Source: an uncultured Anaerolineae bacterium (GTDB lineage Bacteria; Chloroflexota; Anaerolineae; Anaerolineales; Villigracilaceae). Taken from it: DNA of 39,810 nucleotides. The stretch is from NCBI GenBank assembly GCA_903846015.1, contig CAIMZS010000251.1:1-39810 (forward strand). Reading direction: 5' to 3'. This document shows, one piece after another, positions 1-39,810 of the stretch (position 1 is its first letter; every line of letters begins with the position of its first letter). Under the pieces are notes generated by a model. It saw nothing but the letters and a program-made list of their open reading frames with translations. It was not told the DNA's origin and did not search any database. A program made the translations under genes and the position numbers.

Positions 1-1635
1 GTCACGAACGATGTCTTCATCGTCACTGGCTCTAATACTACCGAAAATCATCCCATCATTGCCTTGCAGATGAAAGCTGCCGTGCAAAAACACGGCGCCA
101 AAATGATTGTGATCGATCCGCGCCGCATCGAACTTGTCGATCTGGCCGAACTGTGGCTGCCGCTCAAGCCTGGCACTAATGTGCCGGTATTCAGCGCGAT
201 GGCGCATGTTATCGTCCATGAGAACCTGGTAAACCATGATTTTGTGGCCCGGCGCACCGAAGGCTACTCAGAGTTTATCGCCTCGCTCGAAACTTTCACG
301 CCAGAATACGCCGAATCCATTTCTGGAGTGCCCGCGGATGACATCCGCAAGGCTGCCAGGCTGTATGCCAATGCCAAAAATGCCGCCATTTACTGGGGCA
401 TGGGCATTTCGCAGCTTTCGCACGGCACCGCCAGTGCCCTGGCCCTGATCCACCTGGCCTTCCTGACCGGGCAGATCGGGCGCGAAGGCACCGGGCTGAA
501 CCCCTTGCGCGGGCAGAACAACGTTCAGGGCGCTTCGGATATGGGCGCCATGCCGTTCCATTTCCCCGGCTACATGCGCGTCGATGCACCTGGGAATGCC
601 GAAAAATGGGAAAAGGTCTGGCACATCGAACCGAACGGGCTGAACCGCCGCCTGGGCCTGACCACCACCGAAATCCTGGCGCACGCCCATCCGGGTGGTG
701 TGCGCGCATTGTACATCATGGGCGAGAACCCGATGATGTCGGAGCCAAACCTGAACGAGACGCGCAAACACATCCAGCAGCTCGAATTTCTGGTGGCCCA
801 GGATCTGTTTATTAATGAAAGCGCTGCCTTCGCGGATGTCTTCCTACCGGCTGTGCCGTTTGCTGAGAAAGACGGCACTTTTACCAACACCGACCGCCGT
901 GTGCAGCGGGTGAGAGCTGCCCTGTCGCCGCGCGGATCATCGCGCCCTGATCATGAAATCATCTGTGATCTGGCCAAACGTATCGAGCAGCGCACCGGCG
1001 CGGTCAGCGCCGGGTGGGATTATGCCTCTCCGGCGCAGGTGTTTGCCGAAATGGCGGCTGTTGTGCCCGATTTTGCCGGGATCAATTACCAGCGCCTGGA
1101 GGACGGCGGCATCCACTATCCGGCCTGGGATACGTCACACCCTGGCACCCCGATCTTGTTCACAGAGAGTTTCCCGCGCGGGCAGGGAAAATTCACCCCG
1201 CTGGGGTACATCCCGGTGATGGAACTGGCTAACGATGAGTATCCCTTCATCCTGACAACCGGGCGCGTGTTGGAACATTGGCACGGCGGCAGCATGACGC
1301 GGCATTCCAGCCTGAACGAGCTTTCGCCAGAGGCGCGGGTGGAGATTCACCCGGCGGATGCCGATATGCACGGGATTGTGAACGATATGCCGGTGCGGGT
1401 CAGTTCACGGCGCGGCCAGATTGTGCTGCGCGCCACGGTGACCGAACGCTCGACTGTAGGGCTGCTGTTCATCCCGTTCCACTTTGCCGAGGCGGCCGCC
1501 AACCTGCTAACCAATGATGTTCTCGACCCACAAGCGCTGATCCCTGAGTTCAAGGCTTGCGCGGTACAGGTCTTCCCGGCCCAGACCAACGAGCTGCCGA
1601 ACCCGCAGGTCATGCGCCAACGCGGAAGGGGCTGA
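1..1635 (+). CDS. fdhA: Formate dehydrogenase alpha subunit, C-terminal part (5' truncated by window)
   Basis: The frame is open from base 1, so the gene begins upstream and 544 residues are visible. It starts with a GSNTTENHP segment, typical of molybdopterin oxidoreductases of the formate dehydrogenase type, followed by IVIDPRRIEL. The C-terminal molydopterin-dinucleotide-binding domain is clear (TTGRVLEHWHGGSMTRHS, then VRVSSRRGQI and the FIPFHFAEAAANLLTND segment). The family oxidises formate to CO2 using a bis-MGD Mo/W cofactor, passing electrons to NAD or another acceptor. The active-site Cys/Sec and the N-terminal Fe-S clusters would lie outside the window, so the Sec/Cys question cannot be answered here. 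No downstream fdh genes follow, so this is the last gene of its operon. Other FdhF-like oxidoreductases remain possible, but the ENHP segment and the C-terminus favour formate dehydrogenase. Confidence 0.9.
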   Translation, partial: VTNDVFIVTGSNTTENHPIIALQMKAAVQKHGAKMIVIDPRRIELVDLAELWLPLKPGTNVPVFSAMAHVIVHENLVNHDFVARRTEGYSEFIASLETFTPEYAESISGVPADDIRKAARLYANAKNAAIYWGMGISQLSHGTASALALIHLAFLTGQIGREGTGLNPLRGQNNVQGASDMGAMPFHFPGYMRVDAPGNAEKWEKVWHIEPNGLNRRLGLTTTEILAHAHPGGVRALYIMGENPMMSEPNLNETRKHIQQLEFLVAQDLFINESAAFADVFLPAVPFAEKDGTFTNTDRRVQRVRAALSPRGSSRPDHEIICDLAKRIEQRTGAVSAGWDYASPAQVFAEMAAVVPDFAGINYQRLEDGGIHYPAWDTSHPGTPILFTESFPRGQGKFTPLGYIPVMELANDEYPFILTTGRVLEHWHGGSMTRHSSLNELSPEARVEIHPADADMHGIVNDMPVRVSSRRGQIVLRATVTERSTVGLLFIPFHFAEAAANLLTNDVLDPQALIPEFKACAVQVFPAQTNELPNPQVMRQRGRG

Positions 1636-1722
1636 TCAGGTCATTGCTGGCAACGCTGCACAGCGCATCAAGGTTTCTGCCCGAATTGCTAAATTAATTT
1701 CTCTATCGTTCCGCCTGCATGG

Positions 1723-1853
1723 TATAATATTTGCCGTTGCTGGGTAAGAACGCCAGTCTGGTTGAAAATTATGAGCAGGCGGGAAATCAGACCACCGGAT
1801 GGGGGCTTGCAATTTTTGCAAGTTGGGCGGTGTTTCTCACTGACTTGATATGA
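1723..1853 (+). other. TATAAT box followed by a short hydrophobic open frame
   Basis: A perfect TATAAT is at 1723-1728 (-35 weak). An open frame begins after the in-frame TAA at 1725 and, from TTG at 1731 or 1737, runs to TGA at 1851-1853, about 40 codons. Its second half is hydrophobic (GWGLAIFASWAVFL), like one membrane segment. There is no Shine-Dalgarno sequence, so it would have to be leaderless or is a decayed gene end. It contains a 7-bp inverted repeat, CTTGCAA-ttt-TTGCAAG (1806-1822). I do not recognise it. A remnant of a membrane protein gene is as likely as a real small protein. Confidence 0.2.
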
Positions 1854-1872
1854 TAATATTCAACCAATCGTC

Positions 1873-2219
1873 ATGCGCAAGGTAAAAATCGATTTTTGTG
1901 TTTCGCAGATGGACGGCGCTTCTGGCATTACCAGCATCGTCGAAAAACCAACTATTGATTACCTGGTCAGCATGTGCTTTTACATCTTTGAACCCAGGGT
2001 GATTGGCTATATCCCAAAAGGGAAATACCTGGAATTTCCCGATCTCATCCAGATGTTGTTGGTTGCCGGGGAAAAGGTGGCTGGTTATTCTTTTGACGGC
2101 TACTGGCAAGATCTGATCTGGGCTGCGCGGATGATTATGAGCAGGCTGCAATGGATTTTGAGAATATGCGCAGCCAATTTCTACCCGAGCAGCAAATGTC
2201 TGATCAGGTTCGTACCTGA
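1873..2219 (+). pseudogene. Sugar-nucleotidyltransferase remnant, N-truncated and frameshifted
   Basis: The first frame reads as the middle and end of a glucose-1-phosphate nucleotidyltransferase (NTP_transferase family): VEKPTIDYLVSMCFYIFEPRVIGYIPKG, then FPDLIQMLL, GEKVAGYSFDGYW. The usual next motif (GRPDDYEQAMxDFE) is not in that frame. It appears in another frame from about 2115 as ADDYEQAAMDFENMRSQF, ending at TGA 2217-2219. A frameshift therefore lies between about 2107 and 2127. The whole N-terminal nucleotide-binding half (GGxGTRL region, about 120 residues) is absent upstream. What I see is a broken gene; the family assignment comes from these remembered motifs. It sits just upstream of pseB, so it probably belonged to a surface-sugar gene cluster that has decayed. 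Confidence 0.75.
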
Positions 2220-2236
2220 TCAAGAATCAATATAAT
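2201..2236 (+). promoter_or_regulatory. Perfect inverted repeat abutting a TATAAT box upstream of pseB
   Basis: TGATCAGGT (2201-2209) and ACCTGATCA (2214-2222) are perfect 9-bp arms around a TCGT loop, followed 8 bp later by TATAAT (2231-2236). The repeat covers the expected -35 position, as a repressor or activator site would. It also overlaps the last codons of the pseudogene, so it could instead be a hairpin at that transcript's end, although no T-run follows. If the -10 is used, the pseB mRNA has a leader of about 225 nt. Confidence 0.4.
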
Positions 2237-2467
2237 TTAAACAATCCTTGCCGGAGCATGACATTGTTATTACGCTTATCGATCATGCCTGGGCAAGTTC
2301 AGAGATTGCAAATATTTTTCCAATGGCGCAAAAATAAATTCAAGGGCGATGATGATGCCATATTTAGCATCTGGCAGGCATCGGTTATGCAATTCGTTTC
2401 CCCCCTGATACCCAGGTTAGCCTGCCCCTTCTGCGTCAATAACACTCTGCTAGTTTCGGAGTAACCT
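2220..2467. other. Gap before pseB without a convincing gene
   Basis: An open frame from 2258 to 2464 would encode 68 residues and stops 3 nt before pseB. Its start has GGAG only 1 nt away and its composition is not convincing. A different frame reads EHDIVITLIDHAWASSEIAN before a stop, which hints at a decayed coding sequence. I see no recognisable family in either frame and treat the stretch as leader plus gene debris. Confidence 0.4.
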
Positions 2468-3478
2468 ATGGATTGGAAAGACAAAGTCGTGCTGATCACC
2501 GGCGGTACTGGTTCGTTCGGTAAAAAGTTTATTAAGGCCCTGTTAGCGGAAAAACATCCCAAAAAAATTATCGTCTTCAGCCGCGATGAGCTCAAGCAGC
2601 ATGAGATGCGTGTGGCGGGTTATGAGCATTTGTCGCTGCGCTACTTCATTGGCGATGTGCGTGATCGTGAGCGGTTGGTACGCGCCATGCATGGTGTCGA
2701 TATTGTTGTACATGCTGCTGCGCTCAAGCAGGTGCCGGCTTGCGAATACAATCCCATGGAAGCTGTCAAGACCAATATCATTGGCACATCCAACGTGCTC
2801 GAAGCTGCTTTGGATGCTGGCGTGGGGAAAGTGCTGGCCCTCAGCACCGATAAAGCCGTAAGCCCGGCCAACCTTTATGGTGGCACCAAGCTGGTCGCTG
2901 AAAAATTGGTGATTCAATCCAATGCTTATGCAGCCGGGACTTCGACCCGTTACTCATGCGTGCGTTACGGCAACGTGGTTGGTTCGCGCGGTTCGGTTGT
3001 GCCACTCTTCTTGAAACAAAGGAAGTCTGGTCGTATTACCATCACGGATGACCGTATGACCCGTTTTTGGCTTTCGCTTGAACAGGGGGTACACTTTGTG
3101 ATGGACTGTATCGAGCAGATGGAAGGTGGCGAGGTGTTCGTTCCGAAGATTCCAAGCACAAAAGTGATCGATCTTGCCCGCGCCATCGCGCCTGATGCCC
3201 AGATTGATATCATCGGTATTCGCGCTGGCGAGAAACTGCACGAGGATCTGCTCTCCGCTGATGAAGCTCGGCACACCATCGAACTGGAACGAATGTACGT
3301 TGTCCAGCCCGCCGAGGCGGTTTGGTTTGGGTATTCGTGGAAAGAAAAAGGCCAACCGGTTCCAGAAGGTTTCTCTTATACCAGCGATAATAATACCGAA
3401 TGGCTGGATGTGCAGGGTATCAAGCAGTATATCGCCCCATTTGAAGAAGCTTTCGCCATTGGAGCCCTGGACGGTTAG
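2468..3478 (+). CDS. pseB: UDP-N-acetylglucosamine 4,6-dehydratase (PseB/FlaA1-like)
   Basis: The 336-residue product is a short-chain dehydrogenase-type sugar nucleotide dehydratase. It has the NAD(P)-binding loop TGGTGSFG at 11-18, STDKAVSP at 126-133, and the catalytic YGGTK (Y137, K141), and the family's usual length. PseB converts UDP-GlcNAc to the 4-keto-6-deoxy-L-altro sugar, the first step of pseudaminic acid and related surface-sugar synthesis. GGAG lies 6-7 nt before the ATG. The normal partner, the PseC aminotransferase, is not downstream: the next gene is a convergent regulator. Upstream is a broken sugar nucleotidyltransferase. The gene is intact but isolated, so it may serve a pathway encoded elsewhere or be on its way out. 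A CapD/FlaA1-type retaining dehydratase is the main alternative. Confidence 0.9.
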   Translation: MDWKDKVVLITGGTGSFGKKFIKALLAEKHPKKIIVFSRDELKQHEMRVAGYEHLSLRYFIGDVRDRERLVRAMHGVDIVVHAAALKQVPACEYNPMEAVKTNIIGTSNVLEAALDAGVGKVLALSTDKAVSPANLYGGTKLVAEKLVIQSNAYAAGTSTRYSCVRYGNVVGSRGSVVPLFLKQRKSGRITITDDRMTRFWLSLEQGVHFVMDCIEQMEGGEVFVPKIPSTKVIDLARAIAPDAQIDIIGIRAGEKLHEDLLSADEARHTIELERMYVVQPAEAVWFGYSWKEKGQPVPEGFSYTSDNNTEWLDVQGIKQYIAPFEEAFAIGALDG

Positions 3479-3500
3479 CGACTCATAAAAATATTAAAGA

Positions 3501-4190
3501 CTACTTGCCAATCGGAGTATGTCCAATCATCTCTGTAACATTGAAGTGGCGGATTCCCGCATTCGCGATGCGGGTTTTATCCTTGCTTTTAATCGCATCT
3601 ACGATCTCCGTATGTTCATGCAGTACCATTCCCATTTTATCTGGATTGAGGCGAATGAACATGAACATTTGTTTCCCTGTCATCTGGCAAAGCGCGTTGA
3701 TAAATACCGGGAACAGAGAATTGTGAGTAGATTCTGCGACCCGCAGATGAAACTCCAGATCAAAACGGCTAAATAAATCCACATCGTCTCTGCACTGTTC
3801 CATTTTGTCCAGCGCTTCATAAATGGATTGGAAATCTTCCACTGTGGCTTTTTCTGAAGCGATATCAAATACTGCCAGTTCAAGCCTGGTGCGCGCCTCC
3901 ACGATGTCAATAAAATTAGTGCGATAACTGTTTTGATTTTTAAGCAGCATGGTTTCCAGGCGATTTACCACTTTTTCATTTTCCAGGTTTGCCACATAAA
4001 TGCCTTTGCCGGGCTTTATTTCCAGTAAGCCTTTTTCTGATAACGAGCGCAAGGCTTCTCTGAGTACATTTCTACTGACACCATACTGTGCCGACAGTGT
4101 TCGCTCGGAGGGGAGCTTGTCCCCGGTAGACATATTCTGAATGGTTTTTTCGATTTGATTGGAAATATTGTCATACAAAAATTGTGGCAT
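3501..4190 (-). CDS. GntR-family transcriptional regulator, FadR/FCD subfamily
   Basis: The N-terminal winged helix-turn-helix is clear (KLPSERTLSAQYGVSRNVLREALRSL, then KGLLEIKPGKGIYV). It is followed by an alpha-helical FCD ligand domain with the typical acidic/His metal-site pattern (EARTRLEL, FDLEFH, LHEHTEIVDAI, IRHF). I choose ATG at 4190 (229 aa) because AGGA lies 6 nt upstream (aaaggatacttt-ATG). A GTG at 4241 would add 17 residues with no good ribosome binding site. FCD regulators usually sense small organic acids and control adjacent catabolic genes, but no such gene adjoins it here: pseB converges on it and a recombinase-like gene diverges from it. The effector is unknown. Confidence 0.85.
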   Translation of the reverse strand: MPQFLYDNISNQIEKTIQNMSTGDKLPSERTLSAQYGVSRNVLREALRSLSEKGLLEIKPGKGIYVANLENEKVVNRLETMLLKNQNSYRTNFIDIVEARTRLELAVFDIASEKATVEDFQSIYEALDKMEQCRDDVDLFSRFDLEFHLRVAESTHNSLFPVFINALCQMTGKQMFMFIRLNPDKMGMVLHEHTEIVDAIKSKDKTRIANAGIRHFNVTEMIGHTPIGK

Positions 4191-4584
4191 AAAGTATCCT
4201 TTGCGTGCCTGGAATTTATTGGCAAATTCCTGGTTAGTCACGGATCATTATCTACTTATGATGAATATAACGAAGGTGTGGCTTTATAACATGGTTTGAG
4301 CCGATTTATACCCTTTCCGGCATTTTAGAATTTGAAGCGAATTTAATCCGGCAGATTCATCCAAAATAAATATAACTAAAAATCCAATGAACGATTATAC
4401 GCTCGGAAAGTATTCTTGCGCAAGTAAACGGAATAACATACCGGACGATAACCGCCTGTAATCCACAAGTCTGCTGGGGAATAGTGACAGTTTCATTTCA
4501 ATTACGAATCAGCCTGTGTAAATTTTCTTCAAACGTGCTACACTATGCGCGTAGTGATTATTTTGTTATCGTATGGAGAAAAAT
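4191..4584. promoter_or_regulatory. Divergent intergenic region with palindrome 4541-4556
   Basis: This AT-rich spacer separates the divergent GntR regulator and the recombinase-like gene. CACTATGCGCGTAGTG at 4541-4556 is a 16-bp near-palindrome (one mismatched pair). It overlaps a plausible -10 (TACACT, about 4539-4544) with a TGTAAA -35 candidate 16 bp upstream, so it is placed like a repressor operator for the downstream gene. A looser TCAT-N9-ATGA repeat lies near 4245-4262, next to the regulator. Neither site matches an operator I can name. Confidence 0.4.
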
Positions 4585-5487
4585 ATGGCAGAGTCTGCTG
4601 CTGTCACTGCGCACATTACCGCAAATACTACTATTGCCCCAGCGGTTAATGCGTATGAAGTTTATTTAAATGACCAACATCGTTCGCCCTATACCGTCAA
4701 GGCATTTCTTTCAGATTTGCGCTTGATGACTAATTATTTCTCGCCGGATCGCGCTCTGGGCGATATTACCACCAATGATCTGAATAAGTTTTTTGAGTGG
4801 ATGCAGAAGGAAAGGGGTGTGCCTTGCAGCCCAAAAACATTAGCGCGCCGTATCACCACCATCAAGTCATTTTTTCGCTGGCTGTATAAAAACGCCACCC
4901 TGGTGCTTGATCCTGCCGAGCGGGTGGTGCAGCGTTCTGTGATGAGCCCGCTGCCTGAGATCCTGAGCGAAGATGAGATCCAGGCGATTACCCTGGCTGC
5001 GGATCGTTACCGCCGCAAGGCCAAACCTGATGCCCGTCCCTATACTTTGCTTTACCTGATGCTCACCACCGGCATGAAAAAAAGGGAATGCCTGGGTATT
5101 CACCTCAACCATCTCGACTTTCAATCACCCGACGGCCCGATCCTTTTTATCCGTTATGCCGCTCCCATCAGCCGTTACAAGGAGCGTAAACTGCCCCTGG
5201 CTGAAGAGTGGCTGCAGGCTTATGAAGAATACGTTGCGCAGTATAAGCCGACGGAGGCCTTGTTCCCCTGGTCTCCCCGCCGGTTGGAATATTTGCTGGA
5301 AGACATCGGCAAGGATGCCGGCCTCAACAAGCATCTGTCCTTTGACATGTGCCGTTGGACTTATGCGCTTTCGGAATACCGGCGCGGTGTTGAAAATGAT
5401 AGGATTCGTCAGAATCTGGGTGTTTCAAAAATCCAGTGGCGCGAATTAAACTTGAAGTTGAAGCAAATGGTGACAATCGCTGAATAA
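4585..5487 (+). CDS. Tyrosine-recombinase-fold protein, probably catalytically inactive
   Basis: The 300-residue product has a XerC/D-like layout: an N-terminal core-binding domain (YTVKAFLSDLRLM, then RRITTIKSFFRWLYKN, about residues 36-104) and a C-terminal catalytic-fold domain. Aligned by eye to E. coli XerD, five of six active-site residues differ: Arg148 is K165 (TTGMKK), Lys172 is S196, His244 is D254, His270 is V280, and the nucleophile Tyr279 is N289. The last 30 residues contain no tyrosine. Only Arg247 is kept (R257 in CRWTYAL). The frame is intact, so this looks like an exapted DNA-binding protein and not a fresh pseudogene. The ATG at 4585 has GGAG 6 nt upstream; an in-frame ATG at 4573 overlaps that site and is less likely. 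Confidence 0.8.
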   Translation: MAESAAVTAHITANTTIAPAVNAYEVYLNDQHRSPYTVKAFLSDLRLMTNYFSPDRALGDITTNDLNKFFEWMQKERGVPCSPKTLARRITTIKSFFRWLYKNATLVLDPAERVVQRSVMSPLPEILSEDEIQAITLAADRYRRKAKPDARPYTLLYLMLTTGMKKRECLGIHLNHLDFQSPDGPILFIRYAAPISRYKERKLPLAEEWLQAYEEYVAQYKPTEALFPWSPRRLEYLLEDIGKDAGLNKHLSFDMCRWTYALSEYRRGVENDRIRQNLGVSKIQWRELNLKLKQMVTIAE

Positions 5488-5490
5488 AAT

Positions 5491-5513
5491 GGGGCAGGTT
5501 ATCAACCTGCCCC
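5491..5513 (+). terminator. Bidirectional terminator between recombinase-like gene and tilS
   Basis: GGGGCAGGTT (5491-5500) and AACCTGCCCC (5504-5513) form a perfect 10-bp stem with an ATC loop. A GTTTTTA tail follows on the plus strand, and an A-rich run precedes it, giving an ATTTTATT tail on the minus strand. The tilS stop codon (TGA, 5502-5504) lies in the loop, so the last tilS codons form one arm of the hairpin. Confidence 0.9.
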
Positions 5514-6878
5514 GTTTTTATTCAGCTCAATTTTTATGATCCGGCGGGTCTTGTCTGTGATCTTAAATCGTTCTGACAGGCGCAGCCCGGCCACCCAGGC
5601 GATCTCAGCGCCGACGCACACCACCGGCCAGCCCGCCCGCATTCTCCGGGGGATTTTCAGGTTGATAAATAATTCGGCCAACTTTATTGTTTGGCGCGGC
5701 ATACCGAGCGGCTCAAACCTGTCGCCGCTGTGGTAGCCACGGATGTGTATCCGGTCAGTGGAAAGACCAGCATCCAGCCATGCAGTAAATCGTTGCGGGT
5801 TTTCAAGCACGTTGGTAAAACCCTGGTCCGTTATTTCCTCGGCGTTGAGCACCCATCCATTTCCGAGCGGCGTCTGTCCGCTGGTGATCTGGAATGGCGC
5901 GTTGATCTGGGGCCATTCGCACGGCAGTCCTTGCTCATCACAGGTCACATATAATTGATTGCCTTCCACCAGTGTTTTCATCCCACCAGCAATGTCAACG
6001 GGTTTGAGCGCGGCCGCTCTGCCGAGGGCCATAAAATCCACGTCTCTTTCACCCGGGTTAAGCAGATAGGCGGCTTTGCGGAATAGGTTCCGGCGCAGCG
6101 GTAGTGACAGCTCGCTCAGCGCTGGCAGGCTAAAGCAGATATAGCCCTGGCCCACGCTGCTGACGGTTTTTTGCCAGGCGCTCTCCACTACTTCCTCCAA
6201 TAATTGATAATCGCCCTGCAGTACCAGGGCTGTTTTCACCAAAGATTGGCGAATTTGCGGATTGTAGTGCTCCAGGGCGGGTAAAAGTTCGTGGCGCAGC
6301 TGGTTGCGAAAATACAGCGTGTCGGTATTGCTGGTGTCGATGCGCGCTTCCAGATTATGTTCGCGGCAGCAGGCTTCGGTGTCCGCGCGGGTCCAATCCA
6401 ACAAGGGGCGTGTGATCGGAATTTCAGTGTCAAAGGTCGGCAGGATCACGCGGGCGGACATCCCACGCAGACCGGAAAGCCCGGTGCCGCGCAGGATATG
6501 CATCAGCACAGTCTCGGCCTGGTCATCGGCAGTGTGCCCAACCGCCACTGCTTGCGCCCCGATTTTGCGAGCCTCGCGGAACAGGAAGCGGTAGCGCAGT
6601 TCGCGCGCGGCCTGTTCAATGGACAAGCGTTCATTGCGCGCATACGCTGCCACATCGGCAGCTGCGCTTACAAAAGGCAGCCCCAGTTTTTCGGCATAAT
6701 TTCGCACGAATTCCACGTCTGCATCTGCCTCGGGCCGCAGGCCGTGATTGAAAGTGGCGGCCACAAGCGGCAATCCCAGGCTATGGAGCGAACAGAGCAG
6801 GGCAAGCGAATCTGGCCCTCCTGAGACTCCCACCACGATGGGTTTGTCCGCTTCAAAATCGACCCATAATTTCTTCAT
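5502..6878 (-). CDS. tilS: tRNA(Ile)-lysidine synthase
   Basis: This 458-residue PP-loop ATPase modifies C34 of the CAU-anticodon tRNA-Ile with lysine, switching its decoding from AUG to AUA. The ATP-binding SGGPDS is at 19-24, followed by FNHGLR and VGHTADDQAETVLM(H)ILRGTGLSGL, all diagnostic for TilS. The C-terminal substrate-binding domain is present (GDRFEPLGM, KLAELFINLKIPRRMR). Length is typical. The ATG at 6878 lies 7 nt after the mce stop, so both are probably one transcript. Its 3' end is folded into the shared terminator. Confidence 0.95.
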   Translation of the reverse strand: MKKLWVDFEADKPIVVGVSGGPDSLALLCSLHSLGLPLVAATFNHGLRPEADADVEFVRNYAEKLGLPFVSAAADVAAYARNERLSIEQAARELRYRFLFREARKIGAQAVAVGHTADDQAETVLMHILRGTGLSGLRGMSARVILPTFDTEIPITRPLLDWTRADTEACCREHNLEARIDTSNTDTLYFRNQLRHELLPALEHYNPQIRQSLVKTALVLQGDYQLLEEVVESAWQKTVSSVGQGYICFSLPALSELSLPLRRNLFRKAAYLLNPGERDVDFMALGRAAALKPVDIAGGMKTLVEGNQLYVTCDEQGLPCEWPQINAPFQITSGQTPLGNGWVLNAEEITDQGFTNVLENPQRFTAWLDAGLSTDRIHIRGYHSGDRFEPLGMPRQTIKLAELFINLKIPRRMRAGWPVVCVGAEIAWVAGLRLSERFKITDKTRRIIKIELNKNGAG

Positions 6879-6885
6879 GCAGGTC

Positions 6886-7290
6886 TCAAACCTGGTACAA
6901 CTCTACTAATACGCCGCTGGCGCTTTCAGGGTGAACAAAGGCATAACGCTTGCCATCGGAAGAAGTGCGCGGCTGTTCATTGATCATGCGCACGCCTTTG
7001 GCTTTGAGCTGTTCCAGCATCCCGTCGATGTCATCCACCTCCAGGCAAACGTGGTGCATCCCCTGCCCGCGTTTTGTCAGGTATTTGGCGATACCGGAAT
7101 CAGGCGTGGTGGGTTGGACGAGTTCGATCTCGCTGCCCGCAAGCGGTAAAAAGGCCACCCTGGATTTTTCCACGGGTACGTCGCGCATTTCGTGCAGCTT
7201 CAAACCGAGCGCATCCCGCCAGAAGGCGAGAGAATCGTCGATATCTTCGACGACAATGGCGATGTGGTTGATCTTCTTAATTTTTGGCAT
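6886..7290 (-). CDS. mce: Methylmalonyl-CoA epimerase
   Basis: This 134-residue glyoxalase/VOC-fold enzyme interconverts (S)- and (R)-methylmalonyl-CoA in the propionyl-CoA to succinyl-CoA route. Two VOC repeats are visible, with the metal-ligand positions His9 (INHIAIVVED), a Glu near 54-56 (EIELVQP), His79/80 (GQGMHHVCLEVDD) and Glu130 (GVLVELYQ). AAGGA precedes the ATG by 4 nt. It leads the mce-tilS pair. No mutase genes are in view, so the rest of the pathway must be elsewhere. Confidence 0.92.
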   Translation of the reverse strand: MPKIKKINHIAIVVEDIDDSLAFWRDALGLKLHEMRDVPVEKSRVAFLPLAGSEIELVQPTTPDSGIAKYLTKRGQGMHHVCLEVDDIDGMLEQLKAKGVRMINEQPRTSSDGKRYAFVHPESASGVLVELYQV

Positions 7291-7682
7291 GGCTTCCTTT
7301 TTCAGAGTATCAACTGAGTTTTTATAAATACCATTTTACCCTTAATCGGGCATCCATGTTTCGCTGGTTGTTCTTGTTTTCTGCCAGAAGAAAGCCCAGC
7401 AGGCCCCATCATCCCTTCATCATGTCGTGCCCGGAATCAGGATTTAAGAACTAGTTAGGACATTTGCTGATCGCGCAAAAATGATAGTAAGGTCGACCCC
7501 ACCAATGTTAATGGGCGTAAATGACTTGCCTCGTTAATAAATTTCTTATAAAATTCTTTTTAACCACAGATAGGCGTCAGGTAAAATAGAACCTGAAAAC
7601 TTTCATAAAATTTCAATGATATTGTCTAATCGAACACTACAAAAATAAACCAATTTTTATTTCATCTGAGGAGATACCGAAA
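7291..7682. promoter_or_regulatory. Divergent mce/htpG intergenic region, htpG promoter near 7526-7554
   Basis: For htpG, TTGCCT (7526-7531) is followed after 17 bp by TAAAAT (7549-7554), or after 15 bp by the overlapping TATAAA (7547-7552). This gives a leader of about 120 nt and a GAGGAG ribosome binding site 9 nt before the ATG. I looked for a CIRCE element (TTAGCACTC-N9-GAGTGCTAA) and see none, so HrcA control is not supported. The remainder (about 7330-7520) holds no gene that I can recognise. Confidence 0.55.
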
Positions 7683-9587
7683 ATGGATCAGGCCGATCAA
7701 ACCCCCGCACTGGAAAATTCGCAGTCATTTTCCTTCAAAGCAGAGACGAAGCAATTACTGAACATTTTGATTCACTCCCTTTACAAAGATAAGGAAGTTT
7801 TTCTCAGAGAGCTGCTCTCAAACGCTTCCGACGCGCTTAATCGACTACGCTTCGAAATGCTCACCAACAACGCCGTGCTTGATCCCGAGGCTGAGTTGTG
7901 CGTGCGCATCTCGGTTGATAAGGATGCCAGGTTGATTACCATTCGTGATACCGGCATCGGCATGAACAAGGACGAGATGATCGAAAACCTGGGCACGATC
8001 GCCCAGTCTGGCGCAAGGAAATTCTTGGAAGCCGCCAAGGAACAAAAGGCTGATTTCTCGCAAGTTATCGGCCAGTTTGGGGTCGGTTTTTATTCTGTTT
8101 TCATGGTGGCCGAATGGGTCAAGGTGAACTCACATTCCTTCAACCCGGACGCAGAGCCGGTCACCTGGTATGCCACCGGTGAAGATAATTTCCAGGTTGC
8201 TCCAGGGGACAAAACTGATCGTGGTACCTCCATTGAGATCAAGCTTAAAGAAGATGCGGCCGAATTTGCCAATGATTACCGCCTGAAAGAAGTCATCCGC
8301 AAGCACTCTGACTATATTGGCTTTCCGATTTACATGGGCGAGGAAAAGGACCAGGTCAATAAGCAGACCGCCATCTGGCGCACATCCAAACAGGATGTCA
8401 CGACTGAACAGTATAATGATTTTTACCGCCAGTTGACCCTCGATTTTGAAGAGCCGCTGATGCAGATTCATTATGTGACCGATGCGCCTGTGCAGATTTA
8501 TGCGCTGTTGTTCGTATCTGGAAAGTCTGAGCGGGCTGTGTTTTCACTGCGCAAGGACGATGGCCTCAAATTGTATTCCCGCAACATCCTGATCGATGAG
8601 TATTCCAAGGATCTCCTGCCTGAATATCTGCGCTTTGTCCAGGGCGTGGTCGATTCGGAAGACCTGCCCTTGAATGTCTCGCGTGAAACAATCCAGGCCA
8701 GTGGTATGATGGCGCGTCTCAAAAAGGTGCTGACCGGGCAGGTCACCCGCGAACTGGAAAACCTGGCAAAGAATGATGCTGACAAATACGAGCTATTCTG
8801 GAAAGAGTTTGGCGCCTTCTTAAAGCAGGGCGTGGCAGCCAATCAGCCGGACGCGGAGAAGATTTATCCCTTACTGCGTTTCAAGACCAATCTTAAACCG
8901 GAAAACTGGTCATCTCTGGAAGATTACGTTGGGCGCATGCCGGCCGAACAGAAGACGATCTACTTTATTCTCGGCGAAGAGGTCAAGTCGGCGCTGCGCA
9001 GCCCGCATCTTGATTATTTCCAGAATAAAGGCACTGAAGTTTTGCTGCTAACCGAGCCGATTGATTCGTTCATGCTGATGGGTTTGCACAAGTACAAAGA
9101 TTTCGAATTGAAAAACGTGGCGATGGCAGATGAAGCCGCCGCTGCCAAACCGACTGATGCCGAGGAAGAAAAAAACAAGATTGCCGATGTGGATTTCGGT
9201 TCCCTGGTGGAAAGCTTCAAGCTGGTGCTGGGCGAGCGGGTGACGGATGTGCGCAGCAGCGCCAGGTTGTCACAATCGGTGGCACGCCTGGTCGAGCCGG
9301 AAGGCAGCCTTAACCCTGAAATGCAGCGCGTTTATAAATACCTGGGCAAGGATTTTGAAGTCTCGAAGAAGATTCTGGAACTGAACCAGTCCCATCCGAT
9401 CTTGAAGAGCCTGGTGAGCCTGGATACTGAGTCAGCCTTGAAGAATCTCGTGATTGAGCAAATCTATGACAGCGCCTTGTTGGTGGAGGGGCTGCACCCC
9501 GACCCATCCAGCATGGTGGCACGCGTGCAGGAACTGATGCAGGCGGCGCTTTCCAATCCGGGATCCGTTTCGCAAGACCCCGCTTAG
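7683..9587 (+). CDS. htpG: Chaperone protein HtpG (Hsp90)
   Basis: The 634-residue product is close in length to E. coli HtpG. The N-terminal GHKL ATPase domain is complete: FLRELLSNASDALNRLR, IRDTGIGMNKDEMIENLGTIA, and GQFGVGFYSVFMVA. The middle domain (VKGVVDSEDLPLNVSRE-type segment with LNVSRETIQ) and the dimerisation domain follow. It is an ATP-dependent chaperone acting in the cytosol on late-folding clients. It is monocistronic, bounded by its own promoter region and a strong terminator. The start is supported by GAGGAG upstream. Confidence 0.97.
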   Translation: MDQADQTPALENSQSFSFKAETKQLLNILIHSLYKDKEVFLRELLSNASDALNRLRFEMLTNNAVLDPEAELCVRISVDKDARLITIRDTGIGMNKDEMIENLGTIAQSGARKFLEAAKEQKADFSQVIGQFGVGFYSVFMVAEWVKVNSHSFNPDAEPVTWYATGEDNFQVAPGDKTDRGTSIEIKLKEDAAEFANDYRLKEVIRKHSDYIGFPIYMGEEKDQVNKQTAIWRTSKQDVTTEQYNDFYRQLTLDFEEPLMQIHYVTDAPVQIYALLFVSGKSERAVFSLRKDDGLKLYSRNILIDEYSKDLLPEYLRFVQGVVDSEDLPLNVSRETIQASGMMARLKKVLTGQVTRELENLAKNDADKYELFWKEFGAFLKQGVAANQPDAEKIYPLLRFKTNLKPENWSSLEDYVGRMPAEQKTIYFILGEEVKSALRSPHLDYFQNKGTEVLLLTEPIDSFMLMGLHKYKDFELKNVAMADEAAAAKPTDAEEEKNKIADVDFGSLVESFKLVLGERVTDVRSSARLSQSVARLVEPEGSLNPEMQRVYKYLGKDFEVSKKILELNQSHPILKSLVSLDTESALKNLVIEQIYDSALLVEGLHPDPSSMVARVQELMQAALSNPGSVSQDPA

Positions 9588-9607
9588 AACCATCGTTCGT
9601 TTAACCC

Positions 9608-9653
9608 AACACAGGGTAAAAATGGTGTTTTGCCGCCATTCTTACCCTGTGTT
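9608..9653 (+). terminator. Terminator between htpG and the convergent GH13 gene
   Basis: AACACAGGGTAA (9608-9619) pairs perfectly with TTACCCTGTGTT (9642-9653), with an additional inner AATGG/CCATT pairing. A TTTTGTA tail follows. It lies between convergent stops and could serve both strands. Confidence 0.85.
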
Positions 9654-9661
9654 TTTTGTAT

Positions 9662-11572
9662 TTAATCCATCGTCTGTTCAGTGCATCTCCAGATCTGCAC
9701 CCCGCTTGGCAGTTCTGGCAGCGGCAGGCTGCCGCCCTCCACCCGGCTGGTTTGCCCGCTGAATATTTCCGTAAAGCTGCAGCCATTCGAGATGGCGCCG
9801 TGGGCAACCGGTAAAAGCCCGGCAGGCTGCGGTTCGGCACCCCGGTTGCCTGTCACGATGATCTGCTCCTCATCGCTATCCCGTAAATAAGCCAGCGTGT
9901 TTTCTCCGATTTGCAGCACCTGGAAGCCGCCGTCGATCAGGGCCGGAGAACTGCGCCTCAGTTTGATCAGCGCCTGGTAGAAGCTGCGCAAGTCCGTGTT
10001 CCATGTGCTCGCATCCCAATTCATGCAGTTGCGCGCTTCCAGGCTGTCTGCTCCGCTCAGACCGATCTCATCACCGTAGTAAATGCACGGCGTGCCAACA
10101 TAGGTCATCAACAGCGCCACTGCCAACCGGTTAAGCGCCTGGTTATGGCCCAGGTTATTGATGATGCGGGCGGTATCGTGTGAGCCCAGCAGGTTGAACT
10201 GTTGGCGGGCAATCACCCACGGGATGGCCGCGCGGCTGGCCTGCCAGGAATCCACCAGTGCCTGTGTGGGCCACGGCATGTTGGATTCAACCTGGTTGGG
10301 TTGGGCATGCTGGCTCACATGAAAATGACTCAACCAGTATTCAACCGGTTGTGAAAAACCGGCGTAATTCATGGATGCATCCAGTTTGTCACCCTGGAGC
10401 TGCGAGCTGCTGTCAAAAAAATTCTCTCCCAACAAGTACGCTTGCGGGTTTTCCTGCTTGACCGCCTGGCGGATGCCTTCCCAGACCTCGGTTTCGAGCT
10501 GATCCTTGCCGTGACGAGCCAGCATGTTGGCGACATCCACGCGCCAGCCATCAATCGAGTAGGGCGGCTTGAGCCAATGCCTGAAGACTGAATCATCTCC
10601 GGCGTAGATGGTCTCACGTAGTTTCTGGCTGCGGTAGTTGAGCTTCGGCAGGCTGCGCACCCCCAGCCAACATTCATAGTCATTGGGGTGGTGGTGAAAG
10701 CTGAAGTATTCTGCGGTGGGTGCGCGCGGGTCTTGCTGGGCAGCTTTGAACCATTCATGTTCCATCCCGCAGTGGTTGGGAACAATATCAACGATAAAGC
10801 GCATCCCGCGCTGCGCGGTTGCTTGGCGCAGCGAGATTAACGCCGGGTTGCCCCCCAGGTGAGGATCAACATTGAAGTAATCGGTGACATCGTAGCGATG
10901 ATTGCTGTATGCGCTGAAGATTGGGTTAAAGTAAATGGCATTCACGCCCAGGTCGGCCAGGTAATCCAGGTGATTCTCCACCCCGGGGATGTCTCCGCCG
11001 TAAAATTCGACCATCGCCTGCGGCCATCCGCTTTGTTTCTCGCCCCAGCGCCGTGAACTGGAAGGCAGGCCGTGGTATTCATATTCGCCATCGCGGACGC
11101 TGTTGGTTGGGTCGCCATCTGCGAAGCGATCCGGGAAGATCTGGTAGAAGACACTTTCTCGCACCCAGGAAGGGGCGGTGTAATCCGCCAGCAGGCGGAA
11201 ATCCTCCGCATCAGTGGGCAGGTACCGGTGCAGCCCGGTGCCGTTGTACCACCAGGCCCCGTCTTCGCAAAAAATCAGGAAGCGGTAAGCACTGACCGGC
11301 ATACTGATCTTGAAGCTGGCTTGCCACCAGGCGCAGTTTGAAGATGTGTGTGCTGCCGGTTTGCTCATTTCGATAAAAAGTTGTTCCCCATCCGGGCAGG
11401 TGCGGAAGAGTATGCGTTGGATGGGCGCTTCTTTTCTGGCACGCAGTCGGATGGTGACATCATCGCCAATCTGCAAATCCGGGCCCGGTGCGCCGTGCGT
11501 TTTGCGCACGTAGCGGCTGGAGCCATCGTGGTGGATCGATAAATGGGTTGCTGTCTGATCTATAAACATCAT
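9662..11572 (-). CDS. GH13 alpha-amylase family glycosidase (neopullulanase/cyclomaltodextrinase-like)
   Basis: The 636-residue enzyme has an N-terminal beta-sandwich of about 125 residues (CBM34-like), then a GH13 barrel starting near WVRESVFYQIFPDRF (residue 136). Conserved regions are visible: DIVPNH (262-267), GWRVDVAN with nucleophile Asp346, LGENFF with acid/base Glu383, and LLGSHD with Asp466. The extra N-terminal domain and the QIFPDRFADGD signature point to the neopullulanase, maltogenic amylase and cyclomaltodextrinase group, which hydrolyses alpha-1,4 (and often alpha-1,6) bonds of malto-oligosaccharides. No signal peptide is seen, so it is probably cytosolic. It is a single gene between two terminators. 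ATG at 11569 is an equally possible start, with only a weak AAAG-type ribosome binding site for either. Confidence 0.9.
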   Translation of the reverse strand: MMFIDQTATHLSIHHDGSSRYVRKTHGAPGPDLQIGDDVTIRLRARKEAPIQRILFRTCPDGEQLFIEMSKPAAHTSSNCAWWQASFKISMPVSAYRFLIFCEDGAWWYNGTGLHRYLPTDAEDFRLLADYTAPSWVRESVFYQIFPDRFADGDPTNSVRDGEYEYHGLPSSSRRWGEKQSGWPQAMVEFYGGDIPGVENHLDYLADLGVNAIYFNPIFSAYSNHRYDVTDYFNVDPHLGGNPALISLRQATAQRGMRFIVDIVPNHCGMEHEWFKAAQQDPRAPTAEYFSFHHHPNDYECWLGVRSLPKLNYRSQKLRETIYAGDDSVFRHWLKPPYSIDGWRVDVANMLARHGKDQLETEVWEGIRQAVKQENPQAYLLGENFFDSSSQLQGDKLDASMNYAGFSQPVEYWLSHFHVSQHAQPNQVESNMPWPTQALVDSWQASRAAIPWVIARQQFNLLGSHDTARIINNLGHNQALNRLAVALLMTYVGTPCIYYGDEIGLSGADSLEARNCMNWDASTWNTDLRSFYQALIKLRRSSPALIDGGFQVLQIGENTLAYLRDSDEEQIIVTGNRGAEPQPAGLLPVAHGAISNGCSFTEIFSGQTSRVEGGSLPLPELPSGVQIWRCTEQTMD

Positions 11573-11614
11573 GGTCGCTTTCTGTAATTGTTAATTATTC
11601 TTTCGTCATGTAAA

Positions 11615-11649
11615 AATAAAACCTTCAGAGTCAATCTGAAGGTTTTATT
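11615..11649 (-). terminator. Terminator of ssrA
   Basis: Arms of 15 bp (11615-11629 and 11635-11649, core ACCTTCAGA/TCTGAAGGT) flank a 5-nt loop. On the minus strand the hairpin ends in TTTTATTTTTA, directly after the tmRNA 3' end. Confidence 0.9.
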
Positions 11650-11651
11650 TG

Positions 11652-12050
11652 TGGAGATGGCGGGAATCGAACCCGCGTCCGAAAGAATCGACCACCGAAA
11701 ATCTACGAGCGTAGCGGATTGTTTGTGTCGCCACAGGGAATACAACCTGCAAAACTCACCTGCGGCCATTCACTAAGACCCTAGAGCCCTCTTTCGCACC
11801 GTTAGTGACGTGGCGGTGCGGCACTCAGCCATTTTGACGCCCACTCGTTCGCCGGGCAGAGAGCGGGAACGGTGAACGCCGCCTCATTTGAGACGGGCCG
11901 TGTTTACTCTCTACTGCTTATTAGGCAGCGAGGGGCATAGCGGCGTAGGAAGTGCGATTGGCACTTGATTTTTTGTGCGGATTTTCCGAGTTCGGCACCT
12001 CTCGGCTCGCATTCCGGAGCCAGCCTCCCCCGTCGAAGCCTGGCATCCCC
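11652..12050 (-). ncRNA. ssrA: Transfer-messenger RNA (tmRNA)
   Basis: On the minus strand the gene starts GGGGATGCCAGGCTTCGACG and ends with the T-arm GCGGGTTCGATTCCCGC followed by CATCTCCA. The 5' GGGGATG pairs with the 3' CATCTCC to form the 7-bp acceptor stem (one G-U), with A as the discriminator base. CCA is not encoded. The length is 399 nt. tmRNA with SmpB rescues ribosomes stalled on truncated mRNAs and tags the nascent chain for proteolysis. Pseudoknot-type inverted repeats are visible (for example the GCCGAACTCGG region near the start and CGGTGCG repeats further on), but I did not fold it in full. Predicted ORFs across this stretch are artefacts. Confidence 0.96.
11921..11962 (-). 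other. tmRNA tag-peptide reading frame
   Basis: Reading back from tandem stops TAA TAA (11918-11923), the frame gives resume codon GCC (11960-11962) and the tag ANRTSYAAMPLAA. The A-N start and the LAA end are typical of proteolysis tags. The exact resume codon is inferred by analogy with known tags. Confidence 0.8.
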
Positions 12051-12068
12051 AGATGCACATTCAATTCC

Positions 12069-12074
12069 ATTATA
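12069..12074 (-). promoter_or_regulatory. ssrA: -10 box of the ssrA promoter
   Basis: A perfect TATAAT on the minus strand lies 18 nt before the mature tmRNA 5' end. This leaves a short 5' leader for RNase P to remove. The -35 is weak. Confidence 0.65.
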
Positions 12075-12097
12075 GCACAACCGATAAGGTATATGCA

Positions 12098-12733
12098 TTA
12101 ATTTTCCTTAAAAACCAGCCCGCACCTCTCCACACGCGCGCCATCGTAGGGCACCTGCAGGGCATCCAACACCTCTTCGGGTCTGCCGGTGGCGCCCTCG
12201 CGTGCGGTTAACTGCATCCACAGGCGCGGATGGCCTTCGGCATCGGCTTCGTCCAGGCGCAGCGTCTCGATCAGCGGGCGCAGCTCGTAGGGCTTGCCCC
12301 GGCGTTCGCGCGGCAGCGAGGCGGCTGCCAGACAGGCGGAAATGTGTTCATCCAGCTCAACCAGGTCGATCTGATCGAAAAATGTCACCTGGTATTCGGC
12401 CGAGAGCAGCTGTGTTTGCATGGGCGGGCTTTTTTCATCGATATGCGCCACGTTCAAGATTCCCAGCCCGGGCGGCACTGCTTTTTGCAGGCGCGGCGGC
12501 AGGCTTTCAAGATCCACAGCTTCATCCACCCATAGATCCACCAGCTCGCAGCGTGAAGAAAACCCGAGCGGCAGGGCGGAGGCCAGTTGAATTTTGGGTT
12601 GTGGGTGAAAACCCTGGCTGTACATCAGAGCCAGGTTGGCGCGGCGCGTGGTGCGCTCCCACATCTTGTGCAGGTCGAGATGACCGATATAGCGCAGGGC
12701 GCCGGTTTTTGAAAAAGTGACACGGATTCTCAT
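12098..12733 (-). CDS. DUF2344 / TIGR03936 family radical-SAM-linked protein
   Basis: The 211-residue product matches the DUF2344 family from its start (RVTFSKTGALRYIGHLDLHKMWERTTRRANL) through FHPQPKIQLASALPLGFSS. Family members occur next to, or fused with, TIGR03960 radical SAM proteins; the function is unknown, with an RNA-related role suspected from context. The ATG at 12733 is firmly chosen: it forms an ATGA overlap with the stop of the upstream membrane-protein gene, and a longer frame from 12778 would run inside that gene. Its TIGR03960 partner is in the same operon but separated by two genes, unlike the usual adjacency. ssrA lies just downstream. Confidence 0.88.
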   Translation of the reverse strand: MRIRVTFSKTGALRYIGHLDLHKMWERTTRRANLALMYSQGFHPQPKIQLASALPLGFSSRCELVDLWVDEAVDLESLPPRLQKAVPPGLGILNVAHIDEKSPPMQTQLLSAEYQVTFFDQIDLVELDEHISACLAAASLPRERRGKPYELRPLIETLRLDEADAEGHPRLWMQLTAREGATGRPEEVLDALQVPYDGARVERCGLVFKEN

Positions 12734-13161
12734 AATGCCTTTCTTATTCTTGCGCCAAGCCATCCGCCAATGGGGCAAATAACGATGGAGAACAACATTC
12801 CCGGCAGGCCAATCACCAGCGGGTTAAAATCATCGCCGGGGCGGGCAGCCAGCCACAAATATCCCAGGATGACGGCAACGACCAGCCCGGCCATCAGCCC
12901 CGTGGCAGGGCCCTGCCTCAGCCGTGAAATCCCGGCTAACAGGCCGACGCCCAAAGCCGCCAGCGCCAGGAAGATCAGCGGGATGACAGTTGGCAGTGCG
13001 GCTTTTTGACTAAACAGTGTAGTTAATAACACTGAGGTCATGAAGATCAATACACCGGCAGGTAGGCCGGCAATCAGATCCCATGCCATGATGCCAGGTG
13101 TCAGGCCCAGCTTGCGGGCCGGTTTCTGGGGGGTTGTTTTTGGCTCCCTCGAAGAAGTCAT
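12730..13161 (-). CDS. Hypothetical four-helix membrane protein
   Basis: The 143-residue protein has a polar N-terminus of about 22 residues and four hydrophobic segments (around 28-48, 56-78, 84-105 and 114-137). The last contains GLPGMLFSIVICPIGGWLGARI. A glycine-rich TM4 and paired TM helices resemble small DUF-type membrane proteins, but I do not recognise a family. It is translationally coupled (ATGA overlap) to the DUF2344 gene, which suggests co-expression. AGGA lies about 11 nt before the ATG, a rather long spacing. Confidence 0.75.
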   Translation of the reverse strand: MTSSREPKTTPQKPARKLGLTPGIMAWDLIAGLPAGVLIFMTSVLLTTLFSQKAALPTVIPLIFLALAALGVGLLAGISRLRQGPATGLMAGLVVAVILGYLWLAARPGDDFNPLVIGLPGMLFSIVICPIGGWLGARIRKAL

Positions 13162-13198
13162 GCTGTCTAAAATCCTTGCCCGTGCAGAACCGGGTACT

Positions 13199-13726
13199 TT
13201 AAAAGTCCGCGCCTGAACCAGGCTGAGTGATCCAATGACCGATTTCTGCGCGATGCTTCCGGTAACACTCGAAAGTGATCTGGCTGATACGTGCTAGAAA
13301 AAGATGCCGGGTAAGCAGTTCATCGCTCATATCGTCCACCGCACTTATGATGGCGTTGAAGGCATTTACTTCCTGGGCTACCACTTCTTCAAGCGGAACG
13401 CGTTTGTATTTTGCGATGACCCATTCATCTGAACTTTCAACATCCTGAAAATCTGATGAAAAATCAGGATGGCCGTACCTTTTCAGGAAATCATTAAATT
13501 CCGTCGTTGTCCGCGCGGGCTGGTGATTTTCACCCAGGATGACTTCATGCATTCGGTCGGCGATATATTGTTCGTTCGCCAGCACATGGGCAATCATATC
13601 TTTCACTGACCATTTGCCGCAAACACCGGGCATGGTCATGCGGCCTGAAAAGCCGATCTGGTTGAGTAATAGTTCAAACTGATCGCGTTCCGCCAGCAGG
13701 GTGAAGATGAACTGCCGCTTACGCAC
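13199..13726 (-). CDS. DinB-like / ClbS-DfsB family four-helix-bundle protein
   Basis: The 175-residue protein has the family signature CGKWSVKDMIAHVLANEQYI with the metal-ligand-type His47, and a C-terminal YRKHRAEIGHW that provides further histidines. Some members of this superfamily are metal-dependent thiol transferases and ClbS is a cyclopropane hydrolase, but most are uncharacterised, so no reaction is claimed. The GTG start directly follows the TAG of the radical SAM gene (TAGGTG), with AGGGG 5 nt upstream: tight coupling in one operon. Confidence 0.8.
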   Translation of the reverse strand: MRKRQFIFTLLAERDQFELLLNQIGFSGRMTMPGVCGKWSVKDMIAHVLANEQYIADRMHEVILGENHQPARTTTEFNDFLKRYGHPDFSSDFQDVESSDEWVIAKYKRVPLEEVVAQEVNAFNAIISAVDDMSDELLTRHLFLARISQITFECYRKHRAEIGHWITQPGSGADF

Positions 13727-15679
13727 CTAATCCCCTACCACCGGCAGGCTCAATTCAACTTTTCGATTGGGGTTTTTTATTTCAGGGCACTTCCAGTAGT
13801 CGCCCGGGTTTTCACGGCGCAGGTCGTTGAATTTTGGCAGGATGCCGCAGGCAAAGCAGTGCTCGCGACAGTCCACCCGAATCTGGCCTTCCAGTGATTG
13901 ACGGAAATCCTGGAACAGGAAGTTTTTTCTTACCGCGGCGGTGATGTGATCCCAGGCAAAAATCTCGTCTGTGCGGCGCGGGCGGTGGGTGTAAAACCCG
14001 GCCTCCAGGCCATGTTCTTCAAAGGCGGCTTGCCAGATGCCGTAGCGCCGTTCTTCCTGCCAGGCGTCAAACTTGGCCCCGTTGAGCCAGGCGCTGTAGA
14101 CCACATCGCTGATATGCCGGTCGCCGCGTGCGAGCCAGGCTTCCAGCATGGTATCTTCTGGCGAAGTCCACGACAGCTTGATGTTTTTATCGCGCAGCTC
14201 GCGCTTGAGCAGGTTTTGTTTGAGAGTGATTTGCTCCATCGTGTCACACGCCACCCATTGAAAGGGGGTCTGCGGTTTGGGCACAAACGTACTGACCCCG
14301 GCATTGATCTTGGCCTTGAAACCGATTTTTTTACGGCCTTCTGCTAGAACGCGTTTGCACAGATCAGCGATGGCTTGCACGTCTTCGAGCGTTTCGGATG
14401 GATGCCCGATCATAAAGTACAGCTTGATGGTAGTCCAGCCGCGGCTGTAGATTTCACGCGCGGTTTCCAGCAGTTGGTCATCCGGAATGAACTTGTTAAT
14501 GATACGGCGCATGCGTTCAGTGGCCGCCTCGGGCGCCAGGGTGAACCCGGTCCCGCGCCTGTCGCGCAGTTTATCCATCAAATCCACCGAAACGGTTTCG
14601 ATGCGCAGGGATGGCAGCGAAATGGCCAGATGCTTTTCGGCGAAATGATCGCCAACCGCGGTTACCAGTTCCAGGATATGGGAATAGTCCGAAGATGAAA
14701 GTGACAGCAGCGCCAGCTCCTCAAAGCCGGTGTTGCGGATGGCTTCATCCGCGGCCTGGACAACTTCCTGCACCGAGCGTTCGCGTACCGGGCGGTTGAT
14801 CATCCCGGCATGACAGAAGCGGCAGCCGCGTGTGCAGCCGCGCATGATCTCGATCGAAACCCGGTTGTGGACGGCTTCGATGTTGGGGACGATGAAGCTG
14901 GTTGGCGGCGGGGGCAGCTTCGCCACCATGCGCTTGGTGACGACTTTTGGCGCTTCGGGGATTGTTGGGTTGACCGATTCGATCGTGCCATCATCCAGGT
15001 AGGAGACTTCATAGAAACAAGGCACATACACACCGGGGATGCGCGCCAGTTCACGCAGCAGGTTGGCGCGTTGTTCCGGTCCGCCCAGGCTGGCTGCCGG
15101 CTCGGGAGAAGCTGCCGCGCGGAAGCGCTCGACCACATCAATGATGTCGTGGATGACTTCTTCGCCTTCGCCGATCACAAAGGCATCGATGAAAGCATGC
15201 ATCGGTTCCGGGTTCATGGTGGAATGTCCGCCCGCGATGATGATCGGGTGGGTTTCGTCGCGCCAGGCCGATTTGACCGGGATGCCGGCCAGATCCAGCA
15301 CGTTCAGGGCATTGGTATAGAGAGTCTCATAGGGCAGCGAAAACCCGATGATATCAAAGGCGGCCAGCGGGTGATAGGTCTCCAGCGAATACAGCGGGAT
15401 GCCGTTGGCGCGCATCTGCTCTTCCATGTCTCGCCAGGGAGCATAGGCCCTTTCGGCCAGGGCGTCATCGCGTTGATTGACCTGATCGTACAGGATCTTC
15501 AACCCGACGTTGGAAATACCGATGTCGTAAATGTCGGGAAATACCAGTGCCACCTTGGTGCGTGCCTGGTCCCAATCTTTGACAGTGATATTCATCTCAC
15601 CGCCCACATAACGGCCCGGTTTGGTTACTTTTAAAAGGATCTGGTCGAGCTTACGCTCAATTTCGGCAGGAGTCATCAT
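13727..15679 (-). CDS. TIGR03960 family B12-binding-like radical SAM protein
   Basis: The 650-residue protein has an N-terminal cobalamin-binding-like domain (LVFPDIYDIGISNVGLKILY, then the GGHSTMNPEP segment) and a radical SAM core with the cluster motif C282-x3-C286-x2-C289 (MRGCTRGCRFCHAG). A C-terminal region with DCREHCFACG follows. The family is widespread and of unknown function, and is linked to DUF2344 proteins as here. I choose ATG at 15679 (next ATG 15676): the longer GTG start at 15700 would place the promoter -10 inside codons 3-5. It leads a four-gene minus-strand operon. DHCR-type tail cysteines may hold a second metal site; that is inference. Confidence 0.9.
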   Translation of the reverse strand: MMTPAEIERKLDQILLKVTKPGRYVGGEMNITVKDWDQARTKVALVFPDIYDIGISNVGLKILYDQVNQRDDALAERAYAPWRDMEEQMRANGIPLYSLETYHPLAAFDIIGFSLPYETLYTNALNVLDLAGIPVKSAWRDETHPIIIAGGHSTMNPEPMHAFIDAFVIGEGEEVIHDIIDVVERFRAAASPEPAASLGGPEQRANLLRELARIPGVYVPCFYEVSYLDDGTIESVNPTIPEAPKVVTKRMVAKLPPPPTSFIVPNIEAVHNRVSIEIMRGCTRGCRFCHAGMINRPVRERSVQEVVQAADEAIRNTGFEELALLSLSSSDYSHILELVTAVGDHFAEKHLAISLPSLRIETVSVDLMDKLRDRRGTGFTLAPEAATERMRRIINKFIPDDQLLETAREIYSRGWTTIKLYFMIGHPSETLEDVQAIADLCKRVLAEGRKKIGFKAKINAGVSTFVPKPQTPFQWVACDTMEQITLKQNLLKRELRDKNIKLSWTSPEDTMLEAWLARGDRHISDVVYSAWLNGAKFDAWQEERRYGIWQAAFEEHGLEAGFYTHRPRRTDEIFAWDHITAAVRKNFLFQDFRQSLEGQIRVDCREHCFACGILPKFNDLRRENPGDYWKCPEIKNPNRKVELSLPVVGD

Positions 15680-15686
15680 AGACCAG

Positions 15687-15715
15687 ATTATACCCGCCAC
15701 TGGCCCGCCGCAACA
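15687..15715 (-). promoter_or_regulatory. Promoter giving an apparently leaderless radical SAM mRNA
   Basis: On the minus strand TGTTGC (15710-15715) is followed after 17 bp by a perfect TATAAT (15687-15692). The first ATG begins 8 nt further on at 15679, about where transcription should start. No ribosome binding site fits in between. Confidence 0.6.
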
Positions 15716-15756
15716 CTGATTTTTGTCACAAATTTGGAGTGAAATACTCTGATAAA

Positions 15757-16614
15757 TTATTCCGGGAACAAGGGCTCCAACTGCTTGCCCTGCAGTATCA
15801 ATTTTTCACATTCCAAAGGCGTAAGCGCCGTAAAGTTTTCGCAGGCTTTCAGCACCATTGGCAGAATACGGGTGTCGCCGACCGTGCACAGGCCCGTCAC
15901 ATCGTAGGATAGCGCAAAGTTGACAGCGTTTTGGATCTCATCCATGCCATCAAAGGGTTCATACCAACAGGTGGCGGTTTTTGGTTTGTCGCCCCACGGG
16001 CCGCGTGTGATTGTCTTGATCACCATCGTGCCGACATCCTTGCTGCGGCATGTCGCGATCAATTCCTCAGTGTTTTTTCGATACACCGGAATGGACATCT
16101 GAGCGTAGTTGAGCGGGAAGAGGATCGAATCGAAGTCGAAACGTCTGAGGGCCTCGAGATAAATGGCTGGCGCGTTGATGCCATGACCTGTGATCCCGAT
16201 GAAGTTTGTCAGTCCCTCGTCGCGAGCCTGCACGACTGCCTCGAGCGCCCCGCCGCGCATGGTCACCTGGTCCAATTCTTCCATGCTGGTCACGGCGTGC
16301 AGCTGGTAAAGGTCAAACGATTTGGTTTGCAATCGTTTGAGCGAGGCCTGCATTTCATTCCAGGCGCCCTCCCGGCTGCGCTCCGTGGTTTTGCAGCCCA
16401 AAAAGAACCGCTTGCGCTCGTTCAGCATCCACGGGCCAATCCGTTCTTCGGCCTGTCCATAGGAAGGCGCTACATCAATGTGGTTGATCCCGGCAGCGAT
16501 GACCTGTTCCATCACCTGATCGGCTTCCGGCTGTGAAATCTCTCCAAAAGCCGCCCCGCCAAAGATGGCGACCGTGCTGAAATGTTGTGTGCGCCCAAAC
16601 CGTCGTTTTTCCAT
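15757..16614 (-). CDS. Aldo/keto reductase
   Basis: The 285-residue TIM-barrel oxidoreductase keeps the catalytic tetrad: Asp47 and Tyr52 (HIDVAPSYG), Lys75 (LGCKTTE) and His106 (LYQLHAV). The family reduces carbonyls with NAD(P)H, and the substrate cannot be read from sequence. The C-terminus carries the usual TVGDTRI cofactor segment in modified form (LCTVGDTRILPMVLKA). Its ATG directly follows the pgm stop (TAA-ATG), so it is co-transcribed and translationally coupled to pgm. A 'predicted oxidoreductase of the AKR superfamily' with general detoxification roles is the likely class. Confidence 0.9.
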   Translation of the reverse strand: MEKRRFGRTQHFSTVAIFGGAAFGEISQPEADQVMEQVIAAGINHIDVAPSYGQAEERIGPWMLNERKRFFLGCKTTERSREGAWNEMQASLKRLQTKSFDLYQLHAVTSMEELDQVTMRGGALEAVVQARDEGLTNFIGITGHGINAPAIYLEALRRFDFDSILFPLNYAQMSIPVYRKNTEELIATCRSKDVGTMVIKTITRGPWGDKPKTATCWYEPFDGMDEIQNAVNFALSYDVTGLCTVGDTRILPMVLKACENFTALTPLECEKLILQGKQLEPLFPE

Positions 16615-18273
16615 TTATGCTCCTGCGGCTTTAAAGGCCGCGCTGACAATGCCCTGGGCTTCATCGATGACGCGGTTGAGATGGGCATCGTCGATAAAGC
16701 TCTCAGCATAGATTTTGTAGATTTCCTCGGTGCCGGAAGGGCGCGCCGCGAACCAACCATTCTCGGTGACGACCTTCAACCCGCCGATGGAAGCGTTATT
16801 GCCGGGGGCCCTGGTCAGCCGGGCAGTGATGGTTTCTCCGGCCAGGGTTTCTGCAACAACATCTTCCGGCGATAAATTTTTGAGCACATTTTTCTGGGCT
16901 GAGTTTGCAACAGCGTCAATTCGTTTGTAACACGGGCTGCCGAAGCGTTCCTCCAGGGCCTTGTAGTGCAGACCGGGATCCTTGCTGGTCACCGCGGTAA
17001 TTTCGGCCGCCAGCAGGTTAAGCAGGATGCCGTCTTTATCGGTTGTCCAGACCGTTCCGTCCTTGCGCAGGAAGGAAGCCCCGGCGCTTTCCTCGCCGCC
17101 AAACCCAAACGAGCCGTCCACCAGACCATCCACGAACCATTTAAAGCCCACCGGCACCTCGGCCAATTCGCGCCCGAGCGCTTTCGCTACTCGGTCGATC
17201 ATTGAGCTGGATACCAATGTTTTCCCCACCCTGGCATCCTTGCGCCAGCCGCTGCGCTGCTGGAATAGATACGAGATGGCAACTGCCATGTAATGATTGG
17301 GGTTCATCAGCCCGGCAGTTGGCGTGATAATACCGTGCCGGTCAGCATCAGGGTCGTTACCGAATGCGATCTCAAAATCATTTTTCAGGCGGATGAGTCC
17401 CGCCATCGCATACGGGGAAGAGCAGTCCATACGGATCTTGCCATCATGGTCCACACACATAAAGCTGAAGGTCGGGTCAATCGCGCGGTTGACAACCGTG
17501 ATGTTCAATTTGTGCATCTCGGCAATGATATCCCAATAGCCGACCGATGCGCCTCCCATCGGGTCTACGCCAATGCACATCCCGGATGCGGCCAGTTTAT
17601 CCATTTCGATGACATTGGTCAGATCCCGCACATACGGGCTGGCGAAATCATACAACTGGGTGGTTTCGCGCTGCAGGGCCTGTTTGAGCGGGATGCGTTT
17701 GACTGCTTTTAATCCATCCCGCAAAATCTGATTGGCACGCGCCTGGATTCCATTGGTGATCTCCGGCCCGGCGGGACCGCCGTTGGGCGGGTTGTACTTG
17801 AAACCACCGTCCGTTGGCGGGTTGTGTGAAGGAGTGATCACCACGCCATCTGCCAAACCGGTTGTGCGCCCGCGGTTGTAACTCAGGATGGCATGTGAAA
17901 TCACGGGCGTAGGCGTGTATATCTGTCCGGATGGAATGCGGATCTGCAGACTGTTGGCGGCAAACACCTCGATGGCAGTCGCTTCGGCGGGCTCGCTGAG
18001 CGCGTGGGTGTCTTTGCCGATAAACATCGGGCCGCTGATGCCCTCTTTTTGGCGGTATTCGCACAGCGCCTGGCAGACTGCCAGGATGTGATCCTCGTTA
18101 AAACTGGCTGCTGCGGGCGTTGATGTGCCGCGATGTCCGGATGTGCCAAAAGAAATCTGCTGGGCAATGTCTGCGGCGTCGGGATGTTCGGTATAGTATG
18201 CTGAGACTAGTTTGGGGATATTGGTGAACAATTCGCGCGGAGCGGGCTGTCCTGCCAGTGGATGTGTGGACAT
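16615..18273 (-). CDS. pgm: Phosphoglucomutase (alpha-D-glucose phosphate-specific)
   Basis: The 552-residue enzyme interconverts glucose-1-phosphate and glucose-6-phosphate, linking glucan and sugar-nucleotide metabolism with glycolysis. It has the early FGTSGHRG motif (42-49), the phosphoserine loop TPSHNP (Ser149), the Mg-binding DPDADRHG (307-314), a sugar-binding GEESAG and a C-terminal [16 protein letters not shown] phosphate-binding loop. Length matches the E. coli Pgm type. GGAGG lies 4 nt before the ATG. It leads an operon with the aldo/keto reductase. Confidence 0.96.
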
Positions 18274-18301
18274 GGTGCCTCCAGGGTAGCGTGTATTTGG
18301 G

Positions 18302-18329
18302 ATTAAATCTGGAAAACTTTCTCGTGCAA
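18302..18329 (-). promoter_or_regulatory. pgm: Candidate pgm promoter
   Basis: On the minus strand TTGCAC (18324-18329) is followed after 16 bp by TTTAAT (18302-18307), leaving a 28-nt leader that contains the GGAGG site. Confidence 0.5.
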
Positions 18330-18764
18330 ATCAAACCGGGAGTTCAATTGGGATGAGATCAAAAGAGGTATACCATTTTCTCAATAGGGGAAAATCCGGG
18401 TTCTCTGGTAATTTCCGTGATAAAACTTTTTGAAACGCCTCATGCTGGATACCGGGACGGTAGACCGATCTTTTTTGTAAGGGAAGTGCAAATGGTTCAT
18501 CGGCACTTTCGGTGCTATTCGGAACCCCGTAGCATTCGGGCTGGCGTTGGTTTTTGCGTGGCCGATGATTCTTTGGCAAACGAAAGCTTTGCAGCTTTCA
18601 AAGTGCAATGCCTGGAAATATTCCTAATTGTAGCTGTTTTCCCTGATATTGTGATGTATATTTTCGCTGATTTACACTATAATTTTAATTACCGGAGCGC
18701 ATAATCCTGTCCGCTGCGCTTATTTTTCTCGCTTACCCAACCAGACCACCACGGAAGGTAGTGT
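18330..18764. other. Divergent gap before the FBPase gene, with a TATAAT box at 18678-18683
   Basis: No gene is convincing here: short frames on both strands lack a ribosome binding site and any recognisable motif. TATAAT at 18678-18683 probably serves the FBPase gene, leaving a leader of about 75 nt; the -35 is unclear. A small hairpin, GCAC-tttc-GGTGC-like, occurs near 18500. Confidence 0.4.
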
Positions 18765-19754
18765 ATGAGCAGTCCTCTGATCACCATCGAACGCTTCCTG
18801 TTAAGCCAGCAGCCTGAATATGCCAAGGGCGACCTGACCACCTTGTTCTATGATATTGCCCTGGCAGCCAAGATGATTGCTACGCAAACACGCCGGGCTG
18901 CGCTGCTGGATGTGCTCGGTTACGAAGGCACCACCAACATACAGGGCGAGCGCCAGCGCAAGCTGGATGTGTATGCCGATGACATCATGTTCAAGTTAAA
19001 TGATCACACCGGCCGCCTGTGCGCCATGGTCTCGGAAGAGCGTGATGATTGGATCCGCATCCCGGAGAATTATTCCAAAGGCCATTATGTGATGGTGTAT
19101 GACCCGTTGGATGGCTCCAGCAACATCGATACCAACGTGACGATCGGAACAATCTTCGGGATCTTCAGGGTGCTGGATGATGGCAACCGCGGCCGCTTGG
19201 AAGACTGCCTGCGCTGTGGGCGGGATCTCGTCGCTGCCGGGTATATCATTTATGGCACAAGCACCATGTTTGTGTACAGCGCCGGCGCGGGTGTGCACGG
19301 TTTTACCCTGGATCCCGAGATTGGAGAATTTTTGCTGACGCATGAGAACATGCGCTTCCCTGAAAACCCCGCCTATTACAGCCTTAACTTTGGCTCGTAC
19401 CGTTCCTGGGAGCCAGAAGTGCAGCAGTATGGCGATTGGCTGCAAACCATCACTGAACCGCGGCTTTCACAGCGTTACATCGGCTCCCTGGTGGCGGATT
19501 TCCATCGCAACTTGTTGTATGGTGGGGTTTACGGCTACCCGGGGGAGGTTAACCTGCCAAATGGCAAAATCCGCCTGTTGTATGAAGCCGGTCCACTGGC
19601 TTTCCTGGCGGAACATGCTGGCGGTTACGGCTCCAACGGTAAGATGTCTCTGTTGGATATCAAGCCGGACGGCCTGCACCAGCGTACCCAGGTCTTCATT
19701 GGAAATCGTTCCCTGGTCGAAAAGGCTGAAGAATTTATTCGCAAACAGGATTAG
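18765..19754 (+). CDS. fbp: Fructose-1,6-bisphosphatase class I
   Basis: The 329-residue enzyme hydrolyses fructose-1,6-bisphosphate to fructose-6-phosphate, the committed gluconeogenic step. The metal-site motifs are intact: VSEERD (89-94) and [12 protein letters not shown] (111-122). The substrate-binding [22 protein letters not shown] and the C-terminal AEHAGG-type segment follow. GAAGG lies 6 nt before the ATG. It is a single gene with its own promoter and a strong terminator, opposite to pgm. Confidence 0.96.
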
Positions 19755-19757
19755 GAG

Positions 19758-19788
19758 AACTTCGGAAGTCTTTGAGACTTCCGAAGTT
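19758..19788 (+). terminator. Terminator after fbp
   Basis: AACTTCGGAAGTC (19758-19770) pairs with GACTTCCGAAGTT (19776-19788), a 13-bp perfect stem with loop TTTGA and a T-rich tail. It also faces the end of the convergent radical SAM gene. Confidence 0.92.
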
Positions 19789-19789
19789 T

Positions 19790-20947
19790 TTACAATAAAA
19801 CCGGTTGGTAGCTGCTGCGATGCCCATCCAGCAAGACAAATGGGGCTGCGCGATCTGCCACGATGCCCAACTTTCTCAATGTGGAAATATCGCGCAGTTT
19901 GCCAACACGGCGAGCCTGCAGGATGGCGTCTGCGCCTTTCGGTCCGATGCCGGGAATGCGCAGCAGCTCGCGTCTTTCGGCCTTGTTGACTTCCAACGGT
20001 TTCTCGGCCAGGTTGATTTGGGCCCAGGCCAGCTTTGGGTCGGACGGCAGCGGCAGGTTGCCCGTGCCGCTGAAGGGTAGTTCCTCCAGGTCGAAGCCGT
20101 AATCGCGCAGCAGGAAGGAGGCCTGGTACAGGCGATGTTCACGCAGTGGGTCAACCGCAGCTTTGTTTTCTAGCGGCGTATTGGGGATGGGGTGAAACGC
20201 TGAAAAGTAGGCGCGCTGCAGGTTGACATTCTTATTCAGCCAGGCGGTTGTCGTCAATAATTCCAGGTCACTCTCATCGGAACCTCCCGCTACGAACTGG
20301 GTCACGCTGGAAGGCCAGCGCCCATTCCATGACTTGTTCGGCGGGCTGCTGCGCCGGATCTCATCGATCCAACGCAAAGGCCGCAGCAGCTCCTCCAGGA
20401 ATATTTTATGCGGCGCCAGGCGCGCCAATCTCTCCGTATTGGGAGCCTCGAGATTTACCGAGACTCGGTTGGCAAGCTGCATGGCGCGTTCCACCTGGGC
20501 CTTCTCGGCCCCCGGCATGATCTTGAGATGGATGTAACCGCGGAAACCGAGTTTGGAGCGCAGAATATCGGCTGTGTCGAGCAGTTGATCCTGTGTCCTG
20601 ACCCCTCCGCCAGCCACGCCGCTGCTCAAAAACAGACCCTGCGCGGCATTGGATCGCGCCAGCGAAACAAACAGGTTGGCGAACTCCTCGGGTTTGAAGG
20701 TGGCCCTGCGGAAATCGCGCCCGGCGCGGAAGGGGCAGTAGAAACAATCACGCTCGCAGGCAGAGGTAAGCAGTGTTTTCAGCAGCAGGATCTGCTTCCC
20801 GCCCGGCATTTGCGCCGGATGGATGAAATGATCATCCGGATTCACCGGCTTTAAGACCCCTCGCCCAATCCCTGTCGAACAATGTTCCTCCGCCGGTTCA
20901 AGACTCATCTGGTCGGATAAAATCTTCAGCCGCGCGATTGGTTCCAT
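19790..20947 (-). CDS. Putative DNA modification/repair radical SAM protein (TIGR03916-like)
   Basis: The 385-residue protein has an early radical SAM cluster motif C64-x3-C68-x2-C71 (SACERDCFYCPF), then RDFRRATFKPEEFA and LFLSSGVAGGG. It ends in a helix-hairpin-helix DNA-binding motif (LLRIPGIGPKGADAILQARR). This combination is typical of TIGR03916, found near DNA-repair genes and usually paired with a TIGR03915 (DUF4130) partner; the partner is not in this window. The substrate is unknown. I choose ATG at 20947 over an upstream TTG at 20965, because the latter would overlap the -10 box. Confidence 0.88.
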   Translation of the reverse strand: MEPIARLKILSDQMSLEPAEEHCSTGIGRGVLKPVNPDDHFIHPAQMPGGKQILLLKTLLTSACERDCFYCPFRAGRDFRRATFKPEEFANLFVSLARSNAAQGLFLSSGVAGGGVRTQDQLLDTADILRSKLGFRGYIHLKIMPGAEKAQVERAMQLANRVSVNLEAPNTERLARLAPHKIFLEELLRPLRWIDEIRRSSPPNKSWNGRWPSSVTQFVAGGSDESDLELLTTTAWLNKNVNLQRAYFSAFHPIPNTPLENKAAVDPLREHRLYQASFLLRDYGFDLEELPFSGTGNLPLPSDPKLAWAQINLAEKPLEVNKAERRELLRIPGIGPKGADAILQARRVGKLRDISTLRKLGIVADRAAPFVLLDGHRSSYQPVLL

Positions 20948-20953
20948 GTCTTG

Positions 20954-20981
20954 ATTATAGAACAAATATTCTGCAAGTCAA
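20954..20981 (-). promoter_or_regulatory. Strong promoter giving an apparently leaderless mRNA
   Basis: On the minus strand TTGACT (20976-20981) is followed after 16 bp by a perfect TATAAT (20954-20959). The ATG begins 6 nt later (20947), where transcription should begin. There is no space for a ribosome binding site. Confidence 0.7.
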
Positions 20982-21080
20982 GAGGCTATTGATTTCTGGA
21001 CCGGTGGAAATTTGTTCACGCATAAGAGCACGAAGGGACAAATTCAACGAGTATTATTTTTGGTTTTTTGGCAATGCGGT

Positions 21081-21110
21081 CACATTGGGTAACACTGGGT
21101 AACATTGGGT
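21081..21110. repeat. Three-copy 10-bp tandem repeat
   Basis: Consecutive 10-mers CACATTGGGT, AACACTGGGT and AACATTGGGT share the TGGGT end and differ at one or two bases. A diverged fourth unit (CGCATTCCAG) follows. Confidence 0.7.
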
Positions 21111-21345
21111 CGCATTCCAGAGGGTAAACCTTCGCTGTTGAAGGTTGTCTGAACTGTGATTTGAAGGGTTGCAAGACTACTCTGATTACCTGAAGCGCAT
21201 AGCCCGTCTGTGACTATAATGATGATGCCGATGGACCCTCCTTGTTTTTAAGGGGCGAAGTAGTCCTGGTTCTTGTAGGGCAAAGTGTACTGTAATCTAT
21301 TGGTTTTGGAAAGACTGACGATCATCAGCAATGTTTTTTAGCATT

Positions 21346-21381
21346 CAATAGCAGGGCGCAGCGCGTTGCGCCCTGCTATTG
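21346..21381. repeat. Perfect 15-bp inverted repeat (hairpin)
   Basis: CAATAGCAGGGCGCA (21346-21360) and its exact complement TGCGCCCTGCTATTG (21367-21381) surround GCGCGT. No T-run follows on either strand, so it is not a standard terminator. It could be a transcript-end hairpin, a REP-like element or a MITE end. Confidence 0.8.
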
Positions 21382-21483
21382 AGATAGATCATTTTCCGAA
21401 AAGTTGCACCGCACCCTTGGCTTAGAACTATCGTTAAGCTGGCAGCCTGTAAACGGTAAGACCAACCTCTCGCGCACGCCCTT

Positions 21484-22317
21484 TCACCTACTCAGCCAGC
21501 GCCTGCCGTGGTAAACAAAAATAGAAATCCCAAACATCAGCACACTCACCAGAAGCAGCAGCGCAGGTTGAAACAATGCCCCTGAGATCAGGCCAACTAC
21601 TAAAAAGTAACCGTGCGAGATCAGGGCTACTTGCCCGGCCAGCGGGTGAGCGCTATGCAGCAGGCGTGGTCGCAAGAACAGGACTATGCCCAGGGCTGCC
21701 AGGAGCGTCACGGCAATGCTGATTTCGTAAAAGGCGCGTGGTATCCAAAAGGCGATCAGCGCATTGGTGAACATGACCCCCAGCAAGCCAATTACCATCG
21801 CTCCCAAAGGCGCCAACCAGGCCCCGACCCAGCCCGAACGCCGCCTGATCAGGCGCAGCCCGGCGGAGAATGAGAAAACCACCCAGAACCAGGCCCAAAA
21901 GTTGGCAAAAGGAACTCCAAAGTACTGCGCTTGCAAGCCCTGTCCCCAATCCCACATGCCCAGCCGGATGGCAACCACATCCATGGCCAGGTCGATGTTC
22001 AGGAGCAGCAGCGCATCCAGGATGGGCCGCGCCCACTCCGGCAAGGAGCTGGCATCGGTATAGGTGCGGACGGCATAGATCATATTGCCCCAGGCCAGGC
22101 CAATCGCGAGCGGCACGTCAAAGACCATCAAGGTGAACTGTCCGTACCGGTAAGCGTGCAGTTGTCGAATGGTGGCCAGCTCCAGCAGGACACCGAATAA
22201 AATTCCAGCCAATAATTGCCAGATCGCTGCGCCGCCTATTCGCCAGGCATGCCGCAGGCACAGTGCAAACATGATGATAACGATGATTTCAAAGCTAAAG
22301 AAAATTGGGTTTGGCAT
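21484..22317 (-). CDS. CruF/DUF422-like carotenoid biosynthesis membrane protein
   Basis: The 277-residue protein has about eight hydrophobic segments and motifs reminiscent of the CruF/DUF422 family: VLLELATIRQLHAYRYGQF, VPLAIGLAWGNMIY, an acidic DLAMDVVAIRLGMWDWG and YFGVPFANFWAWFWVV. CruF hydrates the psi-end of carotenoids such as lycopene; whether this protein does so is not shown, and no other carotenoid gene is nearby. I choose ATG at 22317, with AGGA 5 nt upstream, over a longer frame from 22401. It lies 90 nt downstream of the KimA-like gene on the same strand and is probably co-transcribed. Confidence 0.65.
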   Translation of the reverse strand: MPNPIFFSFEIIVIIMFALCLRHAWRIGGAAIWQLLAGILFGVLLELATIRQLHAYRYGQFTLMVFDVPLAIGLAWGNMIYAVRTYTDASSLPEWARPILDALLLLNIDLAMDVVAIRLGMWDWGQGLQAQYFGVPFANFWAWFWVVFSFSAGLRLIRRRSGWVGAWLAPLGAMVIGLLGVMFTNALIAFWIPRAFYEISIAVTLLAALGIVLFLRPRLLHSAHPLAGQVALISHGYFLVVGLISGALFQPALLLLVSVLMFGISIFVYHGRRWLSR

Positions 22318-22407
22318 GGCTATCCTGATGTGATGATTGGATGGATGTGAGACGGGTGCTCGTATTACAAGCGAACTATAAAGAGCCTGGGCAACCTGCA
22401 ATCGTTG

Positions 22408-24243
22408 TTACTTCCTCAAATGGAACGGGACATCAATGATGGCGCGCGAGACGCCAAGCTTGCGGCGGTCGTACAGCAGCGCCAGGCGCATCAGCGTTGC
22501 GGTCTGGTTGTGGAGCAGGTGATGCCACCAACGCACCGGAACGAACTCCGGCAGCAGTACGCTGGCAAGCTGACCATCGTTGATTTCCAGGTCGTTCTGA
22601 TACAGGTAATCCAGAAATGGGCCGATCAGTGAGCGATATGGTGACGGCACAACCACCAGGGGCACATCCTGTCCCCAGCTAGCCCACTCTTTTTTGAGTT
22701 TTCCGGTCAGTTCAGGGTCGGTTTCCACGTAAACCGCCGTGACCTGCTCTGAGATTGAACGCGCGTATAACAGGGCTTCCAGCGTGCCGCGGTGCATGCC
22801 GGAAATTGGGATGACCAGGCGCGGTTTCGGAAGCGGCCTGGGGGTATGCTCCAGCCCTTGCAGGCTGAGTTCGCGCGAAACTTCTTTATAGTGCGCATGA
22901 ATCAGTTCAAACACCAGCACCAGGCACGGGATCAGGAAGATCACGATCCAAGCGCCGTCCAGAAATTTGCTGAATGCGATCACCAGCAGCGCCAGCAGGG
23001 TGACCAAAGCCCCAGCGCCATTGATAAGCGCCTTGATGCTCCAGTTGGGGCTGCGCAGCTTGAACCAATGCGCAACCATGCCAGCCTGTGACAGGCTGAA
23101 GGCTAGGAAAACACCCACCGCAAACAGCGGAATAAGGGTATGGCTGTCACCATTGAAGCCCACGATCAGGATGCCGGTCAACAGTGCCAGCGCGACGATA
23201 CCGTTCGAGTAAACCAGCCGGTCACCCAGGTGCGCGAACTGGTTGGGCAGGTGGCGATCGAGCGCCAGCACCGAGGCCAGGCGTGGAAAACCGGCGAAAC
23301 TTGAATTGGCAGCCACCGAGAGGATCAGCAGTGTGGCAATCTGTACCAAAACGTACAGGAAGCCGTGACCTAAAATGCGGGCGGAGAGCGCCGAAAGGAT
23401 GGTTTCGTTGGGGGCAGCGATAACGGCCAGGTATTGGGTCAGGCCAATGCTGCCGACAAACAGGCCGCCCATTAAAAAGGCCATCACAATCAGCGTGGTG
23501 CGCGCATTTTTTACCTGCGGCGGCTTGAAGGCGGGCACCCCGTTGCTGATGACTTCGATACCGGTCAGAGCGGTGCAGCCAGAGGCGAAGGTGTGCAGGA
23601 TGATAAACAGTGTGATGGGGGTTTGCGGAAGCGGTGCTGCGCTGGCGAGTTGGCCCGGGCCTTCCCAGACCGCCCGAACCAGACCCGCGATAATCAGCCC
23701 GATATAACAGCTAATGAACAGGTAAACCGGGATAGCCATCAGGCTGCCTGATTCTCGCATGCCACGCAGGTTAGCCAGTGTGATCAGGAGCAGAATGAGC
23801 AGCGCTATGGGTATGCGGTAGCTCCACAGCCCCGGGAAGGCCGAGGCGATGGCGGCGACACCGGCGGTGAGACTGACTGCTGCGGTGAGCACATAGTCAA
23901 TCAATAAGGCTGAGGCTGCCACCAGCCCGGGGGTTTGCCCCAGGTTTTTTCTGGCAACCGTGTAAGACCCGCCCCCGGCCGGGTAAGCCGGGATGGTTTG
24001 AATGTAAGAAAGCGCTACAATGACCATCAGCGCGGTGATTGCCAGCGCAATCGGCCAGGCATACGTCAGCCCGGCGCTGCCCGCCACCACCAGCCCCAGG
24101 TAGATTTCCTGGTTGGCATAGGCGATCGACGAAAGCGCATCCGGCGAGAAGGCGGCCAAAGCGCGGATTTTATTCAGTTTTTCATGGGCCAACTGTCTGG
24201 TAGGGAGCGGCGGTCCGGTGAGAATTTCATGGATATGCTGCAT
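22408..24243 (-). CDS. APC-family permease, KimA-like (potassium or amino acid uptake)
   Basis: The 611-residue protein has twelve-helix APC architecture, from SPDALSSIAYANQEIYLGLV in TM1 through YPAGGGSYTVARKNLGQTPG and a C-terminal cytosolic domain of about 180 residues (from about 430). Length, the DALSS...AYA start and the soluble tail are like KimA (YdaO), a high-affinity K+/H+ symporter controlled by c-di-AMP in Firmicutes. A related amino acid permease cannot be excluded. AGGA lies 7 nt before the ATG. I see no convincing c-di-AMP riboswitch in the 175 nt upstream. Confidence 0.8.
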   Translation of the reverse strand: MQHIHEILTGPPLPTRQLAHEKLNKIRALAAFSPDALSSIAYANQEIYLGLVVAGSAGLTYAWPIALAITALMVIVALSYIQTIPAYPAGGGSYTVARKNLGQTPGLVAASALLIDYVLTAAVSLTAGVAAIASAFPGLWSYRIPIALLILLLITLANLRGMRESGSLMAIPVYLFISCYIGLIIAGLVRAVWEGPGQLASAAPLPQTPITLFIILHTFASGCTALTGIEVISNGVPAFKPPQVKNARTTLIVMAFLMGGLFVGSIGLTQYLAVIAAPNETILSALSARILGHGFLYVLVQIATLLILSVAANSSFAGFPRLASVLALDRHLPNQFAHLGDRLVYSNGIVALALLTGILIVGFNGDSHTLIPLFAVGVFLAFSLSQAGMVAHWFKLRSPNWSIKALINGAGALVTLLALLVIAFSKFLDGAWIVIFLIPCLVLVFELIHAHYKEVSRELSLQGLEHTPRPLPKPRLVIPISGMHRGTLEALLYARSISEQVTAVYVETDPELTGKLKKEWASWGQDVPLVVVPSPYRSLIGPFLDYLYQNDLEINDGQLASVLLPEFVPVRWWHHLLHNQTATLMRLALLYDRRKLGVSRAIIDVPFHLRK

Positions 24244-24531
24244 ATATCAATCCTACACCCATTTTATCATTCGCCCTGTGCGGGAACCGGGACTATCGCC
24301 TCGTGCCAGTCTTTCAATTAGATTAGAAGTGTTGTTTGTCATCAAAAGCAAGGAACTATGGCAGTTGTAATCTGAAATATCCTTCGTTATGATAAAAGAA
24401 TTAACCTGCGCTTATTCTTGTACAGGTTAGTCGCGACGAGCCAACCCTGGTTCGGGGTCGGGAGCCACTCTGTGAAGACCCTGCGTCCGTATTTCCCATC
24501 CGCCACGAGAGAGAGAAAAGGAGCACCACTT

Positions 24532-26214
24532 ATGAAACCCAAGTTATTCTATGGGGGCATTGTTCTGGTTATTATTGTATCCATGCTGCTGTCTGGATGC
24601 GGCAGCCCGGCTGCCGCCACACCGGCCCCAGCCGCTGCAAGCACTGCTCCGGCTGCCAACCCAACCAGCCCAGCCGCTACCATGAACCGTGACCCAAAAA
24701 CACTGGTCGTGGCGATCTACAGCAATCCCGGCGATCTTGACCCCGCCAGCAGCGCTGAGCAGCTCGGCAACATCATCATTCAGGCCAATTATGATGGCTT
24801 GGTGCGCGTCAAGGCCGATAATATCAACGAAGTCGTGCCAGCCCTGGCTGAAACCTGGGAACACAACGCTGATTTCACCGAGTGGACTTTTCACCTGCAC
24901 AAGAATGCCAAATTCCACGATGGCACTCCGCTGGATGCCCAGGCTGTTAAAACCAGTTTCGCGCGCCTGGTCAACATCAAGCTGGGGATGAGCTACATCC
25001 TCGGCACGTTCATCTCGGATCCAGAAAAAGAGATTATCGTGGTGGATGCCAGCACGCTCCAATTCAAGTTTGACAGCCCCAAACCGCTGTTGATCAAGGC
25101 GCTCTCCTCCGGTTATGGTGCCTATATTATCAATCCAACTGCCATTGCCAAGAATGAAGTTGACAAGGACATGGCCCACAAATGGTTGAATACCAATGTG
25201 GCCGGCAGCGGACCGTATATCATGACCGAGTACACCCCCAGCCAGCAGGTCGTGCTCACCCGCAATCCCGATTGGTGGGGTTGGAAGGACGGCTTCCATT
25301 TTGAGAAGATCATCCTTAAGGTGATCCCCGAGCGGGCCACCCGCCGCAGCCTGGTCGAAACTGGCGATGTAGATGCCACTTTTAACCTCAGCCCCGAAGA
25401 TTGGGAAGCCCTTAAAAAGAACAGCGCTGTGGTCGTAGATCTGCCGCCTGGTCTTTCCATTTCATACATCACCCTGGGTGCCAATGGCTATCTCAAAGAT
25501 CCCAAGGTGCGCCAGGCCTTGAACTATGCCTTCGATTATAAGGGTTTCATCGGTGGTATGTGGAAGGGTTATGCCATTCGCAGCTACAGCATCCTGCCCG
25601 GTGGAATGCAGTGTTCCGATCCGAATATCTTCAAGTACGAAACCGATATTGAAAAGGCCAGGGCTTTGCTGAAAGAAGCCAATGTGCCGATGGACGGCAG
25701 CGTTAACTGGCTGTACTGGGCGGAGGAAGGCGGCGGTGACATGGGCGCCGGGCTGATCCTGCAGTCACAGCTTCAGAAACTCGGTATCAACCTCAAGGTG
25801 GAAGAGCACGATTCAGCCACGGTCTCGGGCCAGTTCTATGGTGACGATACCGGTCCGGCCCGCCCGGATATGTTCCGCTGGGGTTGGTGGCCGGATTACA
25901 ATGACCCGACTGATGAGGCCTGGGTGACTCTGCATACCGATGCGGGAGGTTCGCATGGTGGTAACGGCGGTTTCTATTCCAATAAGGAAGTGGATAAGCT
26001 TTTGGATGAAGGCGCAAAGACAGCTGACGATGCCAAGCTTTGCGAAATCTACAAGACAATCCAGAATATCACCACCCAACAGGATCCGCCGTGGATCTTC
26101 CTGGCCCAGCGGCCCGATGAAATGATCTTGCGTAAGGATATCGGCGGCTATCAGGCCAATATTATTTACAACCAGACTTTCCAATTCCAGGAAATGTTCA
26201 GGACGGGTTACTAA
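24532..26214 (+). CDS. ABC transporter substrate-binding lipoprotein, family 5 (peptide/nickel type)
   Basis: The 560-residue protein begins with a lipoprotein signal ending LLSGC (Cys23), followed by an Ala/Pro/Thr-rich linker. The SBP_bac_5 fold follows: LNPGDLDPASS-like start, VPALAETWEHNADFTEWTFHLHKNAKFHDGTPLDAQAV, and VRQALNYAFDYKGF. Such proteins bind oligopeptides, dipeptides, nickel or opines outside the membrane. ATG at 24532 has AGGAG 8 nt upstream and gives a proper signal peptide; an upstream in-frame start at 24418 is not credible. It heads an operon with an amidohydrolase and two permeases. Confidence 0.93.
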   Translation: MKPKLFYGGIVLVIIVSMLLSGCGSPAAATPAPAAASTAPAANPTSPAATMNRDPKTLVVAIYSNPGDLDPASSAEQLGNIIIQANYDGLVRVKADNINEVVPALAETWEHNADFTEWTFHLHKNAKFHDGTPLDAQAVKTSFARLVNIKLGMSYILGTFISDPEKEIIVVDASTLQFKFDSPKPLLIKALSSGYGAYIINPTAIAKNEVDKDMAHKWLNTNVAGSGPYIMTEYTPSQQVVLTRNPDWWGWKDGFHFEKIILKVIPERATRRSLVETGDVDATFNLSPEDWEALKKNSAVVVDLPPGLSISYITLGANGYLKDPKVRQALNYAFDYKGFIGGMWKGYAIRSYSILPGGMQCSDPNIFKYETDIEKARALLKEANVPMDGSVNWLYWAEEGGGDMGAGLILQSQLQKLGINLKVEEHDSATVSGQFYGDDTGPARPDMFRWGWWPDYNDPTDEAWVTLHTDAGGSHGGNGGFYSNKEVDKLLDEGAKTADDAKLCEIYKTIQNITTQQDPPWIFLAQRPDEMILRKDIGGYQANIIYNQTFQFQEMFRTGY

Positions 26215-26220
26215 ATAACC

Positions 26221-26294
26221 GGTGGGGATGTTTGCGTAACGGCAGGCATCCCCACCTATCAAGCAGGTTGCAACATCGCTGATTACAGCCTGCT
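26221..26294 (+). other. Two hairpins between the lipoprotein and amidohydrolase genes
   Basis: GGTGGGGATG (26221-26230) pairs with CATCCCCACC (26247-26256), and AGCAGG (26262-26267) with CCTGCT (26289-26294). Neither has a T-run. In binding-protein operons such hairpins commonly stabilise the first mRNA segment so that the binding protein is made in excess; this use here is inferred. Confidence 0.55.
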
Positions 26295-26325
26295 CGCCGC
26301 AGCAATTTAGCCTGGATTCCCATCG

Positions 26326-27957
26326 ATGGAAGCAGATATTATTATCAAGAACGCCAATATTTGGACAGTGGATGATGCCCATCCACGCGCCCGCTCCCTT
26401 GCCATTCGCGGTCGGGAGATTGTTTACGTGGGCAGCGATGACGGCGCTCAGGCCTGGAGCGGCACAGCCACACGCGTGCTTGATTTGCGCGGGCTGTTGG
26501 TTTTACCGGGCTTTAATGACTGCCACACTCATTTTGTGAACGCCGCCCTGCGCTTCGCTACCAACTTTGACCTTTACCGGGTGACGGAAATGGCGGAAGT
26601 CCAGCGGCGGCTGCGCCAATTTTCGCAGGAAAATCCCAAAAACGATTGGCTGCACGGCATGCGCTGGTTCCCGACCCGGATGGATAGCATTCATCTGGCC
26701 GGCCAGCCCGCCTGGCCTACCCGCGCCGAGCTGGATGCGGTCGAATCGCAGCGTCCGGTCGTGATTTTTGATATTGACGGGCACTCGTGTTGGACAAACA
26801 CCGCCGCCATTGAGCGCATGGGTTACAGCGCCTCAACCCCGGACCCTGAAGGCGGGCAGATCCTGAGAGACGAATCCGGTTATCCCACCGGCATATTTTT
26901 TGAGGTCGCCCAGGAAGCCTTCCAGCGTTACCCGCCGGTCTCCGCGGCGGAGTTTCCCGGGCTTTTTCAACGTGAAGTCGCCCGCCTGAACAGGTTGGGG
27001 CTTACCAGCATCAGCAATAACGGCGTGCTCCCGCTTTACCTGGATGTCATCGAGCAGATGGACGCGAACAACAGCCTGCATGTGCGCATCAATGAGTGGC
27101 CTTCCATTCTGGATGGTCTGGAGAACGCCGTGGCACTGCGTCAGCGCTTCTCATCCAGCGAGAGAATCCGCGTCGGCACGGTGAAGGCTTTCATGGATGG
27201 TGTTTCCAGCAATTACAGCGCCTGGATGCTGGAACCGTTTGCCGATAAACCCGGCGAAACCGGCTACCCGGTGATTGACCCTCAAAAACTGGAAGCACTT
27301 GTGATCGCGGCGGATAGGCTCTGTTTCCAGGTTGCCACGCATGTGATCGGTACGCGTGCCGTGCGCGCCATGCTGGATATGGTTGAAAAGGCCCGCGATG
27401 AAAACGGCCAGCGTGACAGCCGCCATCGTCTGGAACACGTCGAATGCGCGCATCCCGATGACCGCCGGCGCTTTGCGGAATTGGGTGTAATTGCATCCAT
27501 GACCCCGCTGCACTGCACGGCAGACCTGGAAGGTTATTACATCTCGCGGCTGGGCGCTGCCGGTCATCTCGGCTTTGCCTGGCGCAGTTTTCTGGAGGCC
27601 GCTGGTGGTCACCTGGCCTTTGGTACAGATTGGCCGGCGGTCGATTTGCAGGAGCCATCCCCGCTGGAGCAGATCTTTGCCGCGGTGACACGCTGCACAC
27701 CCGAGAATTACGGAAAACTGAAATGGCATCTTGAGCAATGCGTATCTGTGCAGCAGGCCATTCGCTGCTGTACGCTTGAAGGCGCGTATGCCGAAAAAAT
27801 GGATCATCGCAAGGGATCATTGACCCCCGGCAAATTGGCGGATATCATCGTGCTTTCGGAGAATATCCTCGAGTCGGCCCCTGAAAAAATCCTCGAAACC
27901 CGGGTAGTGATGACCATTTTCGATGGCGAGATCGTCCACGGACAGGAGCAATTTTGA
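26326..27957 (+). CDS. Amidohydrolase family 3 protein (YtcJ-like)
   Basis: The 543-residue metal-dependent hydrolase starts ADIIIKNANIWTVDD and has the metal-ligand pair His67/His69 (GFNDCHTHF), further ligands in VATHVIG, the HRLEHVECAHPDD segment and LAFGTDWPAVD. The C-terminal KLADIIVL segment closes the composite domain. Family members deaminate or hydrolyse N-acyl or cyclic amide substrates; the exact one is unknown. Its position between the binding protein and the permeases suggests it acts on what is imported. The ribosome binding site is weak. Its stop overlaps the TTG start of the next gene. Confidence 0.9.
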   Translation: MEADIIIKNANIWTVDDAHPRARSLAIRGREIVYVGSDDGAQAWSGTATRVLDLRGLLVLPGFNDCHTHFVNAALRFATNFDLYRVTEMAEVQRRLRQFSQENPKNDWLHGMRWFPTRMDSIHLAGQPAWPTRAELDAVESQRPVVIFDIDGHSCWTNTAAIERMGYSASTPDPEGGQILRDESGYPTGIFFEVAQEAFQRYPPVSAAEFPGLFQREVARLNRLGLTSISNNGVLPLYLDVIEQMDANNSLHVRINEWPSILDGLENAVALRQRFSSSERIRVGTVKAFMDGVSSNYSAWMLEPFADKPGETGYPVIDPQKLEALVIAADRLCFQVATHVIGTRAVRAMLDMVEKARDENGQRDSRHRLEHVECAHPDDRRRFAELGVIASMTPLHCTADLEGYYISRLGAAGHLGFAWRSFLEAAGGHLAFGTDWPAVDLQEPSPLEQIFAAVTRCTPENYGKLKWHLEQCVSVQQAIRCCTLEGAYAEKMDHRKGSLTPGKLADIIVLSENILESAPEKILETRVVMTIFDGEIVHGQEQF

Positions 27958-28958
27958 CCAATATCATCATTCGCAGGTTAGTCTCGATTATTCCGGTCAT
28001 CCTGGGGATGACGCTTTTGACGTTTGCGCTTTCCCATATTGTCCCAACTGACCCCGCTCGCCTGCTGGCTGGGCCGCGCGCCTCGGCTGAGGTGGTGGCC
28101 AAAGTCCGGCATGAAAATGGTCTGGATCAGCCTATTTGGAAACAATACCTGAACTATATGTCTGGCCTGGCGCGTTTTGATTTGGGGCAGTCATTCTCAT
28201 CGTTTCGCCCGGTGAAAACCGATCTGGCTCAGTACTTTCCCGCTACAGCTGAGTTGACGGTCTTTGCGCTGGTGTTCGCCATTCTATTTGGGGTTTCGAT
28301 CGGCATCCTTTCGGCTGTGCGGCAAAATTCATGGATGGATCAGGCCGCGCGTTTTGTGGCGATCAATGGCATCTCCATGCCGGTTTTCTGGTTGGGGCTG
28401 CTGGCTCAACTGCTGTTGTACCAGCAGTTGGGCTGGTTTCCCTTCGGCGGGCGTTTGAATGACAGCGCCGTCCTGCCCCCAACCGTGACCGGGTTTCTGA
28501 CCATCGACTGTCTCCTGGTGGGCAGTTGGCCCACGTTTTTCGATGCTGTCCGGCATCTGCTGCTGCCTGCCTTCGTTCTCGGGCTGGAGCCGCTCGCCAT
28601 CCTGGCGCGGATTTCGCGCACAGCCCTGGTGGAAGTGCTGCGAGAGCCTTACATCATCACCGCGCGCGCCAAAGGGTTACGATACCACACTGTCATTATT
28701 AAACATGCCTTCCGGAATGCGCTGCTCCCGATTGTGACGGTGATCGGCCTGTTGATCGGGTATCTTTTGAGCGGTTCTGTGATGGTCGAGACGGTGTTTA
28801 CCTGGCCTGGCATCGGGCGTTATGCCGCGCGTGCCATTTCATCCGCCGATTACAACGCGGTCATGGGCGTGACGCTGATCATCTCGCTGATTTACCTCAG
28901 CTCAAACCTGATCGTTGACCTGGTATATGCCCGGCTTGACCCGCGCATCAGTTTATAA
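27954..28958 (+). CDS. ABC transporter permease, DppB/OppB type
   Basis: The 334-residue permease has six membrane segments and the ATPase-contact EAA loop (EPYIITARAKGLRYHTVIIKHAFRNALLPI). It starts with TTG (27954), AGGAG 5 nt upstream, and overlaps the amidohydrolase stop by 3 nt (TTGA). The N-terminal RRLVSIIPVILGMTLLTFAL and the DPARLLAGPRAS segment are characteristic of the DppB family. Confidence 0.93.
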   Translation: MTNIIIRRLVSIIPVILGMTLLTFALSHIVPTDPARLLAGPRASAEVVAKVRHENGLDQPIWKQYLNYMSGLARFDLGQSFSSFRPVKTDLAQYFPATAELTVFALVFAILFGVSIGILSAVRQNSWMDQAARFVAINGISMPVFWLGLLAQLLLYQQLGWFPFGGRLNDSAVLPPTVTGFLTIDCLLVGSWPTFFDAVRHLLLPAFVLGLEPLAILARISRTALVEVLREPYIITARAKGLRYHTVIIKHAFRNALLPIVTVIGLLIGYLLSGSVMVETVFTWPGIGRYAARAISSADYNAVMGVTLIISLIYLSSNLIVDLVYARLDPRISL

Positions 28959-28969
28959 TAGGAATGCTC

Positions 28970-29839
28970 ATGCAGACGAATGGCTGGTTGACGAGTTTCA
29001 AAAAGGGTTTCAGGTTGTATTTACGCGGCAGCCTGCTGAACCTGATCCCGATCGTGGTTTTGCTGGTGGTGGCAGTGTTTACTTTTTTGGGGGATGCCTT
29101 CATCGTCCGGTATGACCCGATTGAGATGAACCTTTCTGACCGGCTGAAACCGCCCTCCGCGCAGTATTATTTTGGTACTGATGAGTTTGGCCGGGATATC
29201 TTCAGCCGGGTCATTTCAGGCACGAAGATATCGATTATGGCGGCGGCATTTGTGCTGGTGGTTGCTGTGAGCGTAGGCTTTACCGTTGGGGTGGTTTCGG
29301 GATTGCAAGGCGGCATCCTGGACGAAGTCCTGATGCGCATAACCGATCTTTTCATGGCGTTTCCGTCGATGATTCTGGCGATGGCGATCGCTGCCACATT
29401 GGGGGCCAGCCTGCAAAATACGCTCATTGCGCTGGCTGTCGTTTTCTGGCCGTGGTATGCGCGCCTGGTGCGTGCCCAGGTGCTCAGCCTGCGCGAGCGT
29501 GAATATATCGCCGCGGCTCACTGCCTGGGGGCCTCCCGTTTTCATATCATCCTGCGGCATTTGCTGCCCAATCTGATGCCGATCCTGATCACCCAGTTGA
29601 CTCTGGATGTAGGCTACGTGATCCTTTCGACTGCCGGGTTGAGTTATCTCGGGTTGGGGGCGCAGCCGCCCACGCCCGAATGGGGCGCGATGATCATGAG
29701 CGCGCGCCAGTTCATGCGCGAATCGTGGTGGTATACCACCTTCCCAGGGCTGGCGTTGGTCACCACCGTGGTCGGCTTCAACTTGTTGGGCGATGCCCTG
29801 CGCGATTATCTCGACCCAAAAATGCGAGGCGCTTTTTAG
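28970..29839 (+). CDS. ABC transporter permease, DppC/OppC type
   Basis: The 289-residue permease has a long N-terminus, six membrane segments and the EAA loop (REYIAAAHCLGASRFHIILRHLLPNLMPILI). The HLGTDEFGRDIFSRVISGTKIS-type segment (GTDEFGRDIFSRV) marks the DppC family. ATG at 28970 is preferred because AGGA lies 6 nt upstream; ATG at 28964 abuts that same AGGA. No ATPase genes follow. Its last 62 bp overlap the convergent fmdE-like gene. Confidence 0.92.
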   Translation: MQTNGWLTSFKKGFRLYLRGSLLNLIPIVVLLVVAVFTFLGDAFIVRYDPIEMNLSDRLKPPSAQYYFGTDEFGRDIFSRVISGTKISIMAAAFVLVVAVSVGFTVGVVSGLQGGILDEVLMRITDLFMAFPSMILAMAIAATLGASLQNTLIALAVVFWPWYARLVRAQVLSLREREYIAAAHCLGASRFHIILRHLLPNLMPILITQLTLDVGYVILSTAGLSYLGLGAQPPTPEWGAMIMSARQFMRESWWYTTFPGLALVTTVVGFNLLGDALRDYLDPKMRGAF

Positions 29840-30554
29840 TCAGGTCATTTATCCATGTCAACGCAACCCGAAGATGCCTGTCGAATGGTTGTATCCAGTT
29901 GTTGTTAATCATGTGTTTTACGGGGTCGACATCCTTGATGGGTGAATAATAGCCACCCCAGCTGCAGGTGTGGCAAAATCTGTGCCCGTTAACAATCACT
30001 TCGCGTTCGTTGATAATTTCCTCGCCACACTGTTCGCATTGAACTCGGATACCTGGCCGGCTGATGAGTTGGCGGACGGAGGTTGTGAGTCGTACTTCCA
30101 CGGTGGTGAGCAGCGCCTCTGTGGGTATTGACTGGTAAGCCGCAAGTTGAGCGAAATAATGGCGAGATTCGGCCGTTGCGAAAGCAAAGGCTCTCTCGCG
30201 AATATCGTGCTGTGGGGAGATACGAATTGCCTGTTCAGTTTTCGTATCGATAAATGTCGCGGCAATTTTCCCGTAATCTTCAATGCGCAGGGTGCGGTGT
30301 CCAATACTACAGCCGGTGGCGCTCTCAACTCCATCGGCAAAACAACCATCGCTCTCGAGAATTACCAGCAATCGTTTATCTTGCTGGAAGGACATTGAGA
30401 CGGGTGTGTGAGGCAGGTCGAGGTTCAGCGCAGCAATACCAGCCAGTCCGATACGCGCTCCAAGCACCTGACGGGGGCAAAGATGCGAAGCATCAGAGTG
30501 CCTCGAATGACGGGCAGCGGAATTTTGCAGGATTTCGGTCAATAAGCTTGGCAT
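29778..30554 (-). CDS. FmdE-family protein with C-terminal zinc finger
   Basis: The 258-residue protein matches formylmethanofuran dehydrogenase subunit E family members: SRHSDASHLCPRQVLGARIGLAG with His24 and Cys26, LESDGCFADGVESATGCSIGHRTLRIEDYGKIAATF, and a C4 zinc finger (C173/C176, C194/C197). Bacterial FmdE proteins occur without methanofuran enzymes, and their function is not established; a Mo/W cofactor role is often suspected from neighbours. It is the last gene of the nar cluster, 40 nt after narK2. About 50 residues after the zinc finger are not part of the typical fold and the final 20 codons overlap dppC, so a downstream-shifted stop is possible. Confidence 0.85.
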   Translation of the reverse strand: MPSLLTEILQNSAARHSRHSDASHLCPRQVLGARIGLAGIAALNLDLPHTPVSMSFQQDKRLLVILESDGCFADGVESATGCSIGHRTLRIEDYGKIAATFIDTKTEQAIRISPQHDIRERAFAFATAESRHYFAQLAAYQSIPTEALLTTVEVRLTTSVRQLISRPGIRVQCEQCGEEIINEREVIVNGHRFCHTCSWGGYYSPIKDVDPVKHMINNNWIQPFDRHLRVALTWINDLTKKRLAFLGRDNRAGHRPTS

Positions 30555-30594
30555 AAATCTACTTTCCTTCCTGAGTAGAGACTGGGGTTATGGG

Positions 30595-31929
30595 TCAGGA
30601 TGGTTTTTCGCAACCCTTGCGGGTATAGTACCACCAGTTAATGGCAGTCGCTATCACATAAAAGCCCGCTGTTCCATAAAAGAAAATCAAGGGTGAACCA
30701 GTTTGCGAGATCGCAGAACCGATTAAAGTCGAGTAAATAAAAGGGCCATAAGCAGCAATGGCCGCTGTCCAGCCGATTACTCCTGCGCTTTGTCGTGGCG
30801 AACTGGCAAAAATAATCGGAAATTGCCTGAAGGTGGCAGCGTTGCCAACGCCGGTCGCGAAAAATAAGATCAGCATGATTGCCACAAAAGCTGGAAATTG
30901 GGTCAGTGAGGTCGGAGTTAACAGGCCCATCCCTGCCATCGCCAGAGTACTGACAATCAGCACTATCCCGGTGATATGGGTCAAGATTGCGCCGCCCCAT
31001 TTATCTGCAAATGGGCCGAAGATGATACGAGCTAATGAGCCAACCAGCGGGCCTAAAAAGGCGTATTTTAGCGGGTCTGGAGCGCCGGGGAATGAACCAT
31101 ATAAGGCTTTTATCATCAATGGAAAGGCGGCTGCCAATCCTGAAAATGAACCAAAGGTCATTACATAAGTCATCGTGCAGAACCAGGTGTGTTTCATACC
31201 AAAAATATCCAACTGTTCTTTAAAAGATGCCTTAATGGGAACGCTTCTCAAATAGATCCAGGCAATGACACCAGTGATGATTAAAAATGGCACATATAAA
31301 AGGGCAGCATTCTGAAGCCAGACCGGTTTTGATATTTCCTTGACGGTCATCGTCTGCGAACCCCCTGCCAGTGTACCAAAAACAGCAAAACCAATAATCC
31401 AGGGAGTAACAAACTGGGTCAAGCTGACCCCGAAATTCCCAATTCCTGCCTGGATACCAAGCGCCGTACCTTGAAGTTTTTTTGGAAAGAAAAATCGGGT
31501 ACTTGGCATGTATGATGAGAAATCGCCGCCACCAAATCCCACTGAAAATGCTAATACCATGAATAACCAGAATGGTGTTTGGGGATTCATAACGGCCAGG
31601 CCAATCCCAATACACGGGATTAGCTTTAAGAATGTCGTGATCGTAATCACATGACGCGTACCGTAAATGGGGGTTAGGAACATATGTAAGATCCGAAATG
31701 TTCCACCCGCCAATCCTGGCATGGCAGCCAGCCAAAACAATTGCATCGTGTCAAATTTAAAACCAATCTGTGGCATTCTTACAACGATCGCGCTCATCAT
31801 GTACCAGGTTGCAAATGAAAACATTAAGGCAATTGTGGAGATTATCAGCGTGCGCCAGGCAATTTTGCTGCCGGTTTCTTTCCAAAAATCCGGATTATCA
31901 GGTTCCCATTTTGTCAGCCAGGTATCCAT
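30595..31929 (-). CDS. narK: Nitrate/nitrite transporter, NarK family (second carrier)
   Basis: The 444-residue MFS protein has twelve helices and both nitrate signature motifs in typical form: GFGGGDFSSYMPSTRFFFPKK, with GIQAGIGNFGVS, and GVGNAATFRQFPIIF. NNP-family carriers import nitrate with protons or exchange it for nitrite. AGGAG lies 8 nt upstream of the ATG. It follows the small membrane protein gene by 33 nt. Whether it is the symporter or the antiporter of the pair cannot be told from sequence alone. Confidence 0.92.
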   Translation of the reverse strand: MDTWLTKWEPDNPDFWKETGSKIAWRTLIISTIALMFSFATWYMMSAIVVRMPQIGFKFDTMQLFWLAAMPGLAGGTFRILHMFLTPIYGTRHVITITTFLKLIPCIGIGLAVMNPQTPFWLFMVLAFSVGFGGGDFSSYMPSTRFFFPKKLQGTALGIQAGIGNFGVSLTQFVTPWIIGFAVFGTLAGGSQTMTVKEISKPVWLQNAALLYVPFLIITGVIAWIYLRSVPIKASFKEQLDIFGMKHTWFCTMTYVMTFGSFSGLAAAFPLMIKALYGSFPGAPDPLKYAFLGPLVGSLARIIFGPFADKWGGAILTHITGIVLIVSTLAMAGMGLLTPTSLTQFPAFVAIMLILFFATGVGNAATFRQFPIIFASSPRQSAGVIGWTAAIAAYGPFIYSTLIGSAISQTGSPLIFFYGTAGFYVIATAINWWYYTRKGCEKPS

Positions 31930-31962
31930 AGTTCCATCTCCTTTTTATTTTGTCAAACAAAT

Positions 31963-32115
31963 TTAGTGACCGCCGCCCAAACCGCCAGCTCCTGAGAGCA
32001 CCATGTAAAGGGCATAGATCGTTTGCAGTATCGCAATTCCGGCTTCAAAGGTAATAAATATCACGCCATAGCGATACCAGCTGTTGCTTTCATTTTGGGG
32101 TGTTGTCTGTTCCAT
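31963..32115 (-). CDS. Small single-pass membrane protein (50 aa) in the nar cluster
   Basis: The start ATG is 3 nt after the TAA of narK1, with AAGGAG 8 nt upstream. The 50-residue product has a polar N-terminus rich in Gln and Asn (MEQTTPQNESNSWYRYG), one hydrophobic helix (about residues 18-43: VIFITFEAGIAILQTIYALY) and a glycine-rich C-terminus ending GGLGGGH. It ends 33 nt before narK2. The ribosome binding site, tight spacing and intact frame support a real gene. I recognise no family. Confidence 0.8.
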   Translation of the reverse strand: MEQTTPQNESNSWYRYGVIFITFEAGIAILQTIYALYMVLSGAGGLGGGH

Positions 32116-32118
32116 GGC

Positions 32119-33465
32119 TTAATCTCCTTGTCCCGATTCTGCCAACGGGCCTGAGACACCAATCTTCTGCCAACTGCCAATGCCGGCATCCACATTGATG
32201 CTCTTTCCAGGACGGAAAGCCAGGATAAAGAGCAGCATGAATGGGATGAACATTGTTATGGCTACCAGTGCATACCCTATATGAATATTGGAAACGCTTC
32301 CATAGATCAAGGGGTAGATTACGCCACCGATGGTAGCAATTCCACCGATGAAACCGGTGGCAATTCCCGGGTTTTTTCGGAAAAGAACTGGCGTGACCCC
32401 AAAGTTACTTCCTGTGCCAAATGCGGTGGTAAAACCCAGAATTGCCAGGGCAACGACTGAAAAAGTCAAGTTTCCAGCCAGGCCTGCCGCGCTGAACACC
32501 AACAACATGATTGTCACGGCCAGCATGGAAGTAAAGACCCAGTGCAAGCGTGGTGCAATTGGATCGTCACGATTCAGAAAAGACCAGGGTGTCCAGCTCT
32601 TTTTCAGGAACAAGTCGGAAATGAAGCCTGAGAATGGCCGCCAAAGCGATGCATTAAAGGATTGGACGGCCGCCAGACTTCCAGCGGCAATTGCCAGGGC
32701 CTCTAAGGATTTGTAACCAAGAGCATTCAATTGTGGCTGGAAGGCCAGGCGATAATAGCTGGGTAACCAGGCGTTCATCCCAATCTCCAGACCAAAGGTC
32801 ATTGCATATTGAAGCATCAAGGCGATAGCCGAAAAGCGCGAAATGACATAGATGGTATCTTTTGCTGTAGCAGATGCTCGGGTGCTTGCAACACGTTCAG
32901 CAGTGATGCCCGCTACGCCAAATCGCCAATAGACAACCGCAAGGATCAGAGCAGCTATTCCCATGTGTAAAAAAGCTGAACGATAATCCAGGCCGTAAAA
33001 GCGGGGTAGCAGCAGAGCTCCCAATCCCGCCCCAACATTACCCGTGCCGGCATAAATGCCCTGTGCCAGGCCAATTTCTTTTTTTTCAAACCACTGGGTC
33101 ACATGTTGGATCCCGATGACAAAGAAAATTCCAGCAGTTGCCACCACGAGGCGGGTGGTGAACAGTTCGATATAGTTTCGCGAAAAGGCCGAGAGAATGG
33201 AGAAGATGCCCGTATACAGCAAGGCAATCGCAGCGGTTTTGGGGGCGCCAAACCGATCGGCTAGTACGCCAGCGAACTGGCGGAAAAAGGGCTGCAGCCA
33301 CATGGCTGAGCTAGCCAGGATCGCGAGCTGAGTTTTTTCAAGGCCGTAATCTTTCATGATTGCGACAGAAAAGGCTGCTGTCGCAAACCACATGGAAAAA
33401 CTCATCAAGAATCCGCTGGCCGCCAGCCCTAATTGTCCGACTTTTGTCCCATGTTGAAGGTTCAT
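32119..33465 (-). CDS. narK: Nitrate/nitrite transporter, NarK family (first carrier)
   Basis: The 448-residue MFS carrier has twelve helices and NNP features: SSAMWLQPFFRQFAGVLADRFGAPKT, GIYAGTGNVGAGLGALLLP and GTGSNFGVTPVLFRKNPGIATGF. It differs markedly from the second carrier, so the two are not a recent duplication. ATG at 33465 is chosen for AGGAG 8 nt upstream; a TTG at 33495 would add 10 residues. It follows narI by 36 nt and its 3' end carries the ribosome binding site of the small membrane protein. Confidence 0.9.
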   Translation of the reverse strand: MNLQHGTKVGQLGLAASGFLMSFSMWFATAAFSVAIMKDYGLEKTQLAILASSAMWLQPFFRQFAGVLADRFGAPKTAAIALLYTGIFSILSAFSRNYIELFTTRLVVATAGIFFVIGIQHVTQWFEKKEIGLAQGIYAGTGNVGAGLGALLLPRFYGLDYRSAFLHMGIAALILAVVYWRFGVAGITAERVASTRASATAKDTIYVISRFSAIALMLQYAMTFGLEIGMNAWLPSYYRLAFQPQLNALGYKSLEALAIAAGSLAAVQSFNASLWRPFSGFISDLFLKKSWTPWSFLNRDDPIAPRLHWVFTSMLAVTIMLLVFSAAGLAGNLTFSVVALAILGFTTAFGTGSNFGVTPVLFRKNPGIATGFIGGIATIGGVIYPLIYGSVSNIHIGYALVAITMFIPFMLLFILAFRPGKSINVDAGIGSWQKIGVSGPLAESGQGD

Positions 33466-33501
33466 CAAGACTCTCCTCGATTGTGGAAAGACCAACTGCT
33501 T

Positions 33502-34191
33502 TTAGTTCTGTATTTCGGAACGTGTTTTTTTCAGCGCAATCACAATTTGCCACGGGCGCAGTAAATATCCCAGCGGCCAGGTAATAATGTGAACCAGGCG
33601 GGAAAATGCAAACGCCAGGGCGAGTAAGAAGAAGTTGAAAACGTGCAATTTAATGGTGATGGGCAGCGGAGCCAGCGGGGCGGCATTTGGGCGTAAGGTC
33701 AGGATTGACCATATATAGGGGGTAAAGATGCCCGTGAACCAATAAGATCCCCAGCGGTAATACATCGAAACGATACCACCGGTTATCAGTGAGAGCAGGA
33801 TGAGGCCGATAACAACATAATCCATCGGTGTGCTGACCATACGGATACGTGCCACGCTCACCCTTCGCCAGAGTAGAATTATCATCCCAAGCGTGGCCCA
33901 GATACCCAGTGCAATACCTGTGATTTCAAGCAAGTAGAGGCGCAAGGGTTCCTGGTTCCATAGCAAAATACTCTGTGGAATGAAGATGGCAATGAGATGA
34001 CCGGTTAAAATGATGGTAATTCCCCAATGGAAGGAGATCGAACCCCAATATAACCAGCGGTGTTCCAAGAGTTGGGATGAGAGGCTCGAAATACTAAAGG
34101 GGCGATAGATCGAACGGTAGATGGTAACAATGATGGCGCAGAATAACGCCACGTATGGGAAAATCACAAAGAGCAGGGTGTTCCAATCCAT
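33502..34191 (-). CDS. narI: Respiratory nitrate reductase gamma subunit (di-haem cytochrome b)
   Basis: The 229-residue membrane subunit carries electrons from quinol through two b-haems to NarH. Five membrane segments are visible and all four haem-ligand histidines are kept: His55 (SFHWG), His65 (LTGHL), His183 (KLHVFN) and His201 (LVHIITWP). Length matches E. coli NarI. It lies 14 nt after narJ in the operon. Confidence 0.95.
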   Translation of the reverse strand: MDWNTLLFVIFPYVALFCAIIVTIYRSIYRPFSISSLSSQLLEHRWLYWGSISFHWGITIILTGHLIAIFIPQSILLWNQEPLRLYLLEITGIALGIWATLGMIILLWRRVSVARIRMVSTPMDYVVIGLILLSLITGGIVSMYYRWGSYWFTGIFTPYIWSILTLRPNAAPLAPLPITIKLHVFNFFLLALAFAFSRLVHIITWPLGYLLRPWQIVIALKKTRSEIQN

Positions 34192-34205
34192 GTTGCCTCC
34201 ACAGG

Positions 34206-34709
34206 TTAGATTTTCACAGGTTGGTTTTGAAAGGCGGCCAGCACTGCATCGAACATAAGAATGTAGGGATTATGGGCATCTTTTTCACGCAGAACTGTTG
34301 TCATGCGCTTGAGCGCGGGCTCGAAGTTTTCCAGCAAATCCGGGATTGGGCAGGCCGATGCCTCTATGTAGCGCAGTACCGGAACGATGTGATCTGGTAG
34401 TTCGCCTTCTGGGTCAATATCCAGTTCGGACATGGCGCGGTTCAACTTTGCCATAAACTCACCGCGTTGATAACTCTCGCCCCAGGTTTGAAAACCAATG
34501 TAAGGCGCAGCAGCCGGGTTGAGGTCAAGTGTGTGGGTATAAAGTTCTTCCCATTCGGCGATGGATAATGCGCGGATTTTTGTGATAAAAGCCGCCAGGT
34601 GTTTTTTGGCAGGATTTTTCCCTGTCGAAGTCAAACCGATCTCCAATTGTTCAAGCAGCCCTGGTTCTGGGTAGCAAAAAGCTTCAGCCAATAAGTTGTA
34701 GATGCTCAT
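34206..34709 (-). CDS. narJ: Nitrate reductase assembly chaperone NarJ
   Basis: The 167-residue protein is a helical TorD/NarJ-type chaperone (YNLLAEAFCYPEPGLLEQLE, PYIGFQTWGESYQRGEFM, PDHIVPVLRYIEA), shorter than E. coli NarJ (236 aa). NarJ binds the NarG N-terminus and guides Mo-cofactor and Fe-S insertion before membrane docking. Its ATG overlaps the narH stop by 1 nt (TGATG). Confidence 0.9.
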   Translation of the reverse strand: MSIYNLLAEAFCYPEPGLLEQLEIGLTSTGKNPAKKHLAAFITKIRALSIAEWEELYTHTLDLNPAAAPYIGFQTWGESYQRGEFMAKLNRAMSELDIDPEGELPDHIVPVLRYIEASACPIPDLLENFEPALKRMTTVLREKDAHNPYILMFDAVLAAFQNQPVKI

Positions 34710-36232
34710 CAGTCACCTCGCCTGGGAGGCTGAACAAACCCAAAACCTGTTTCGCCCTTGTGTGTCAGAGGGTCATTCCAGGATTCGACCGCCATTTCGC
34801 GGTGGTATGGTGGTAAAACAAATCGTTCTGGAACAGTGGGGATGGTTGTTAATTTGTAGATGGCATCTGCTTCTGCTGTGTTGAGCCCGACATCAGCCAG
34901 AAGTTGGATGGTGGCAGCATCTACATTTTGGTCAACTGTCTTGCGGCGCATGTAAATCCGGACGGCATAAATTTTCCGCAGGATATGACGAATGGTGTCC
35001 TCGTTTCCAACGCTAAAAAGGTTGGCGAGATATTTTACGGGGAGCCGGGCCTGGTCCAGGTTATTGAATAATTCAAAATCTTGCTGTGGGTCGTCCAGGT
35101 TAAGGCGCACACTGCCATCTTGCATACTGCTCATTACGGGTGAAAGCGGTGGAATGTAGAACATCATAGCCATGGTGCGATATTCCAGGTGCAAGGGTAG
35201 GGCAATTTTCCAGACTTTGGCAAACTTGTAAATAGGGCTGTTTTGAGCCGCTTTGATCCAACCATCGTCGATATCATTGGCTTGAGCGGCAGCAATCACT
35301 GCCGGGTCGAACGGGTCCAGAATCGTGTCCATGAAGGCATCCACTAATTTCTCATCTGGGACGATTGCTGCAGCAGGGATACGATCGGCATCGTAGAGTA
35401 GGACGCCCATATAACGAATACGCCCAACGCAAGAATGGGCACAGGCAGGGGCTTGCCCAGTTTCCATGCGCGGGAAGCAGAGAATGCACTTCTCGGATTT
35501 TCCAGTGTTCCAGTTGTAAAAAACCTTTTTGTAAGGGCAGGCTGCAACACACATGCGCCATGCCCGGCATTGGTTTTCGTTTACCAGAACTATGCCGTCT
35601 TCGGCGCGTTTGTAAATTGCGCCGGATGGGCAAGCCGCTACGCAGGCAGGATTCAGGCAGTGGTTGCAAATTCGTGGCATGTAGTTGAAAACCACGCGAT
35701 CGATCTCATCCATGGATGCGTTGACTTCTGGCGATAATCCCTGACGATTGGGGTCATTGCGAGCGTAAAGATTGGAGCCACCCAGATCGTCGTCCCAATT
35801 GGGACCGGATTCAATATGTAACGGCTTCCCGGTTATCATTGAAATCGGAATAGCTGTAGGCTGGTTTTTACTTTCAGGGGCGTCAAATAAATCAGCATAA
35901 CGAAAGGTGAAAGGCTCGTAATAATCTTCCAGGCTGGGTAAGGCCGGATTATAGTAAAGATTTGCCAGCGCCTGTATGCGGTTTTGCAAGCGCAATTTAA
36001 TTTTGTCAGGCTCGCCATAACCTTTTTCAAAACTCCAACCACCTTTAAAGTGATCCTGATTTTCCCATTGCGTCGGGTAACCGGTGCCTGGGCGGGTTTC
36101 GACATTATTCCACCACATATATTCGGCGCCTTTGCGGTCGGTCCATAAATTTTTGCAGGCAATCGAACAAGTGTGGCAGCCAATGCATTTATCCAAATGA
36201 AAGAGCATACTCATGTGTGCGCGTACATTCAT
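34709..36232 (-). CDS. narH: Respiratory nitrate reductase beta subunit (Fe-S)
   Basis: The 507-residue subunit has four cysteine clusters. The first is C16-C19-C22-C26 (DKCIGCHTCSIACKNLW). Another is CRAWRMCVAACP, in which Trp replaces the usual Cys, as in the [3Fe-4S] site of E. coli NarH. The remaining motifs are CNHCLNPACVAACPSGA and KCILCFPR. It relays electrons from NarI to NarG on the membrane side of the complex. AGGAG precedes the ATG by 8 nt. Gap to narG is 11 nt. Confidence 0.97.
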   Translation of the reverse strand: MNVRAHMSMLFHLDKCIGCHTCSIACKNLWTDRKGAEYMWWNNVETRPGTGYPTQWENQDHFKGGWSFEKGYGEPDKIKLRLQNRIQALANLYYNPALPSLEDYYEPFTFRYADLFDAPESKNQPTAIPISMITGKPLHIESGPNWDDDLGGSNLYARNDPNRQGLSPEVNASMDEIDRVVFNYMPRICNHCLNPACVAACPSGAIYKRAEDGIVLVNENQCRAWRMCVAACPYKKVFYNWNTGKSEKCILCFPRMETGQAPACAHSCVGRIRYMGVLLYDADRIPAAAIVPDEKLVDAFMDTILDPFDPAVIAAAQANDIDDGWIKAAQNSPIYKFAKVWKIALPLHLEYRTMAMMFYIPPLSPVMSSMQDGSVRLNLDDPQQDFELFNNLDQARLPVKYLANLFSVGNEDTIRHILRKIYAVRIYMRRKTVDQNVDAATIQLLADVGLNTAEADAIYKLTTIPTVPERFVLPPYHREMAVESWNDPLTHKGETGFGFVQPPRRGD

Positions 36233-36243
36233 GGCTCAGTCTC

Positions 36244-39200
36244 CTAGAATTTCACGTTTTCCACTTTTCTTACAAAGACATTCGTGTCGCGGTTCACGCC
36301 GGTAGGTCCCCAATAGTTGAATGCATAGGTGAACTGGGCATAGCCACCAGCCATCAACACAGGTTTGAGCCTGGCGCGGGTGATAGAGTTGTTCATACCA
36401 GCTCGTATACCGGTTAATGGTGATATGGGGATGCCAATCGTCCGTTCTGTAGCATGGTAGACAAATACAGTACCACTAGGAATGCGGGCCGAGACATTAC
36501 AGCGTTGGACAAAAACGCCATTGTCATTGAATAATTCCACCCAGTCGTTATCTTGAATTCCAAGTTCAGCTGCATCCTTATCATTCAACCAAATAGGGTA
36601 GCCGCCGCGTGAAAGAGTCATCATGCGGTGATTATCCGAATAAGTGGAATGGATACTCCACTTGCCATGCGGGGTGATGTAATTCATTAATTTGCCCTGT
36701 TGTAAAGCCTGGGTGACCTGGGTCTCATCTAACATGGCATGGTCGGGACGCGGTTTGTAGGTGGGTAGATGTTCGCCCCATTGCAAATAAATCTCGTGAT
36801 CGAGATAAAAGTGTTGACGCCCACTTAATGTCCGCCAGGGGATTAATTCTTCAACATTAAGTGTGAAAGGCGAATAAGCGCGACCTTTGTTGATACTTGC
36901 AGACCAGGTTGGCGTGGTCAAGACGCGGCGCGGCTGCGCGATCAAATCCGCGAAAGAATAACGCACCGAGCGTGTTCCTTCGGCAAGATGTACCAGGCTG
37001 CGGCCTGTTTTGTGTTCTTCTTCGACAAAAGCGCGATAGGCCAATTCACCATTTGTTACCGGGTCGAGACGTAAGATCGTATCCACCACTTCACGGGATT
37101 CTTCCAGGCTGGGGTAGGATTTGCCTTTATACTCACGGCCTTGTTCCCTGGCGAGCGCCTGGTATTCATCAGCCACAGGTATTTTTAGACCGTGTGCGGC
37201 AACACCATTTTCTTCAACGCCTGGGCCGAGGCTGATCATCATTTCGTAGATCTGAGTGTAATCACGTTCTACCACACGAAATTTAGGCATCGTCTTGCCA
37301 GGGATCGGCTCGGCTTCACCTTTCTTCCAGTCGAGGACACTGGTTTGTGAAACTTCATCCGGGGTATCATGCTGAAGCGGGATGGCAACCAGATCGCGCA
37401 CTGGATTGGGCAGATGGACTTTGGCCAATTCGCTGACTTTTTGCGCGATGGTTTTAAAGATGTCCCAATCGCTTTTTGATTCCCAGGCGGGGGGTACGGC
37501 TGCCTGCATCGGGTTAATAAAAGTATGTAGATCGGTTGAATTCAGGTCGGTTTTTTCGTACCAGGTTGCAGCTGGCAGAACGATGTCTGAGTACAGTGCC
37601 GAAGTGTCCATCCGGAAGTTAAGGTCGACCACCAGATCAATTTTTCCAGTTGGAGCTTCGGGGCGGTATTTCACCTCATTTACATAGCCTTCGGCCATTT
37701 CTTTGGCATCCATATTGGTATGAGTGCCGAGGTAGTGTTTCATCATGTACTCGTGACCCTTCATACTGGTGCCGATGGCGTTTCCGCGCCAGATAAACCA
37801 CAAGCGTGGCCAATTTTCTGGAGCATCCGGATCTTCTACTGCAAATTGAAGCTTATCCTGTTTCAACTGGTTGACTACATATTGGATAACTTCCGCTTCA
37901 GATTTTGCGCCGCTGGCTTCAGCTTCTTTAACTATCTCAAGCGAACTTTTGTTGAATTGTGGGAAGAAAGGAAGCCAACCCTGGCGAACAGCGCGCACCT
38001 GATAGTCAATGGTGTGTTCTTTTTTCTTTTCTCCTGGTAGGCTGTCATAAGCTGTGAAACCGCGCTCGTAGCGCCATTGATCCGTATGTACATAATGGAA
38101 TGATGGCGTATTCTGTTGCCGGTTGGGAAGTTTCCAGTCGGAGGCAAAAGCAATGGAGCCCCAAGAAGCGTGGTTGGCAAGTTTCTCTTGTCCGACATAA
38201 TGAGCCAGGCCACCACCATTCACACCAACCGAACCTGTCAGCATAAGGGCTACGATTGCAGAGCGATAAAGGAGGTTGTTGTGATACCAGTGATTTGCCC
38301 CCGCTCCAATGATGACAAGGTTCTTACCATTGGTTTTCTCGGCGTTGATTGCCCATTCGCGGGCATAACGCAGGCATGTGTCGCGGTGGATGCCGCTGAA
38401 TTTTTCCTGCCAGGCCGGAGTGTAGCAACTTTCATCTTCGTAAGAGGTCGGGTAATCGCCAGCAAAACCGCGGCCAACGCCGAATTGTGCCATTGTCAAA
38501 TCGAAAACGGTCGTGACCGTAATTTTTCCGCGGCTGGTTTCAATTGTTCGCACAGGAACGCCGCGCATCTGCACTGTGCCCCCGGCAAAATCATCGCATT
38601 CGATCTGAACAACATCATCGTGCTTTTCTACGAAGGATAATTCGGGATCGAGATCTTCATTCGTAACCCCGTCTTTCATTTCGAGATTCCATTTACCCTT
38701 TTGGGTTTGCCATCGAAACCCAATCGTACCTTTGGGCATACGCGGGCGATCGGAATTTTTGTCCCACAGCAGCATCTTCCAATCACCCTGCTCTTCGTCC
38801 TGGTACGCTTTGAGCAAGTTGGCGCGCGCGTATTTGCCAGGGCGAGCCGCCTCAATCTGTACCAGGAAAGGCATGTCTGTATATTTTTTTACATAGTCTA
38901 CAAAATAAGGAACCTGTCGATCAACATAATATTCTTTCAAAATGACATGATTGACTGCCATCCAGAAAGCGGTGTCCTGTCCAGGGTGAAGAGGGATCCA
39001 GTAATCGGCATATTTGGCTGCCTGAGAAAAATCAGGCGAAAAGACGGTCAATTTTGCGCCAGCATGCCGCACTTCGGAGATGAAGTGAGTATCAGGTGTG
39101 CGAGTCATATTGATATTTGCGCCCATGATGGCGATGAAGCGGGCGTTATACCAATCTGCTGATTCGTGTACATCAGTTTGTTCACCCCAAATTTCGGGGC

Positions 39201-39810
39201 TGGCGGGTGGCAAATCGCAATACCAGTCATAGAATGACATGGCAACCGCACCCATCAGTGTCATCAGGCGCGAACCAGCCGCATAGGAAATCTGTGACAT
39301 GGCTGGAATGGGCGAAAAGCCGTTGATCCTGTCTGGGCCGTATTTTTTTATGGTATGGATGATCGAGGCGGCTATCATTTCCTTTGCTTCGGCCCACTTA
39401 ATCCGGCGGAAACCGCCCTTGCCTCGTGCCTGTTGATACAGAGTTCTCTTTTCAGGGTCGTTAACAATAGATTCCCAGGCTGCAACCGGGTCGGCATGTT
39501 CCTTGCGGGCTTCCCGCCACAATCCTAACAAGGCGCCACGGCTATAAGGGAACTTGACTCGGATTGGGCTGTACAGGTACCAGGAGAATGAAATACCTCG
39601 CTGGCAGCCGCGCGGCTCATAGGGCGGCAGGCCTTCCTCCAAAAGAGGGTAGTCGGTTGCCTGGAGCTCCCAGGTTACAATGCCGTCTTTTACGAAGACT
39701 TCCCACGAGCAAGACCCGGTGCAATTGACACCATGCGTGGCGAGCACTCGGCCACAAGAGGTGGCCAAAGCGACAGCCACGAAGACGGTCGCTCCCACGG
39801 TGGTCCAATA
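36244..39810 (-). CDS. narG: Respiratory nitrate reductase alpha subunit, 5' end beyond window
   Basis: More than 1180 residues are visible and the frame stays open to the edge. The catalytic subunit reduces nitrate at a bis-MGD Mo centre. The FS0 cluster ligands are present ([12 protein letters not shown] and EPRGCQRG) and the Mo-ligand Asp is in [12 protein letters not shown]. The C-terminal [10 protein letters not shown] and [15 protein letters not shown] segments are typical of NarG and NxrA. The last GTG start before the edge (39798) is not reliable. The residues just before THGVNC are hydrophobic ([16 protein letters not shown]) instead of the usual aromatic, charged W...DKVVRS segment. 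A true start, a signal peptide or an assembly artefact cannot be decided here. Confidence 0.95.

Follow-up and report, generated by a model that had tools for sequence, protein, structure and literature searches.

Why should a bacterial chromosome keep an intact gene for a protein that has the fold of a XerC/D recombinase and lacks most of the residues needed for catalysis? The question is raised by a gene in a stretch of 39,810 nucleotides from an uncultured Anaerolineae bacterium (contig CAIMZS010000251.1), the whole of which is here termed the window. A sequence-only reading had proposed that the product is an exapted DNA-binding protein, possibly controlling its own promoter, rather than a decayed integrase. 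The features of the locus are as follows.

4539..4544, plus strand: -10-like hexamer TACACT, with TG at 4536-4537; TAAACT in most close orthologues
4543..4554, either strand: operator-like element CTATGCGCGTAG, conserved half-site CTA[TC][AG]CG (comparison of orthologue upstream regions)
4575..4579, plus strand: ribosome binding site GGAGA (sequence)
4585..5487, plus strand: coding sequence including stop, catalytically dead XerC/D-fold protein of 300 aa (open reading frame and domain evidence)
4648..4890, plus strand: core-binding domain Phage_int_SAM_1, residues 22-102 (Pfam match; helical in the model)
4963..5433, plus strand: former catalytic C-terminal domain (Phage_integrase), residues 127-283 (Pfam, alignment and model)
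5491..5513, either strand: probable terminator hairpin between the dead Xer gene and tilS (sequence and terminator scan)
5502..6878, minus strand: tilS, convergent neighbour

The gene and its product

The frame at 4585-5487 is open over 300 codons on the plus strand and is preceded by GGAGA, as had been claimed. An alternative in-frame ATG lies at 4573; the start at 4585 is preferred on the position of GGAGA (4575-4579) and the lengths of most orthologues. The claimed terminator fits a hairpin of 10 pairs at 5491-5513, T-rich on both flanks and reported by the scan on the minus strand; we grade it as probable, the three terminator-like sites in the region, versus 1.7 (s.d. 1.6) in shuffles, being no excess in themselves.

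Both recombinase domains are recognized by Pfam (Phage_int_SAM_1, E = 1.3e-12; Phage_integrase, E = 5.4e-12), and the former tyrosine position, N289, falls just past the end of the Phage_integrase match at residue 283. Structure prediction, which the sequence-only reading had put forward as a check, yields a model with a XerC/D-type fold and the predicted core-binding and catalytic-domain architecture. The model matches XerA and XerH, and also the dead-recombinase repressors SroF and MrpR/YopR. Among NCBIfam models the highest score, 93.6 bits against a cut-off of 220, is for XerA_Arch, followed by XerD (86 against 329.6) and XerC (81 against 335.15), so that all equivalog cut-offs are missed. 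The two-domain fold and detectable sequence homology are common to the dead family and the XerA, XerC, XerD and XerH resolvases, from which the window protein differs in being without five of the six catalytic residues; relative to Escherichia coli XerC and XerD, the dead family is a separate clade.

Loss of the active site

The six XerD positions that we take to be catalytic are R148, K172, H244, R247, H270 and Y279. Alignment with E. coli XerD gives K165, S196, D254, R257, V280 and N289 at these positions in the window protein, which bears out the claim that five of six are substituted (R257 is the sole one retained) and that the C-terminal tyrosine is missing. The corresponding XerH and Cre residue set is tabulated in the accessible part of PMC10516654. 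Among 25 comparison rows (E. coli XerD and XerC, with 23 Xer or integrase sequences of related genomes), all six residues are found in 23, five in one and three in one. The dead family presents the opposite picture: in 97 rows and four deeper relatives, 101 in all, 87 retain one residue and 14 retain two, which is the maximum. Retention by position is 101 for the second arginine (R-II), two for the first (R-I), 11 for the lysine, one for the tyrosine and zero for both histidines. None of the 101 aligned members carries the complete R-K-H-R-H-Y set, which the sequence-only reading had named as evidence against itself, and a sequencing error is ruled out because relatives show the same losses. 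As judged from its residues, the window protein would be incapable of strand cleavage and recombination.

Other positions have become fixed. Among the residues that do not vary in the 66 orthologues scoring at least 400 are W258, at a position occupied by histidine in every one of the 25 comparison rows; K166 and E287, each found in 0/25 of those rows; and Q284, found in 5/25. At the former tyrosine column of the same 66 sequences, the commonest residue reaches at most 27%.

Two further sets of substitutions were noted. The comparison row with three residues (L148) is otherwise Xer-like, with histidine II and the tyrosine replaced, and is perhaps a separate, independent loss. Four sequences from outside the Anaerolineae (L120-L123), which take a basal position in the dead clade, carry other substitutions (R-I to T, K or S; H to Q; H to L).

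Distribution, descent and selection

Orthologues at 190 bits or more are present in 55 of 61 genomes, including the window's own, where the dead Xer is single-copy and two further matches are distant. Across the class, profile matches at E ≤ 1e-25 occur in 336 of 396 sampled Anaerolineae genomes (207/233 among those of good quality), one per genome save for about a dozen genomes. About seven of the 336 are worse than 1e-40 and include ordinary Xers; one weak match that was inspected (L142, genome G095) has five of the six residues and is an ordinary Xer. A sample of the phylum Chloroflexota gives matches in 84 of 301 genomes, which comprise 38 Anaerolineae, 33 in four families outside the class (E ≤ 1e-55) and 13 weaker matches, the last being a mixture of the deeper dead relatives (L120-L123) and at least one ordinary Xer (L143). 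In a tree of 66 rows, the 37 dead and four deeper dead sequences are split from the 25 other rows with support 100, and the same split has support 96 after removal of 48 columns around the catalytic positions; both trees come from fast searches with no bootstrap, and long branches among the comparison rows draw a warning from the program.

Could the gene be the remnant of an integrase left by a lost mobile element? The missing catalytic residues are what such decay might leave, and yet the probability of this explanation is vanishingly small. Frames are open at the level of both order and class, with no stops in orthologues at 190 bits or more and a single stop in the listed class matches. The ratio dN/dS, for which a value near 1 had been named as refuting exaptation, is 0.035-0.188 in 51 of 55 orthologue pairs above 80% identity, the other four being saturated; the pairs exclude the window's own gene, whose nearest relatives lie at or slightly below 80%. 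A pseudogene is rejected on these open frames and dN/dS values and on the wide conservation. Nine ordinary chromosomal genes surround the dead Xer gene, on which ground cargo of a mobile element is rejected as well, and virus searches with the dead Xer return one viral contig (29% identity over partial length) and one phage record (24%), both weak.

Upstream neighbours differ between groups. In part of the order, a cluster of histidine kinase, LysM and LytR-CpsA-Psr genes lies 5' of the dead Xer gene, with tilS convergent (L033:4664-9418, with equivalents in L034, L035, L039-L041, L043, L046 and L140). In the window, the upstream place of this cluster is occupied by a gene for a GntR/FadR-type regulator on the opposite strand (3501-4241). 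A conserved operon function for the dead Xer gene is rejected, as neighbours vary in other groups.

A conserved element at the promoter

The near-palindrome that had been noticed at 4541-4556 is present and overlaps the -10-like TACACT (4539-4544); its core is 4543-4554. Comparison of orthologues identifies this core, CTATGCGCGTAG, as an inverted, local form of a conserved CTA[TC][AG]CG element. The promoter itself is called from the same comparison, a generic sigma-70 scan having failed to report it: the arrangement TTGACA-N17-GCTAAACTATACGCAAAG is common to otherwise dissimilar orthologue upstream regions (48 aligned), from which the window departs in having a weak -35 and TACACT as its -10. 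Sufficient upstream sequence was available for 94 of 95 orthologues. Searched on either strand in the 130 bp upstream, the element is present in 52 of the 54 close orthologues, where shuffles predict 2.5, and in 6/11, 5/12 and 0/17 of more distant orthologues by falling family score. Fourteen of the last 17 lie outside the Anaerolineae and most of the 17 are assigned GTG or TTG starts, such that their true promoters may be missed. At 19 loci, 18 of 19 dead Xer upstream regions have the element, compared with 10 of 261 for other open reading frames (Fisher p = 2e-20) and 3 of 111 for those whose upstream regions are largely intergenic (p = 5e-18); these values describe a contrast and are not independent tests, since the motif was derived from these very promoters.

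Where a second forward copy of the half-site is present, the two are 13 bp apart in 16 of 21 pairs. Thirteen base pairs is about what one recombinase arm occupies in lox or FRT sites. Read as its reverse complement, CTATGCGCGTAG is also similar to TGCGCATAA, the left dif arm of E. coli (located in L177), a likeness that may be due to chance. The comparisons of orthologue upstream regions lend strong support to the suggestion of autoregulation, with the dead protein as the putative repressor.

Might an unrelated regulator bind the element instead, leaving the dead protein with a different role, for instance in scaffolding or in regulating other genes? An inverted repeat of 12 bp with a central CG common to both arms would be a better fit for a small dimeric regulator than for two tyrosine-recombinase protomers. 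The element nevertheless stays with the dead Xer gene when upstream neighbours change, and it resembles Xer arms, namely E. coli dif and the arm of the live Xer described below, short as these likenesses are and open to chance. We consider an unrelated regulator distinctly unlikely.

Genome-wide, the tandem element gives 26 matches in 16 genomes, fewer than the reversed-pattern control in each; the three with a 6-nt gap all lie at the dead Xer promoter (G014, G018, G266). The element is therefore tied to the dead Xer gene and not to a dispersed set so arranged. Inverted operator pairs with a 6-bp core and up to two mismatches are, among the matches listed, below the reversed-pattern control in 12/12 genomes. 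The 11-mer AAACTATACGC has 0-3 matches per genome in 12 genomes (control 0-7), and four of its 15 matches are at the dead Xer promoter.

These counts also bear on a role in chromosome architecture, in which the dead protein would bind terminus sites without catalysis, for example to unload SMC, with autoregulation secondary. There is precedent in Bacillus subtilis, where XerD is reported to unload SMC complexes near the terminus (as cited in the available text of PMC8357415), and a wide distribution at about one match per matching class genome would suit a core chromosomal function. Tandem and inverted operator-like sites are not above control in the genomes tested, against which it may be said that the targets need not look operator-like. 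An architectural role is rather unlikely, if worth keeping in view.

A separate live Xer

Of the 61 relatives, 45 have a second Xer family, A2, whose six catalytic residues are intact in 5/5 checked; at E 1e-60, no A2 was found in the draft genome to which the window belongs. Four of five loci (L165, L167, L168, L172) have, just upstream of the A2 promoter, the dif-like palindrome TTTCGATAA-GTATTA-TTATCGAAA or a sequence close to it. The exact pattern occurs once per genome in 6/61 genomes and adjoins A2 in four of the six, and related forms are present in 7 of 20 further A2 upstream regions (L180-L182, L186, L187, L189, L192), with a variant in L195; one of these 20 regions is from a genome already in the five-locus set. 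Arm symmetry is 9-10 of 11, which shuffles also reach; support for the site comes from a common sequence at a common place. In its position the A2 palindrome is like those single-recombinase systems in which the recombination site adjoins the gene. Dimer resolution is probably carried out by A2 in genomes that have it, which would leave the dead Xer protein free for another task. A canonical-dif pattern was matched in 2 of 18 genomes, once in each; the match in the window's genome, CGCATAACGCCGTATTATGTCAA at G000:C642:4708-4730 (L179), may be the dif site of that genome or foreign DNA in the draft assembly.

The dead protein could alternatively be a non-catalytic partner of A2, occupying one dif-like arm and controlling the active subunit. 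Such a partnership would draw on the frequency and intact residues of A2, on the palindrome upstream of it in several genomes, and on the likeness of the A2 arm TTTCGATAAG to the reverse complement of the operator half-site, TTTCGTATAG (7/10 by eye). A near-symmetric palindrome is, however, what is expected for a single recombinase, the dead protein and A2 are distant in the tree, and the failure to find A2 in the window's draft genome counts against it too; we regard this partnership as quite improbable.

Relation to known dead recombinases

MrpR (YopR) is the master repressor of the B. subtilis prophage SPbeta (PDB 8A0A, 8BJ6, 8BPZ). To judge from the predicted model, MrpR-type repressors and the window protein share a tyrosine-recombinase fold from which catalytic residues have been lost. 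MrpR is borne by a prophage, whereas the dead Xer family is chromosomal; of the seven residues listed by its authors, MrpR retains E, K and Y, the dead Xer family retaining R-II, and the ten binding peaks of MrpR are at phage promoters. MrpR-type repressors bind a repeated promoter element; the dead Xer family has a conserved element at its own promoter, which would be a candidate binding site. MrpR is absent from the matches of the dead-family profile search at E 0.1, and the match seen is one of fold only. SroF, known here by its entry titles (PDB 9RD5, 9RGL), is the repressor of phage phi3T; it is phage-encoded and has 9-10% identity to the window protein, and no description was found in the open-licence literature searched. 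The dead Xer family is not described in the accessible portions of open-licence work on inactive tyrosine recombinases, on Anaerolineae recombinases or on XerD-like proteins with scpA, nor in those of PMC3025954 and PMC8371274.

One structural entry stands apart. Chain 14 of PDB 9I5V, labelled RaiA and 401 residues long, matches the Xer profile at residues 7-187 and aligns as an ordinary Xer N-terminal part, which suggests a Xer-RaiA fusion or a mislabelled chain; no paper on it was found in the open-licence literature searched.

A recombinase probably recruited as a regulator

The explanation that we favour, and hold to be probable, is that the dead Xer-fold protein is an exapted, autoregulated DNA-binding protein with an MrpR-like mechanism, chromosomal and class-wide. 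The exaptation first proposed is the best-supported reading, given the residue losses, the single clade and the purifying selection. A Xer tyrosine recombinase ancestor would have given rise to a chromosomal protein that no longer cleaves strands and is retained for sequence-specific DNA binding. In the Anaerolineales, the protein would most likely bind half-sites of Xer type, CTATRCG[C/A]A, that lie across the -10 and the start of the transcribed region at its own promoter, and would repress itself; when there are two copies of the half-site, they are arranged head to tail and mostly 13 bp apart. DNA binding and repression, as we infer them, would follow the mode of action of MrpR of SPbeta, but from a chromosomal gene common to most of the class. 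The breadth of conservation suggests that the protein controls or organizes something beyond its own promoter. More tentatively, the fold may have been captured once, in an ancestor of several Chloroflexota classes, and have become a core, self-regulated DNA-binder with a global role (nucleoid or terminus organization, or master regulation), a chromosomal and class-wide counterpart of the phage proteins MrpR and SroF; we consider this possible rather than likely.

The accessible text of the MrpR study (PMC10516654) holds that tyrosine recombinases recruited as transcription factors are probably commoner than anticipated. The dead Xer family provides a large chromosomal set in which such recruitment can be tested, with a defined candidate binding site. 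The analysis suggests that the family is distinct from what is probably the genuine Xer/dif system in these bacteria, and that in hundreds of genomes a likely core DNA-binding protein goes under the wrong name of integrase or XerC/D.
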